Origin: Elmis aenea
Taxonomy: Eukaryota; Arthropoda; Insecta; Coleoptera; Elmidae
Direction: 5' to 3'
Assembly (NCBI GenBank): GCA_947652605.1
Contig: CANTFG010000083.1
Location: forward strand, 1 to 64,000
Length of the DNA stretch: 64,000 nt
Under the pieces are notes generated by a model that saw nothing but the letters and a program-made list of their open reading frames with translations, was not told the DNA's origin and did not search any database. The translations under genes and the position numbers were made by a program. The first letter of the stretch is position 1. The number at the start of each line of letters is the position of its first letter. Positions 1-64,000 of the stretch are shown piece by piece.

Positions 1-10
1 AAACAACGTA

Positions 11-760
11 TTACATCCAATCCTTTACACCCTTATATCTTTCTGCATGATTCTGAGCTTCTTTGACAAAATCATCTAATCCATCAGCTGTATCCTTTAT
101 ATACATTCCTGTTATATCTTTACCCATCATTAGATCAATATATCTGCTGGTGGATGCAGTTGAAGTACTTAGATAGTTTTTCTGAATTTCTAGATGATAT
201 CTGACCTGTTCTTGATTTAGGGGGTTCAGAATTACGTGTAACTCTTTTTGTTGGTTGTGGTGCACCCTTCATGGCCTTAAGTTGATTTCTATATATAGTA
301 AAAATATTTTTATAAGTCACATCCCACATCGTATTATCATAAGTTTTTAATAATTTGCCAGCAAGAGGTTGAACTTTGCGAATATCAGGAATACCATTAA
401 TCATAAACCAAGCTTCAAGTTTTGTAGAAGGATCTTTTAAAGCAATATAAAATTGCTCTATAGCAGTAAGAGATACATCTGGTGCTAAATTAATGGGCAA
501 CTTTCTATGAATATGCTTAGCCATATCTACACCATCTTCTTGTCGGCTTTCTTCAAAAACTACTCCTCTTTTATCATCCTTAGATGTAGAGGGTTGATTC
601 ATATAATCATCATGTTGCCCAGATTTGTTCTCTTCATATGCCTTGTCTGATAAGAGTTGTAACAGGAAATTGAATTTCTGTATTCCCTCATTTTGCTTGT
701 TCAGATGGAATTTATTTTGGCATTCTGCTCAATTAACATTTTTTTCATAGTATCATTCAT
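11..760 (-). pseudogene. Unrecognised coding remnant, frameshifted
   Basis: A coding-like stretch on the minus strand starts near 760 with a short helical, charged segment (MNDTMKKMLIEQNAKI). After a break around 700 it continues as a clean 155-codon frame (602-135) rich in Ser/Lys/Glu at its N-terminus, followed by a compact globular-looking part (AWFMINGIPDIRKVQPLAGK, then WDVTYKNIFTIYRNQLKAMK). A second frame (265-11) takes over near its end, so one frameshift around 180-260 is likely. I do not recognise the family. A gag-like or viral structural protein is possible but unsupported. The protein runs to the window edge. Confidence 0.35.
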
Positions 761-897
761 CTTGTCATTAATTTTAAACGTCTATGTAAATGTGTTTTTG
801 TAGTTACTATGCTAAATAACCATAACGTTATTAGAAATACGTAATTAATATATATTGTGTTAATAATAAAAAGGAAACAAAGATTTTTGACATAGAC

Positions 898-1059
898 ATG
901 GCATCGTATTTTAACCATGTGTCTTTTACATTCCTTGAATCATCCTTGTTCAAACAACTAATAATAATATTGTTTCATTCTATCTACATAGCTGTAAGTA
1001 TTTTAATATTAATAATTATAAGTATAGTCATTGTAATTAATTATAACAATAATTTGTAG
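898..1059 (+). CDS. 53-aa membrane micro-ORF (hypothetical)
   Basis: ATG at 898 and TAG at 1057-1059 give 53 codons. The second half is a strongly hydrophobic Ile/Val/Leu run of about 25 residues, which would form one transmembrane helix, ending with a short Asn-rich tail. A stem motif with the order CTGAAGA, paired arms, GAAAC follows three bases after the stop, and AATAAA lies near 1121. It may be the last gene of an unidentified mobile element, but it is short and in AT-rich DNA where Ile/Leu runs arise by chance. Confidence 0.25.
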   Translation: MASYFNHVSFTFLESSLFKQLIIILFHSIYIAVSILILIIISIVIVINYNNNL

Positions 1060-1061
1060 TC

Positions 1062-1099
1062 CTGAAGAAGTCGAAAAACCGAAATCGACGAAACATGTC
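1062..1099 (+). other. Hammerhead-like stem motif
   Basis: CTGAAGA is followed by the perfect arms GTCGA and TCGAC around a 10-base loop, then GAAAC and ATGTC. This is the order of conserved boxes in a minimal hammerhead ribozyme. It departs from the consensus by an extra A before stem II and by poor pairing of helix I. A similar motif lies at the 3' end of the Penelope-like element (55143-55181, minus). Confidence 0.3.
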
Positions 1100-1105
1100 G
1101 GAACA

Positions 1106-1440
1106 TTAAGATAATAGAATCAATAAAAACCTGTTTATAACCAGCAAAAAACTTTTGTTTTTTTTAATTATACATTCAATTAATAAAATAACAGGACAAC
1201 TTAAATTAATCACATTATTTATATCATCAAACATTAATTCGTTATATTTTTGAAAAATCTCGGCTGATATATTTAGACCAAAAGGTAATCTTTTAAAAGA
1301 ATAACATCCAAACATTGTGCTGAACGTACATACATTTTTACTGCTTTCGTCTAACACTATATGCCAAAAGCCATCTTTTAGGTCTAACACACTAAAATAT
1401 TTTGCATCTTTTATTTTGGCAGATAAATCGTTTGACGTGG
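1106..1440 (-). pseudogene. Gypsy-A reverse transcriptase fragment (3' side of LINE insertion)
   Basis: The translation contains AKYFSVLDLKDGFWHIVLDE and FKRLPFGLNISAEIFQK, which are Ty3/gypsy RT motifs: the first catalytic Asp region and the LPFGL box. It is the direct continuation of the gypsy pol at 19240-19850: removing 1441-19225 joins KDYYS to ISTSNDLSAKIKDAKYF. The frame decays below 1210, so the YxDD box and the rest of pol are missing here. Confidence 0.75.
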
Positions 1441-2949
1441 AAATACTACAGTAATAATAATATATTTATTTATATTAAATACATTTTACAATTAAATACA
1501 TTTATAATTAAATACATTTATCTTTTAAAGTGATTAATATATAAATAAAGTGACTCGTCACAAAAGTTGCCTAACAACTTGTGCGTGACTTCCCTTTTTT
1601 TCCCTTTCAATTTGCTCAATTTATGTAAATGTTATAAAAAATAAATATAAAAAGTAACAAAATGGTATGGGACATATATGTAGATAATTTAGATTAAAGT
1701 AAATAACAAAATTTTAAATAACAGTTAAACATAATTGTTTCACAATTTCATAAACCTTCTATTAATGTATGGACAGCTAATCTGTTCATCGATTTTACCC
1801 AAAGTTTAATGTTTTTAACAAAACGTACGTAGTTTAAAACTTTCATTTCTTTTGGTAATTTATTAAACAGACGTGGAGCTAAAAAGTCGTACGATGATTT
1901 ACAGATAGATTTATGGGTTTTACTAGTTATAACATTTAAATTGGTTTTGCTTCTAGTTTCATGCAAGTGACAATTTAGAGTGTTATTAGATTGCTTTTTA
2001 TAAAATTTTAGGATATCTACTAAAAATAATTGCCTTACATCAAACACATCTGCTTTAATGAATAAAATATCAGAACTGTACAAATGAGGTTTTTTAAGTA
2101 TTATTTTTATAATAGATTTTTGAGTAACCAGTAATTTATTTATGGTTTTATTGCAACCTCCCCAAACAACAATTCCATAGGTTAATATTGATTGGATTAG
2201 GCCGAAATAAACAGTTTTGAGTGTACGAACATTTAAATATTTACGAAGAACAGTAAAATGTAACATTAGATGCCGCATTCTTCCACAAAGATAGTTTATA
2301 TGGTGATCCCATTTTAGGTGACAGTCTAGTACTATTCCTAGGTATTTTATTTTTAGCACGTGAATTATTTTAATTGAACATTTACATGTTGTAGAAAGGC
2401 AGTCTTTATCATGTATTGTAATTTTATCCAAACATGATAAAGCGTCCGAGTAAGATGTAAAAGGCATGTATTCAGTTTTTTCAGTGTTTAATGTTAACAT
2501 ATTTAGGTTCAGCCCATTCGATGACTTTTTTAAAACTATTACAAGTTTTATTTTTAACGCCAATCCATGTGTCATCTTGAATGATTAACACCGTGTCGTC
2601 AGCAAATGAAAAAATGTCACCATCCACATCAATCTTTAAAAGATCATTTATATAAATGAGGAATAAGAGTGGGCCGAGTACTGTACCTTGCGGTACTCCG
2701 AACTTAACTGTTAAGGGATCACTATATTCACCATTCACAAGCACCCGTTGACTTCTCTCTACTAAAAAACTCCGCAGCAAACGAAGAGTAACGCCTCGGA
2801 ATCCAAACATTTCTAGTTTATCCATGAGGATCTTGTGACACACTGTATCGAATGCTTTCTGTAAGTCTAAGAAGATAGCAACCACCGGTTTATTTTTGTC
2901 AACTGCACTGATTATAGAACTGATTACTTTAACCACTGCATTACTAGTA
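1441..2949 (-). mobile_element. LINE (Jockey/CR1-like), 3' part
   Basis: This is the 3' half of a non-LTR retrotransposon whose 5' half lies at 15901-19225, separated by the Tigger insertion. It contains the RT core and C-terminal region, a short 3' UTR and an AT-rich tail. The ends are marked by a near-identical duplication, TACTACAGTAAT near 1446 and TACTATAGTAAT near 19220, which I read as the target-site duplication in gypsy-A RT. The reassembled LINE is about 4.6 kb without the SINE. Confidence 0.8.
1748..2947 (-). pseudogene. LINE ORF2, reverse transcriptase C-terminal half
   Basis: The frame from 2954 shows FLDLQKAFDTVCHKIL, GVPQGTVLGPLLFLIYINDL and the catalytic FADDTV box of LINE reverse transcriptases. 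The second frame (2575-1748) carries thumb and C-terminal motifs typical of Jockey/CR1-group elements (KYLGIVLDCHLKWDHHI, YGIVVWGG, the final LFNKLPKEM block). The two overlap between 2481 and 2575 and need one frameshift, so the copy is not functional. The fingers of the RT and the endonuclease lie beyond the Tigger insertion, at 15854-17716. Confidence 0.85.
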
Positions 2950-3259
2950 CTCATACCTCGTTATACGGCCTAGATACGTTCCTAGAAAGTTGGCCGTAAA
3001 GCGAAATGCCGTATAGCGAAACATTTATTTCCATATAAAACCATATAAATTTGTTAAATCCGTTCCGAAATCACAAAAATCCAAAATTTGTTTTGTTATA
3101 TTATGGTTAAAAACGCAATTATATTTTTATATTTTATATTGTTCATAAAAAAAAATCATTTACATTTTGTTGCAAATAAAAACAAAAAAATTATTCATAT
3201 AAAACTATGAAAACAGGCAAAAAAACATGTACATACGTACAAATAACAAATGATCGGTG

Positions 3260-4236
3260 CTAATCAGAATCCGATGAAGAACATGAAGAATCACATTGCA
3301 CCAGGCGGTTAGTGTCACTATCTGCTGTAGTTGAAGAACCTGGTTTAAAAAATTGGTCCAATGTTTGTTGTTTAGCTTTCCTGTTTGCTTCCTTTTGCAA
3401 TTCTTTGTAGCAATTAATAGCTGTGTTGATGCTTCGAGTAACTTTGGCGCTGCGTTCTTCGTCGGCATCTGTTTGAAGTAGGATATTTATCCTTTTTTCG
3501 AAATGAGAAAGCGCATTTGATAAATTTTTTGAGGTCAACTGTCGGTTCGTGTTCCTCATCAAATGCATCGTCTAATTGTATTAGTTCTTCGTTTGAAAGA
3601 GGTTTTCTATCTGCATCTAATAAATCTAACACGTCACTTTCTTCCACATTCTCATCAAACAGCTCGTTTGCTAAATGCAAGATGTTTTCTCGAATTTCAA
3701 TTAGATTACAATCAACTTCAGAATTACTGCTAACTTTTACACATTCCGGCCAAATTTTTTTCCAAACGTGGTTCAAAGTGGTTGATTTTACCTCTTGCCA
3801 TGATTCACTTATGTTGTTTACGGCATCTCGTATGTGTAATTTTTCCAAACAATTTTAAGTGATGATTCGAAATCGGTTTCTTTAATAAGTTTTTGGAAAG
3901 TTCTTCGTAAGTAGTATGCGTTGAAAGTAGATATTGCACCTTGATCCATTGGCTGGATTAGGGCTGTTGTATTTTTAGGTAGATATTCAATCTCCACATC
4001 ATCAGATAATTCAGATAAATTAAGTGGATGTCCTGGAGCATTATCCAATAGGAAGGAGCAAGACTTTGTTGCTTAAATTTTTGCCTCGCAAATATTTTTT
4101 CACTTCAGGGCAAAAGCAATTTTTAAACAATAATTCATCGAATATAATTTTGGTCATCCAAGCTTTTTTGTTGGACCTCCAAATGACGGGCAATTTTTCC
4201 TTGTTTAATTTTTTAAAAACTCTTGGATTTTCAGAG
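3260..4236 (-). pseudogene. Tigger-1 transposase, C-terminal part
   Basis: The DDE domain segment includes LDNAPGHPLNLSELSDDVEI and TALIQPMDQGAIST, the second and third catalytic regions of pogo/Tigger transposases. An acidic stretch follows, then a C-terminal tail with TLDQFFKPGSS, a known Tigger/jerky-like end motif. Three overlapping frames are needed (4048-3818, 3848-3414, 3568-3260), so at least two frameshifts are present. The part from 4236 to 4049 is also coding-like (NPRVFKKLNKEKLPVIW). The N-terminal half is at 14904-15670. Confidence 0.8.
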
Positions 4237-4241
4237 GTATA
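4237..4241. repeat. Target-site duplication GTATA, left of gypsy-E
   Basis: GTATA at 4237-4241 is repeated at 14899-14903, directly outside the two 75-bp LTRs. A 5-bp duplication is normal for Ty3/gypsy integrases. Confidence 0.85.
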
Positions 4242-4316
4242 TGTAATAACAATACACGTGTTAAGGTGTCATACTTGATTGTAGGTTATTGTGTAATATG
4301 AGTTTCCTATGTTACA
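4242..4316 (-). repeat. Gypsy-E 3' LTR (75 bp)
   Basis: It starts with TGT and ends with ACA, and matches 14824-14898 except for four substitutions. On the minus strand it lies downstream of the polypurine tract. At 75 bp it is far shorter than usual gypsy LTRs, which run from about 150 bp to over 1 kb. Confidence 0.85.
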
Positions 4317-4325
4317 TCTCCCCTT
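4317..4325 (-). other. Gypsy-E polypurine tract
   Basis: On the minus strand AAGGGGAGA abuts the 3' LTR. This is the expected primer site for plus-strand DNA synthesis and fixes the LTR boundary. Confidence 0.75.
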
Positions 4326-4344
4326 ATCAAACAAATAATTTTAC

Positions 4345-5051
4345 AGGTCCGTCACCTTGGCAGCACCACTTTCTTCAATCATAATAAAATTTATGCTATA
4401 ATTTTTTGCTAATTTTGTGCTATTTTTTGCCGTAAAAATAAAATTTTGTGCCAACTCCAGAAAAAAGTTATAAACAATTTTCACTCGAGGTTGCCAAGGT
4501 GACGCGTAAGCACCACTTTCTCTGAATGAAAATTTGTTTATGCCATAATTTTTTGCTAATTTTGTGCTATTTTTTGCCGTAAAAATAAAATTTTGTGCCA
4601 ACTCCATAACGAAGTTATAAACAATTTTAACCCGGTGCTGCCAAGGTGACGCGTAAGCACCACTTCCTCCGAATGAAAATTTGTTTATGCCATAATTTTT
4701 TGCTAATTTTGTGCTATTTTTTGCCGTAAAAATAAAATTTTGTGCCAACTCCATGACGAAGTTATAAACAATTTTCACCCGGTGCTGCCAAGGTGACGCG
4801 TAAGCACCACTTCCTCCGAATGAAAATTTGTTTATGCCATAATTTTTTGCTAATTTTGTGCTATTTTTTGCCGTAAAAATAAAATTTTGTGCCAACTCCA
4901 TAACGAAGTTATAAACAATTTTCGCCCGGTTCTGCTAAGGTGAAGCGTAAGCACCATCTTTTCTAAATAAAAATTAGTTGCCATAGAGTTGTGCTCTTTT
5001 TTGACCAGAACAAAGTTACAAACAATTCTTTAACTGTAAAACAAAAATTAT
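4345..5051. repeat. NOF-like element, left terminal inverted repeat (147-bp tandem units)
   Basis: Units are spaced exactly 147 bp apart (the GACGCGTAAG box at 4501, 4648 and 4795, with a degenerate copy at 4942). The outermost unit carries a distinct cap with the element end. The inner unit diverges but ends in a segment (about 5029-5051) that reappears inverted at 12373-12395. Because 147 is divisible by three, the array is open in one minus-strand frame (186 codons); I treat that frame as non-coding. Confidence 0.9.
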
Positions 5052-6168
5052 TACTTTTTAAAGCTGTATGGATCAAAAGTAAACATCATATTTCCCACTT
5101 TAAGTTACAGTTTGTTAGTATGCGTCCAATATTTCAGGTGTAATAATGACTATATCGTAAAGATTACTGCCACCTAATCAAAGATACTTTATACCTAGGA
5201 ATAATGAACGAGTTTTATTATATTTTATCATTTATCAATTAAATCATTACACAATATGAAATGGTATAAAGACTGATTGAATTGGGATTGTACATAATGT
5301 TTCATAAATAATTGCTAGAGATGATACTTACCTCTTTACATAATTCACACAAATGAACACAAAACACAATAACAAGTACTTTCTTACAAAGTCGTTACTC
5401 ATAATAGTAACTTTAACTATAAGAACAATCCCATTAATGTAAATAAAAAATGTATAATCTAAATACCAAGTTTATTTAACAAAGCTTTTGATAAACTTTC
5501 CATAAATGTTAAAAGCAAATTAATCTTTCAGTGTTTATAAACCATGAATAACATGATAATGATACAAACATTAAATGTAAAAAATATAAAAGTAAAAATA
5601 TAATATGCATTTGTAAGGAACAATATTAATTTTTCAGCCTAGTTACAGTTTTTTTTTCAATAATGTTTCTTCAATTACATTTTTCAATTTTAATCACATA
5701 TTTGAATTTACCAATTTTAATGGTTCGTCTTGAAGTTAAATATGTTTATCATATTATTGCGTTTAATTTACCTCGCTCATCGGTGAGTATTTAAATAGGT
5801 AAGTATTTTACACATATTATGTATTTTCAATTTATTGATACTGCACTTATACCAACACTGTAATGTTTTGTAGCTACTGATGAAAAGTCCATTAAAGACT
5901 CGAAATATTTGGCTGGTGTAAAGAGTATTCTTTATACGCCATGACCACTGTCCCGTTATTCTCTACATATCATTATTGATTGGTCGTAATCATTGAAATA
6001 TTAATAATAATATAGTAATATTCATAATAATAAAAAAAACATTATAAAAAATAAATAATAATAATAAAAAGAAAAATCAAAGTTATATTAATAATAATAC
6101 ATAATAACAAAAACAATATAATAATACTTAAAACATTGTAACAACATTAGGTCCCTGATACTACAGGT
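5052..6168. other. Non-coding 3' flank inside the NOF-like element
   Basis: This AT-rich stretch has no credible ORF. The 5990-6130 part is low-complexity (ATAATAATA-type). A sequence near 5878-5915 shows CTGATGA, short complementary arms AGTC/GACT and GAAA, superficially hammerhead-like. The poly(A) site of the transposase gene should lie here. Confidence 0.5.
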
Positions 6169-9100
6169 TTATAAGCTGTAAACTAATAAAGGTATCATTA
6201 TTTCAGTATCTGCACGTAACACCTCTACTTTGTCGTTCATGTCGTCATATTTTTCCCATAGGTTTGCCAGTCTCCGACAGCAAACAAAATAGTGACCGAT
6301 TCCTGCTTTGTGTAAAGGCTGAATGAAAGCTATTGCGGACCGTAAATGGTACGAAATTCCCTTTAAAATTATAATTTTTGGAATGTCCTTTAGTGTGCAC
6401 TTTAAAGGAATTTCGTAACCATCGGCATCAAAATTATTTGTGTTTATGTCAATAAAAATTATTTTATTGTATTGCGTTTGCAGGTACACTTCTTTCGCAC
6501 ACTGTTTGCACCTTATATTTTTTTTATTGCAGTCTATGCTGCTTTGCAACTCTGATATACCTGCCTTAGTTAAAATAGCAGCTGAAGGTAATATTAACGG
6601 AAATGAATTGTTATACGCGGTGTCACAATTGTTACAGTTATAAATTTCCAAATAGCTTTTAACATTTAACTGTTTTACCATGTTAGTAACCGTTGTGTCA
6701 CATTTAACTATTTTTATTAAATCTTTAACAACTTCATTCACGAAAATTTTCGATAATATGTCTGCACGCATTTTATACACTTTACTGGTCACGTTTTTTT
6801 TTGATAACAATTTGGCCAGCTCATATAGTTCAAATTGTTCTTCAATTTCAATATCTAAAAGTTTTTTACTGTCGCAAATGCAGGCTGTTAATGAATGAAG
6901 AATACTGTCGAAGGCACACGTATTTGATAAAAGTAAAACCTCGTGTTTGCCATGTCTTGTACACGGTACAGTAATTCTACCGCCATTTTTAATCGGATAT
7001 ATTTTTATATGTTTCCCCAATTCCGATTTTTCGTGAATAGTCATTGTTGACCATTCTTTTTCGGGATTAAGGTAAAAAGACGGTTTCTTTTTTTTCGATT
7101 TATTTGGAGATAATATTTTTCCGGTGGATTCTTCTATCAATGATTTTTCTATGTCACTTATTGTGCCCAATCCTCTCCAGCTCTCTGTTTTATTCAAGTC
7201 TTTAATAGTTTCAGTGTCGATTTCCCAATTTTCTTCCAAATCTTTTAAATCTTCGTCCTCTAAATTGCGAAATTTAAACAAACATTAAAAACACATAATA
7301 AGCATCTATTGTAAAACTTACCTATAACTATAACGTTGCGTTTCACAACATCTGCTTTATATGGACTGCCTTCTGTCGGTGAAGTGGTTGATTTTATTTG
7401 TACTTAAAAGTAAATTGCATAAATTAAATATTTTCATTTATTTTGATTATTAAAATAATTACTTATAGTTACGTGTAAATAAAATAATTAAAGCAAGATT
7501 TAAAATATATACCTTTGTCGTCTTTTTCTTTCACCACCTCTTTTTGTTCTTGAAAGTATGAAAGGCCAGATGCTAGATTTACCGACCCTAAATAAATTAT
7601 AATTTAGTACACAAAAATATCATTGTTTTGTTTGATTGGATTACCTTCAATAGCTTGATAGTGTCTAAAAATAAAATCGTCCACTCTCATAGGAAACTTG
7701 TCTACAAACAGTCTGTTTTTTAAGTCATTAAAATGGCTCTCCACACTAGCCGAACTAGCTGTTAAACTACCATAGCCGAAATGCTTGATCATAATGCCTG
7801 ACCATAGTGGCAACCTATTAAGATTATTATATTTAGAAAGGATGTGTGACAACAGTAGTAAAATTTAGGGTTGTATTACATTTTAAACAATAATCTATTG
7901 AATATAAAAAAGTATAATTTCACTACAAAAAAAAATTAATATGCTATTATTCCATATTGTGGATATATGCTTACCTGTAGCAAAGAATTTTTAATTTATT
8001 TGCCAGCCTTGGCAAATACATTATATTATCGCGGTGACCGCCATTCTCTTGTTCGACTTTTTTTTTTGCCTTCTCACATATATTTCTAACCCAAACCTTC
8101 ATTGGGGAAGAGTTTTCTGATGCATACACATCGTCATCGAAAAGTTCTTCATCAGGGTTGTCCAAATCTATTTGGCTTACCGCTACATCATTTAATTCGC
8201 TTTGTTCTAAACCGTGAGCAAATTTATCAAACAGAAATAGTTTTGCACACTCACATGCAGTCAATTGTCCATTAGGCAATTTTCCTTCATATTCGCTTAA
8301 CGATACAATAAGTAACGACTGCAGGATATGTTTAGCTTCCTCTAAACTTGTGGACAAAACTAATTGTCCTATTCCGCGAATATAAAATTGCCTTATTCGC
8401 TTCCTAGTTGTAGCAGGGTGCAGTTCTCGCCATTTCCCTATAAAGCAAATCAAATGTGCAACATCGATACGGACAAAACATTTTGGTAAACGCGCGATTT
8501 GATTTTTTGTAATAACATTAAAGCAAGCTGTTATGTATTCAGTAGTATTTGTTTCTCCGCTAAAAGCCATACATATGGCAGAAACAAGTGCCGATGAAAA
8601 ATCACATACTACTTCCTTTGGCGGAGTTGCACCTAGCCTTTGCCATTCGTTTAACCAATAGCTTATGGCGTTTGTATGCTGACGTTCTGACAACATCTGA
8701 CAAACTGCAATCTGCCCTTCACTTTCTTTAGGTAATTTAATGACAATTGCGTATAGTAGAATGTGGCCAGAAAATTTTTCGTTTAACAATTTTAATTTCG
8801 TAACCACGCTTCCTGTAGCATCGATATTAATCTTCGAGTATTTTTCTCGTCTACAGTATTCGTTATAAAGTCGTAGTTGACGAGGAGTCCAATAATGTAC
8901 AAAAAATTTGAACTTTCCCACTTCATGAATAACATTTTGGAAAGGATTACTCAATGCAGCTAAACATATCGCCTCAAGGGGATCACTATGTTTTCGAGTG
9001 TTTTGTTTTGATTTATATTTGGCTTTTCTTATAGTATCTGCTTTTGGTATTATTGAAGGTTCTTTTTCAAAAAGGTCAGTATTCCCCTGTGACAATATTC

Positions 9101-9636
9101 TACGAATTTGCATTGGTAACTCACGTTGTTCCAGCATTTGTTTACAAATATCCTTGCGACGTTCTCCTGATAAATTTCGTTTATGTTTATGTTCATGATT
9201 ATGAGGGTCGTTGCCATAAATAACACAATTTAATGTTATTCCGTTTGCAGTAGGATTCAGTGATTCAGAATTCTTAACATACAAAAATATTTTGCAGTTA
9301 CAGTCTACACATTCACCTCGTGCTTTTATAAAATACAATGGGTCTGAAGTTGTGGCTACAACATTGTAAAAAAATTTCCAACAACATGGCAATTTTGTTG
9401 TTAACCATATGCTTTTGGAAAAAATATCAGTCCAGGCTCCTGCTTTTAATCGCATAACCTTTTTTGAATGAACATTTCTTAGATCGTTTCTGGCATGCAT
9501 CTCTTGAGTAGGTTTAAATTTTTCCCATTCTTCGGGAGTGAAATGTAATAAACAATTTTGTTTAAATGGTTGTGACCTAAATTCGTCCTTTATGAAATGG
9601 CCATCGGTTACACTATCACCGCTGGTGATGATGATA

Positions 9637-9668
<32 letters not shown>

Positions 9669-9886
9669 CATGACACATAATTCATTTTATTTATTTTTTT
9701 AAAGTATAGTAACGCATACGTATATAATGTTTTGGCCGAAGCTTTTATGTTATATTTTTTAACTAATTCAATCCACATTGGATTTGATGGTTTAACAACT
9801 TTTCCTTCAACAGCAATAATGTCTTTATTTGATTTTATTAAAGTCTCTATATCCTTTGTTGACTGTTTCGTAGGTCTACCTGCCAT
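6169..9886 (-). CDS. MULE transposase fused to a USP-like cysteine protease domain (six exons)
   Basis: Six exons join in phase at GT-AG sites: 9886-9720, 9621-7975, 7814-7645, 7587-7513, 7402-7322 and 7259-6169. They total 3231 bp, giving 1076 residues with no stop. Residues 1-55 (MAGRPTKQS) look like a small DNA-binding head. About 135-205 hold a Cys/His cluster (CVDCNC, then PHNHEHKHK), like the zinc fingers of FLYWCH/WRKY-GCM1-type MULEs. The transposase core has INIDATGSVV (Asp about 323), VVCDFSSALVSAI (Asp about 396), CFVRIDVAHL, and SASVESHFNDLKNRL (Glu about 630). From about 714 a USP-like domain follows: SNTCAFDSILHSL (Cys about 828), CNNC and CKQC zinc pairs, GIGHYFVCCRR (His about 1036), and LWEKYDDMNDKVEV (Asp about 1052). 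The splice model is my inference; the motifs are seen directly. Separate genes are unlikely because the phases agree at all five junctions. Confidence 0.85.
9624..9669. repeat. ATG/ATC trinucleotide microsatellite in intron 1 of the NOF-like gene
   Basis: About 15 imperfect GAT repeats lie between the exon 1 donor (GTATGC, at 9719) and the exon 2 acceptor (CACCAG, at 9622). Read as coding they would give a poly-Ile N-terminus, which the splice model removes. Confidence 0.8.
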
Positions 9887-12372
9887 TTTGTCCTAAATGT
9901 GGCGATAAAATTAAAATAAAAGTTATTGATCACCAACTAAATGGTCACTACCGAAAAATGTGGTCACTTATAAATTAAGCTAATGTTTAGAACTGTACAC
10001 TATACTAAACTATACACTACACAATAATTTTAGCAAGCTTTTTAAGTCGTTCAATTATATACAGAATAAACAACCTTTAGTCGCTACTGAATCGCTTTTT
10101 TATACGATCACGTTAGTAAAAAGATGATTAGTTGCCAAAAGTTCGCACTAAGTTAACGTTAGTTATGGCACTAATAACAATGATGGCATATTGTAAAACA
10201 CTGTAGCATTCAGTATTCAGTGGCGTGCAGTCCATGAATGCGTTGGATGCAGCGCATCCCTTAAAATTTTGAAATATTTCATACTTCATACATTAATTTA
10301 ATATGTAATTTGTTTTTCTAAAATTTACTTGTAAAGTAATAATTGATTAACTAGTATGTCCATTAAAAGTTACATTTTAAAGTTAAGGGAAAAAAGATAG
10401 TATTTCCCATTTTTCTGACCCCCTCTTTTAAGGTTGTGAATGCGGTGTAGCGCTCCACATCTAGGGCTGGATTCATAGCACAGCTTATTACAGCTCAGGC
10501 ACTCTCAGGCGGCACCTATGATCTTGTCGGTTTGGATCCACTAGCGCTATTTCACTCGCACTGAGCGAAAAAGTCGGGGCCGGACTTAAAATATTTGTAT
10601 ATTATCGCAAATGAGCGATAATAGCGCCGTATTAAAAACTATTTAAACTTTTTTTAAAGAACTTTGGAATAGACGAATAGACATAAACAAAATAAAGAAA
10701 TAGATAGTCGATTTTATATTTAGATTAAAGGAATATTCTACCATCCTCACAAAGCAAAGCACTACTATCAGGTTATTAAATTAACTTTGCATTACGGATA
10801 AATGAAAAATAATGGGGTTCGGTTCTATCTAGATATTTCGGAAAGGATTTAAAAATAAAATTATGAGATATTAATACTTAGATATTTATTACAGTATAAA
10901 ATTGTAATAAAAGTTTACAAAAAAAAAATGGTAACAATATATAACAAAAAAATTAGTGATTACGCCAAATAATTAATTTGTTTTTGTTAATTTTTTTAAA
11001 ATGGCTATTTATAATTTTTAAGGTGAAATAAATTCTTAATCTTAGGTACAACTTTTTAACAAAAACAGTTGGAAAATAAGTACACGGATGAATGAAAGGT
11101 ACAATTTCGCATAATTTAAGTAATTCTTTGCAAACATTACTATTCAGAATGCATTTTTCAAAATTATTTTGAAATATACATTCAATATTTAAAATTAATT
11201 GTACAATCTATTTACAGTCTATTTATATCTACATTTACAATTTCTTAACATTAATATTACAGCTTATTCAACCAAATAATAATACATTTTATTAAAACAG
11301 CTTATCGAATAATAAGAAATATGCTTAGGCAAACATTATTATCTACAAAATGCAGATCTCAAATTTGTATTGCCCATGGACAGACAGTGGGCCACACTTT
11401 AAATGCAAGTTATAATTTAAGTCAATAGTAATAGTAATTAAAAAATCATAAATTATTATGAAATGTAACAAATACCTTTAATTATTTAAGATTTTTGTAT
11501 ATTTAATTAAGTACAGATAGTATATTTTGGAATGTTTTGTTTTGTTTTTCAGTGACCATTTGATTAAACTTAACAACCACAATAATATTGTTTTACTTAT
11601 TTTTAGAGATATACCTAACATCAAACAAACAAAAAATGTCTTTAATGGTGTCACATCCAACTACAACTCTTATTTAAAATAAGAAAGTTGATGGTAAAAT
11701 ACCAAAAACAAATTAAAATAGGTATAATTTATTAACAAATTTCAAATCTACCCAAAAAAGTGTCCTAATGTTAAAAAATATTTTGAGTATGATTTCAAAT
11801 AAGCAAGTTATAGGTAAAAATCGAAAACGTATATTTTTATGAATAGCGCAAATCTTTTTTTTTTTTCTAGATTTTTATCACAGAATAGTCGCTCTTTAAG
11901 CACAGATCGTTTCCACTCGGTTAACCAACTCTGTATCTCTTATCGTTTACAAGATCCCTATGCTGTTTACGATAATCGGGACACCCTGTATACAAACTCA
12001 CCCTGAAAGAGCTCTACATCAGCAACTTTCATATTATATAGGTACATATAATATACCTACATACAAGTATGATGTTAAATTATAGGTACAGGTTGTCCAC
12101 CTATTGTGTATTTCTGTTATATCTGGCTTAAAAGAATAAAAAGAATATTTAACATTTGTTGAAGAGTTTAAGTTCCATAACCTAAAATTATTTTTAGCTA
12201 TACCTACCGAATGTTTTAACATGTTTCTAACATGTGTTTAATGTACTAAAAATTGTCTTGTATACTTAACTCGTATAGTTTTGCATTGGAAAATGTTATT
12301 TAGAACTTTTTGAATTATTAAACAATTTAAAACTTATGGCAAAGACGATAAAATATTGACTGAAATGTAATA
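9887..12372. other. 2.5-kb non-coding 5' flank inside the NOF-like element
   Basis: This is AT-rich and without a supported gene. A less AT-rich part at about 10210-10610 starts CAGTGGCGTGCAGTCC, like hAT transposon ends, and may be a small nested insertion. The segment near 11980-12010 has the CACCCTGTA motif common at the ends of insect repeats. The promoter of the transposase gene should lie just above 9886. Confidence 0.5.
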
Positions 12373-13077
12373 ATTTTTGTTTTACAGTTAAAGTATTGTT
12401 TATAACTTCGTCTTCGAGTTTTAAAAAAAAGTACAACATAATAACACCTAATTTAATTAAAAAAATGGTGCCTAAGCTTGACCTTGAAAGCACCGGGTGA
12501 AAATTGTTTATAACTTCGTTATGGAGTTGGCACAAAATTTTATTTTTACGGCAAAAAATAGCACAAAATTAGCAAAAAATTATGGCATAAACAAATTTTC
12601 ATTCGGAGGAAGTGGTGCTTACGCGTCACCTTGGCAGCACCGGGTGAAAATTGTTTATAACTTCGTCATGGAGTTGGCACAAAATTTTATTTTTACGGCA
12701 AAAAATAGCACAAAATTAGCAAAAAATTATGGCATAAACAAATTTTCATTCGGAGGAAGTGGTGCTTACGCGTCACCTTGGCAGCACCGGGTTAAAATTG
12801 TTTATAACTTCGTTATGGAGTTGGCACAAAATTTTATTTTTACGGCAAAAAATAGCACAAAATTAGCAAAAAATTATGGCATAAACAAATTTTCATTCAG
12901 AGAAAGTGGTGCTTACGCGTCACCTTGGCAACCTCGAGTGAAAATTGTTTATAACTTTTTTCTGGAGTTGGCACAAAATTTTATTTTTACGGCAAAAAAT
13001 AGCACAAAATTAGCAAAAAATTATAGCATAAATTTTATTATGATTGAAGAAAGTGGTGCTGCCAAGGTGACGGACCT
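12373..13077. repeat. NOF-like element, right terminal inverted repeat (147-bp tandem units)
   Basis: This is the inverted counterpart of 4345-5051, with boxes ACGCGTCACC at 12621, 12768 and 12915 (period 147). Where the arms align they are nearly identical, including the GTTATAAAC and TGCCGTAAAAATA blocks. The near identity of the arms suggests either recent insertion or gene conversion between them. Confidence 0.9.
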
Positions 13078-13099
13078 TAATTTTACACTATAATATCTA

Positions 13100-13718
13100 T
13101 TAAACTTTATATCTAATAATACTGTAGTCTGTAACGGGTTTTATTTGTCTGCCGAACCTTGTTATATTCGGTCGTTCTCCTAGGGCAACTATAGGTTTTT
13201 CGTTTTCACTTTTAACACTCACTTGTGGATTAAAAGGTGGAATTGAGGCATGTGATTGTCGAATGTGTGCAGTGTTTCTTCTATAGTCTTCCATCCCTTG
13301 TTTGTACAATGTACGATCTAGGGGCACTTGCTTTATTTATTATTTTTCCAGATGTCCACTTTTTTTTGGATTTTTGAATGTTAATTTTGTCTCCTGCGTT
13401 AAATTCCTTCGATTGTTTCGTACTTTTGTCAGCATACATCTTTTGTTTCAGTCGCTGTTTTTTCAAGTTCTTATCTACATTGTTAACTACTTTGGGCTGA
13501 AGTTTAGTAGCTGCTATGGGGACAATTGATCTAGTTATTCGACTCATTAGCCTTTGGTTTGGAGATAATAACTCATTATCTCTGGGTGTATTTCTGTAGT
13601 TCAGTAACACTAATTGTATATCAGAGCCATCTTGATGACACTTTTTAATTAGATTTTTTGCTGTTTGTACATTTCTTTCCGATAGGCCATTTGATCTTAG
13701 TGGATAATATCTTCTCAT
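13100..13718 (-). pseudogene. Gypsy-E integrase C-terminal region
   Basis: The start (SNGLSERNVQTAKNLIKKC) matches the end of a gypsy integrase core with the catalytic Glu (SERNVQ). LLNYRNTP follows, then the basic C-terminal domain (WTSGKIINKASAPRSYIVQT) and a tail ending at 13100. Two frames (13718-13281 and 13327-13100) are needed. The HHCC finger and both catalytic Asp residues are absent because of an internal deletion just upstream. Confidence 0.8.
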
Positions 13719-14146
13719 GATGTTCTTATTAACATCTGTTGGATCAATACAAATTCGTATTTTTCCATTTTTTCTATCACCATTGGACTTACCACAGGTG
13801 TTGCCATCGTTATTGGTTTTATAACACCTAGCTTCACTATTACATCCAATTCTTCCTTAACGGCATTTCTTATTGCATGTGGTATTCTTCTTGCGGGATG
13901 TATCTTGAAAGTGGGATTTTCTTTCAGATCAATATCATATTCATATGATTTAAGGCATCCTAAACTACTAAAAATATTTTTTGTATCATTTACTACAATT
14001 TCATCTAACCGTTGTATTAGTCCTAATTTTACACATGCAGTTTTTCCTAGTATCGGGACTACCTTTGCATCCACGACTATAAAACTTGGGAGTACAGTTT
14101 TGTTTTTGATTTCGCACTTTGTTTCAATTTCTCCAAGCACATTCAT
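13715..14146 (-). pseudogene. Gypsy-E protease/RT junction fragment
   Basis: The frame begins in the late protease part (VLPSFIVVDAKVVPILGKTA), crosses the linker (DIDLKENPTFKIHPARRIPH) and enters the RT fingers (ELDVIVKLGVIKPITMATPV). It breaks off before the catalytic Asp boxes. The deletion fuses it directly to the integrase end at about 13720, so this copy cannot reverse transcribe by itself. Confidence 0.75.
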
Positions 14147-14220
14147 CTTATGCTCTGTGAATGATATAATTCTTTTAATTCTAGAACTTTTTATATTTTG
14201 ACTTAGTTTATTAGCAAGAT

Positions 14221-14772
14221 TTAGGGGTGTATATTTTGTAGTTGTGTTACTGCCAGTTCACTAGCTTTACAAATTTTTATGGTTTTATCTAGTGTGAGAT
14301 CATCTTCTGATAATAGTTTTTCACGAATACCAATAATAATTCTATCTCTTATTAGACTATCATGCAATTGATCAAAATCAAAATTCTTACTCTTTGATTT
14401 TAACCTCGTGAGAAATTCATCGAATGTTTCTCCATCTTCTTGTTCAATTTTATTGAACAAATATCTTTCATAGGTGACATTTATTTTGGGAGTAAAATAT
14501 TGTTCAAAATTTTGAATAATTATTTTGACATCTTTTTGTTCTACCTCTGTTAGGTTAAATGTATTAAAGATTACTGCGGCATCTGGTCCAATTGAAACCA
14601 TAAATGTTGCTGCTTGAATTTGCTTTGGTTTTTTATCCAAATTAGTAGCAATTGCATACCATTGATATTGCTGCAACCATAACTTCCAAGTTTGGGCCAT
14701 ATCATTGCTAACACACAAACTTTTTGGTGGTCTTATTGAAGCACCTACCAACGTTGCTTCGGTTTCTGGCAT
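14221..14772 (-). CDS. Gypsy-E gag
   Basis: A 183-residue frame starts MPETEATLVGASI and contains the retrotransposon gag pattern: WKLWLQQYQWYAIATNL, the YERYLFNKIEQEDGETFDEF helix block, and LRDRI-like and SELAV endings. No zinc knuckle follows in frame before the deletion. It lies 36 bp below the primer-binding site, so it is the first gene after the 5' LTR. It may still produce a particle protein, which would matter if this derivative is mobilised in trans. Confidence 0.8.
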   Translation of the reverse strand: MPETEATLVGASIRPPKSLCVSNDMAQTWKLWLQQYQWYAIATNLDKKPKQIQAATFMVSIGPDAAVIFNTFNLTEVEQKDVKIIIQNFEQYFTPKINVTYERYLFNKIEQEDGETFDEFLTRLKSKSKNFDFDQLHDSLIRDRIIIGIREKLLSEDDLTLDKTIKICKASELAVTQLQNIHP

Positions 14773-14808
14773 ATTTATGCCTTTTTTAAACGTATTTTTC
14801 TGATTATA

Positions 14809-14823
14809 CGGGTTTCGGCACCA
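14809..14823 (-). other. Gypsy-E primer-binding site (tRNA-Phe type)
   Basis: On the minus strand TGGTGCCGAAACCCG directly abuts the 5' LTR. It is complementary to the conserved 3' end of eukaryotic tRNA-Phe. The match fixes the direction of the element and the edge of the LTR. Confidence 0.8.
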
Positions 14824-14898
14824 TGTAATAACAAGACACGTGTTAAGGTGTCATACTTTATTGTAGGTTATTGTGTATTATGAGTTGCCTATGTTACA
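14824..14898 (-). repeat. Gypsy-E 5' LTR (75 bp)
   Basis: It differs from the 3' LTR at four positions. On the minus strand it carries CAATAAAG, a likely poly(A) signal, so promoter, start and poly(A) signal must all fit in 75 bp. The GTATA duplication follows at 14899-14903. Confidence 0.85.
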
Positions 14899-14903
14899 GT
14901 ATA

Positions 14904-15670
14904 TATCAAAAGTGGTTTTAGCTTAAAATCTCCCGCAGCATTTGCACCAAGGAGCAATCGTTCTTTGGACACTTTATATCCAGGTGCAGACTTCTCAGCC
15001 TTGGAAATGTAGGTTCTTTCAGGCATTCTTTTCCATTTCGTCTACATTAAACACTTGCTCAGAAAATTTACCCACCACTTTCAATAATTCCTTTCAAAAT
15101 GTTTGGATAGTCTAGAGCTGCATCGACATCGGCACTGGCTGCTTCACCTTTCATTTTAATGTTATGCAAATTATGTCGATTTTTAAATTTTTCAAACCAA
15201 CCGCGGCTTGCTAGGAAAATTTCATCTACCAAATCTCCATCAGTATCACCACTTTTTAAATTTTCGAAAATACTTTTCGCCTTTTCCTGGATAATTATTT
15301 GGCTCATTGGTATCTTCCGTTGATTGTTATCGTCAATCCACATGCTTAATAATTTTTCCATTTTTTCCATATTGCTGCCTCTTTGGCGAGTTAACTTAGA
15401 CACACTTAGAGGTGCAGCTGAATGCAGCGAATGCGCTGTAATTTTTTCTTTGTTAGCGCGTATTGTTTGAACTATAGATTTCGTAAGTCCTAATGCCTTG
15501 CATATTTCAACAATTTTTTCAGAAGCTTCAATTCGGCGCAAAACTTCTAGTTTAGTCTCTAATGTTACAGATTTACGGCTTCTTTTTTTAACTTCATTAC
15601 TGTCTAAATTCAACGAACATTTATTGGACATTTTTACTTTGACACCACACCACAACACCAGCAAAAACAA
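14904..15670 (-). pseudogene. Tigger-1 transposase, N-terminal part
   Basis: The frame starts with MSNKCSLNLDSNEVKKRSRK and a CENP-B/psq-type helix-turn-helix (SVTLETKLEVLRRIEASE, then ALGLTKSIVQTI). A second DNA-binding part follows (WFEKFKNRHNLHNIKMKGEA). Below 15068 the frame is broken but FNVDE, the first DDE region, and TYISKAEKSAPGYKVSKERL are readable. The protein continues at 4236 after gypsy-E is removed. Confidence 0.85.
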
Positions 15671-15853
15671 ACACTTGCAGTAGAACGTTTAAAACTTTAA
15701 CGCTGCAAATCTATTGGATGCGGCGCGGCCCGTGAGGAACACCTGATACAGACGTATACATAGAGGGAATTTCTAGACAAATTGACATTTTTGGCCGTAT
15801 ATCGAAGAAATTTAGGCCGTATATCGAAACATGTCAATAATTTGAAAAAGCCG

Positions 15854-17716
15854 TTATAGCGAAAAGCCGTATAAAGAGCGGTCGTATAACGAGGTATGAG
15901 TACTCATCCCTGGTCTAAATCCAAATTGGTTCTTTGAAATGCTTTTACACTTATTTATAAATGTCATCATTCTAGTTTTTAATGCCTTCTCAAATATCTT
16001 AGATATGTTAGATGTTAGTGATATAGGGCGGAAGTTAGTTGTTACGTTTATATCCCCAGATTTGTACAGTGGCTTAACAATGGCTGTCTTAAAGTGCCTG
16101 GTACATTCTCTGGTCTCAAAAATTTTGTTTATCAATCCACTAATTGGTTTGACTATAGATGGAATTATCTTTCTTAATAGGTTGGATCCCTATATTGCCT
16201 CGCCTGGGGCCTTATTTGGCTTTAATTGTTTTATATATGTTTCAATTTCTAATTGTGTCACTGGTTTTAGGAAGAATGTCTTACTGATTAATTCTGGTCT
16301 ATCGAAGGATTTACTTTGTATATCATTATTAATTTTACTAGCCATTACTTCACCTACTGTGGAGAAGAACTGATTAAATTCATTTGCAATATCTCTGTTA
16401 CCATAGAGTTCATTTCCATTTTGAGTTTTAATTGATTTAATTACTTGTGGCTTGGCATTTCTTTGTAAAATGCTATTAGTGGTGTACCACAGTGATGTTG
16501 TTGACTGATTTTTGATAATTCTAGATTCCTGATATTGTTTTTTGATTTTGTCAATCAGAGTAGCTATTTTGTTTCTGTAGATTTTATATTGTGTTTTTAA
16601 GTGTAGGTATATTATCTGGGTTTTTTAGTAATTCATTATACAATGTATCTCTTACTTTTATTGAGTTAACGATGCCTGCGGTAATCCACGGTTTACGTTT
16701 CCGTATACTGCTTTTTAATTTGATTGTATATTGATCTGCAATTTTTTTTTATTTTGCTAATGATTAGGTTACAAGCTACGTCGGAGGAACATTGGTCTAA
16801 CTCTTCCCATGTTTCCTGATTAAGTTTATTATTGATTTTGTCATACAGTGTTATTGTCTTAGTAGCGCTAGCTGATGATTCATTTTCCACTTTAGGCAGA
16901 CCATTACACTGAACTTGGAAGTCAATTAATAAAATTGTTGGATTGTGATCAGTAATTTTTGATTATAAGACTATGGGATTAATGGATGTGTGTGGCAGCT
17001 TTGTTTTAATAAAAATATGATCAAGAGTTGTCTTATTTTCTCTAGTAGGTATATTGACACATGAGTTGAATCCAAAAAAGTGTAGTACATCTAGATAATT
17101 ACTTGTGTTTTGATTACTTAAATTGAGTAAATCAATATTCATGTCGCCCAAAATACATTCATGTTGTTTGTCACAGTAGGTGCCAATGTATGTGCGCAGA
17201 TCAGAAATAAAAGAAACTGTATCATAAGAGGTAGGCTTATATATCCCTGTGAGGCCAGTACTTTATCTCAACTCTGATGATATTGTAATTTTTTTCAATA
17301 TTAATTATTTTTATGTCCTGTTGAAAATGATTTTTGATCAGACACAAAACGCCATCGTTTTGATTTAAACAACTTTCATTAAAGTACGTAGTGTAACCAT
17401 CAATATGAACATGAATACTTTCACAATTATCAACGTACCGGGTTTCAGAGAGAAAGATAATGTCATAGGCAAAATTTGTTTGTGCTATCGAGACATATAG
17501 TTCGTCAAAGTTTTTAAATACGCTCCGGATATTTGTGTGAAAGATTTTCAGATTTTGTGGACAACTGGCATTATAGTTCTGTAAATTTTCTGTAAGATCG
17601 CCTAAAGTATTAGCAGTATTCGTTTTTATGTCATAGTTATCCAGATCACTCATTACGCCTAAAATATTGCTATTGAACATAATTTTTATTATATTTGTTA
17701 TTCTGAGTTGAATCAA
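15854..17716 (-). pseudogene. LINE ORF2: endonuclease and start of RT
   Basis: APE-type endonuclease motifs are present: FHTNIRSVFKNFDELYVSI and IIFLSET at 17716-17237, then GDMNIDLL and TLDHIF at 17151-16963. The RT start at 16135 reads FKTAIVKPLYKSGD, NFRPISL and KNQFGFRPGMSTHTSL, which run up to the Tigger insertion at 15900. The middle (16370-16960) is broken into short frames, so several frameshifts or stops exist. The RT continues at 2947. Confidence 0.8.
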
Positions 17717-19200
17717 TCGAACGGCTTGGAAATTGCGATAACTGCTGTGAGTAGTTGGTTCTTGATCTGATAGTCCACCATACGCAAGTAGCAGGGACAG
17801 CTAAGTGAGTTTGAAGGGTATGTGACAGCATCATCACATTTTTTGTTTTTCACTTTATGGTTAATACAGTTAGAGCAAGTGAAATAATTATCGTTTATAG
17901 TACAAGTGGATGCATTATGTTTAGCAGAACATTTGTAACACACATCACCATTCGGACAATTTGTACTGAAATGTCCGAACGCATAACATTTATAACATCT
18001 GATGATATCAAAAGTTTCTACGTAGTAACATCGTTCCCAACCGATGTAGATAGAACTGGTAGGCTGTAAAAGCTTATGGGTTTCAGGTGAAATTTCTAAT
18101 ACCAGATTACATTTACCTTGCATTTTTGCCTTAAATTTGCGTATATATTTAATATCACATCCAGGCTTATCTAAACCATTGATTTTCTTTAGTTTGTTTA
18201 TAAAAATGTTAGTGTCTTCATCTAGACAGTTTACTTTAACAGAAAAAACTATAATTCTAGGATTTCTTTTCCCTAGTTTGCAGGCTGTACATTTGTTATC
18301 TAATTTATTTTTGAGCGTATCCAGAAGCATGTTGCTGTCATCATTATCACACTGTACAATTACATTACCTCCTTTAGTAATGTTCATGTTACTAATTCTA
18401 ATGTTTAATTCACCAGGATCAATCTGGGTTTTTAAATCGGTAATAATGTTATTGGCATTGTTTATATCGTTAGCTGACCTCTCATTAACACCTGCACGCT
18501 TAACCAAGATAGAGGCTGTTTGGTCATGTTTTTTTTTTTTTTTTTTTTTTTTTAATTGAGTGTTTTAGGACGCTTCGACAGCTATGGCCATTAGCGTCCG
18601 GGAGGAGGGGGCGGGGAACAAGGAAAGGGTGGGTAAGGTAAGGGTAGGTGGAAGTACTGTCACAGCATTTGCCTATAGTAGGTAGAGGAAACCACCTGAA
18701 ACCTCTACGATGACAGACGGCCGTGGGATTCGAACCCACGACCTCCCGATTAACTCGGAAGGTTGCGTACCAACCAGCCACGGAGCTCGGTGGTCAGGTT
18801 TTTGCTTCGACATTCGTGATTGGTTTCGTACCACGTTAGCATAAGAGTGCGCAGGCTCTATATTCATAACGGATTGCTCTGGTTTTTTCAGTTCTTTAAT
18901 TAAACATTCTTGAGTATAATTGAGTTTTTCTAGATTTTTTACAAGTTTCTTAAGATAGCTCACCTCGCTTCTTAACACGTTTGTATCTGCTTCAATAGTT
19001 GTTACATCCAAGAGGTCATGAACTGCACCACTACTACAATGCTTGCACCTCCATGTTTCCTCATTGTAGTCTTGCTCCAAATAGCTAAGGACCAAATCCA
19101 GACATTAACGGTGAGCTCTATTAGCACATTCAATGCATTGCACCCCAACTTTCACTGTGACACCACTATTACAAATTACACAAGTTTTTCTTTTGCAATC
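17713..19200 (-). pseudogene. LINE ORF1: PHD-like finger and gag zinc knuckles
   Basis: The N-terminus (about 19200-19020) reads CVICNSGVTVKVGVQCIEC and then TWRCKHC, a PHD-like Cys4-His-Cys3 pattern known from ORF1 of insect CR1/Jockey-group LINEs. A coiled-coil stretch follows. After the SINE the frame resumes (18507-17713) with an RRM-like segment and the knuckles CYKCYAFGHFSTNC and CYKCSAKHNASTC. ORF1 and ORF2 overlap by a few bases at 17713-17716. The SINE interrupts the protein at KQKPD. Confidence 0.8.
18530..18797 (-). mobile_element. tRNA-derived SINE inside LINE ORF1
   Basis: On the minus strand the head holds an A-box-like GTGGCTGGTTGGTA and a perfect B-box GGGTTCGAATCCC (18720-18793). 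A non-tRNA body follows, then a poly(A) tail (poly-T at 18530-18552 on plus). GGTCA-type repeats at both ends (GGTCATG and GGTCAGG) are the probable target duplication. Confidence 0.8.
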
Positions 19201-19239
19201 CGAGTCTGACTTTTCACTACTATAGTAATCTTTTACAAT

Positions 19240-19850
19240 ATTTTTATTCAAGTCCTGTGGATCAAGGCATAACCTCAATGTTCTATCTGGCTTTTCTACT
19301 ATTACTAATCTGTTAACCCAACTTGTTGGTTCTTTAGCCTTTTCTATTATGTATATCTATTTTTTCTAATCTATCTAATTCTATTTTAACTCTATCTCTA
19401 AGCTTGATAGGTATCCTATATGGAAGTTTACTTGTAGGAACTGCATTTTCTTTTAATTTAATTTTGTATTTATTTGGAAAATGACCTATACCTTTGAATA
19501 AATTTGAATACTGCATTAATACTTTTTCTTTATCAATCATATTATTTGTATCAGTGATGTTTTGCAAAGAATTTTTTGAAAACAAATTTAATTTATTAAT
19601 ATGTAGTATCAATTTAGTATTGGATTAGAATTTGTATTTATAATAATAAAATTTTCTGTATACTTTTTGTCATTCATTTTTACATTCAAAACAACTCTAC
19701 CCATGGTTTTTAATTTATATCCCCCATAAGCTTCTAATTTTATCTTAGATCTAGTTATTTTGTAATACTGTTTATTGTGTTTACCAATTTCTTATGGTTC
19801 GACAATAATATTCATTTCCATTTTCTGGTTCGTCTAGTTTTACATTGTAA
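19240..19850 (-). pseudogene. Gypsy-A protease and start of RT
   Basis: From 19840 down the sense strand shows a protease C-terminal half (YGGYKLKTMGRVVLNVKMND). The linker at 19612-19334 follows (GHFPNKYKIKLKENAVPTSK, then PYRIPIKLRDRV), and then VNRLVIVEKPDRTLRLCLDP and KDYYS. The RT resumes at 1440 after the LINE. The frame changes at about 19340, so the copy is decayed. Confidence 0.75.
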
Positions 19851-20022
19851 GGCCGGTCTCCCACCAGGGATACGCTACCGCGACGATACCTTGAAGCGAT
19901 TTGAATGTACGGTATTGAAGGCGACCGAAAAATGAGTCGCGTCGCTTATGTTTGCACACCAAGAATACGCGACCGCGACGCAACTTCCCCGCTGACTGGA
20001 TACTCGGTTAGTTGTTCACAAA

Positions 20023-22060
20023 ATGTCAAGTGATGAAGAAAAGGCAGTCATTGCCTATTATTATTATCGTAGAAAAAAGAAAAACCAACGTCGTTTCTGG
20101 GTAGCACCTTATATTTGTAAAAATATTAACAGAGGAGCGTTTGTGTGTGCCCAGAAACTGTACTGTGATGAACAAAAGTTCAAATCTTTTTACAGGATGT
20201 CAAAAGCAAGCTTCAAACTACTACTTCAGCTAGTTGGTCCTACAATTATGAAACAAGACACACATTACAGACGTTGTCTCCCCATTGAGGAACGATTGCT
20301 AATTACTTTGAGGTGAGGAGTAGAATGAATAAATTTGTTTTTGAAAATTATTTTATTGAATAGGTACAAATAACTTAACATTACAAATTAAACAAATCAC
20401 TGTTTTCGGTATAATCTAAAGTCGGTACTGGAGTTGAATTAAAAGAGGATCGAGAATAGGATTCCGTGGAATGGTGTGATGCAGAAGGCGAGGGAAGCGA
20501 GCTTGTAGTAGTTGAGAGGGTTAACTGGGACTGGGGATTAGTATAGTTTATTTCATCTAACAAACCCAATACTTTTCTTTTAAAATCTCGAAATTGTGAC
20601 TCGTTAAGTTCATCGATTTCTGGTAGCAGACTTAATAAAAAATATTTACGTGGGTTAGCGTCATCAGTAACTTTTTTCTTTTGAAAGTAATCTATAAATG
20701 CTTTATCAACTTCATTAATTGTTGATTTTCGTGTTACTTGTTTCAATGGAGTAGTCCTTTCGGAAGTCTGCGGTTCTTCGGATTCAAATGCTTCAGTTGA
20801 CTGTTCTGGCGAATCAACTGCTGGAGGAGACGGAAGATTTCCGGTCACAGGTGTTGAAGGTTTTATATACGGATTTAAAAACTGCAGGTAATCGTTTAAA
20901 TAGTAAGGCTTCGTTGATTTTCTGCCTTCACCACTTTTGGGAAGTTTCTTTTTTCTGACAAAAACTGATCTGAGGTTTTTCCACATATCTTTACATTCGG
21001 AAACTGAAAAAAACACAATACATATTGCAGCTCATCGTCTGAAAATCATGTTATTATTTTGAATATGTTTAACACGGCGCACTGTATTTAGAATGTATTT
21101 ACTGTGTACGTCGTCAACAACAGGTACCTAATAGGTATATCTGCGTCTTTCAGATATCTTGGAAATGGATGTACGTTTAAAGCTCTGTCATTTTATTTTC
21201 CTCGAGGAAACAATACAATAGGAAAAGTGGTTCGTGAGACAACAAAAGCAATTTGGGATGTACTACAACCTGAATACATGAGCATACCAACTGGAGAACA
21301 GTGGATGTTAATTGCAGATAGATTTGTCGATCTATGGAATCTTCCGAATTGTGTCGGGGCAATGGACGGCAAACATATTAGAATTCAAAGAATTCCTAAA
21401 ACGGGTTCGAAAAATTTTAATTACAAGTCGTATAATTCTTTAGTACTGATGGCGTGTAGCGATGCTGATGGAAACTTTATTTCGGTTGAAGTTGGTTTTC
21501 CTGGTCGAAATAGCGATGGTGGCATTTTTCAAGCCTCAAAACTTGGACAGTGGTTGCAGAGAGATGGATTTAACATACCAAATGAACGTGCTCTACCGCA
21601 CAGTGCAACAAAATTTCCTTTTTACTTTGTAGCTGATGAGGCATTTTCATTAAAACGTTATCTTATGAGACCATATCCCCAACGGTCACTAAATAATACG
21701 AAACGTGTTTTCAACTATAGATTAAGTAGAGGAAGAAAAACTGTAGAATGCGCCTTTGGAATGCTGGTTCAAAAGTTTCCGGTACTCAAAAACGCGATTC
21801 AGTGTCACAGTGAATATAAAATTAATCTCATAGTCAAAGCTTGCTGTGTTCTACATAATTTTATAAGGAAAAGAGAAGACCGTGCCTATCAACCATGTTT
21901 TGATTCTGAACAAAATATTACAGCCAGACCATTAGAAATCAGAGAAGAACACATTCCTATATCTACACAATCTGCCCAGGCTTTACGTAGTCACTTAGCT
22001 AATTATTTTATATCAGAAGCAGGGTCCCTTCCATGGCAATGGAATCATTGTTTAACATGA
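20023..22060 (+). CDS. Harbinger-1 transposase (two exons)
   Basis: Exon 1 is 20023-20312 and exon 2 is 21154-22060, joined at AG|GTGAGG and TTTCAG|A to give 398 residues. The junction restores the family motif ITLRYLGNGCTFKAL. Catalytic boxes of the PIF DDE domain are GAMDGKHIRIQ, FVADEAFSLKRYLMRPYP and RGRKTVECAFGMLVQKF. The C-terminal CCVLHNFIRKRE is typical. The intron contains exon 2 of the MADF gene on the other strand. Confidence 0.92.
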
Positions 22061-22374
22061 TTAATGTTACTTACGATGTATTATATTTTGTAAATTACAA
22101 ACTAAGTAAAAAAATGTAACTCCAATTTTATGGAAGGACAGGAAAACACAAGTCATGTAATAGTATTTACGTTCTATATTGATATTCATTAAATACCCTC
22201 AAGTTTTTGTTCTTGCGCAATGGCAGCCCATGCCTTTTCAGTAATGTCTCTTCTACAGTACTCCGCCAAATTATAATTATAAATACAAGGATGCTTTTCC
22301 ACTTCTAAAACAAACTTAATGCTAGCTGCTTCTTCCATGGTGTATACGATACTAGTCGCACGGAGGTCGAACAT
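20381..22374 (-). CDS. Harbinger-1 MADF/Myb-like accessory protein (two exons)
   Basis: Exon 1 is 22374-22197 and exon 2 is 21003-20381, joined at GAGG|GTATTT and TTTTCAG|TT, giving 266 residues. The joined protein has a MADF domain (FVLEVEKHPCIYNYN, ITEKAWAAIAQE, CKDMWKNLRSVFVRKKK, KPYYLNDYLQFL). A Ser/Pro-rich linker and a BESS-like C-terminal helix pair (DKAFIDYFQKKK, LLPEIDELNESQFRDFKRKV) follow. In this superfamily such proteins are thought to bind the ends and help import the transposase. The intron contains transposase exon 2 on the opposite strand. Confidence 0.88.
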
Positions 22375-22523
22375 GTCAGTCGCTTACAATTGCTCGCCGA
22401 CAGGTCGAATCACGGTAGCGTAGCAGTCGTACTGGTGAGAGAGCATGCATTTATAACAACAGGCTACGACTTGGAAGCGACGTCGCGTCGCGGTAGCGTA
22501 TCCCTGGTGGGAGACCGGCCTAA

Positions 22524-23314
22524 GTGTTAAATTTACACATATTAGAAAAATGGTTAAGTTTCTTGCAATTGTTGCATCTTTTCCCATAGGCTACACATTT
22601 ATTAAAGGGATGTTTCTTACCACATTTTCTACAAAGGTCATTATATTCTTTTACAAACTTCTTTCTTTCATATTGATTTTTCTGGCCAAATCCTTTTCTT
22701 TCTTCATATATATTATCTTTTTCTGTTGTTTATGTTCGTTTTTCTCTCTTGCGATAATTTTATTTACTTCACTCCCATGTATATCCTTTGTTTGCTTCCT
22801 TGTGATTTCTGATATTCTAAACATTTCAACGGCTTCTTGTAGACTAATATTACCCATTCTTATTATTCTGTCTTGAGTTTCTCGATCTTTACTGTTTAAC
22901 ACTATTTTATCTCTTAACATATCATCACCATCTTTAAATTCACAGTCTTTTACTACGTTTTTTATATCGATTAGAAAATTGTCTATTGTTTCACCATCTT
23001 CTTTCGCTCTTCTATAGAATAGGTGTCTTGCATGCAGAATATTTTTTTTAGGATTGCAATATGTCTCAAATTTATCTAAAACCTTGACAATGTCTTTGCT
23101 ATGTTCTGCTTCTTCGAACTTAAATGTATTGTACACTTCGTGCCTCTTCACCAATTATATTTAAAAATATAGCAACCTGTCTTTCACTATCTTTTTTATC
23201 TAAACCAGAAGCTGTCATATATAATATGTTGAAACTTTGCTTAAAACGATTCCATTTCTCAGCCAAATTGCCCGTTAATTTAAGTGAGCTGGGCATTCTA
23301 TTATTTGTCGCCAT
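22524..23314 (-). pseudogene. Gypsy-A gag with two zinc knuckles
   Basis: The protein starts MATNNRMPSSLKLTGNLAEK at 23314. A single frameshift near 23150 leads into the long frame with gag helices (FYRRAKEDGETIDNFLIDIK, MLRDKIVLNSKDRETQDRII). The end, up to the Harbinger insertion, reads LCRKCGKKHPFNKC and CNNCKKLNHFSNMC, two CCHC knuckles. Pol resumes at 19850. Confidence 0.8.
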
Positions 23315-23432
23315 TTTTTTCTTTGAACTTTTTACACACGTTTTTTTTTAATCCTTACGACGTTATGTCCTTTGTTTATGGTAAATGAGAACACTAATTA
23401 TCTTGTTATTTTATTTTTATTTTCCTTCCGGC

Positions 23433-24886
23433 TGTTACACGAATATCGGCCACTTAATAAAGAAAGCCTATACTCGTACAACAAGAACGGGTGATTCGGA
23501 CTCGCGGCTAAGTCAGACGAGAAGGGGTAGGTCCAGATTAGAACTAAACTTGTAGATATCAAAAGGGCGCCACACTATTTATTCTGTAAGGTAAAATAGC
23601 GAAAAAACCTAAGGAAAGAAATAAAAGAACTCGTAGGCTTGAACGGTATATGCCTTTAATAACACCAAACACAAAAATGAAAATAACAAACAAAATATAG
23701 AACGCACTTGACAATAAAATGGTCCTCGCCTCAACAGACTTAGAAGGCCACTACGAAGAAACCCTTCGTTATAATTAAACCTAAATAAAATATGTACGAC
23801 GAAATAAGATCGGTCCTGTTCCGGGGTTTGCAAGTACCTATATAAAAAACACCAACATATATTTATACCTGTATGTAAGACTGATAACACAACGTCAATA
23901 AAGTGGAAGAGCTCTCCAACCTATCAAAACTGTGGCAGTAAAATCGCCAAGCGGTAACGTAAATAAAAAATACCTTGCAAACCGAAAACGGTCTCTAACT
24001 TATTAATCGTAGCTTTCAAATAAGAATTTAGTGACACCAAAGCCACTCAAAGGTTGTTGAGAACGTAGGATGTATCATGGACGTAAGGTCCTGTTAACAA
24101 CAATATAAGAATTGATTTAAACGTTAATAAATGACACTAGCAAAAATACAACGTAATGAACTAAACGTTAATACATAACGCCAAAGCAAAACAGTGAACT
24201 AACTATAGTACGAGCTGAGGGCTCTACAATAGTTAACGTAAGATAATAAAAATATTAAGAACGTAGCTAGTCGGGGCTTAAATATGTAAGCTTAGCTTTC
24301 GATGAGCCGCCGAAGGCACGATGAAAGAGAAGAGGGCCGGAACTGCTGTCCGTAGTCCAAACTAACAGATAAACATCCACGGAACCAATCTTCAACGGAG
24401 TATCAAACGTCCGATCACAACGTTAAACGAAACTTGGAGAAAAGGACTGAGCTTAACCTCCAGCTCAAAGCAAAACGTACATCCAAACGTTACACAAACG
24501 AAATATCAGCCAATTTAAGTACGAAACGTAAACACCTAAAAAGAAACGAAATGTAAGATAACCTCCAATTTTCACGTGGCTTGAAGAAAAGATTTACCTG
24601 TTTTATGTGCCGCTAAATAATCCAACGGTTTTATTTGGCTGGACCAAATTCGCCGTACGCGTGACTACAAAAGTCGAGATCCACCAAAATTTACAATATT
24701 TCCCTGGATATTCACCCTGCACAAATCACAGGTGTATCACCAAACCAGACAATAACCGGAAGTGCGTGAACGGTAGACAATACCAATTGACATGCGTGAA
24801 AATATACTAGACACTGGAGCTACTAAAATAAGCCGAAACTACTACTCATGGGACCTAACTCCCAATCGGACAATAGTAACGTAACA
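23433..24886 (-). repeat. Gypsy-B 3' LTR
   Basis: 1454 bp, essentially identical to 29375-30829. The frames of 93 and 67 codons found in both LTRs are not supported as genes. Confidence 0.92.
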
Positions 24887-26113
24887 AATCCCCCCCTTAC
24901 TAGAAGGAAAAATGAAGAAAAAGGAAAAAAAAATTCTTTCCTAAAAGAAAAGTAGTAATACAAAGAAATCAAAAGAAAGAACCGAAAGGTCCAAGAGAAA
25001 ACCAAAGAAAACCGCAACTTCACTTGAAAACCCTAGTGTGAGTCGGCACACCTTCCACGCTACACGCTTGTTGGGAGCAGGGGGGACAAGGATTCCTCGC
25101 TCAAGATCTTCGTCGCGTCGTGGCCATCTATGTCATCCCACACAACAAGTGGAGACCAAGCGCCACCAACTACACTTGAAAGCTTATTCAAGCGAAATCG
25201 GAACAAAAGAGAAAACAGCTTAACCTACTAATACAGCGCCGATAAGGACACCGAACTGAAACTAAAGAGGTATAAAGCTATCGGCTTATCCTCGAAAATT
25301 TAAGCGAAATCGGAACAAAAGAGAAAACAACTTAACCTACTAACACAGCGCCGATAAGGACACCGAACTGAAACTAAAGAGGTATAAACCAATCGGTTTA
25401 TCCTCGGAACTGGTAAGAAATATATCACGGACTTTGGGCGAAGAAAAGCGCTGTCGTGATCCACCTGTCCAGGAGAGATCACACAGTGAAACCAAAAGAC
25501 AGCAGTCATCCGTCACTCATCTACTCTGACAGAGGCGGCTCGGTCTGAGTCCAAAGAGTCAGGGTACCGAGAACTGATCGCTTGTCGTCATGTTCACATT
25601 TATCCATCATCAGTCATTTCCAGAAAGAAGAAAGTTCCAAAGAACGACAAAAGAAAAACAAAGCGAGTGTTTAGGGGGCTTTTACCCCTGGTAACCACAC
25701 ACCCTTGGCCAATTCTTCATCCTGAACCAAGAAGGAGAGAAAGAAGAAAGAAACAGAGAAAGACAAAACAAAGTGAGTGTTTAGGGGGCTTTTACCCCTG
25801 GTAACCACACACCCTTGGCCAATTCTTCATCCTGAACCAAGAAGGAGAGAAAGAAGAAAGAAACAGAGAAAGACAAAACAAAGTGAGTGTTTAGGGGGCT
25901 TTTACCCCTGGTAACCACACACCCTTGGCCAATTCTTCATCCTGAACCAAGAAGGAGAGAAAGAGAAAGAACAGAAAGTTACGAAACGTCGAATGGTGAA
26001 GCCGAGACATCGACAAATACGAACATAGAAACTGTCAGTCCAAAGAAAATCCCAGTAGGGAAAGCAACTAAGTAAAGAGAAAGTGAACCAACAAGTAACA
26101 GAGAAATGTCGTA
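24887..26113 (-). other. Gypsy-B 3' untranslated region with polypurine tract and tandem repeats
   Basis: The polypurine tract GTAAGGGGGGGATT (24887-24900, minus) abuts the LTR. Two copies of a 112-bp unit lie at about 25191-25410. Three copies of a 110-bp unit lie at about 25660-25990. No gene is seen in this 1.2-kb stretch. Confidence 0.75.
25660..25990. repeat. Three tandem 110-bp units in gypsy-B
   Basis: The box TTAGGGGGCTTTTACCCCTG recurs at 25671, 25781 and 25891 with almost no divergence between copies. Each unit has an Arg/Lys-codon-like purine-rich half (GAAGGAGAGAAAGAA) on the plus strand. Confidence 0.9.
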
Positions 26114-27751
26114 TTAGTCTTCAGCGAGATAAGGCTTCATATCTTGAACATGCCAGGTGCCTACGTCTTTACCAGACTCGTCAGCTAACTGGTAAGTCCA
26201 AGGAGACACACGTTTCAAAACAGTAAAGGGACCAATAAATTTCGCAGCGAGTTTGGCGTTGATGTAAGCAGCGGCGTTGGATAAAGCAAAGTTCCTGCGC
26301 CACACAAGTGAGTTTACAGCAAACTCGACTGGGCGTCGACGAAGATTGTAACGTCGGCTAGCTTGTTCGTAAGCCTTGTTCAATCGATCCTTGATATCCA
26401 AACGAAGTTGTTCTATGCCTTTCGTTCGTAAGCCAGGTTCGTCAACAGTACGATCAGGGTCTTCGATCGGTTCATTGAGATCGGGTGGTCGTCCCATGTG
26501 ATCTCCATATAGATGGTGCTCACGTCCGAAGTTAGCAAAGAAAGGAGAGTGACCAATTACTTCATGTTTGGACGTGCGAATAGCACACGCAACTTTTGGC
26601 AATAGCGAATCCCACTTTCGGTGGTTATCCGCAACATACGAAGAAAGCATAGTTTTTAGTACGCGGTTAATGCGTTCTGCAGGATTAGCTTGCGGATGGT
26701 AAGGAGCATTGAATAGAATTTTACAGCGATAGCTTTCACATAGAGAGCCAAACTCTCTACTACGAAATTGTACACCATTATCACAGATAATGTACTGCGG
26801 TGTACCATAAACTAAAAAAATTTCATCTTCTACAGCGCGACAAACCGTAGCAGCTGTAGCACGACGAAGAGGAAAGAAGCAAGAGTATTTAGTAAAGCAA
26901 TCAGCGACAACAAGAATAAAGGTATAGCCTTTAGGCGAACGAGGAAGAGGTCCTACAATATCGATGCAGAGGAACTGCCAAGGACGAGAAGGTTTAGCAC
27001 GAGGTACCATAAAACCATAAGGTTTCTTCTGTTCTACCTTATGTGCGGCACAAACTGCACATCTCCGGACATATCTGGCAACAGAGGATCTCATTTTAGG
27101 CCAATAGTAACGTGTGGCCAAACGCTCAAACGTTTTGAACACACCAGCGTGACCGGCAGTTGGTAAGTCATGGTTCTCATTGATGAGATCTCGACGAAGT
27201 TCCGTAGGAACAACAAACTTCCAGTTATCGCATTCCGGATCGAGCCCACGAATACGAGGAGAAGTATACTTAAAGACCTTACCATTGTCGACACGCCAAA
27301 CAGGATATTTATCCGGGTTGGTTTCGATAGAGGTACGTAAGCGACAATACCACTCATCAGAAGTCTGAAGTGGAGGAAGAATAATGACAGGTTCCACGAC
27401 ATCAAGTTTAGGAACAGAACGAGACAAAGTATCTGGAACGACATGGTGACGTTTCTGGGGTTGGGGACTAGAAGGAGAAACTTGACCGGTTTTCCCACAA
27501 TTCCAGCACGTCATGGAAGCGAAAGGCTTGGAAGAAGAAACAATAACAGTATCAGAAGGTACCGTAGTCGAGGTACAAAGAGACGCAATAGGTTTAGTAC
27601 GTTTAAGAGAAGAAGGAACATCAACTTTGTCGATACGTTGGCAAGAAGTTCGTTGCGTACACGCTAAGTCAGGTTCCAGCAAAGGTTCGGGTCCTGATCG
27701 AGGTTCAAAACGTCGATTCCGAATCTCTGCATCCTCTAACGTGCGTAACAA
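26114..27751 (-). CDS. Gypsy-B truncated gag zinc knuckle fused to RNase H end and integrase
   Basis: The 545-codon frame starts in the gag C-terminus (LLRTLEDAEIRNRRFEPRSG), enters a zinc knuckle (MTCWNCGKTG) and jumps after it into the RNase H end (HHVVPDTLSRSV). The rest is a complete integrase: finger H..H..CAVCAAHK, catalytic boxes LCIDIVGPLP, YIICDNGVQF and NPAERINRVL, and a C-terminal GPFTVLKRVSPWTYQL domain. Protease, RT and RNase H core are absent. The fusion is in frame, so an integrase-bearing protein may still be made. Confidence 0.88.
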   Translation of the reverse strand: MLRTLEDAEIRNRRFEPRSGPEPLLEPDLACTQRTSCQRIDKVDVPSSLKRTKPIASLCTSTTVPSDTVIVSSSKPFASMTCWNCGKTGQVSPSSPQPQKRHHVVPDTLSRSVPKLDVVEPVIILPPLQTSDEWYCRLRTSIETNPDKYPVWRVDNGKVFKYTSPRIRGLDPECDNWKFVVPTELRRDLINENHDLPTAGHAGVFKTFERLATRYYWPKMRSSVARYVRRCAVCAAHKVEQKKPYGFMVPRAKPSRPWQFLCIDIVGPLPRSPKGYTFILVVADCFTKYSCFFPLRRATAATVCRAVEDEIFLVYGTPQYIICDNGVQFRSREFGSLCESYRCKILFNAPYHPQANPAERINRVLKTMLSSYVADNHRKWDSLLPKVACAIRTSKHEVIGHSPFFANFGREHHLYGDHMGRPPDLNEPIEDPDRTVDEPGLRTKGIEQLRLDIKDRLNKAYEQASRRYNLRRRPVEFAVNSLVWRRNFALSNAAAYINAKLAAKFIGPFTVLKRVSPWTYQLADESGKDVGTWHVQDMKPYLAED

Positions 27752-28760
27752 TGAAACGAGTTTAGTAAAGGTAGTCGGTTGTTGGAAAAGTAAGCTGCGA
27801 ATATTTAGGACGTAGATTGCAGATAATACGATGAAGTTGTTCAGACTCAGAAGGAATGAAGGTCAATCTGCGAAATAAATTACGCATAGCAGCGACAAAT
27901 AAAGTTGGGCGTTCGGAAGATCCCTGTAAGCGATTGTAGATTTCTTGTCTCAATCTCTCGTCATAATCCGATGGTAAAAATGCTTGACGAAGATTAATGA
28001 CTAGAGAAGTCCAATCGCGAATATCCTCACGCACCGAACGATACCATAGAAGAGCATCGCCTTCAAACAGGTCGATGGCCGAAAAAAATAATTGAGAGGT
28101 AGTAACATTACGCGCTATTCTTAGTTCTTCAACACGTTCCAAGAAAGAGCTAACGGAAGCATCGCTTCGTCCACTAAACGTAATGCCCCATTTCGAGACC
28201 GGAACAAAGTGTGTAGAAAATACTTGAGGAGTAGGAGGAGGAACTAGAATATCGCCTTCGTCAGATGAGTCATCTGACGCATGTGTCACCGCATTACGAA
28301 GCGGGGTGCTGGTGGTCGGTGCTGCAGTCTGATCACGTAACGAGCGTTTGTAAGCGTTTTCGAAATCTGACTTAAGCTCATGCGCACGCAGTCGAAGCGC
28401 GTTAAGTTGACTTTTCATCTCGCCGGTGGTAGGGTTAGCGAGTTCAAGGCGTCGATCAGTATGTTTCATCAGCGCCGATGTTCGACGGAAACACGTAGAT
28501 TTCGTATCACCTTCAAAAGTTTGAAGTGCCGATTCTAACTCAATTAAATTTCTAGTAATAGCTGCACTATCGTCTTTAAACTCAACAGTATAGGCAACTT
28601 GCGATAGCGATTTTTCTGAATCTAATTTAAGCACGCCACGAACTGACTTTCTCATCTCGGCTACTGTAGCGGACGGAAAACCACGGCTCGTTAACTCATA
28701 CGCGAGCTCAACTTGATTCAGAGAGTCAATAAAATCTTTCCAAATGCACGACGGTGCCAT
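27752..28760 (-). CDS. Gypsy-B gag
   Basis: The 332-codon frame from MAPSCIWKDFIDSLNQVELA has a long helical N-terminal part and a Ser/Asp-rich linker. The capsid-like region follows (WGITFSGRSDASVSSFLERV, then ALLWYRSVREDIRDW, EIYNRLQGSSERPTLFVAAM and LHRIICNLRPKYSQL). A single-base shift near 27790 separates it from the 27751 frame; restoring register would give a continuous gag. This is either a mutation or a programmed shift. Confidence 0.88.
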
Positions 28761-29374
28761 TGTATCTAGTCAAGATCAGTAAAGTATAACAAGTAATTAA
28801 CTTTCCTTCGAGAAGGAAGAAAACAACCCAAAAAGAAAGAAAAAGCAACTAAATAGCCTAAACGAGAAAAAAAATTATTTGGACTAAATTTTTGACCGAA
28901 ACTGTACCTACGTATCAAGTCTGGTCGCAAAAGACTTCCAAAAACCTAAAAAGCGATAAAAGAAAATTTGGACAAAAATTTTTACTGGCTCTGTATATAG
29001 AAAATGTGCTAAATTGCATAAAACCACCTAAGGAATCTATAGAACCAATAAAAAAAAAAAAGTACAAAATTGTTGTTCCACCCTGTATATCAGAAATCCC
29101 GAAAACCCAGGTAGTAACAACGAAAACGTCCAGCAGAGAAGTCAAAACCTAAAGAATCGTCGCGAAGCTAGGATAAATGTATGCTTGCATTTATTAGGAA
29201 CGCCTAGATATATGCAACACACGTAGCAAGAAATAAAATTTTAGAAAAATAGTCCAACAGAAAAATTTTCAAAATAAAGGCAATTATCAAACAAGTCCCT
29301 AAACGAGTAAAGTACAGTTACACAAAGCCAATAAGGTTTAGTTACACAAGGCCCCTAATGTTGGGCGTCAATTT
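28761..29374 (-). other. Gypsy-B leader with probable tRNA-Lys-type primer site
   Basis: Four bases inside the 5' LTR, TGACGCCCAACATTAGGGG (29352-29370, minus) resembles the complement of the tRNA-Lys 3' end with an early G-to-A change and an extra base. The rest of the 0.6-kb leader has no supported gene. Confidence 0.55.
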
Positions 29375-30829
29375 TGTTACACGAATATCGGCCACTTAAT
29401 AAAGAAAGCCTATACTCGTACAACAAGAACGGGTGATTCGGACTCGCGGCTAAGTCAGACGAGAAGGGGGTAGGTCCAGATTAGAACTAAACTTGTAGAT
29501 ATCAAAAGGGCGCCACACTATTTATTCTGTAAGGTAAAATAGCGAAAAAACCTAAGGAAAGAAATAAAAGAACTCGTAGGCTTGAACGGTATATGCCTTT
29601 AATAACACCAAACACAAAAATGAAAATAACAAACAAAATATAGAACGCACTTGACAATAAAATGGTCCTCGCCTCAACAGACTTAGAAGGCCACTACGAA
29701 GAAACCCTTCGTTATAATTAAACCTAAATAAAATATGTACGACGAAATAAGATCGGTCCTGTTCCGGGGTTTGCAAGTACCTATATAAAAAACACCAACA
29801 TATATTTATACCTGTATGTAAGACTGATAACACAACGTCAATAAAGTGGAAGAGCTCTCCAACCTATCAAAACTGTGGCAGTAAAATCGCCAAGCGGTAA
29901 CGTAAATAAAAAATACCTTGCAAACCGAAAACGGTCTCTAACTTATTAATCGTAGCTTTCAAATAAGAATTTAGTGACACCAAAGCCACTCAAAGGTTGT
30001 TGAGAACGTAGGATGTATCATGGACGTAAGGTCCTGTTAACAACAATATAAGAATTGATTTAAACGTTAATAAATGACACTAGCAAAAATACAACGTAAT
30101 GAACTAAACGTTAATACATAACGCCAAAGCAAAACAGTGAACTAACTATAGTACGAGCTGAGGGCTCTACAATAGTTAACGTAAGATAATAAAAATATTA
30201 AGAACGTAGCTAGTCGGGGCTTAAATATGTAAGCTTAGCTTTCGATGAGCCGCCGAAGGCACGATGAAAGAGAAGAGGGCCGGAACTGCTGTCCGTAGTC
30301 CAAACTAACAGATAAACATCCACGGAACCAATCTTCAACGGAGTATCAAACGTCCGATCACAACGTTAAACGAAACTTGGAGAAAAGGACTGAGCTTAAC
30401 CTCCAGCTCAAAGCAAAACGTACATCCAAACGTTACACAAACGAAATATCAGCCAATTTAAGTACGAAACGTAAACACCTAAAAAGAAACGAAATGTAAG
30501 ATAACCTCCAATTTTCACGTGGCTTGAAGAAAAGATTTACCTGTTTTATGTGCCGCTAAATAATCCAACGGTTTTATTTGGCTGGACCAAATTCGCCGTA
30601 CGCGTGACTACAAAAGTCGAGATCCACCAAAATTTACAATATTTCCCTGGATATTCACCCTGCACAAATCACAGGTGTATCACCAAACCAGACAATAACC
30701 GGAAGTGCGTGAACGGTAGACAATACCAATTGACATGCGTGAAAATATACTAGACACTGGAGCTACTAAAATAAGCCGAAACTACTACTCATGGGACCTA
30801 ACTCCCAATCGGACAATAGTAACGTAACA
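29375..30829 (-). repeat. Gypsy-B 5' LTR
   Basis: 1455 bp. It contains one more G than the 3' LTR in the GAAGGGGGTAGG run and otherwise matches it. Confidence 0.92.
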
Positions 30830-30900
30830 CGGCTACATCAATTATTACACCTCGTGTGTTTCTTACTTATACTAATTCTCATTCTATCAAAACTATATCT
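30830..30900 (-). other. Possible 5' end of gypsy-A
   Basis: The CGGC duplication is followed by a sequence that on the minus strand begins TGTAATAGATATAG and leads, with gypsy-B removed, into the gypsy-A gag leader. It may be a short gypsy-A LTR sitting in the Harbinger-3 MADF gene. No second copy was found in the window. Confidence 0.3.
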
Positions 30901-31204
30901 ATTACACTGTTGGAACCTTTGCCGCCACGCTTTTTTGTTCCTCATAGACTAAATTTCCCGTTGTAGGTCTTTTTTCGAAAATGCCTTTTAAGAAAAGCAA
31001 ACGTTTAGAAAAAGACCATTCAATCGAGTCTTCTGGCGCAGGATCTCCAGATTTTGGGTGATACACTTTGTCAAAATAGACTTTGAACCGCTGCCTCAAC
31101 ACTTTCCAGTTTTTTTTAGCTTCATCGATTAAAACAAAAACCCAATGGTTATTACTCTAATATAAAGTATCAATTAAGTACAGTATAACTCTAAGAAGAG
31201 ATTA

Positions 31205-31456
31205 TTTTGGGCAGCAAAAACTGTTGAATGTAGTTTTGGAATATTAAACATGAAATGGTGGATAATGTGCAAAGCTATTGAAACGCGCCCAGAAATTGCA
31301 GCGTCTATTATTAAAGTTGTTTGTGTTCTCCATAACACTATCATTGATAAAGATAATACAACAAATGACTTTTTGGATATAACTATCGAGAACCTGTTAA
31401 CTAATAATAAATTTTATAGAAGTCACAACCCTCACACACAAGAAGCACTTTGGTGA
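31205..31456 (+). pseudogene. Harbinger-3 transposase C-terminal fragment
   Basis: The plus-strand frame reads KTVECSFGILNMKWWIMCKA, with the catalytic Glu of PIF transposases, and then IKVVCVLHNTIIDKD. It lies inside the MADF intron on the opposite strand, the same layout as in Harbinger-1. Everything upstream of the Glu box is missing. Confidence 0.8.
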
Positions 31457-31680
31457 GAAATAGCCTCAAAGAATATTTTTGTAGAAATGAATGTCTTTTG
31501 ATGTGATTTGTATCATAATGTTATTAATTATTTATAGTTGTTTACAATGCAAAAAAAAAATACGTTGGTCCAGTAAATATTTATTTACGTACCTATTACA
31601 CCACATTTGGCGGCAATCTCGCCCCAAATTTTATCTGGTAAATATCTATTGTGGTGAGACCTGTGCCGTTGATCCCATAT

Positions 31681-32849
31681 GAAGACGTCGCGGGTAAAAT
31701 GATCATTGTCACAAATTGTAACTTCTAAGATAAAGCAATTTTAAAGTTTCAAAACACAAAACATTTCGTGTGTATGGTTTGTAATATATATATATATATT
31801 TTATAAATACATATTAGAATATTTATTGCTAACTGAAACAGTATAATATTACAAAGAAAAGCTAAATTATTTGTAAATTATTTTAAACTTAAGAATCCCA
31901 AGTGCATTTGTCAGCTAGATGCTAGAAGATCGATCCAAGTCAATATTTGATTTAAAAGAAAACATATTTTTTCTACATTAATATTAATATTAATATTCTT
32001 ACATCAGATCTCTTCCTCACTTGCTACTTTTATTTGATAAAAGGGCAGGTTACAGTAATAGTCTTGATGATCTTGTGATACGAATTTCTTTAATTCTTGT
32101 AAGTCATTGTATTTTTTTATAGGAATGGCTATAGCTTCGTTATATAATGAATTTGGCATATTCCATTTTGAATGTTTTCTTGGCATGATCATCTTACTGA
32201 TCTTTGAACCATTTTAAGTAGGTACGAGCTTCTGTTGTCCGTGAATATTTTGAATTTACGAAAAATTCCTTGGCAGGTCGTGTTGCGACGGGTGAAGTTT
32301 TTTTGTAAAATTATTCAATTTTTTTTTTCATGCATAAAACATATCCTGGGTACATTTGACTACAATAAACGGAAAAGGCTTAGTTAGTTCTGGCATTTTC
32401 AAACTCTCTTACCCAATGAACTGGAATTTCCGCTGTCGCCTTCTGATTTATAAGTCCAAAATCTTTATCACACTCCAAGTAGGAATGTTCTGTGACTTTA
32501 ATATCGTCAAATCGTTTTTCCTTATGAACTAGAAAGTGCAACTATCGAAAAATTGTGTAGTTTTTGTTGTGTCCCGGGCACGAGATGAATTTTTTTAGCT
32601 AAATAGATAAGCCGTGTCAAATTAGAGGAACTATCAAACATGAACTTGGATTGGTATTCCATAAAATGATACGTACAGATCCGTATTTCAAAGTACACCA
32701 TTTCTTTCAAAGCTTTTTTGACAGACTTTTGACGGTAATTGGCCAATGATATTTTGTCAGTTAACAAGTACATACATCAGTTACCAGATGTCACTGATAT
32801 CTTAAATTTGTAAAATTTGGACTATGATCGTTCTTCCCGCGACGTCTTC
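31681..32849. mobile_element. Unclassified 1.2-kb DNA element with 4-bp TSD
   Basis: Inverted ends GAAGACGTCGCGGG (31681 and, inverted, 32849) are followed by a second conserved block with ATGATCATTGTC and GATCATAGTCC. The flanks are ATAT at 31677-31680 and 32850-32853. Removing the element restores the MADF reading KRHI-WDQR. Two minus-strand frames (32192-32004, 32773-32522) carry no motif I recognise. It is probably an internally deleted element. Confidence 0.65.
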
Positions 32850-33112
32850 ATATGTGACGTTTTCTAAACACAGCGCTTATCAACTCCTCTTTATCCGTAA
32901 CTATTAGCGATGGGCAATTTGCGTAAAAATCGTTCAACCTACCTGGTTAACTTATACGAATCGACGAGTCGATTTTTAACTGATTAAAGCGGCCCCTGCA
33001 TGATCAATATTATTGCGGCAATATATTGCAAAATATTTTTTCTTGATATTTCAAACAGTGCAATATTATTGTCCAATTTTTAGTTGAAGTTTGAATTTTG
33101 TGCAGTTAACAT

Positions 33113-33229
33113 GTTGAGTGATACCGAAGCTAGTTGTGTGGCCATTGCACTGGGTTTGCTTCAGAAAAAAATCGAGGAAATGACGCAGATGGATGACGCA
33201 GTGGTTTTAGAAAAGAAAGCAGTATCATG
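33113..33229 (+). CDS. Short ORF, possible first exon of a Harbinger-like transposase
   Basis: ATG opens a 38-codon frame (MLSDTEASCVAIALGLLQKK, then acidic) ended by TGA. Its place, about 110 bp after a GGCCCCTGCATGATC-type end and upstream of the Harbinger-2 transposase part, fits a short first exon. The similarity is not strong. Confidence 0.3.
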
Positions 33230-33238
33230 AAAATTTAT

Positions 33239-34214
33239 TAACCCTCTATTGCACAAACCATAAAAGATCAATTATTTTTAAAAATTTGTAGTTAATATGC
33301 GGCACTGATGTGCTTTGAAAGATATATCTAGGTTCAAAAAATTTTGAAAATTAGTATTTTTGAAAAAAAAAAGTTGGTATATTTGAATATACAGTGTGCA
33401 ATTAAATAATTGTAATAAGGTATATAAGAAATATGACGATCGTTTTCTTGACAAGATTTTATTACTTCTACAACATTATATATTGTATAAGAAGTTTAAA
33501 AAACAATTATGTGTGAAATTCCTGAAAAATATTTCGGTCTGGCACAAAACACAGGTACTGACTTCACTTTGGTAATTTTTTGGCATTTTGCATTCTTACA
33601 CTTTCCAGTTTTTTGTTCATACTGGAGCCAGTGGTCAATTGCTCAATTAGATGACGTCGAGTGTCTGTATTTGGTGGAATAGAAAGCTTGGCCCTTTTGT
33701 TTTCAGATGATGACTGTGTACTCGAGGAACGACCTCTTTTCCTTGTTTTATCAGCCCAACATAAACTTTGTGCTCAGCTTTGAAATCATTAGGATGATAG
33801 GTTTTATCTTCAACACAATCGTCACTACTATAATCATCCTCACTCTCCACATCTGGCAGTAAAATTTTCACAGGATCTTTTTTTGCACCATAAAAAATTT
33901 TTGGATCCATAATTCATGAGATAATACAAAAAAAATACCTTAGATACACAAGGTATATTTTAAAATACAAATGCGGCACAGGCGGAAAATCGCAACGCGA
34001 TATGAAAATTCAATAACAGTATGCCAAAGCAATGTACACACACTAGACAATAGCGGAATATTTTTTGCAATTTAATTTTTACAAAGTAAAGTATTGAAAT
34101 CCGTACGTATTTCTTGTACATATTCACTACTACATAGCCTTTAAAACCAGTGACGTATTCAACAAAAATCACAACCATCAAACACCTTTACTTTACTTTA
34201 ATTACAAGGGCTAA
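33239..34214 (-). mobile_element. Probable non-autonomous piggyBac-like relic
   Basis: The left edge is TTAACCCTCTATTGCAC and the right edge reads AAGGGCTAA, an imperfect inverted match. The minus-strand frame from 33910 (MDPKIFYGAKKDPVKILLPD, then acidic EDDYSSDD, later RKRGRSSSTQSS) resembles the acidic N-terminus of piggyBac transposases. No catalytic region is present, so an internal deletion is assumed. Confidence 0.4.
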
Positions 34215-34268
34215 TTTAGTATCGTTCTATTTACAGTTGTACTGCAAACTACAATTTTACTTATGCGA

Positions 34269-34879
34269 ATGTAGGTTGCCAATGTAGAATATCGGATGGG
34301 GGCGTATTCAGTGAAACGAATTTCCAAAAGAACCTAGAAGATAACACAATGAACCTTCCCAGTCCGTGCGCTCTGCCTGGAAGGAATAATGCTGTACCGT
34401 TCGTTTTCGTTGCCGATGATGCGTTTCCTCTCTCACACAATATTATGAAGCCGTATGCCGCGGCACAAGATAAGGGTTCAATAAAAAGAATTTTTATTTA
34501 CCGCTTAAGTAGAGCACGTAGAGTGTCTGAGAACACTTTCGGGAAAATATCTTCTGGTTTTCGCATACTGAGAAAACCAATATTGTTGGAACCGAAAACG
34601 GCTAAAACAATTGTACTGGCCATACTTTATTTACACAATTTTATAAGAAAAAGCAAGTCTAAAGCAGTTTACAATCCCAATGAAGCTTTTGATACGGACT
34701 GCTCAGGCACAGGTCAAACTCGTCCAGGAATGTGGAGACAAGCTCCTTCAACACAAGGGTTCAACAACATTCCCAAGATGCCAAGAAGAAGTACAATCAA
34801 TGCACAGGCGGTTAGAAATGAATTTGCTGAGTCTTTTATTTCTCCGGAGGGGATAGTACCTTTTCAAAATGATAAATAA
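34269..34879 (+). pseudogene. Harbinger-2 transposase C-terminal part
   Basis: The frame reads CRISDGGVFSETNFQKNLED, FVFVADDAFPLSHNIMKPYA (second catalytic Asp region), YRLSRARRVSENTFGKISSG (catalytic Glu) and LYLHNFIRKSKSK. The first Asp region is lost upstream. The C-terminus to the stop at 34879 is clean, so decay is mainly by deletion. Confidence 0.85.
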
Positions 34880-34968
34880 TAAACACCTAATTTTATTGTT
34901 GAAAGTTTAAAACGAATCGTCAGCAAATGTTTGAAATGTAAAAAGGATCCAAATTTGTTAAACGTTTA

Positions 34969-35364
34969 TTAGATAATACCCATAATTTTTTTTTGCACTT
35001 TAATTGTACAACGTTCAACAAATAAATTTGAAAATTTTACCTGTGTGTCTGTCATTCCTCTTGCCCGATTTCTGTCTTTTAGGAACTCCATACTCTGATA
35101 AGCATACCATTTACTCTTGTAGACATCTTCCCCTCCTGCACCAGATCTATGACTGCTCCTTTTTTTTGACTTCTCGTGAAAAATTACATAAAACATTTTT
35201 CATTTTTCTTTCAACTGCATCTTTTGTCACACCGAATTTCGCAGCAATTTCCATAAACGCGTCATGCCGCTTATTGCGATCTTAGTATTCTTTTAATTTA
35301 CAATCCCACAAAACGGGCCGATCGCGATATAGGTCAATTAACAAGATAACTTTGTCATTTGACA
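34969..35364 (-). pseudogene. Harbinger-2 MADF gene
   Basis: From MSNDKVILLIDLYRDRPVLW the frame has a premature TAA after LKEY, then HDAFMEIAAKFGVTKDAVER, KNVLCNFSREVKKK and, after a frameshift near 35160, DVYKSKWYAYQSMEFLKDRN. These are the MADF blocks. The gene is convergent with the transposase at 34269-34879, 90 bp apart. Confidence 0.75.
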
Positions 35365-35399
35365 TGGTTACTCCATGGTTACTAAAGCGCGTAAACTAA

Positions 35400-35640
35400 A
35401 TAAATCAAATAATTAGGCCGTCGAATGTCAATTGGCACATCCCCACTTACACTTGCCACGCGGCTTTCTTTGATTTGGACCGACACTCGTCGGGTTCGGC
35501 TTGACATGCCAGTTGGCACAGGCCAACAAACACGTCCACATTACTCTTGGCAGTGCCAACTGTCCGATATATGCCAACTGGAATTGCCAGTTGGCATATA
35601 TCGGCATAATGTGGACGCGCCTTAAGACAACAACCTTTAT
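35400..35640. repeat. Terminal region of a decayed element with palindromes
   Basis: It contains several TGCCAACTGG/CCAGTTGGCA units. The longest is an exact hairpin with 18-bp arms (CCGATATATGCCAACTGG) and a 5-bp loop at 35568-35608. Probable end of Harbinger-2. Confidence 0.6.
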
Positions 35641-36056
35641 TTGTTTCACACAAGATGTGAAATGAAAACTCTTTCGAATAAGAACCTCGTTATTATGGAA
35701 AACGCAAGTTCAAATTACTATGCTTACCAGAATAGCAATGCAGAGTGCTATGTGATACCAAACGAAGCTGATGCGAAAGTGACAATGCGTTGGCTATACT
35801 TAACGATGCGATGGCTAAAATGTAACAAAGCAATGGATGGACTGTAACGATGCGTGGGCGGAAGTAAACAAGCGCGGGCGACTAACTATGCGTAGGCGAA
35901 AACTAACGATGCTAAGGCGAAACAATATGCAAGGGGCACAACGATCTCACCTAATACAGAAACTTTGTAAGACACTCGACGACAATAAAAAAAGGCTTTT
36001 AAAGGCAACACTTGTGTACATAAATGAGGAAGTTAAATGTTCAAAATGTACTTACT
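35641..36056. other. No supported gene; degenerate repeats
   Basis: The plus strand here has weak repeats of the type AACGATGCGTGGGCG / TATGCGTAGGCG (about 35800-35930). Short frames exist but none has a motif I recognise. Confidence 0.4.
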
Positions 36057-36242
36057 GATACAACCAACAACTTAATCCCCATTCGCCTCAGACAGAACAA
36101 CAGTTGTAAGGAAAAGGACGCCGATTAGTATCCAGTGGTAAGTGATCCAAACATTCCCTGCAAAATACGTGATTACAGGTAGATAGTATGTAGGTTAACC
36201 TGGGGACGACCGGAAACTTGCATTTATTGCACACGGGCGGAT
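36057..36242 (-). CDS. RING-finger-like exon
   Basis: The minus-strand stretch is bounded by a strong acceptor (TTTTTGTTTTCAG at 36243) and a strong donor (GTAAGTAC near 36056). In the frame set by the acceptor it reads DPPVCNKCKFPVVPRLTYIL and STCNHVFCRECLDHLP, giving C-x2-C-x13-C-x-H-x2-C-x2-C, the first six ligands of a RING finger. The frame stops inside the exon (near 36107) after PFPYNCCSV, without a clear final Cys pair. It may be a host E3-ligase exon with a frameshift, or a decayed copy. Confidence 0.45.
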
Positions 36243-36312
36243 CTGAAAACAAAAAATGATTTATTAAGACCAATTCAATGCAGCTGCGACAGATCTCGGT
36301 AATGACAAACAA

Positions 36313-38516
36313 ATATGTACCTCCTAAAGCAAATGGTATTTAACAAACGTTAGCAAACGACTCTTTAAGTATATCGGCCTGATTTAACTATGTGTACATG
36401 TTAATTATCAACAAATTCGTGTAAAATGTAATAATACCGAACTTTGACAACTCGTTTGGCAAAACACTAAATACATTGTTGGATTCCCAATTTGTTGTTT
36501 GAGATAACAAAAGTTATTTTATCAAACTACGGGATTGGCCAACTTCAGGATTGAATTATTTCTGACACCAGCCCCCTTATTCCGTAACTTTTAAACACCA
36601 GCGTAAACACCACGCGTTAGTGGTGACTTCCCAGTTCGGGTAGTTGATATTCCGTTTCTTCTGAGGACCAAGGATGAACCCTAACCGTAAATGCTAGACG
36701 TAATTCGCGTGAAACCGGCTCGACAGCCGCGTTTAAGGCTAAAACCCTGTCATTTCGACTTGTTTACTCAATACTCAATAACATTTAATGATTGGGGGTG
36801 AAATGTTATATTTAAGTAAATTTTTGGAGTGTTGTATTTGTGTTGAATTAAAAAAGAAACTATTTTTAACAATAATTAAGTGTGTTGGATATAAGTAAAT
36901 TTAGGAACGAAGCGACGAAATAGCGCTTTGGTAAGTACAGTAAATCTTTTATTTTACAAATTGATATTAATTTTGTTACATTTTTAAATCCGTAATATTA
37001 TATTGTGTTCATTCAACAAGTAAATAAATACCTCATGTAAACTAGTAATGTATATTATTCGCATGACAGTATATTGGTATTTTTACATTCTTTCAGAATG
37101 ATGGCCCATCTAACACATATTTTATGGTGGAACGAAGAAAAGAATAAACGCAACATTAAGAAATATGCAAACGTAACTTGCGAGATGCACAAAATTATAT
37201 CAAAATTAAGTTTTGTCATATCTTTGTGTATTATTCGCCAATTTTAATTTCACAGTCCAGCTTAATATATAAATAACATGGTATACATATTTGTTTGTAA
37301 CGTACATAGTGCAATAAATAAATGAAATCAACTAAACAAAATAGAATTACTTTACCACATCACTGGCCGAATTTTAAAAATACCCACCCAAAGTGCTGAC
37401 GACCATTGAAACAAAATTAATTCAGTAAACAAACTATAAAATAAGAAAACTTAACAAAATCGTTGTGTAATATAAAAATAGGAACAAAACGCATCAAAAC
37501 TTTAAAAAAAAACTACCATAAATACTTTAATGTAAGACAGAGTGTACAAAGTTACATGGCGGTAATTTTTAAACAAATACGCGTTAAGCATATTTCAGTT
37601 GTGAACGTGCGCAGTAGGATTTTCTGTACTAACTTTCCTAAAATAGTAGATACAGGTTTTAATTTGGGTAAACCCGCCGTGAGTTACCACCGGTGGGTTA
37701 GAGCATCGCTTTTCGTAGAAGTGGGTCATATTAACAAGGTAGTAATGAACTTGCATTTCCGTTAAATCCAAAGTTACAGAATCCAGCTGCAGGGCAGCTT
37801 TATTAACCAGTTACTCCGTAAACTGGGAGTTCTCACTATGTTTAGGTTTACGAACAAATATTTAACGTTTAAGTCATTTAAACAACTTATTAAAATGATT
37901 AGTTTTATTAAGCGTTGATTATTCCATGTACAAAAATGATTAGAAAACAGCCATTCCGGAACTATACTAGATAAACATTAAAATAACGAATAAATTCACT
38001 ACTTCAATTACATTTGTAATTAATTAAGTACTTTAAGTACCGTGGAATTATTGGAACCGTATAACTAGCGAAACTGTGGGACTGTAGAACTGCGGATAAA
38101 AGCGTGGCAACTTCTATTTATAATTTTAGATACAGGGGATGCTGGGAAATGACGCCATGTTCCACTAGTTTACCGTGAAATGTTGTGCAACAATATTTTA
38201 CGTTAAACAATAAGAGCTTTCAAAAACAATTAGAATATTATTTTAATAAAGGGATAATTGAATTATATTTTAATTTAAGAAACGTTAAATCAACAATTTA
38301 AGAAGTTATTACGCATCATTGCACAATGTTATGAATTATTACTTGAATGGGGAAAAGTTTCAATATTAAATGAAGGTTATTAAGGCGGGTAAAAGAACAA
38401 ATGTTGCAATGTACTTTGTTTGCAAAATATCGCCTTTTATCACGATAACGTTGTTTAAATACGTATACTCTAAATAGCAAATTGACTGATTACGATAAAT
38501 CGGACCGAGTTTATCA
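36313..38516. other. 2.2 kb without recognised genes
   Basis: This AT-rich stretch has only short frames; a 100-codon plus frame at 37463-37765 has no motif. It is the longest part of the window with no TE protein trace and could be host intron or intergenic DNA. Confidence 0.45.
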
Positions 38517-38519
38517 ATC

Positions 38520-41101
38520 GAGGCGTCCGGCTGTAAAACATGTTAAGTAACCAAAAAGAAATTTTACAGGAGAGTAGAAAAGCACTAACAGAACCCCAAA
38601 AAAATTAATTTTAGAGCAAATGGTTTATTATTGTTTATTTCTACATTAAGTTGAAATGGTTCAAGAGGAACGTTTAGGAATGAATGAAAAAATATTTTTT
38701 GCTCCGCTTCTAGGTTGAAAAAAAAACTCAAAAATGTTACTTAACAGGTTATATTTACGTGAAACCCTTAACACAAAAAACTATGCTATGTGACATAAAA
38801 AAAAATAAACAGTTCACAAAAGATAGAAAACTAAAATTGAAAACAAACTAAATCAGTCCTCCCTCTTAAGATTGTAGTAGAAGGCATGATGGATAGGGGG
38901 AATCCATTGTAGGCAGGATAAGACGTGATTCAGCTTTGACTCCTCAATGGGTAAAGCTTCTGCATATTTTTGTTCTAGGGTGACATTGAATCCTTCATCC
39001 CAAGTGGCACTTGGTCTGCCTCTTTTTTTTAATGATATTGTGGTTGCTAACCCACTGTAGGTCCCATAGGCTAACATGGTGAATGGTGTGTCTTCTGAGA
39101 ACTCTAATTTAACCGCTGCACTAATGCTAAAGTTGTTTTTTTCAGTTGATTTTGTATTTTGTTTGAAACACTGTCTTAAATTTGAAAACGCATAGAAATT
39201 TTCTTTCTTCATCGCTGTCACAATGAATGGTATTTTTTTGGTGCAGTTTTGAGAATATTTTCCCACTCCAGTGGAGAATAAACGGCCGAGCATTTTTTAG
39301 AATGCTTCTCTACAAGAGCAAAGTCTCTGTCACTCGGTAACATGGTATGGCCGACCTGTGGAAAAACATGTACTATTTTTTTGAAGCGACCTTTAGACAA
39401 AATGTAAAGCCAAAATGCAACCACTGTCCAATTTTTGTTTTGTCCACAGCAGTTGTCCGACACGGCGTACAAAGTGTCTCCCTTGATATCAAACAATTCG
39501 AAGTACTGGGGCAGACAACTAGCAATCTCGTCAGATCCTCTTTTTGCGGTAGATTCGTTCCAATAAAAAAAGTATCCTCTTTCAGGTTTGTTACAGCAAT
39601 GAATGCTGAAATTGTAAGTCCACATTTTTTTTTTGTAAAAGCAAGGACCTGTAGTCAGTTTGGGCGTTGGTAGCGCTTGTTGTAAGTCAAAAGTAATGAC
39701 ATGAATGTTAGGATTATGTTTTGATTCTTCAACAGCATTGTTGAGGACTGTTCTAGCTGCCTCAGCTTTGCGCAAATGCAACTCTTTTTGTTGTAGAAGA
39801 TTCGATAAGGTTTCCTGATTCCCAGAATCTTTGGCTGCCTTAATATTTACCACGAATTCATCACATTTAGCACACGTATCTGATTTTGGACTCTTAAAAG
39901 AAATGTTAAATTCTTCTGTGAAAAGTCTTCGAAATTTATCTGATGAGACTGCAGTTGTTGCACCTATATCACAGTTTCTCTTGTATTCTTCATAAACAGA
40001 TTCGATTGTGTAGTCTAGGCTCATATATTGTTTATTAGGATTTTTATGTCTGCTATAATGGCTTTCGTATTTGGGTAAAAGTTCTATGAACCGTCTTACA
40101 TTAGCTACGTCTTGCTCAGAATATTTCATTTTGTGATTATGATGTCTTCCTCTCATGTCAGATTGTGGAATAACGTGCCCTTCGCGCAACTGTTGTATAA
40201 TGTATTCAGTACGGCCTCTTCCAATGCCATGAATGGATATAAATGCTTGCTTGCAGATTTTATGACTTGTATTATTGTCTTTGATGGTATACTTAATGGT
40301 ACAGGTTCGCCTTGTATCATGGTTTTGAGTTTTTCTTTTAATAGTTTTTTTTTGAATACATCCAAATAGGTAAGCATTTTAAAGATTACGACTTGCCAGC
40401 GCCCAAAATTCCGAATATATTTTCTGTCGTGTATTTGGAAATACTTTTTCAAAACATTTCAGTTTGCAGTGACACGCTTCACCAGGTTGTTTCTGCACAA
40501 CAGCGCATCCTTTACCACGGTACATTTTATAGCCTTGGCCGCTGTCTTTGAGTTTTTTAATTTTACTTTGTTTACTACACGTTTTCTTCCAGCTTTAGCA
40601 GTTTCATTCTAAAAAAAAATAATACTACTGAAAATCTTTTGTTGCACAATATGTTGCACAAAGAACCTGGTAAGTGAGGAACTTAACAGGTTTTACATGA
40701 AATTGTTAGAAAATGAAACATGTAACAAACCTCATTTGTATTGTCACTATCTAATGATGATTCGCTTTGCACATAGTCCTTATCAGCATCGGAATCATCA
40801 ATTTGTTCATTAGACACATCAAATTGATTATCACTGTCCATTGTTGATAATATCCCGGCAAAACACTATCACATGTTAACTACATCCGCCATGTTTGTTT
40901 GTCACTTAAAAGTTTTTACATGAAAACAGAACCTTTTTGAAGTATTTAACATGGATTCGGTATTATCATATGACGTTATCTATGATGTTTGGATCCAAAT
41001 AACTACAGGAATCGCTAGCTATGATGGTTAACATGTTTTACGTGCAGAAAAGTTCGCATCTAAAAAACTGTTACTTAACAGGTTTTACAGCCGGACGCCT
41101 C
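38520..41101 (-). mobile_element. DUF7869-type DNA element with TIRs
   Basis: The ends are inverted: GAGGCGTCCGGCTGTAAAAC at 38520 and its complement ending at 41101, followed inward by TGTTAAGTAAC. The flanks give ATC at 38517-38519 and 41102-41104. An inner box of the type ACTTAACAGGTTTTACATG recurs near both ends (38745, 40680, 40905, 41067). The only gene is the DUF7869-like protein. The element is inserted in a hAT relic. Confidence 0.75.
38853..40841 (-). pseudogene. DUF7869-family transposase-like protein, frameshifted
   Basis: Exon 1 (40841 to about 40732) is acidic (MDSDNQFDVSNEQIDDSDAD) and is followed by a GT-AG intron and a basic exon (NETAKAGRKRVVNKVKLKN). A Cys/His cluster follows (EACHCKLKCFEKVFPNTRQK), then the large part at 40189-39218. 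That part has FKSPKSDTCAKCDEF, VITFDLQQALPTPKL, the YSDxCGGQN-type AVSDNCCGQNKNW, GHTMLPSDRDFALVEK and a C-terminal frame (39293-38853) with KKRGRPSATWDEGF. These blocks define an insect family annotated as DUF7869, presumed transposases. Breaks near 40450, 40180 and 39240 make it non-functional. Confidence 0.75.
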
Positions 41102-41104
41102 ATC

Positions 41105-41353
41105 GATGACCGATTAAACATTTGTTCAATTATATCGGCGGACTGGTTTTCTGTAAATAATTCATCTGTTCCACTGACCCCCTTGTTATATTTTGTTTCT
41201 TCTTTCTTGTTTTCTTTAGTACATTTATTCATTACTTTCCATGCTTTCTTCTGAAAAAAGTTTTAAGTTTTTTGCATTTTTGTATTTCCCGCTCGTGTTG
41301 CCGTTTAATGACACGTTTCTTTGCCCCGCTTAAATATTTTCGTCCAGACATTT
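41105..41353 (-). pseudogene. hAT transposase N-terminal fragment
   Basis: It starts MSGRKYLSGAKKRVIKRQHE, then EIQKCKKLKTFF, the standard start of hAT proteins of the TTF-finger/DUF4371 type, and continues with ENKKEETKYNKGVSGTDELF after one frameshift. It is cut at 41104 by the DUF7869 element. Confidence 0.65.
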
Positions 41354-41424
41354 TTTAAAATTATTATTAAATACACTCTTGACTTTTGGTTCTATCTAAA
41401 ATAACAAATTTAACTTCTTACAGC

Positions 41425-41665
41425 GGTATGCACTGTCGATCGCCGGAGGAGTCTCCGGCGGTGCGCCGACAGTTTGCGTTGCACAGTCGTTCGCCGGCGG
41501 CTCCTCCAGCGCACCGCCGGTGGCTCTGGCGCACCGCCGGCGGCTTCTCCGGCGGCTCCTCCGGCGAAGCGCCAAGCGTTGCACAGTCGTTCTCCGGCGA
41601 GTCTTCACCTAAGTGGCACATGCGCAATACTTTAAAACTCGGCGCTTCGCCGGCGCGAGTATCTA
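41425..41665. repeat. GC-rich repeat island
   Basis: About 240 bp of GCCGGCGG/CTCCGGCG motifs stand out in an otherwise AT-rich window. The box GCGTTGCACAGTCGTTC occurs at about 41476 and 41576, a spacing of 100 bp, so this is a degenerate tandem or inverted repeat. Open frames on both strands here are a composition effect. Confidence 0.7.
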
Positions 41666-42063
41666 GCATCTCCAGGTTACTGAATATTGTTGCAAAATGC
41701 AAATTTATATTTATTTTTGACATCAGTTTTTATCCTCGATGATGGAATAGTTTTGTATCATATGATTATAATTTTTTCTCCTCGGCACTGCACGATTTAT
41801 TCGATATAATATATTATTTAAGTGTTACAAAGTCGACTAAACTTCAATTGTACTGTACATGAAGTATTCACCTTAATTGTTTGTCCATGTGTTTGTCTGT
41901 GCTCATGTTTGATAAATGTACAATTGTACATATTACATATTACATATCTTATGTTCTTATTTTTCTCCTGGGTTTATAGCAAGTGTACAAAATACTGTGT
42001 AAAACGTTGCTCGTATTTCGGAGTGAAATTGGTCATGCCCTGCTGCGATGTTTTACGGTGGAA

Positions 42064-42307
42064 AAGAATAAACGTGGCAGGCCCACTTCTTCACCTGTAG
42101 ACCTGTACCTCCAGCCATCCCCAAACGTGCTGCAATAGTAATAGATGACGTGAGATTTGATCGGAAGGACCACTGGCCGATCCATATTGAGCCGAAAATA
42201 AGTTGTCGAAATTGCCAGCAATATACAAGAATGTCTTGTACAAAATGTTCGACACCATTGTGCCTTACAAAAGATAGAAATTGTTTTAAACAATTTCACA
42301 GCGCTTA
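42064..42307 (+). pseudogene. piggyBac transposase C-terminal zinc-ribbon fragment
   Basis: The plus frame reads KRGRPTSSPV and, after a shift, DVRFDRKDHWPIHIEPKISC and the Cys cluster CRNCQQYTRMSCTKCSTPLC, ending NCFKQFHSA. This is the cysteine-rich C-terminus of piggyBac transposases. The strand is opposite to the transposase at 42530-43759. Confidence 0.75.
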
Positions 42308-42529
42308 AAATATGTTACATATTTTTAGATGTTATACTCAGATAATCCTATCTTTTTGTTATGTTTTAGAATTTGTTTCATCATTGAGAATGTTGTTCTG
42401 TTTTATTATATCTCCTATATTATAATAAATAAATAAAATTAAATTAAAAAATAAATCAATTTACTATGATAAAAAAACAACATAAACATAAGCTAAAGAA
42501 ATTAAAAGATTTAAGTAAACAAATTTATT

Positions 42530-43759
42530 TTTTCTTCCCAATGGTCATTGGTCAGGTCATTGGACCGATTTGTTGTCGTACCATTTTACGGCAACGATAT
42601 TACTTGTTGGTTCTGTGGAAAAATCTCTTCCTTCTTTTTTCAGATCTTTATCATCTTTTGGACTGTAACCTTTCAGCCTGTTGGCCCTGACCGTACCTAT
42701 TCCCAGAATACCCAGATCTTTTAGTTTGGAAAACAAATTTATTGAGGTGAAGAAATTATCAGTGTAAATTTTAAAATTTTGTTGTTGTGGTAGTTTTTTT
42801 TATAAGAAACATGACGATGTCACCGCTAATCCCCAGTTCAGCATCTTCTTCTCTTATTGTCCCTTTTCCAACGTACACTTCAAATTCATATATGATACCG
42901 CTACACCTGCTCTAGCAAAAACTTTTATCCCCCACTTATGCGGTTTATTTTTTATATATTGCTTTAGGGAACTGTGCCCTTTGAAAGGTATCATTATCTC
43001 ATCGATAGAATTATGTTCCTCGGGTTCAATTTTAGCGAAATTTTCTTTCAGCACATCAATTACAGGACGAACTTTGAATAATTTATCGTAATCAGGGTCA
43101 CCTCGGGCTTTCATATTTGAATTATCATTTATATGGAGATTAGTTCTTATTTTATCGAAGCGATTCCTGGACATTACATCAGCAATAACTGGGTAACGAG
43201 TCTCCGTAGCCCAATACATGCGATAACTGGGCATTCTAACAATTCCACTTATAATGTGTATTCCCATGTAATTCTTCAATTCATCGACAGTGGTGTTTAT
43301 GGATACTCCTTCTTTTTGCACAGAGTATAGGTTTGTTTGGTGTACTAAATTGTGTATTATTCGGTCATCAAAAAAAGTTGTAAAATACTCTAAAGGTGTA
43401 CCAATATTTAGAGGCTTTGAAAACGAAACTTCACAAGATGAAACAACAGGAGTAAAATCTTTTTTCTCCCAATTCAATCTTTTTGGTTTACTTCTTTTCT
43501 TTGAACGCTTTATAAAATGTGCCAAAGGTAGTTCATCTCCGCTATCAAATTCTTGCTCAACTTGTGTTACTAAATTGTCAGTAACTTCAACTCCTATGAC
43601 TTCTACAGTATCATATGTTGGTGTCGAAAGTGATAAATTTGGTAAAACAATATCTGTTTCATCCACTTCATCATCACTTTCAAGGTATATGTCGGAAACG
43701 TCTCCCTCCATAAGCAGTAATAAATGTTTTTCTTCTTCTTCTGTTAATCCAGTTGTCAT
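42530..43759 (-). pseudogene. piggyBac transposase (PGBD-1), N-terminal and catalytic part
   Basis: The 301-codon frame starts MTTGLTEEEEKHLLLLMEGD with an acidic head. The DDE_Tnp_1_7 blocks follow: FFDDRIIHNLVHQTNLYSVQ, LKNYMGIHIISGIVRMPSYR, FDKIRTNLHINDN and HNSIDEIMIPFKGHSSLKQY with the first catalytic Asp. Below 42854 the protein continues in broken frames (GISGDIVMFL, LGTVRANRL-like) to about 42530, and the C-terminal ribbon is missing. A TTAACCCTTTC end with CATTTGGCATCAATGGG lies upstream at about 44130-44176. Confidence 0.85.
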
Positions 43760-44129
43760 CTATGAAATATTTCAGGATATTGTTTACTTTTTTATTAAAT
43801 AAATGTCGACAAAATAATCAAAGTTTTGAAAATTGCAATAAGTAGATGATAATAAATTTATTGGCCGTATTGCCCATTGACGCCAAATGGCATCACGAAA
43901 ACAAACGGCCATGTAGCACGAAAAAATGATAAACAAATTTCTGCATCTACCAATTACTGTTGTTTACAACATATACATATATAATAAAAATATTGTACGT
44001 AGCAAAATGCAAATATTACCTTGTTTTTTGACAACCTATAGTGTCGACATCAATCATGAGTTTTGAAAACTGTTGCAGAACACTGTAGTATAAATCTTGT
44101 TCGAAATTGAAGAAATCTGTAATTAAATA

Positions 44130-44176
44130 TGTGATGCCATTTGGCATCAATGGGAAAGAAAGGGTTAAATGATCTA
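44130..44176 (-). repeat. piggyBac terminal sequence of PGBD-1
   Basis: On the minus strand TTAACCCTTTCTTTCCCATT is followed by the small palindrome ATGCCAAATGGCAT. A related palindrome unit lies at about 43868-43895. The TTAA target and CCCTTT start are typical of piggyBac. Confidence 0.65.
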
Positions 44177-44209
44177 AAAAGCAACTGAAGCTCATAAAAA
44201 AAAAAAAAC

Positions 44210-44460
44210 TAAATTCTATAAAATAATGAGTAAGATTTTGGGGTCCCCCAATGATCGGGGGCATCATAAGCATCCCTATAAATCTGCCACTGCGTCCTGG
44301 CGCTATTGACTTTTCTATAGACATGCTGACGACGATTGTATCCATAGAGCTCAAATTTACTTTAATCGCTCCATATGATACGTCGCCAATAGTCCATAGG
44401 CTTGTTAACACGTTGACTGCGTTACATATCCCCGGCGTCCTGTAGCAGTCATTCCTACTG
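44210..44460 (-). pseudogene. Tc1-like transposase fragment
   Basis: In one minus frame the text reads VNKPMDYWRRIIWSD then SKFELYGYNRRQHVYRKVN, the first catalytic Asp region of Tc1 transposases, with a stop replacing the residue after the Asp. The continuous 131-codon frame over the same DNA is a shadow. Confidence 0.6.
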
Positions 44461-44472
44461 CTTATTTGTTGT

Positions 44473-44690
44473 TGATCAGTTTTCTAACTGTATGTTTATT
44501 ATTTAAGGAATATAAAAATAAGAATGTAACACTACTTGTTTATTCTTTTCTCAAGATGTGCAGTACAGTATATGTTATACATGGTTGTTCATCATGGATG
44601 TTGCGCACACCCTCCACTGTTGTCGGTAGTGCCAACTATCAACTAAAACTAACTAACTTAACATGTTCCCCTTTTTTTTCTTTTGTTTTA
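44473..44690 (-). repeat. Gypsy-C 3' end: polypurine tract and probable LTR
   Basis: The minus strand shows AAAGAAAAAAAAGGGGAACA (44664-44683) followed by TGTTAAG at 44663, the likely LTR start. AATAAA occurs near 44541. No second LTR was found, so the far edge near 44473 is uncertain. Confidence 0.4.
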
Positions 44691-45224
44691 CAAATGTAAA
44701 CTATCTGGTGGCTTACGATTTCTAATTGGTCTATTACTAATGTTCCTATTACATTCACTACTATCATTTTTAACTTTTACACTATCGTCTTCCTCAAAAT
44801 TAAAGTGAACAGTATCCTCAAAGTACTTTTTAATGAATATTGAATTTCTTCTATACAATTTGTCGTTTTCTGTTTTTGCTAAATATGATCTAGGATATTT
44901 AAGCGGCCTTACAATCAGCGCTTTTTCCCAAGTTTTTGTTTTAACATTTTGCAACCAAATTTTCTCATTACTTTGAAAAGTCTGTTCTCGTTTTACAGCT
45001 TGTTTATCATAATACAGTTTTTGTTTTTCTTGTACCTCTAATATACATTTATATACCCTTTCTTTATCAATTGTAATAGGTTGTAAATTATTATCATTTA
45101 TAAACATTTTAGATCTTAGGGTTCTACTAGTCATTAGTTGAGCTGGTGAATACTTTATATTTGTTACTGATGCATTTCTATAATTTAATAAGTAAAGCTC
45201 TATTGCCCGGTTTCTCCGAGACAT
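44688..45224 (-). pseudogene. Gypsy-C integrase C-terminal part
   Basis: The frame reads IELYLLNYRNASVTNIKYSP and AQLMTSRTLRSK, then the basic tail with EKIWLQNVKTKTWEKALIVR and PLKYPRSYLAKTENDK, ending NRPIRNRKPPDSLHL. It continues the integrase at 49469-50005: without the insertion 45204-49468 the sequence reads EENEDIELYLLNYRNA. Confidence 0.85.
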
Positions 45225-45495
45225 CTTAAGATCTAGCTGAATCTTAAGTTCGCCTTAACGTTATAAAGTGTTGCATCAAGCAATTTTAAGAACATATTCG
45301 ACTTGAGCTGAGCTCACATCTTGAGTCGCTGTTTACTAGAACTTGAGCTGGAGTACATAACCTAAAATTATCTTGTATTTGCTTTGTTTGTAGTTAAATG
45401 TTTGTTTAAATTGTGGTTTAAGTTTAAATATGGATATTGACTTTATAAATATGATAGATGATGACTTGTACGACCCTGTAATTGAAGACCTTGGT

Positions 45496-45726
45496 GCAAG
45501 AAGGGGATATGTGCAAAAATGTAAAAAAAAAAACTTGTACAGAAATGGGTTTTAAAATATGCGCTTTTCATATGGTGCAAATGTGGGATAAGTAGGGCTT
45601 ATAGAAATTATTTTTCTCAGCCCTACTTATCCCAGATTTGCACCATATTAAAAGGGCATATTTTAAAACCCATTTCTGTACAAGTCTTATATTTTTACTT
45701 TTTTGCACATATCCCCTTCTTGCAAC
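45496..45726. repeat. Hairpin inverted duplication, arms about 105 bp
   Basis: The left arm (TTGTACAGAAATGGGTTTTA, ATATGG, CCCTACTTATCCC blocks) returns inverted on the right around a centre at 45610. The arms include the ARRGYVQK reading, which appears on both strands, so a coding segment was duplicated head to head. Confidence 0.8.
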
Positions 45727-45873
45727 AATGTCTTTCCAATTCCTCGAAGGCGATTTGTTCGCGCAAATCCATTTATGGATTTCGAAGACGATCGTTTTTT
45801 TTATGCGTTTTAGCCTCACAAAAGAGACAGTTATTGTGATCTTAGATCAAATTGAGCCTCAATTGGAGTATAT

Positions 45874-46602
45874 AGGGTGTTTCATAATTGAATGCTGATC
45901 CTTAAGGGTATTATTCCTTGGTTGATTTTAAGAAAAAAAGTTCATATCAATGTAGGTCCGCAACCGCCGTATTTTTGAGATACAGGGTGTTAAAAGTTGA
46001 AAAAAATATCGGTTTTTTCGTAATATTTTTGATGCAACTTTAGATATTTTTTTGAATTTTAGTAGGTACTAACTAGGCATAAAAACACAGTTTTTTCAGA
46101 AAAAAAATGTTCTTTTTCTACCATTGGCGTCCGTACTAACATGTCCTTGAATATTTTTAATGAAAAAAATGATATGCCACTGTTTTTTTTCAAAATAAAT
46201 GTTATTTTTATAAAATTTTGCTTTATCTCTTAGTAAAAATGGCCTCTTGACTTTTTTTTGTCCGACGAACGGTTTTCGAGTAAAAAAATAAAAGGCTATT
46301 AGGTACTCTTGAAGAGTAAAAGAGTACAGTTCACTTTAGTTTTAATTTTTAATAATCAAGTAAATACATTCAAGGACATGTTAGTACGGACGCCATTGGT
46401 AGAAACAGAACAATATTTTTTGCTGAAAAAAATGTGTTTTTATACCTAGTTAGTAGGTACCTACGTACCTATTAAAGTTCAAAAAACACCCTGTATCTCA
46501 AAAGTACGGCGGTTGCGGACCTACATTGATATGAACTTTTTTTCTTAAAATCATCCAAGGAATAACACCCTTAAGGATCAGCATTCAATTATGAAACACC
46601 CT
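45874..46602. mobile_element. 729-bp palindromic MITE
   Basis: Ends AGGGTGTTTCATAATTGAAT are inverted at 46602. Inner blocks also pair, including GGCGTCCGTACTAACATGTC near 46126 with its complement near 46375. No ORF is present. It is a foldback-type non-autonomous element. Confidence 0.8.
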
Positions 46603-46681
46603 GAATACATAATCTGTAAGTATTTGTTCACACCTACATAAGTATAGCCTTGGTCAAATATATTAGCCAAATAACTATATA

Positions 46682-48983
46682 CAGTGCAACCTCCATAATC
46701 CGAACAATTAAATGCAAAGGGTCAATTCAAGTTAGTGAATTTTTCGGATTATTGGATTTATATAAAAGTATATAATTTATGACCCTACAACATTTTCTGT
46801 ATGCTATTAGTAATTTGAATTATATAAAATGTTTTTTTACTTACCTTTGAATTTTTTTAAAGTATTGTTACTACATTTTTTATTAAAAGATGAATAGGAT
46901 TTTGTACGTGTGCTTAAAATAAATAACAGGATATTTTAAAAGACAACAATAGCTAAATTAAAAAATTTATTCAAATAAGAAAATGGCGTACATACGAGTA
47001 CATATTTTTACGAAACAAACTTAAAGATTTACTTCTTTTGGATCTACTGGTATTTTATGTAAAAATAGAATTTTATTTATTCGATGCACTAAAAAAATCA
47101 GTAATAGACTTTTGTTTCTTTGAATTACATTCTGCTGAAATTGCCTTGCTGCGCAAGTCTCTTAGTAAAAGTAGTTGATGTGATGGGATGTCATTTTCTG
47201 ATGCCCATTTAATGCATGTGTTAAAAGATGATACAGCAATTTCATGTTTAATATTATTGGAGTGGATCTCATCGTCACTGGAGCTGAAATCTTCAACGTC
47301 AGCAGTATTTTGTTGCATTACATCATGAATAATTTCAGTGTCTGCTAAGAGTATTTCTGTTTCTTCAGTACCGCGAACCCATTCTTCAATTTCATCAAAT
47401 GTAAGTGCCTCTTCGTTAAGTTTTTTACCTAAATCAACAATATCGATCATTTCATTTTCAAGCTCTTTTTCATTTCTAATTCTGTTCAACAGCAGATACA
47501 ATGGCATTTCGTCTTCTTCATCAAATAGATCTGTTTGCTCAGGCTTTTTTAATAACTTGTTCCAAGATTTTTTTATTAGGTCTTCGCTAATACGGTGCCA
47601 TGCTTCGTCTAGAGAAAATACTACATCCTTTAAGTTTATTTGCTTTAATGTTGAAGGGATATCCGTTTGAGACTCAACAATTGTTTTCAATAAATTTTTG
47701 CGATAGAATAGTTTGATTGCTTGAATGACATGCTGATCCATAGGTTGAATTAGCGGAGTACAATTTGGTGGTAAGAACATAACAGATATTTGTTTATCAT
47801 CGCTAATTAACTCATCGGGATGACCTGGTGCGTTGTCCAATAGTATCAGAGCCTTTGGTGGCAAGTTTAATTCGTTTAATTTCAGCCTGACCGCTTGTAC
47901 AAATTCTGTATGAAACCATTCAGTAAATATTTCTTTAGTTACCCAACCTTTCTTCTGGCCTTTGTATGAAACCGGAATTGAAACGTTCGCAAATGCTCTA
48001 GGCTTTTTAGCTTTACCCAAAACAAGTAATTTTAACTTGTGGCTACCAGAAGCATTTTCGCAAGGCATAAAAGTTATTCTTTCTTTACTAATTTTGCGTC
48101 CTGGTGCTGATTTTTCGCCGGTGTTAACTAAAGTTTTATTTGGCAAAACTCTCCACAATAAACCACTTTCATCAGCATTATAAATCTGATCTAAATTAAG
48201 GTCCATTTCTTTTATTTTTGCCAAAAGCTTTTCTTTAAAAGGTTCTACTGCATTAAAATTGCTGGAGAGCGATTCTCCACAAACATGTAATTGACGAATA
48301 CCGTATCTTTTTTTAAATTTTTGAAGCCAACCAGAACTTGCTTTAAAATCATCTTTATTTGTAATATTTTGATAAAAAAATTTTGCTTTCTCACATATTA
48401 TATCGCCCGACAAAGGGGTTCCTATAATACAAACACCATCCAATTTACTTCTTTTAGTAAATAAATATTTAAAATTTTAACCTACCTCTAAATCTTTCCT
48501 GAAGAAACCAATTATATAGCGCTTTTTCCATTGCAGGATATGCGCTGAGCTTTAAAGTTTTTCTATGTGCTGTACCCTGTAGATGCAAGATATTCTAATA
48601 TTTTTTGTTTATTTTTTTTAATATCACATACAGTCGATTTTCCGACACCATATTTCAATGAAATACTGGAAAAAGTTTGTCCAGATTGAATTTCATTTAT
48701 TATATCAACTTTTTCTTGCAAATTTAAAGTTTTATGTTTTCTTTTCGACATTTTTTGCACTTATTATTATACTTTTTTGTCGAACTACTACTACACCTTT
48801 GCACTCTAAAAGTTGTAATAAGAGAATCAAAGTAGATGCTTGTAAATGCTACAAGTTTATGCAGGAAAATACGTGCATAGTTCGGATTAGGGAGGTGCGT
48901 TCGGACTATGACTTTGGAATGTCAAAGGTCGGATTAGTGGATAGTCGGATTAAAGTGTGTTCGAATTATAGAGGTTGCACTGT
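46682..48983 (-). mobile_element. pogo/Tigger transposon (Tigger-2)
   Basis: TIRs CAGTGCAACCTCCATAATCC / complement at 48960-48983, with TA duplication at 46680-46681 and 48984-48985. The element is 2.3 kb with one nearly intact transposase gene on the minus strand. Confidence 0.9.
47073..48760 (-). pseudogene. Tigger-2 transposase, one frameshift
   Basis: The N-terminus (48760-48563) is a CENP-B-type helix-turn-helix (KTLNLQEKVDIINEIQSGQT, YGVGKSTVCDIKKNKQKIL). A one-base shift near 48585 leads to HRKTLKLSAYPAMEKALYNW and a probable small intron near 48450-48500. The frame 48443-47073 then has WLQKFKKRYGIRQLH, YNADESGLLWRVLP (first Asp), ILLDNAPGHPDELI (second Asp) and TPLIQPMDQHVIQAI (third Asp), ending in KQKSITDFFSASNK. 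The DDD core is intact. Confidence 0.85.
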
Positions 48984-49468
48984 ATTTTATTTATAGAAAT
49001 AACTCAATAAGTCCAATAAATCAATTGCTTCTCACATTACGGTTGTATGCTACAGGAGAGCACTTGATATCTATAGGAGACTTCATAGAAGCTGATAAAT
49101 ATTTTTTTTCCCTCCATGGTATAATTTATTCTTTTTTTGTCCGCCATTTCAACCCAAAATAAAAGAAATAAACACCGAACTGTAACTTTATGTGTGACTA
49201 ACAGCTGATAGCAACAACAAGATGCCACTTACAGGGAGCCGTTTTAACAGCTGTGATGTGAATGGCCAATGAAAATTTGCCATTCAAATCTGCCGCTAAA
49301 ATGTGCCGACTTCTTGCAACGTTGCCAAACCGAGTTCTAAGTTAGCTGTGATGTCTTACAAATTCCGGAATATGTTTTCTGTGCAACGCATCGTCATCTT
49401 GAGACGGTCTTAAATATAAGGCGGTCTTATATAAGTTCGATCTTGAGATATGACGGAGAAACCGGGCA

Positions 49469-50240
49469 TATATCTTCGTTTTCCTCTTTAGCTTTGGGAA
49501 GCATTTGTTTTGCAAGATCTACTGCTTTTTCCGCTAGTCCATTACTTTTTGGATAATGTGGACTGGATGTATAAATTGTAAAATTCCGATTCTTTGCAAA
49601 ATTTTGTATATCAAAACTATTAAAAGGCATGTTATCGGCAACCAATATTTTAGGAATGCCGTTATGACTAAATACTTACTTTAATTTGCTTATTATATGT
49701 ATTTGAACTATTTTTATTTTTTAGTTTAAGCACTTCAAGCCATCTAGACTCTAGATTCTAGAGTAAATCAAATATTACTAAATAACTTGATCCAGCATAT
49801 TCAGCTATATCTGACCTATCTAATAAAAAGGTTTGTTAGGAATATCTTGACTTATTAGTAGCTCTCTTGTTTTTGATCTACTATATTTCATACAAATTGG
49901 ACATCTTGATATCCACGTTTCTATATCCGACGCCATTGCTGGCCAGTATAGATTGTTTTTTGCTATTAATTTAGTTTTTTCCGTTCCTAGATGTGTTTCG
50001 TGCAATACATTTAATGAATATCTTCTTAAGTTTTTAGGAACTACTAATTTATTATCAAAATAAACTAAACTATTTTCAACAGTGATGTTGTTTTTTTATT
50101 TTATAAAAATGTTTAATTTCACCCTGCTCATTACATTTGCTTAGCCAACCATTTTGATAGTAATTCATGACGAATTAAAATATCATCTTTTATTGTTTCT
50201 TGTTGAAACTCAGCATTTTTGTTGCAGACATAATATTAAA
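49469..50240 (-). pseudogene. Gypsy-C integrase finger and core
   Basis: The frame at 50040-49820 holds the HHCC finger (LHETHLGTEKTKLIAKNNLY, WISRCPICMKYS). The frame at 49645-49469 holds the second catalytic region (VADNMPFNSFDIQNFA, with the usual Asp) and NGLAEKAVDLAKQMLPKAK with the catalytic Glu. The first Asp region between 49650 and 49820 is broken. RNase H traces fade above 50150. Confidence 0.8.
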
Positions 50241-51282
50241 AACACCTTCTTGTATTGTATGGGTCGAAATAAAACAATTGAAGTCGGTTATTGTTTTTTT
50301 CCATGGCAACCTTGATTTTTATCTTAAGATTTTGCATTTTTTTTAGGTTATTTCGCTTATTTTTGAAAATAGACATACAAAACATTATATCATAGTAAAG
50401 AGAAAAAAAAACTGTAAATCTAAGTCATCACCTACTACGATTGCTATTAAAAAAAAAAGTTGTTTTGTCAAATATTTCGCACGGTAATTAATAAAAAAAG
50501 CTTACTATCGCCATCTTATAGAAAACAAAATTTACAAAACATTTTTCCTTTGATGTTTTTGTTATTCGCAACAATAACTGAGATACTAAAGTTTAAAAAT
50601 TTTGATCGATTTCGGTTTTTTCGTTTTATCACGCAGGCCATGGAATTTTTAAACAAAAAAAAGATCTGGTCTAAAATACACCCCTAAATAGCTAACTTTT
50701 GTCCCATTTAACCAACTTTGTATTTTCATTATTTACGGAGATAGCAATAGTGTCCCATGGAAAAGTGAAACACCATGTATATTATTATTTCATATTTTAT
50801 CTTAGAAATATTAACTTGAATCATTTGTCACAGTAAATATTCAGCTTACTTTAAAAGTTCTTTACCTTATTATTAACTGTATATTTACCGCTAATGCTGG
50901 CATACCTGGGTATTGGTGACAACTAGATCAGTTAATTACTAGTTTGAACTCATTAAACCCTTAACAAACTGAGCTGTCATTATCAGTTAGAGGGTTAACA
51001 TGTCTAGTCGGGCTAAGAATATTTTAGAATTAGTTGCAAAACAATTTTGTGAGAATGTGGAAAGTGAAGAGCCAAGTGTCCAGATAATCCTGAAATTTGC
51101 TTACCTTGTTTTAATGAGAGTCATATTTAATGAGCGCCTTTTATACTTTTAGTCAATTACACAGTTTTATACAATACTTTTCGTTTTTTATATGCTTAGA
51201 TTTCATTACTGTTCAAGAAATATTCTAATAAATTTCATATGTTTATTCATTCCATGGTAAAAACTGTATTTTTCTTGGTTGG
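50241..51282. other. No supported gene except a 50-codon ORF
   Basis: AT-rich DNA. A plus frame at 51000-51152 (MSSRAKNILELVAKQFCENV, then VESEEPSVQIILK) could be a first exon of a lost element; just before it lies an inverted pair AACCCTTAACAAACTGAGC / CAGTTAGAGGGTT. Confidence 0.35.
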
Positions 51283-51601
51283 TATTATGATTGTAACCGA
51301 GTTCTATTTTAGTTACCTACCATTTATTCTCTTTGCTTTTATATACATTTATTTGTGCACTACATCCCTTAAAATAATAATGTTGGTTAGGTCTCTGTCC
51401 CTTACATTTTGATTATCTTTGAATACCATGACCGCATTTGTAAATTATTGGTTGGTTACATTGACTTCTAATAACAAGTGGTTGATAGTTCTGCTCACAA
51501 AATTTGTGAAAGAAATGTTTTAAACCATCGTATGTTTCAAAAGATTGACCTATTCTAAACTGATAAATTTCATCTTCCATTTCAAGGGCTCTAGAAATTT
51601 A
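51283..51601 (-). pseudogene. MULE transposase N-terminal zinc-finger fragment
   Basis: The minus strand reads IGQSFETYDGLKHFFHKFCE, then CNQPIIYKCGHGIQR, stop, SKCKGQRPNQHYYFKGCSAQ, INVYKSKENKW, stop, and IELGYNHN. This is the FAR1/WRKY-GCM1-type finger at the start of MULE transposases, with two stops. It is not closely similar to the NOF-like gene. Confidence 0.6.
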
Positions 51602-51889
51602 AATAATTATTTTGAGTTACGACATTAAAATGTATGAAAATAATGGTTGCATTTTTCAAAGCTCCATAACAACTGCTTTTAAACCATATTATATATATGT
51701 TTTAACTAGGGCAAATATGAAAATTTGCACAATTAAGGATTCACCACAGTAGGCCTTGGTATCTCTACGAAAACTAATTTAAATTTTACTTGTTAACACC
51801 AAAACAAACATATAAGTGGTATAAAACATTTATTAACTTGAATACAAAACAGCGAAAACAGTTAGGTGCATAAGTATTATTAACGAAGT

Positions 51890-52430
51890 ATGTGTTTAAA
51901 GATACCACCGTTCTCGTGTAGGCACATTGTACATCGCTTTAGAACTGCCTATAATCGGGCTTATTCCATTCATTGCTTCTTCAACTGCCTGACGTAGTTC
52001 TTCTACAGTTTCGTAGGATTTTGAGTACACCTGATTTTTTAAATAGCCCCAAACAAAAAAAATAAGGGGAGTGAGGTCCGGCGATCTAGCAGGCCACCTT
52101 GTTGGTCCCCGGTTTCCTATCTAGTTATCCGGTTATCATGGTATTTGTTATTTAAAGAGTCTGTAACAAAATTCGCATTATGTGTAGGCGCACCATCTTG
52201 CTGAAAAATCAGATTTTGTAAAGTAGCAAGCAGAAGTTCAGTAATTCGTTCTGCTACATTCGTTTGCAAAAGGTTTAAATATCTCACAGACTTGAGGTTT
52301 TCATCGTAGAAAAATGGGGGCTAACGATGTGGGTACCAAAAACACCTATCCAAACATTGAATCCCCATTTAATCTGGTGTCTTAATCCACGAACTATCAG
52401 AGGATTTTCATCCTTACCTTCATTACGAAA
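51890..52430 (-). pseudogene. Mariner/IS630-type transposase, C-terminal half
   Basis: The minus strand gives IVRGLRHQIKWGFNVWIGVF, LIFQQDGAPTHNANFV (second Asp), then in another frame GPTRWPARSPDLTPLIFFVW (third acidic position) and GYLKNQVYSKSYETVEELRQ. At least two frameshifts exist. The text ends about 51905 with STRERWYL-like residues. Confidence 0.75.
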
Positions 52431-53289
52431 AAAAAAACACTAAACAAAAATAAAAAGAATGATAAAAGAGAAACACAAAATTGATCACCAATATTTCGGA
52501 TTTAATGTTTCCTCAGGGTTTCTAATACAAAAACAAGACATTTTAACCAAAAATCTGAATAAAAACAATCAGTGTTTTTATTCCAACAAATTCATGTTTA
52601 CTCAAAGTGAGAATGTATCATAAAGCTGAACTACTTGGTTCGCCAGAGTAGAAATTCATTTAGCAAATGTATTAAAAAGTAAAAATTTTGAACGTATATC
52701 ATTAAAATTTGTAGGTACCTATATTATTACAATTTTTAAATTTAAAAGTTGCTTAAACAAGCCAACTCACATAGTCGAAAAATCAGTATCACTATTTAAA
52801 AAAAACAACTCAATTTACATGTTAAAGTTTGATTAACTAATTATAGAAAAATAACGTTATTTAATTTTTCAATTTTTCTTGATGTTTACTTTAAATTAGG
52901 GTAAAAACCCGAAAAATATTACTAAAATTAAGTGATGGCACACGACATTACTCTTACAAAGTTAAGACAGTCAATGCGGTACTTAAAAAATAATACAAAA
53001 TGGATATGAATTATTGAACATATGATACAGAAACTACTAATAGTGTCTAAGTGTACGTTAGTCGTGAATATACTCGTACATCCATGAAATATTTATAAAA
53101 TAAATTTGATTTGAAAGTATAAGTATCCCTAGATTTATTTTAATTAACACTTATTATAAACATTATCACTTAAATTTCATCAGAATTCCTTTTGAACAAT
53201 ATAATAACAAGGAACAAAACATTGACAGCAAATATTAATAATGAACAGAACAGATTGATCATTGGAACTTAAGAGGTCAGTTATTTTAA
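52431..53289. other. No gene seen
   Basis: Low-complexity AT-rich DNA with A-rich runs; no supported frame or repeat ends. Confidence 0.4.
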
Positions 53290-54236
53290 TCAAGTATACA
53301 TATAGACAATTTTTACACCAGTTATGAATTGGCACAGTGTTTGTTGGAAGAAAAAAAAACGCATGTTGTTGGAACCCTAAGGGCCAATAAAAAAAATATT
53401 CCAAGAGACGTTCTCCAAACCAAATTGAAGAAAGGAGAAATTATTTCCAAAGAAGATGAGAATGGCATTGTCGTATTAAAGTGGAAGGACACCCGTGATG
53501 TGCGCATATTGAGCACAAAACACGCTCCCACATTAGTTTCGGTGCCAAATAGGCAAAGCAGAAGATCGCGAATTCTCCAATTGGTCAATACAAGTCTACG
53601 TGCTGACACTACTCCAACCAGCCAAAGCCTTCCACAAAGCATATCATCTACCACCATAAATCAACCTGCAGTCGCTACTCCAACCAGCTTATTATCTATT
53701 GTTCCGTCCACCAGCACAACGCCAAGACGACCATATCGAAGGGCTTTGTTAAAACCAGAAGCAATATTAGCATACAACAAAGGCAAAGCTGGCATAGACA
53801 TCTGATCAGATAGGGTCTTATGCCACAACCCTAAGAAAAGGTATTAAGTGGTACAAAAAACTTGGAATAGAATTGCTGTTGGGAGTTGCAGTAGTCAACG
53901 CATGGGTTGTGCATGCTCATGTCACAAAATCTAAAATGCAAATTCGAAAATTCAGGGAGAGCCTGGTTGCTCAGTTGCTAAATATAGATATAGCATCGGA
54001 TAAAACAAGCGTCGCAACAACTACGAACCAAACACGAGCGAAAACGCACCATCTCATTGAAAGGGTTGATGAAAACTAAAAAGTTACGACGTAAATGTAA
54101 TGTTTGCTATACCAACATTTCTAAAACGGAAGATTGTGAAGAAGCGAGAAAACGGGCAAAGTTAAGTTATTTATACTGTGACAAATGTCCTAAAAAACCA
54201 CAGATGTGTCGTGAATGCTTTAATAGCTATCATTGA
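53290..54236 (+). pseudogene. piggyBac transposase (PGBD-2), C-terminal half
   Basis: The frame reads DNFYTSYELAQCLLEEKKTH, VVGTLRANKKNIPRDVLQTK, GIVVLKWKDTRDVRILSTKH and KPEAILAYNKGKAGID. A shift follows near 53803, then SDQIGSYATTLRKGIKWYKK and LLLGVAVVNAWVVH. After another shift near 54075 comes the Cys cluster CNVCYTN, CDKCPKKPQMCRECFNSYH, ending at TGA 54234-54236. The catalytic N-terminal part is not present next to it. Confidence 0.85.
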
Positions 54237-54640
54237 ATATGTTATAGAATAAGATTATATTAGGTGAATTGTTTCCCAAATTTAATTTAAGTTATAAAAT
54301 ATGGATTATTTTCTGGTAAAGTTAGTGAATTTAAAAAAGTTTTAGTATTAGGATTTAGTTTATAAAAATATTTTTTTTCTAGAATTAAATTTAACTTAAA
54401 TAAAATGAAATATAGAATTATATTTATTTTAAGTTATAGGATACGTTTATAAAATACAATTTATTCCAAAATACATAAAACTTTATACTTTTGTAAATTT
54501 TGTTTGAATTTTACTAATTTTTTGTTTATCATGAAACAATGTTCATAAAATCTATACCTTCATCAATTTGCGAAAACCACGTATTCGCAACACTTTGTGA
54601 AGCTCCCAGCATTCAAACTCACAAACGATTTGTATGTAAC

Positions 54641-54767
54641 AGATATCATATTTGATAGCCATAGCGTAACGTGAGCAAATACAATGGCTATCATATTTGA
54701 TAGCCATGGCCCCCAGGGAAACATCACTGGCTATCAGAAATGATAGCCATGGCAGTCAATGGGTTAA
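54641..54767 (+). repeat. piggyBac 3' end with subterminal palindromes
   Basis: Three GGCTATCA/TGATAGCC palindromes lie at about 54645-54662, 54682-54707 and 54727-54752. CAGTCAATGGG then TTAA (54764-54767) follows. The TTAA and GGG end are typical of piggyBac. Confidence 0.7.
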
Positions 54768-55085
54768 AGTATTAAGAGGCAACCTCTCTAGAAATGCCGC
54801 CACTACTCCTCTTAGCATTTCAACGTACCTTTCGCCGGTTAAATTTTGATCGTAAATTACAAAAGAATATCGATTATCCATAAGCAGACAGAAAACGTTA
54901 AAACTAAAATGATTTTGAAAATGGACATATCGCTTTAAATGGAGGTTTTCTGTAGACCAGTGGTGTAAATTTCGCCTGTTAACTATCCCTTCTCTATTAA
55001 ATTTTGCCTCATCTGTCCAGATAATTTTTCGAAGAAACAGCGGGTCTTCCTGGATTTTAATTAATATCTGTTCGCAAAATTCCAC
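54768..55085 (-). pseudogene. Mariner/IS630-type transposase, middle fragment
   Basis: The frame reads FLRKIIWTDEAKFNREGIVN (first Asp), NLHHWSTENLHLKRYVHFQN, FSFNVFCLLMDNRYSF and LTGERYVEMLRGVVAAFLER. It is cut on the left at the piggyBac TTAA and on the right by the 3' end of the Penelope-like element. Its domain overlaps that of the copy at 51890-52430, so they are two separate insertions. Confidence 0.8.
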
Positions 55086-55099
55086 TCTTCTAACATTTT

Positions 55100-56350
55100 A
55101 CAATCTTCGTTCCCGGGTTTGGAACCGCGTCTTCTTGATTTGTGTGACGTTTCGACCATTCTATGTTGGTCTTTATCAAACGACTGAATTGGTGGGTTTG
55201 TTGCAGGGTTTATATATCCGGCTGTGGAGGCGTGGTGTTCCGCCTGACGAGTTCGTTTCGCCTCAGCGATTTCTTGATGACCGGTTTCCAAATGCTTGGT
55301 AGTTGCAGGCCTGTGTCTCTGTTAAAGTTGTTGGGGTTCTTGGCAATTTCCATAGATTCTCTAAATAGTCTCGGCCAGAAGTGGTTGGCGCGGGCCAGTA
55401 ATTTTGGGTCGTCGAAAAGCATGGTATGCCCCATGTCCTGGGCATGTTCTGCTACGGCCGATTTTTCTATTTGTTTTCTTTTTGTTTACCCTTCATGTTC
55501 TTTAAGGCGCGTTTGTATGCTTCTGCCAGTCTGTCCTATATACACTTTTCCACAGGAGCAGGGTATGCTATATATGCCCGGGTGATTCAATCCTGAGCCA
55601 GGCGTTCTTCTTAGTTTACTGGAGAGCGTCACTGGAGCGTTGAAGACTGTATTGATGTTGTGTTTTTGGAGTATTTTCGATATTCTGTTGGTTACTCCTC
55701 CGATGTAGGGTAGATAAGTTGTAGCGATGTAGTCCTTCTTCGTTTTCTCCTTCGGCGTGGCACTTTTTTGTATGGCTCGAAGTATATGTCTTTGTTGATA
55801 ACCGTTTTCCTGCAGAGCTCTTGTAAGCATGTTTAATTCTTCTTGTATGGTCTCTGGGGTACATATTTCTTTGGCTCTGTGGATTAACGTGTTGATCACT
55901 GATTGTTTTTGGGCCGGATGGTGGTGTTATGCTGCGTTTAGATACCGATTGGTGTGGGTTGATTTGCGGTATACACTGTGGCCTAGTCTTCCGTTGGCTT
56001 CTCTTTTCACCAGTACGTCCAGGAAAGGTAAAGCTCCATCCTGCTCTTCCTCCATCGTGACTTTGATGTCCTTGTGCAAGTTGCTCAGATGTACTAAGAA
56101 GTTCTGGAGTGATTCTCTGCCGTGTTCCTAAATGACGAAGGTGTCATCTACATATCGAAACCAGTGTTTAGGCTTTAATCTACTGGAGTGTATGGCTTGC
56201 TCTTCGAAGGCTTCCATATACAGGTTGGCAAGTGCTGGTGATAATGGTGATCCCATTGCTGCTCCCGTGTTTTGCTTATAGATGCCTTCCTCAAAGGTGA
56301 AGTAGGTGGACTGTGCGCATAGTTGTATTAGATCGGCTAGGTTGCCATCG
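55100..56350 (-). mobile_element. Penelope-like element, 3' half (RT palm, GIY-YIG endonuclease, 3' end)
   Basis: From 56350 the sense strand reads DLADLIQLCAQSTYFTFEEG, TGAAMGSPLSPALANLYMEA, KHWFRYVDDTFVI (the catalytic YVDD), LPFLDVLVKREANGRLG and VYRKSTHTNRYLNA. The frame 55899-55486 follows with GIYSIPCSCGKVYIGQTGRS and RLKEHEG, the GIY-YIG endonuclease with its zinc-type Cys pair. Further C-terminal text continues to about 55210. The 3' end carries a hammerhead-like motif at 55143-55181. Stops near 56130 and 55925 and shifts make it non-functional. Confidence 0.9.
55143..55181 (-). other. Hammerhead-like motif at the 3' end of the Penelope-like element
   Basis: On the minus strand TTTGATAAA is followed by arms GACCA and TGGTC, then GAAACGTCAC. 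Hammerhead motifs are known in Penelope-like elements. The CUGAUGA box is degenerate here, so self-cleavage is doubtful. Confidence 0.5.
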
Positions 56351-57407
56351 AGATCATTCCATTCTGCCTGTTACAAACAAGCATTCCTTTGGTTCCCACA
56401 GATTCAAAATTTACTGGGAGCGTAAAGTATTTTGGAGCTTTACGGTTTACAAAGTGCATAATCCCAGTAATATCTTCATAATCTCCGATCAAATCTAATG
56501 TCCCGTAGTTTTCGGGAATAATCTCATCTGGATTCATTAAGACCGGATTCTCAATATCACCATTCCAAATTGCGCCGGGAATGGGATTATTATTATAAAA
56601 CCTTCTTCTATATTGAAGAGGTGTAAGTCTATTTGCTAATGCGATCACTGTATAACGCAAATTACTGTAGCAATTTTGTTCAGACTGGGGGAGGAACTGA
56701 CCCCTTCGGTCTGTCCTATCACTAGCTAATCTAGGAATATACGTCTTCTCTCCAACTTGGAGGTTGCCAAGGACAGAAAGTGTAGATGTAATATAATCGG
56801 GCATAATGGTAAAGCCCTTTACAGCAGAAACCAAATCTTCACTGACTATCAACGGTCGATAGTCTGAATTATGTAGTTGCATAGCATGTGTAGCTCGTTG
56901 ACCTATCTTAATTTTAACTTCAAAAATGGCTAATGCTACTCTATAAAATTGGTAAATGCTCCCTTGAACTGGAGCGTTGTTAAATGAGACTAAGGCGCTG
57001 AAAAAGTATGCTGTGCCAAAGCCAATAGCGCGTGTGGTCACTGTAATCGTTATGGCTTTCATGGTATTGTAAGAGTCCAAACGATCTTGAGCGCTTTCAC
57101 CTTTAGTACCTGGGAATAATTTCTTTTTCAATTCCTCAGATAAGTCGTTTTCTGTAATCATTGATTTTTCCCTTCGTTGGGCGATCACACGACTTTCGTT
57201 TCTGCTAAAGTTTCCTCTTCCTCTATTCTTTGTTGATTTGCCGCGAGAATAACGGCTTAAGCTGTCTGCTTCGACTAGCTTTCTCTGCTCTCCATATCTT
57301 TGAGCAGGATCATCGTACGCATGGGTAGCTCTGAATCTATTTCGATTCTCGCGGAAGGACATTTTGATCTTATTGGCCTGGAAATCCAAGTGCCTAAAAA
57401 TCATCAC
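56345..57407 (-). CDS. Unrecognised protein inserted between the two Penelope halves; possible endogenous viral fragment
   Basis: An uninterrupted frame of about 340 codons starts most likely at the Met at 57362, after a short leader. Residues 1-75 are Arg/Asn/Ser-rich and basic (RENRNRFR, RGRGNF). The remainder is a folded, Tyr/Asn-rich domain with no catalytic motif I recognise and no transmembrane segment. A basic tail before a globular domain is common in RNA-virus capsid or nucleoproteins, but I cannot name a family. The 3' edge fuses with Penelope sequence near 56360, and the 5' edge lies at the inverted Penelope half near 57410. Composition differs from the AT-rich surroundings. A host cDNA is the alternative. 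Confidence 0.5.
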
Positions 57408-57409
57408 AA

Positions 57410-58258
57410 CATCAACAAAAACCTCAACTGGATACCAATCGGGTCGTGATCAACTTATCATCCGCCACACTAGACGAGACGAGCAAGACGGTTCTAAGCA
57501 AAGGATTCAACTTCGCTGTTCCTCCAAAACGTATACCTAATGAGGAAATTGTGAGTCAACTAGAGTGCACTCTCCGCAACCTTCCCACGGACAACGCTGA
57601 AGAAATAAGAGCAGCAACGGCACTTATCCTTAGTAAGGCCAAACCACCAAAACAAAATATAACCAAAGAAGAAGAACAGGCCGCCAAGAATCTACGCGAT
57701 AATCCGAACATTAAAATTCTACCTGCCGATAAAGGCAATGCCACCGTAATTATGGACAGCACAGAATATAACAGAAAAGTCTTCGACATGCTTCAAGATT
57801 CTACGTACCGAAAATTGAAGAAGGACCCCACCAAGAACATAGAACGGCAGATCAAGGCAGCGGTAAAAACCTCATCCATTCCAACGGAACACCACAGAAG
57901 CCTAACACCAACCGAATGCAGAACACCAAAACTGTATTGCCTACCGAAAATCCACAAACAAGACGTACCGCTAAGACCAATAGTGAGCGCCATTGGATCA
58001 GCAACCCACCCTCTTGCCAGATATCTCGCCAGGACACTGCAAAACTTCATTGGACAATCGGATCATCATATTCGAAACTCAACTCATTTCATTCAGAAAC
58101 TACACCTGCTCGACATAAACGACAACGACATCATGGTCAGCTTCGACGTTACATCATTATTTACCAATATACCGGTATTAGAAGCAGTGGAATTGGCAAG
58201 GGAACTACTGATTTCAAATGATCTCGATGTGAATACTCTTGATTTTCCATTTGTATGA
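57410..58258 (+). pseudogene. Penelope-like element, 5' half, inverted
   Basis: The 270-codon plus frame reads LSSATLDETSKTVLSKGFNF, VPPKRIPNEEIVSQLECTLR, NIKILPADKGNATVIMDSTE, PKLYCLPKIHKQDVPLRPIV and IMVSFDVTSLFTNIPVLEAV. These are the N-terminal and finger motifs of Penelope RT with the first catalytic Asp (FDVTSLF). It ends ARELLISNDL, just where the minus half begins with DLADLIQLC, so the two halves add up to one element. Confidence 0.9.
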
Positions 58259-59320
58259 ACACAACTGACAAACGTGATACAAGTTTTTGACAGTTATCAA
58301 TATTGGCATTTGTTGTCAATTCCAAGGCTTGCTATTTAAAAATGTTACAATTTGTTCTTAACTTTATCAAAAACCCTTAATAACTCGAAAATTATTGCAG
58401 ATAGGTATAGGGAATGCTAAAAAGGATTGCTGCAGAATTGAATTTTGCATAAGAAAATGAAAAAAAAAAATTGGGCATTGTATTTAAAAAAAATTAGTTA
58501 TAGTGGTCTGAAGTTGTATTAAAATAAAATTTAATTTTGGACACCCTGTAAATAATGCATCGATTGCAAAATTTCTGCATGAACTCCAAGGTTTCTTCTA
58601 TGCATAGTCTAAATTTGTGCGTTTTCGCTTCAAAAATGGCGGCGGTAGATTAAGCATCACGATGAACATCGAAAAATTTTCAAAAAAGGCCAAAAATCTC
58701 AAAAATGGCTGCACTTAGGTATAGGGAATGCTAATAAAAGTCCCTCTAAAATAATGTTTTAAATCAAAAATGCAATAAAAAATAGACCATTGTATTTGAA
58801 ATAAGAAAGTAGACGTCAACTTCCTGTAAAAGATAAACGTTTCTTATTCGAATCTTTATTGAATAATAATTCCTTTATACTACATTACAATATTTTATAC
58901 ATATAATCTTACATACTAAGCAAATACCAATCTATTTAATAATAAGTATAAACAGCAAGTATGCATAATTCTGTTAAGCTAATTATTGCATCATTACAAC
59001 CGCTACACTTCCCCTTTCCGTAAGAATGGCCTTCACTATGGCCATTTGTGAAGGTCATCCCTAAAGAACAGAGAAGATGATGCCTGTGTAATCCAATAAA
59101 CATACAATAAAAGATTATGCACACACTTACAGTTTATTAAAATACTATGCCCAGTTATCTTAAAACAAAAGGTTAAATTTATGTATATTTAAGAGTTAAA
59201 TGAGAAAGTTAAGATAAAAAGATTTTTAGAAAATTAAGAGATAGTGGGTTAGTTGAAAGTTGATGAGCTCATCTTAAGTAACTAATGTTTAAAACTTAAA
59301 ATTATATCTTATATACTAAT
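58259..59320. other. No supported gene
   Basis: AT-rich repeats with the GGACACCCTGTA motif at about 58540 that is common at insect repeat ends. A 62-codon minus frame at 58936-59124 has no known motif. Confidence 0.4.
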
Positions 59321-61700
59321 TTACATATTTTTGTACACGATTTTTGTGCAGTGATATGTACCCATGTCTATACGAACCTCCTTCATGGTACCATATACAA
59401 GAACAACATTTTTAAAAATTGCTTTAGCCACTGTTGTTGCTTCCTTATTTGGAATTGGTAATATAACTACATATTTGCCGAGTTCACACTGTATAGTTAC
59501 AGCATATGATTTACCTTGATTAGATTTTTGGAAAGGTCCTATAGTATCGATGCAGACAATATCAAAAGCTTTTTGAGGGGTAGGTGTTAAAACCATCGCT
59601 TCTAAATGTTTAGCTTTGGCTTTATTAATTTGACATTTGTGACACGTTTTAATGTAAGTAGCCACATCACGTGACATGTGTTTCCAAACATAAATAGACT
59701 TTATCTTTTTAAGTAGTCTCTTTTGACCACAGTGACCACCTGTCAAGGGATCGTCATGAAATTTTTTAATTAATTCGAGTTTTTCGTCTTTGTTTGTGAT
59801 TAAGTTACGTACACTGCAAAGAATTATAGTCAAATTCTTAAGAGTTAATTGACCCGATTGCTTAAATGCATTAATAGTGCATTTTTTAAATATTTCGTCA
59901 TCTAGACTTAATCTTAGTTTATCAAACTTACGATCACCAGCCATTTGCTCTAGCGCAATACCGTCGTTAGAAATCGGAGGTGATTTTTGAGCGCTCAATT
60001 TTCTTTTATACCTAATCATTATCCTAAGATATGTAGGCTTAATTATAAATTTCACAACGGGCAATTTTAATGCGTCATAATTATTAAGAGTTTCAAAAAT
60101 TTTTGGTTGTACAATAACATTATTATTTTGCAAAGTTTGCGTTTCGTTCGATTGCGTATTTCTGGTCATCGACCGCGTAACCGTGAGTATTTGTGACATA
60201 TCAGAATTTATTGATTTTAACTGTTCAATATTTATTCGCGATAGCGCATCAGCAGCTACATTATCTTTACCTTTAATATGTTGTACTTCGAAAATGTACT
60301 CCTCTAGGTCCAAACGCATTCGAGTTAATTTAGATGAAGGGTCTTTCATAGAAAATAAGTAAACTAAAGGTCTACAATCTGATTTTACAATAAATTTTTG
60401 ACCATACAAATAACATCGAAAATAGTTTATAGCCCAATGAATTGCAGTTAATTCTTGTAAGATTGAAGGTTTATTTGTTTCGCCTTTCGTAAAACTGCGG
60501 GATGCGAAACAAATTGGCAAGTCTTTATCTCCAAAATTTTGGGAGAGAACAGGAGCACATGCGCTTTTCGAAGCATCTGTTGTTACTATAAAAGTTTAAG
60601 AAAAATCCGGATACTGTAAAATTGGCGGATTGATGAGTGCGTTTTTTAAAGAAATGAAAGAATTTTGACATTCCTTAGTCCAGATAAATTCAACATTTTT
60701 GCGTGTTAATTGATTTAGTGGTTGTGTCATTGACGCGAATTGCGGAGTAAAACTGCGATAGTAATTACAAAAGGCGACGAACCTCTTTACTTCGACAGCT
60801 GTTTTCTCAACCGGATACTTGTTTATTGCGTCATATTTAGTGTCGTCAGGTAAAATACCTTTGTCAGTAATTTTGTGACCTAAGTACGTAACTTCTTTCC
60901 TTAAAAAAATTACACTTTTGAGAATTTAATTTTAAATTGTATTTTCTACAGGTTTCGAAAACTTTTTTTAAAATTATTTAAATGATGTTTCTCAGAGCAA
61001 CCAATCACTATCAAATCATCCATATACAAAAATGCTTTTTCGGGAGTAATGCCCGCGAATGCTAAAGACATCATTCGTTGAAAACTATTTGGGCTTACTG
61101 ACAACCCAAATGGTAGTCTTGTGAACCTAAATGAACCTGAATCTACGCTAAATGAAGTTATGTCACGAGATTCTTCTTCAAGGGGTATTTGGTGAAAACC
61201 AAAAATTAAGTCGACCACCGAAAACCACTTGGCTCTACCGAGTTCATCCAAAATGTCATCTATACGGGGAAGGGGAAATTTATCGCCGATGAGTCTTTTG
61301 TTTACCTGTCTAAAGTCAATAACTAATCTCCATGCTTTTTGACCGTTCGAAGACTTTTTTGGGACCAGTAATTCCGGGCTATTGTATTCTGAAGCCGACG
61401 GTTCAATAATATTATCATGTAACATTTTCTCTACTTGATTCATAATTTCCTCTTTTTGTATTTTAGGTGTCCTATAATTTCTAATATATACTGGTTTTTC
61501 ATCTACTAATTTAAAATTTTTGTTTGTAAAAATTATTAACGGTTAATTTATCTGTTTTTAGTGCAAAAATATCGGAAAAATTAGTGCATAGTTGCAAAAA
61601 ATCTTCTTTTACTAATTGTGGAATATCCTAACTGAGATGCTGTAAAACTTGACTTTTTCTATTCAATGATTCATTTTCTATAGTATAAATGTTAAATTCG
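59321..61700 (-). pseudogene. Gypsy-D pol: RT, RNase H and partial integrase
   Basis: From 61700 the sense strand reads FCTNFSDIFALKTDK-like linker text, then the RT (61443-60946): LLVPKKSSNGQKAWRLVIDF, KWFSVVDLIFGFHQIPL, FRFTRLPFGLSVSPNSFQRM and FLYMDDLIVIG with the catalytic YMDD. After a shift near 60935 come the RT thumb, a stop near 60596 and RNase H (TTDASKSACAPVLSQ, ELTAIHWAINYFRCYLYGQK, DALSRI). The integrase follows with finger GGHCGQKRLLKKI / CHKCQINK, and core VCIDTIGPFQKSN and VRIDMGT. It breaks off after the second Asp region at about 59367. The piggyBac PGBD-3 cuts its upstream side at 61701. Confidence 0.88.
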
Positions 61701-64000
61701 TTAACCCTTTGTGGACCATATTAATTTTTTAAAAATTTGTTTGCTTTTTTCAATCAAGGTTTTTTGTGAACACCATAAGTAAGGAGTTTATGAAGAAAAA
61801 AATTTTTTTGAGACTCGTTTAGGACAAAACATATGTTTTTACAATGAAACCAGTGGTACCCTCATTATAGCAATATACATATATTTAAAAAAGTAGAATA
61901 AACATTTGAAAATACATTTAGTCTAAGTGGAATTTCTGAAAGCAATTTTTACTGTCATTTAGGCACAAACCCACATCACAAGTGCTTCATGCCCATCTCG
62001 TACGGTGTACTTTCTTCGCGGTACTGCAAAGCGCACATCTACGGGAAGTGCCGTGAATTGGAAGATGTCCTACTCTAGCATGACGCACTTCTAGGGGAAC
62101 ACTTTTTTTGAAATGATTTGCATTTTGTTTCCTGCCTTTCTTCGGGGTTTCTATATTTGCACCAATAATTCCATTGACAACAGACAATCTAAATTGCTTC
62201 AACGTCAAACAGCGCGAATTAGCGGCTCGGGCCTTGAAAATAATATACGCATTTGTTACAGCAACGTCCAGGAAATGAAAAAAGATCCTATGCCACCATT
62301 TTTTGCTCTTTCGGTTGATTTCGTAAACGCTTTTTAGCATATCGCCTGTATCGACCCCTCCCATATATTTATTATAGTCTTTTACTAAGGTCTGACAGGG
62401 ATAGGCTTGCAAAGTGCCATCTCTTTGTTTTCTATTTATGGTTGTTAGTCGATTTGGGTCGTGATAATTCGATAAAAAATGTATTGCTTTTTGGTCTTTC
62501 CACTTGACAAATAACAAACCACTTACAGTTTGTCGCCAATCAAAATCACCTCTATTCATATCCTTTTCTTCCCTAAGATTTTTTTCTAAAAATTTTCGGT
62601 TTTTTTGAATTGTACCACAAGCGTAAATGTCATCTTCAGAAAGTTTCTGCATTAGCGTAACGGAGTTAAAATAATTGTCGAAAAATACTTTATGGTATTT
62701 ACCAACTATAGATCTTGTCAAATCTGTCACAACGCGCTTACCCAAACCTTTTTCTGTCTTCAAGTTAGCAACTTTGCCAGTATATATTTGAGACTCGTTG
62801 ACGTATCCATTGATGTCAGACCGAATCCACACCAAGTATCCTCTTTTTATTGGTTTGAGCGGCATGTATTGTTTGATACTAGAGCGCCCTTTGAATCGGA
62901 TCATGCTCTCGTCTATCGACTGATGCTGACCAGGTTTATAAAAAGTTTTGAATGAATTAGATAAGCCATCTAAAAATGGACGCAGCTTATATAATTTGTC
63001 AAAAATTTCAGAATTTCGCTCTATTTGAAGAGAATTGTCGTTAAGATGTAGATTTCCTAACAGCCAGCTAAATCTATTTCTAGTCATTCGAGATGCAATA
63101 TAATGATCTCGCAATTCATCGCGAGATGACCAGTAATCCTTATAACTGGGTAAATATTTTATATCCATTAAAATATTGATTGCTAAGAATCTTAGCATCT
63201 CTTCTTTATTTGTAGGTTTGTATGGCTTTCCCTTTTGGGTGGCGTATAAATTGGTTTGGAAAGCCATATTTTCCAAGATGTCATTGGTAAGTAAAGTTAA
63301 AAACAAGTCATGTGGAAACTCTACCGTGTCTGGTATGTTAGCCGGTCCAGTTAATTCAGAAAATGGCATAACCATTTTAGTATACGCTACTTTTTGCCAA
63401 ACAATACTTTTAGATTCTCGAATCAGATCAGCTAATGGTAAGTCCTCTTCAGAATCATAATCAGAAGTACTGTCTGAAATTCGTTTGGGGGAGCGTACAA
63501 TTATTGCTGGTATTATATTTTCATTTTCTGACTCAATTTCCATTTCCAAAATATTCCAGTAAATGTTGCTGGTGTTAGTGCTGATGTCTTCAAAAGTGAT
63601 ACTTCCATTCTCTAGAGTACGTTCTGTGCTATTATCATTTGCACATTTTGATGTAGATGGGAGGGCATAGTTTTGTTCTTGCTGGATTGAGGATATCTTG
63701 TTTGGAGGTTTTTTAATAAACTGGGATATCACATTTATCTTTTTTGAACCAGTTGACGTATGTATTGGTAACAACTCTTCATCACTTTCAGAATCACTAT
63801 CAACTGCAAGTGATTCATTATCGGAAGGAATTTCGTCAAAAATAGATTCATACTCTACGTTACTAAGTGCTTCAAGTTCAGCAAACGACCATTCTTCTCG
63901 TCTTTTACCTAAAATCAGGGGCAAAAAATATTGTCTTGCAATATGACTATCCCACTGGTTTTATGGTGAAACCAAAACATTATTCGAGTGTGTTATTCAA
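61701..64000 (-). mobile_element. piggyBac transposon (PGBD-3), runs off the window
   Basis: The left edge is TTAA (61701-61704) followed by CCCTTTGTGGACCATATT, a piggyBac-type terminus, lying inside gypsy-D pol. The gene on the minus strand is intact. The other end lies beyond 64000. Confidence 0.85.
61987..63924 (-). CDS. piggyBac transposase (PGBD-3), full length
   Basis: 645 codons without a break. Residues 1-190 are acidic and Ser-rich (MPLILGKRREEWSFAELEAL; DSDSESDEELLP; SDYDSEEDLPLADL). The DDE_Tnp_1_7 domain follows: FLTLLTNDILENMAFQTNLY, MLRFLAINILMDIKYLPSYK, GQHQSIDESMIRFKGRSSIK with the first catalytic Asp, GKYHKVFFDNYFNSVTLMQK with the second, then GLLFVKWKDQKAIHFLSNYH and YNKYMGGVDTGDMLKSVYEI. 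The C-terminus (VGHLPIHGTSRRCALCSTAK) is a short, reduced Cys-rich tail. Length is typical of insect piggyBac proteins (about 600). Likely functional, though activity cannot be judged from sequence. Confidence 0.93.
   Translation of the reverse strand: MPLILGKRREEWSFAELEALSNVEYESIFDEIPSDNESLAVDSDSESDEELLPIHTSTGSKKINVISQFIKKPPNKISSIQQEQNYALPSTSKCANDNSTERTLENGSITFEDISTNTSNIYWNILEMEIESENENIIPAIIVRSPKRISDSTSDYDSEEDLPLADLIRESKSIVWQKVAYTKMVMPFSELTGPANIPDTVEFPHDLFLTLLTNDILENMAFQTNLYATQKGKPYKPTNKEEMLRFLAINILMDIKYLPSYKDYWSSRDELRDHYIASRMTRNRFSWLLGNLHLNDNSLQIERNSEIFDKLYKLRPFLDGLSNSFKTFYKPGQHQSIDESMIRFKGRSSIKQYMPLKPIKRGYLVWIRSDINGYVNESQIYTGKVANLKTEKGLGKRVVTDLTRSIVGKYHKVFFDNYFNSVTLMQKLSEDDIYACGTIQKNRKFLEKNLREEKDMNRGDFDWRQTVSGLLFVKWKDQKAIHFLSNYHDPNRLTTINRKQRDGTLQAYPCQTLVKDYNKYMGGVDTGDMLKSVYEINRKSKKWWHRIFFHFLDVAVTNAYIIFKARAANSRCLTLKQFRLSVVNGIIGANIETPKKGRKQNANHFKKSVPLEVRHARVGHLPIHGTSRRCALCSTAKKVHRTRWA

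Follow-up and report, generated by a model that had tools for sequence, protein, structure and literature searches.

A USP-class domain on the transposase polypeptide of foldback-type elements in the beetle Elmis aenea

Can a transposase carry a deubiquitinase of the USP class on its own polypeptide, and is the copy that raises this question an intact gene? The locus lies in a stretch of 64,000 nucleotides from Elmis aenea (contig CANTFG010000083.1, positions 1 to 64,000; hereafter the window), in which the original prediction placed an intact transposase-deubiquitinase gene of six exons and 1077 codons within a foldback-type element. By eye, the entire window is crowded with fragments of mobile elements, presumably piggyBac-, Harbinger-, pogo- and Gypsy-like to judge from their motifs. 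Its minus strand also holds a 386-codon frame with a match to DUF7869 (39221-40378, E=4.3e-10) and a 370-codon open frame (56340-57449) for which Pfam gave no match at E<=0.01.

What are the limits of the element? Long terminal inverted repeats (TIRs) built of tandem repeats, the structural hallmark of foldback elements, enclose the gene, and the predicted target-site duplication (TSD) is indeed there, 9 bp long and matching at nine of nine positions between the two sides (Table 1). From this perfect duplication, together with TIRs that are identical over their first 550 nt, we infer a recent insertion.

Table 1. Coordinates of the element, its gene and its terminal modules (positions in the window unless a locus is named).
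Feature	Position	Strand	Details
Whole foldback-type element	4345..13077		8733 bp; terminal motif AGGTCC...GGACCT on both ends
Left TSD	4336..4344	+	TAATTTTAC
Right TSD	13078..13086	+	TAATTTTAC
Left TIR	4345..4962	+	618 nt; about 3.9 tandem 147-bp modules at 4390-4956
Right TIR	12460..13077	-	618 nt; 99% complementary to left TIR; 147-bp modules at 12466-13032
147-bp TIR modules, three families	window 4390-4956 and 12466-13032; L009 412-980; L045 1204-1555		
Exon 1, N-terminal 55 codons (MAGRPTK...)	9720..9886	-	homologous to copies L010 and L011
Intron 1 of the original prediction, judged a damaged coding stretch	9622..9719	-	microsatellite 9626-9673, stop, frame change
Exon 2, DDE transposase core	7975..9621	-	zinc-type CxxC 9317-9291; D1 (D323) 8822-8820; D2 (D396) 8603-8601; DxxH (H445) 8456-8454
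Exon 3, Glu box SSASVESHFNDLK	7645..7814	-	E630 at 7741-7739; contiguous in relatives without the preceding intron
Exon 4, linker	7513..7587	-	5' junction backed by family B (by eye)
Exon 5, linker, predicted	7322..7372	-	alternative acceptor 7402; from splice-site list and gene model
Exon 6, USP-type domain	6169..7259	-	Cys box 6927-6904 (C818); CxxC 6639-6622 and 6513-6493; His box 6297-6271 (H1026); Asp box 6258-6241 (D1042); stop codon

A minus-strand model of six exons with GT-AG junctions does join in phase, and it comprises 1066 codons and a stop; the ten extra codons of the earlier model we infer to reflect use of the acceptor at 7402 in place of 7372. The residues first listed as Cys828, His1036 and Asp1052 are Cys818, His1026 and Asp1042 in the 1066-codon model. 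Both sets of motifs are located as predicted. Those of the transposase come first, in the order CxxC zinc-type pair, IDATG (D323), VVCD (D396), RIDVAH (H445) and SVESHF (E630), and downstream of them follow the USP-like boxes NTCAFD (C818), two CxxC pairs, GHY (H1026) and YDD (D1042). Alignments inspected by eye back the placement of introns 2 and 3, through family B (L009) and through relatives whose frame continues unbroken there; introns 4 and 5 are predicted. Donor scores for introns 2 to 5 are 7.6, 2.1, 1.4 and 6.4; that of intron 1 is -2.1.

It is this first intron that is doubtful. Sister copies of the window family occur elsewhere in the 516-Mb genome, and three of them were compared (L007, L010 and L011). 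The donor GT is absent from all three, and the supposed intron is an open coding frame in two (L007, L011) and is frame-shifted in L010 by a short length difference. At the same place the window copy combines an expanded trinucleotide repeat with a stop in frame and a shift to another frame. No intron interrupts this place in families B, C, D and J; family E has a possible intron nearby, its N-terminal exon lying apart in L026. Because the donor is missing from every sister and scores poorly, the frame is open in two of them, and repeat, stop and frame change coincide, we regard intron 1 as an artefact that damage has produced. The window copy would then be N-terminally damaged, probably, and neither the claim of five introns nor that of an intact gene is supported by the comparison with its sisters. 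Could the copy nevertheless be intact, a new intron having arisen at 9719-9622 that hides the microsatellite? An in-phase GT-AG pair is present, its acceptor is good (3.9), and the donors of introns 3 and 4 are likewise moderate, yet the donor score, the lack of the GT in the sisters and their open coding frames make a new intron unlikely. Taking intron 1 as damage, the window copy would more probably serve as a passive substrate than supply transposase at present. More generally, calls of intactness made from one isolated copy need to be checked against sister copies. Two of the sisters, L010 (approximately 4510-5649) and L011 (approximately 4138-5273), have in common an internal deletion, across which the transposase start runs directly into the USP end, and hence look like one non-autonomous subfamily.

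Does the fusion itself hinge on guesses about splicing? The joining of transposase and USP-type domain on one polypeptide is real irrespective of them, because the same genome has both halves in one open frame: the transposase core and the USP are read without interruption in L020, L022 and L023 (1012 codons), L025 and L026 (971), L028 (927) and L032 (1045). Further copies of these single-frame families are interrupted, for example L021 and L038/L039. A genome search with the exon-2 protein returned 52 matches at E<=1, of which 30 had their loci examined and 20 weaker ones lay outside the survey. The USP-domain alignment shows the Cys box NTCAFD in eight families of this one genome; three more families showed no USP within the available flank, which is short for L030/L031 and spans 4.3 kb for L042, the third being L043.

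The same fusion, for which the original prediction had proposed a search of other genomes, also turned up in the protein database, where proteins of 1077 and 1104 aa contain both halves. A profile search gave 39 relatives, many of them short or cut off; by pattern, the Cys box was found in 14 and both boxes in 3, and P0019 and P0026 have a variant of the His box that was recognized by eye. P0026, from Megalurothrips, combines the transposase with the Cys box under the UniRef name 'USP domain-containing', and P0001, from Macrosiphum, has the end of the transposase and, by eye, the whole USP. The Cys box was not found in the pieces from Carabus, Aphis and Homalodisca. Searched by itself, the spliced window protein had zero matches in the protein database; the USP exon matched nothing among viral contigs, and exon 2 had no confirmed match among viral and GTDB contigs.

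How often was the USP acquired? Trees of the two halves agree on the pairing of families A and B (support 100/100 and 100/99). Beyond that they part, F going with J in the USP tree (82/83) but with E in the transposase tree (98/97), and three of the five inner branches of the USP tree are open. A single acquisition is thus not proven.

Is the C-terminal domain truly of the USP (Peptidase C19) class? By sequence, the assignment is solid, and it comes from the family. A profile of 15 family sequences matched the solved structure of USP8 at E=1.2e-7; of its 39 matches in the PDB at E<=1, 37 belong to the USP family and two are unrelated. The best E value improved as the profile grew, from 0.007 with 8 sequences to 0.0016 with 14 (25 of 26 matches being USPs) and to the final figure with the 15, more diverse, sequences. 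Cys box, fingers, His box and Asp box align to USP8 in the right order, and as a negative control the USP profile did not match the MULE profile. For the window exon, the assignment holds because the family profile supports it; alone, the exon falls short, having a single chance match in PDB that is no USP and a Pfam UCH match at E=0.51, below the cut-off. The outcome with Pfam UCH was divided: family D (30.5 bits) and the database protein P0002 (27.3) do pass the cut-off of 23.9 bits. Three of the 8 aligned members matched UCH at E<=0.1, one of them above the cut-off, and five were missed; among 9 longer relatives, three stayed below the cut-off and six had no match at E<=0.01.

The residues expected of a thiol isopeptidase are well kept. 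Invariant positions make up 26 of the 334 examined columns. They include the Cys and the His, all but one of the four zinc cysteines and, in the Asp box, the second D. N-T-C stands near the N-terminus of the domain in eight of eight families, G-H in 7/7 and D/N-D in 6/6 of the rows with letters there; D1042, the first D of the Asp box, is D in five of six rows and N in one. The His box is in frame in six of eight aligned copies, lying beyond a frame break in C and being cut by a stop in K. In the fingers, which align to those of USP8, C217, C220 and C262 are invariant and C259 is kept in 4/8. Two AlphaFold models had mean pLDDT values of 40.6 and 29.8, too low for a reading of the active site. 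As an alternative identity, a VTD deubiquitinase was considered and rejected: the His box IGHYFVCC is without an Asp two residues before the His, and the Asp lies 16 residues after it.

And what kind of transposase is it? The original prediction called it Mutator-type. In favor of that, the window transposase and its relatives conserve the motifs D, D, [C/D]xxH and E, a probable match to the order that characterizes the RNase H-like core of MULE transposases. TSDs of 9 bp were found in A and D, the two families with both ends read, and fit the 8-10 bp expected of MULEs; a profile-profile comparison with MULEs of the same genome gave a match that is weak (E=0.067) and has D2 and the xxH in register. 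Pfam did not recognize it: the MULE profile PF10551 had no match at E<=1 in the window protein and seven related transposases, although it matches at least 74 places elsewhere in this genome. A zinc module related to PHD was identified in family B, in L009, as Znf_SCAND3 (E=2.9e-7), and one was noted by eye in L044 of family C; no PHD-type finger was seen in the window protein. The 9-bp TSDs and the in-register match fit the MULE-related Rehavkus/NOF group, and these elements are probably the closest kin, Rehavkus being compared by description only. L043 and L042 group outside the USP-bearing families (100/100, midpoint root). In L043, an open reading frame at 13-1173 (minus) with YqaJ recombinase (9.1e-16) and Peptidase_C48/Ulp1 (9.8e-5) matches adjoins a transposase of 978 codons. 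With Ulp1 beside this transposase and no USP in its flank, isopeptidase types seem exchangeable within the group, as far as one locus can suggest.

Was the USP half kept by selection? The USP stretches of the window copy and L010, summed over two blocks, are separated by 14 synonymous changes on 107 sites and 8 non-synonymous ones on 427. Under neutrality the ratio would be turned round, at about four non-synonymous to one synonymous (P=1e-5 by a simple neutral count on one pair with 22 changes, transition bias ignored). L011 shares the deletion of L010 and is not independent of it. Synonymous divergence between families A and B is saturated, and within families D and E there were too few changes for dN/dS to be of use. 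Purifying selection, for which the original prediction had argued from the complete frame and the matched TSD, is supported over the long term for the USP half.

To what end, then, would a transposase keep a USP? In the explanation that we favor, at roughly even chances, the window element is a recently inserted, probably N-terminally damaged member of a Rehavkus/NOF-like foldback lineage whose transposase has a built-in USP, and this USP protects the transposase or its partners from ubiquitin-dependent loss. The USP half would be an active thiol isopeptidase; working in cis or locally, it would strip ubiquitin off the transposase and the proteins of the transposition complex, and the transposase would thereby escape proteasomal turnover long enough to act. 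Catalytic residues kept across families and purifying selection on the USP half both argue for it, and the Ulp1 and YqaJ frame next to the L043 transposase looks as if an isopeptidase of some type were useful. In the outgroup L042 no isopeptidase was seen in the 4.3 kb examined, so the function may not be universal.

The domain might instead target chromatin or repair factors, for example ubiquitinated H2A, H2B or PCNA, at either the donor or the target site. It would then ease access or guide repair, and leave the transposase itself alone. The transposase would bring the domain to DNA, a PHD-like/Znf_SCAND3 zinc module stands directly before the USP in L009 and, by eye, in L044, and in L043 the exonuclease-type YqaJ domain next to Ulp1 points to DNA processing. 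A repair role for Ulp1 and OTU domains in transposases was also proposed in the 2010 Ginger paper, in the portion of its text available (PMC2836005). Exon 6 of the window is without the zinc module, and we consider action on chromatin possible, if on the unlikely side. Cleavage of a ubiquitin-like modifier such as SUMO, as performed by USPL1, appears more doubtful: USPL1 is among the weak PDB matches (E ~0.06) and Ulp1, of the SUMO-protease family, lies beside the sister transposase, but the best matches, CxxC fingers included, are to USP8, USP15 and USP2. The divergent sequence, and AlphaFold models too poor to show an active site, might suggest a relic that has lost catalysis or a module that does no more than bind ubiquitin. 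Such a reading is very improbable in view of the selection and of a Cys, His and Asp/Asn kept in 8/8, 7/7 and 6/6 rows.

Families A, B and D have the terminal motif AGGTCCGT in common, and in all three an inverted copy of the family's own terminal core (at least 12 of 16 bases) is found at 143/144 and 290/291, a period of 147 bp. A and B have it at 438 and 585 too, and B shows one more weak match at 15. A and B also share a 33-base block, the first modules of A and D have no match beyond 9 bases, and one D module measures about 155 bp. An inverted core that keeps its spot in such dissimilar modules suggests constraint on the spacing, perhaps for binding sites on one face of the helix or for the length of a nucleosome. 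Carried further, this would give a foldback lineage tuned to ubiquitinated chromatin, with a USP (Ulp1 in the sister lineage) and with modules mostly of exactly 147 bp, one nucleosome core length, each bearing an inverted terminal core, so that the transposase-deubiquitinase acts on phased nucleosomes over the ends; we regard so elaborate a scheme as very unlikely.

The fusion is one polypeptide in which ubiquitin control can be tested by a single catalytic mutation. Isopeptidases that form part of MULE-like transposases now include the USP class, found in one genome in eight families and also in the aphid and thrips proteins named above. Seen alongside Ulp1, OTU and VTD in other transposons, this points to a general contest over the control of transposition by ubiquitin.

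How do these elements compare with systems already described? In the foldback element FB-NOF of Drosophila, a single large gene lies between long TIRs that contain tandem repeats. The window element is built likewise. Transposases with built-in isopeptidases are already established, and what is added here is, from the sequences, a USP in a MULE-like/foldback transposase; the literature searched, mostly without subscription papers, held no description of a USP in a MULE or foldback element. Rehavkus, known from Repbase only, is described from arthropods and annelids with a 9-bp TSD, a PHD finger, a minisatellite and TIRs of 26-400 bp (PMC6446971). It resembles the elements reported here in its arthropod host, 9-bp TSD, MULE-related DDE transposase and minisatellite repeats, and some families here have a PHD-type zinc module; its TIRs differ from the 618 nt of the window element, and in the accessible text no protease is mentioned for it (PMC6446971). 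The words protease and ubiquitin are absent from the main texts of both PMC6446971 and PMC13359780.

For USP-transposase fusions in general, the original prediction knew of no precedent, but one exists in a Trichomonas protein, XP_001314237.1, which has both parts. Its transposase_11 domain is presumably IS5-like. As listed in the available part of the 2010 Ginger paper, this protein consists of transposase_11 and Peptidase C19 (PMC2836005); it shares with our elements a USP-class peptidase on a DNA transposase and differs in being a transposase_11 protist protein, not a MULE or foldback one. The same source (PMC2836005) describes Ulp1 or OTU domains on Mutator and Ginger1 transposases, again a thiol isopeptidase on the transposase, but of another protease family. 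Helitrons encode VTD and OTU deubiquitinases for which a protective role has been proposed (PMC9741609). They too are transposons that carry a deubiquitinase, though of a different transposon class, and the Asp-x-His motif of VTD (PMC9741609) contrasts with the window USP, whose Asp follows the His.
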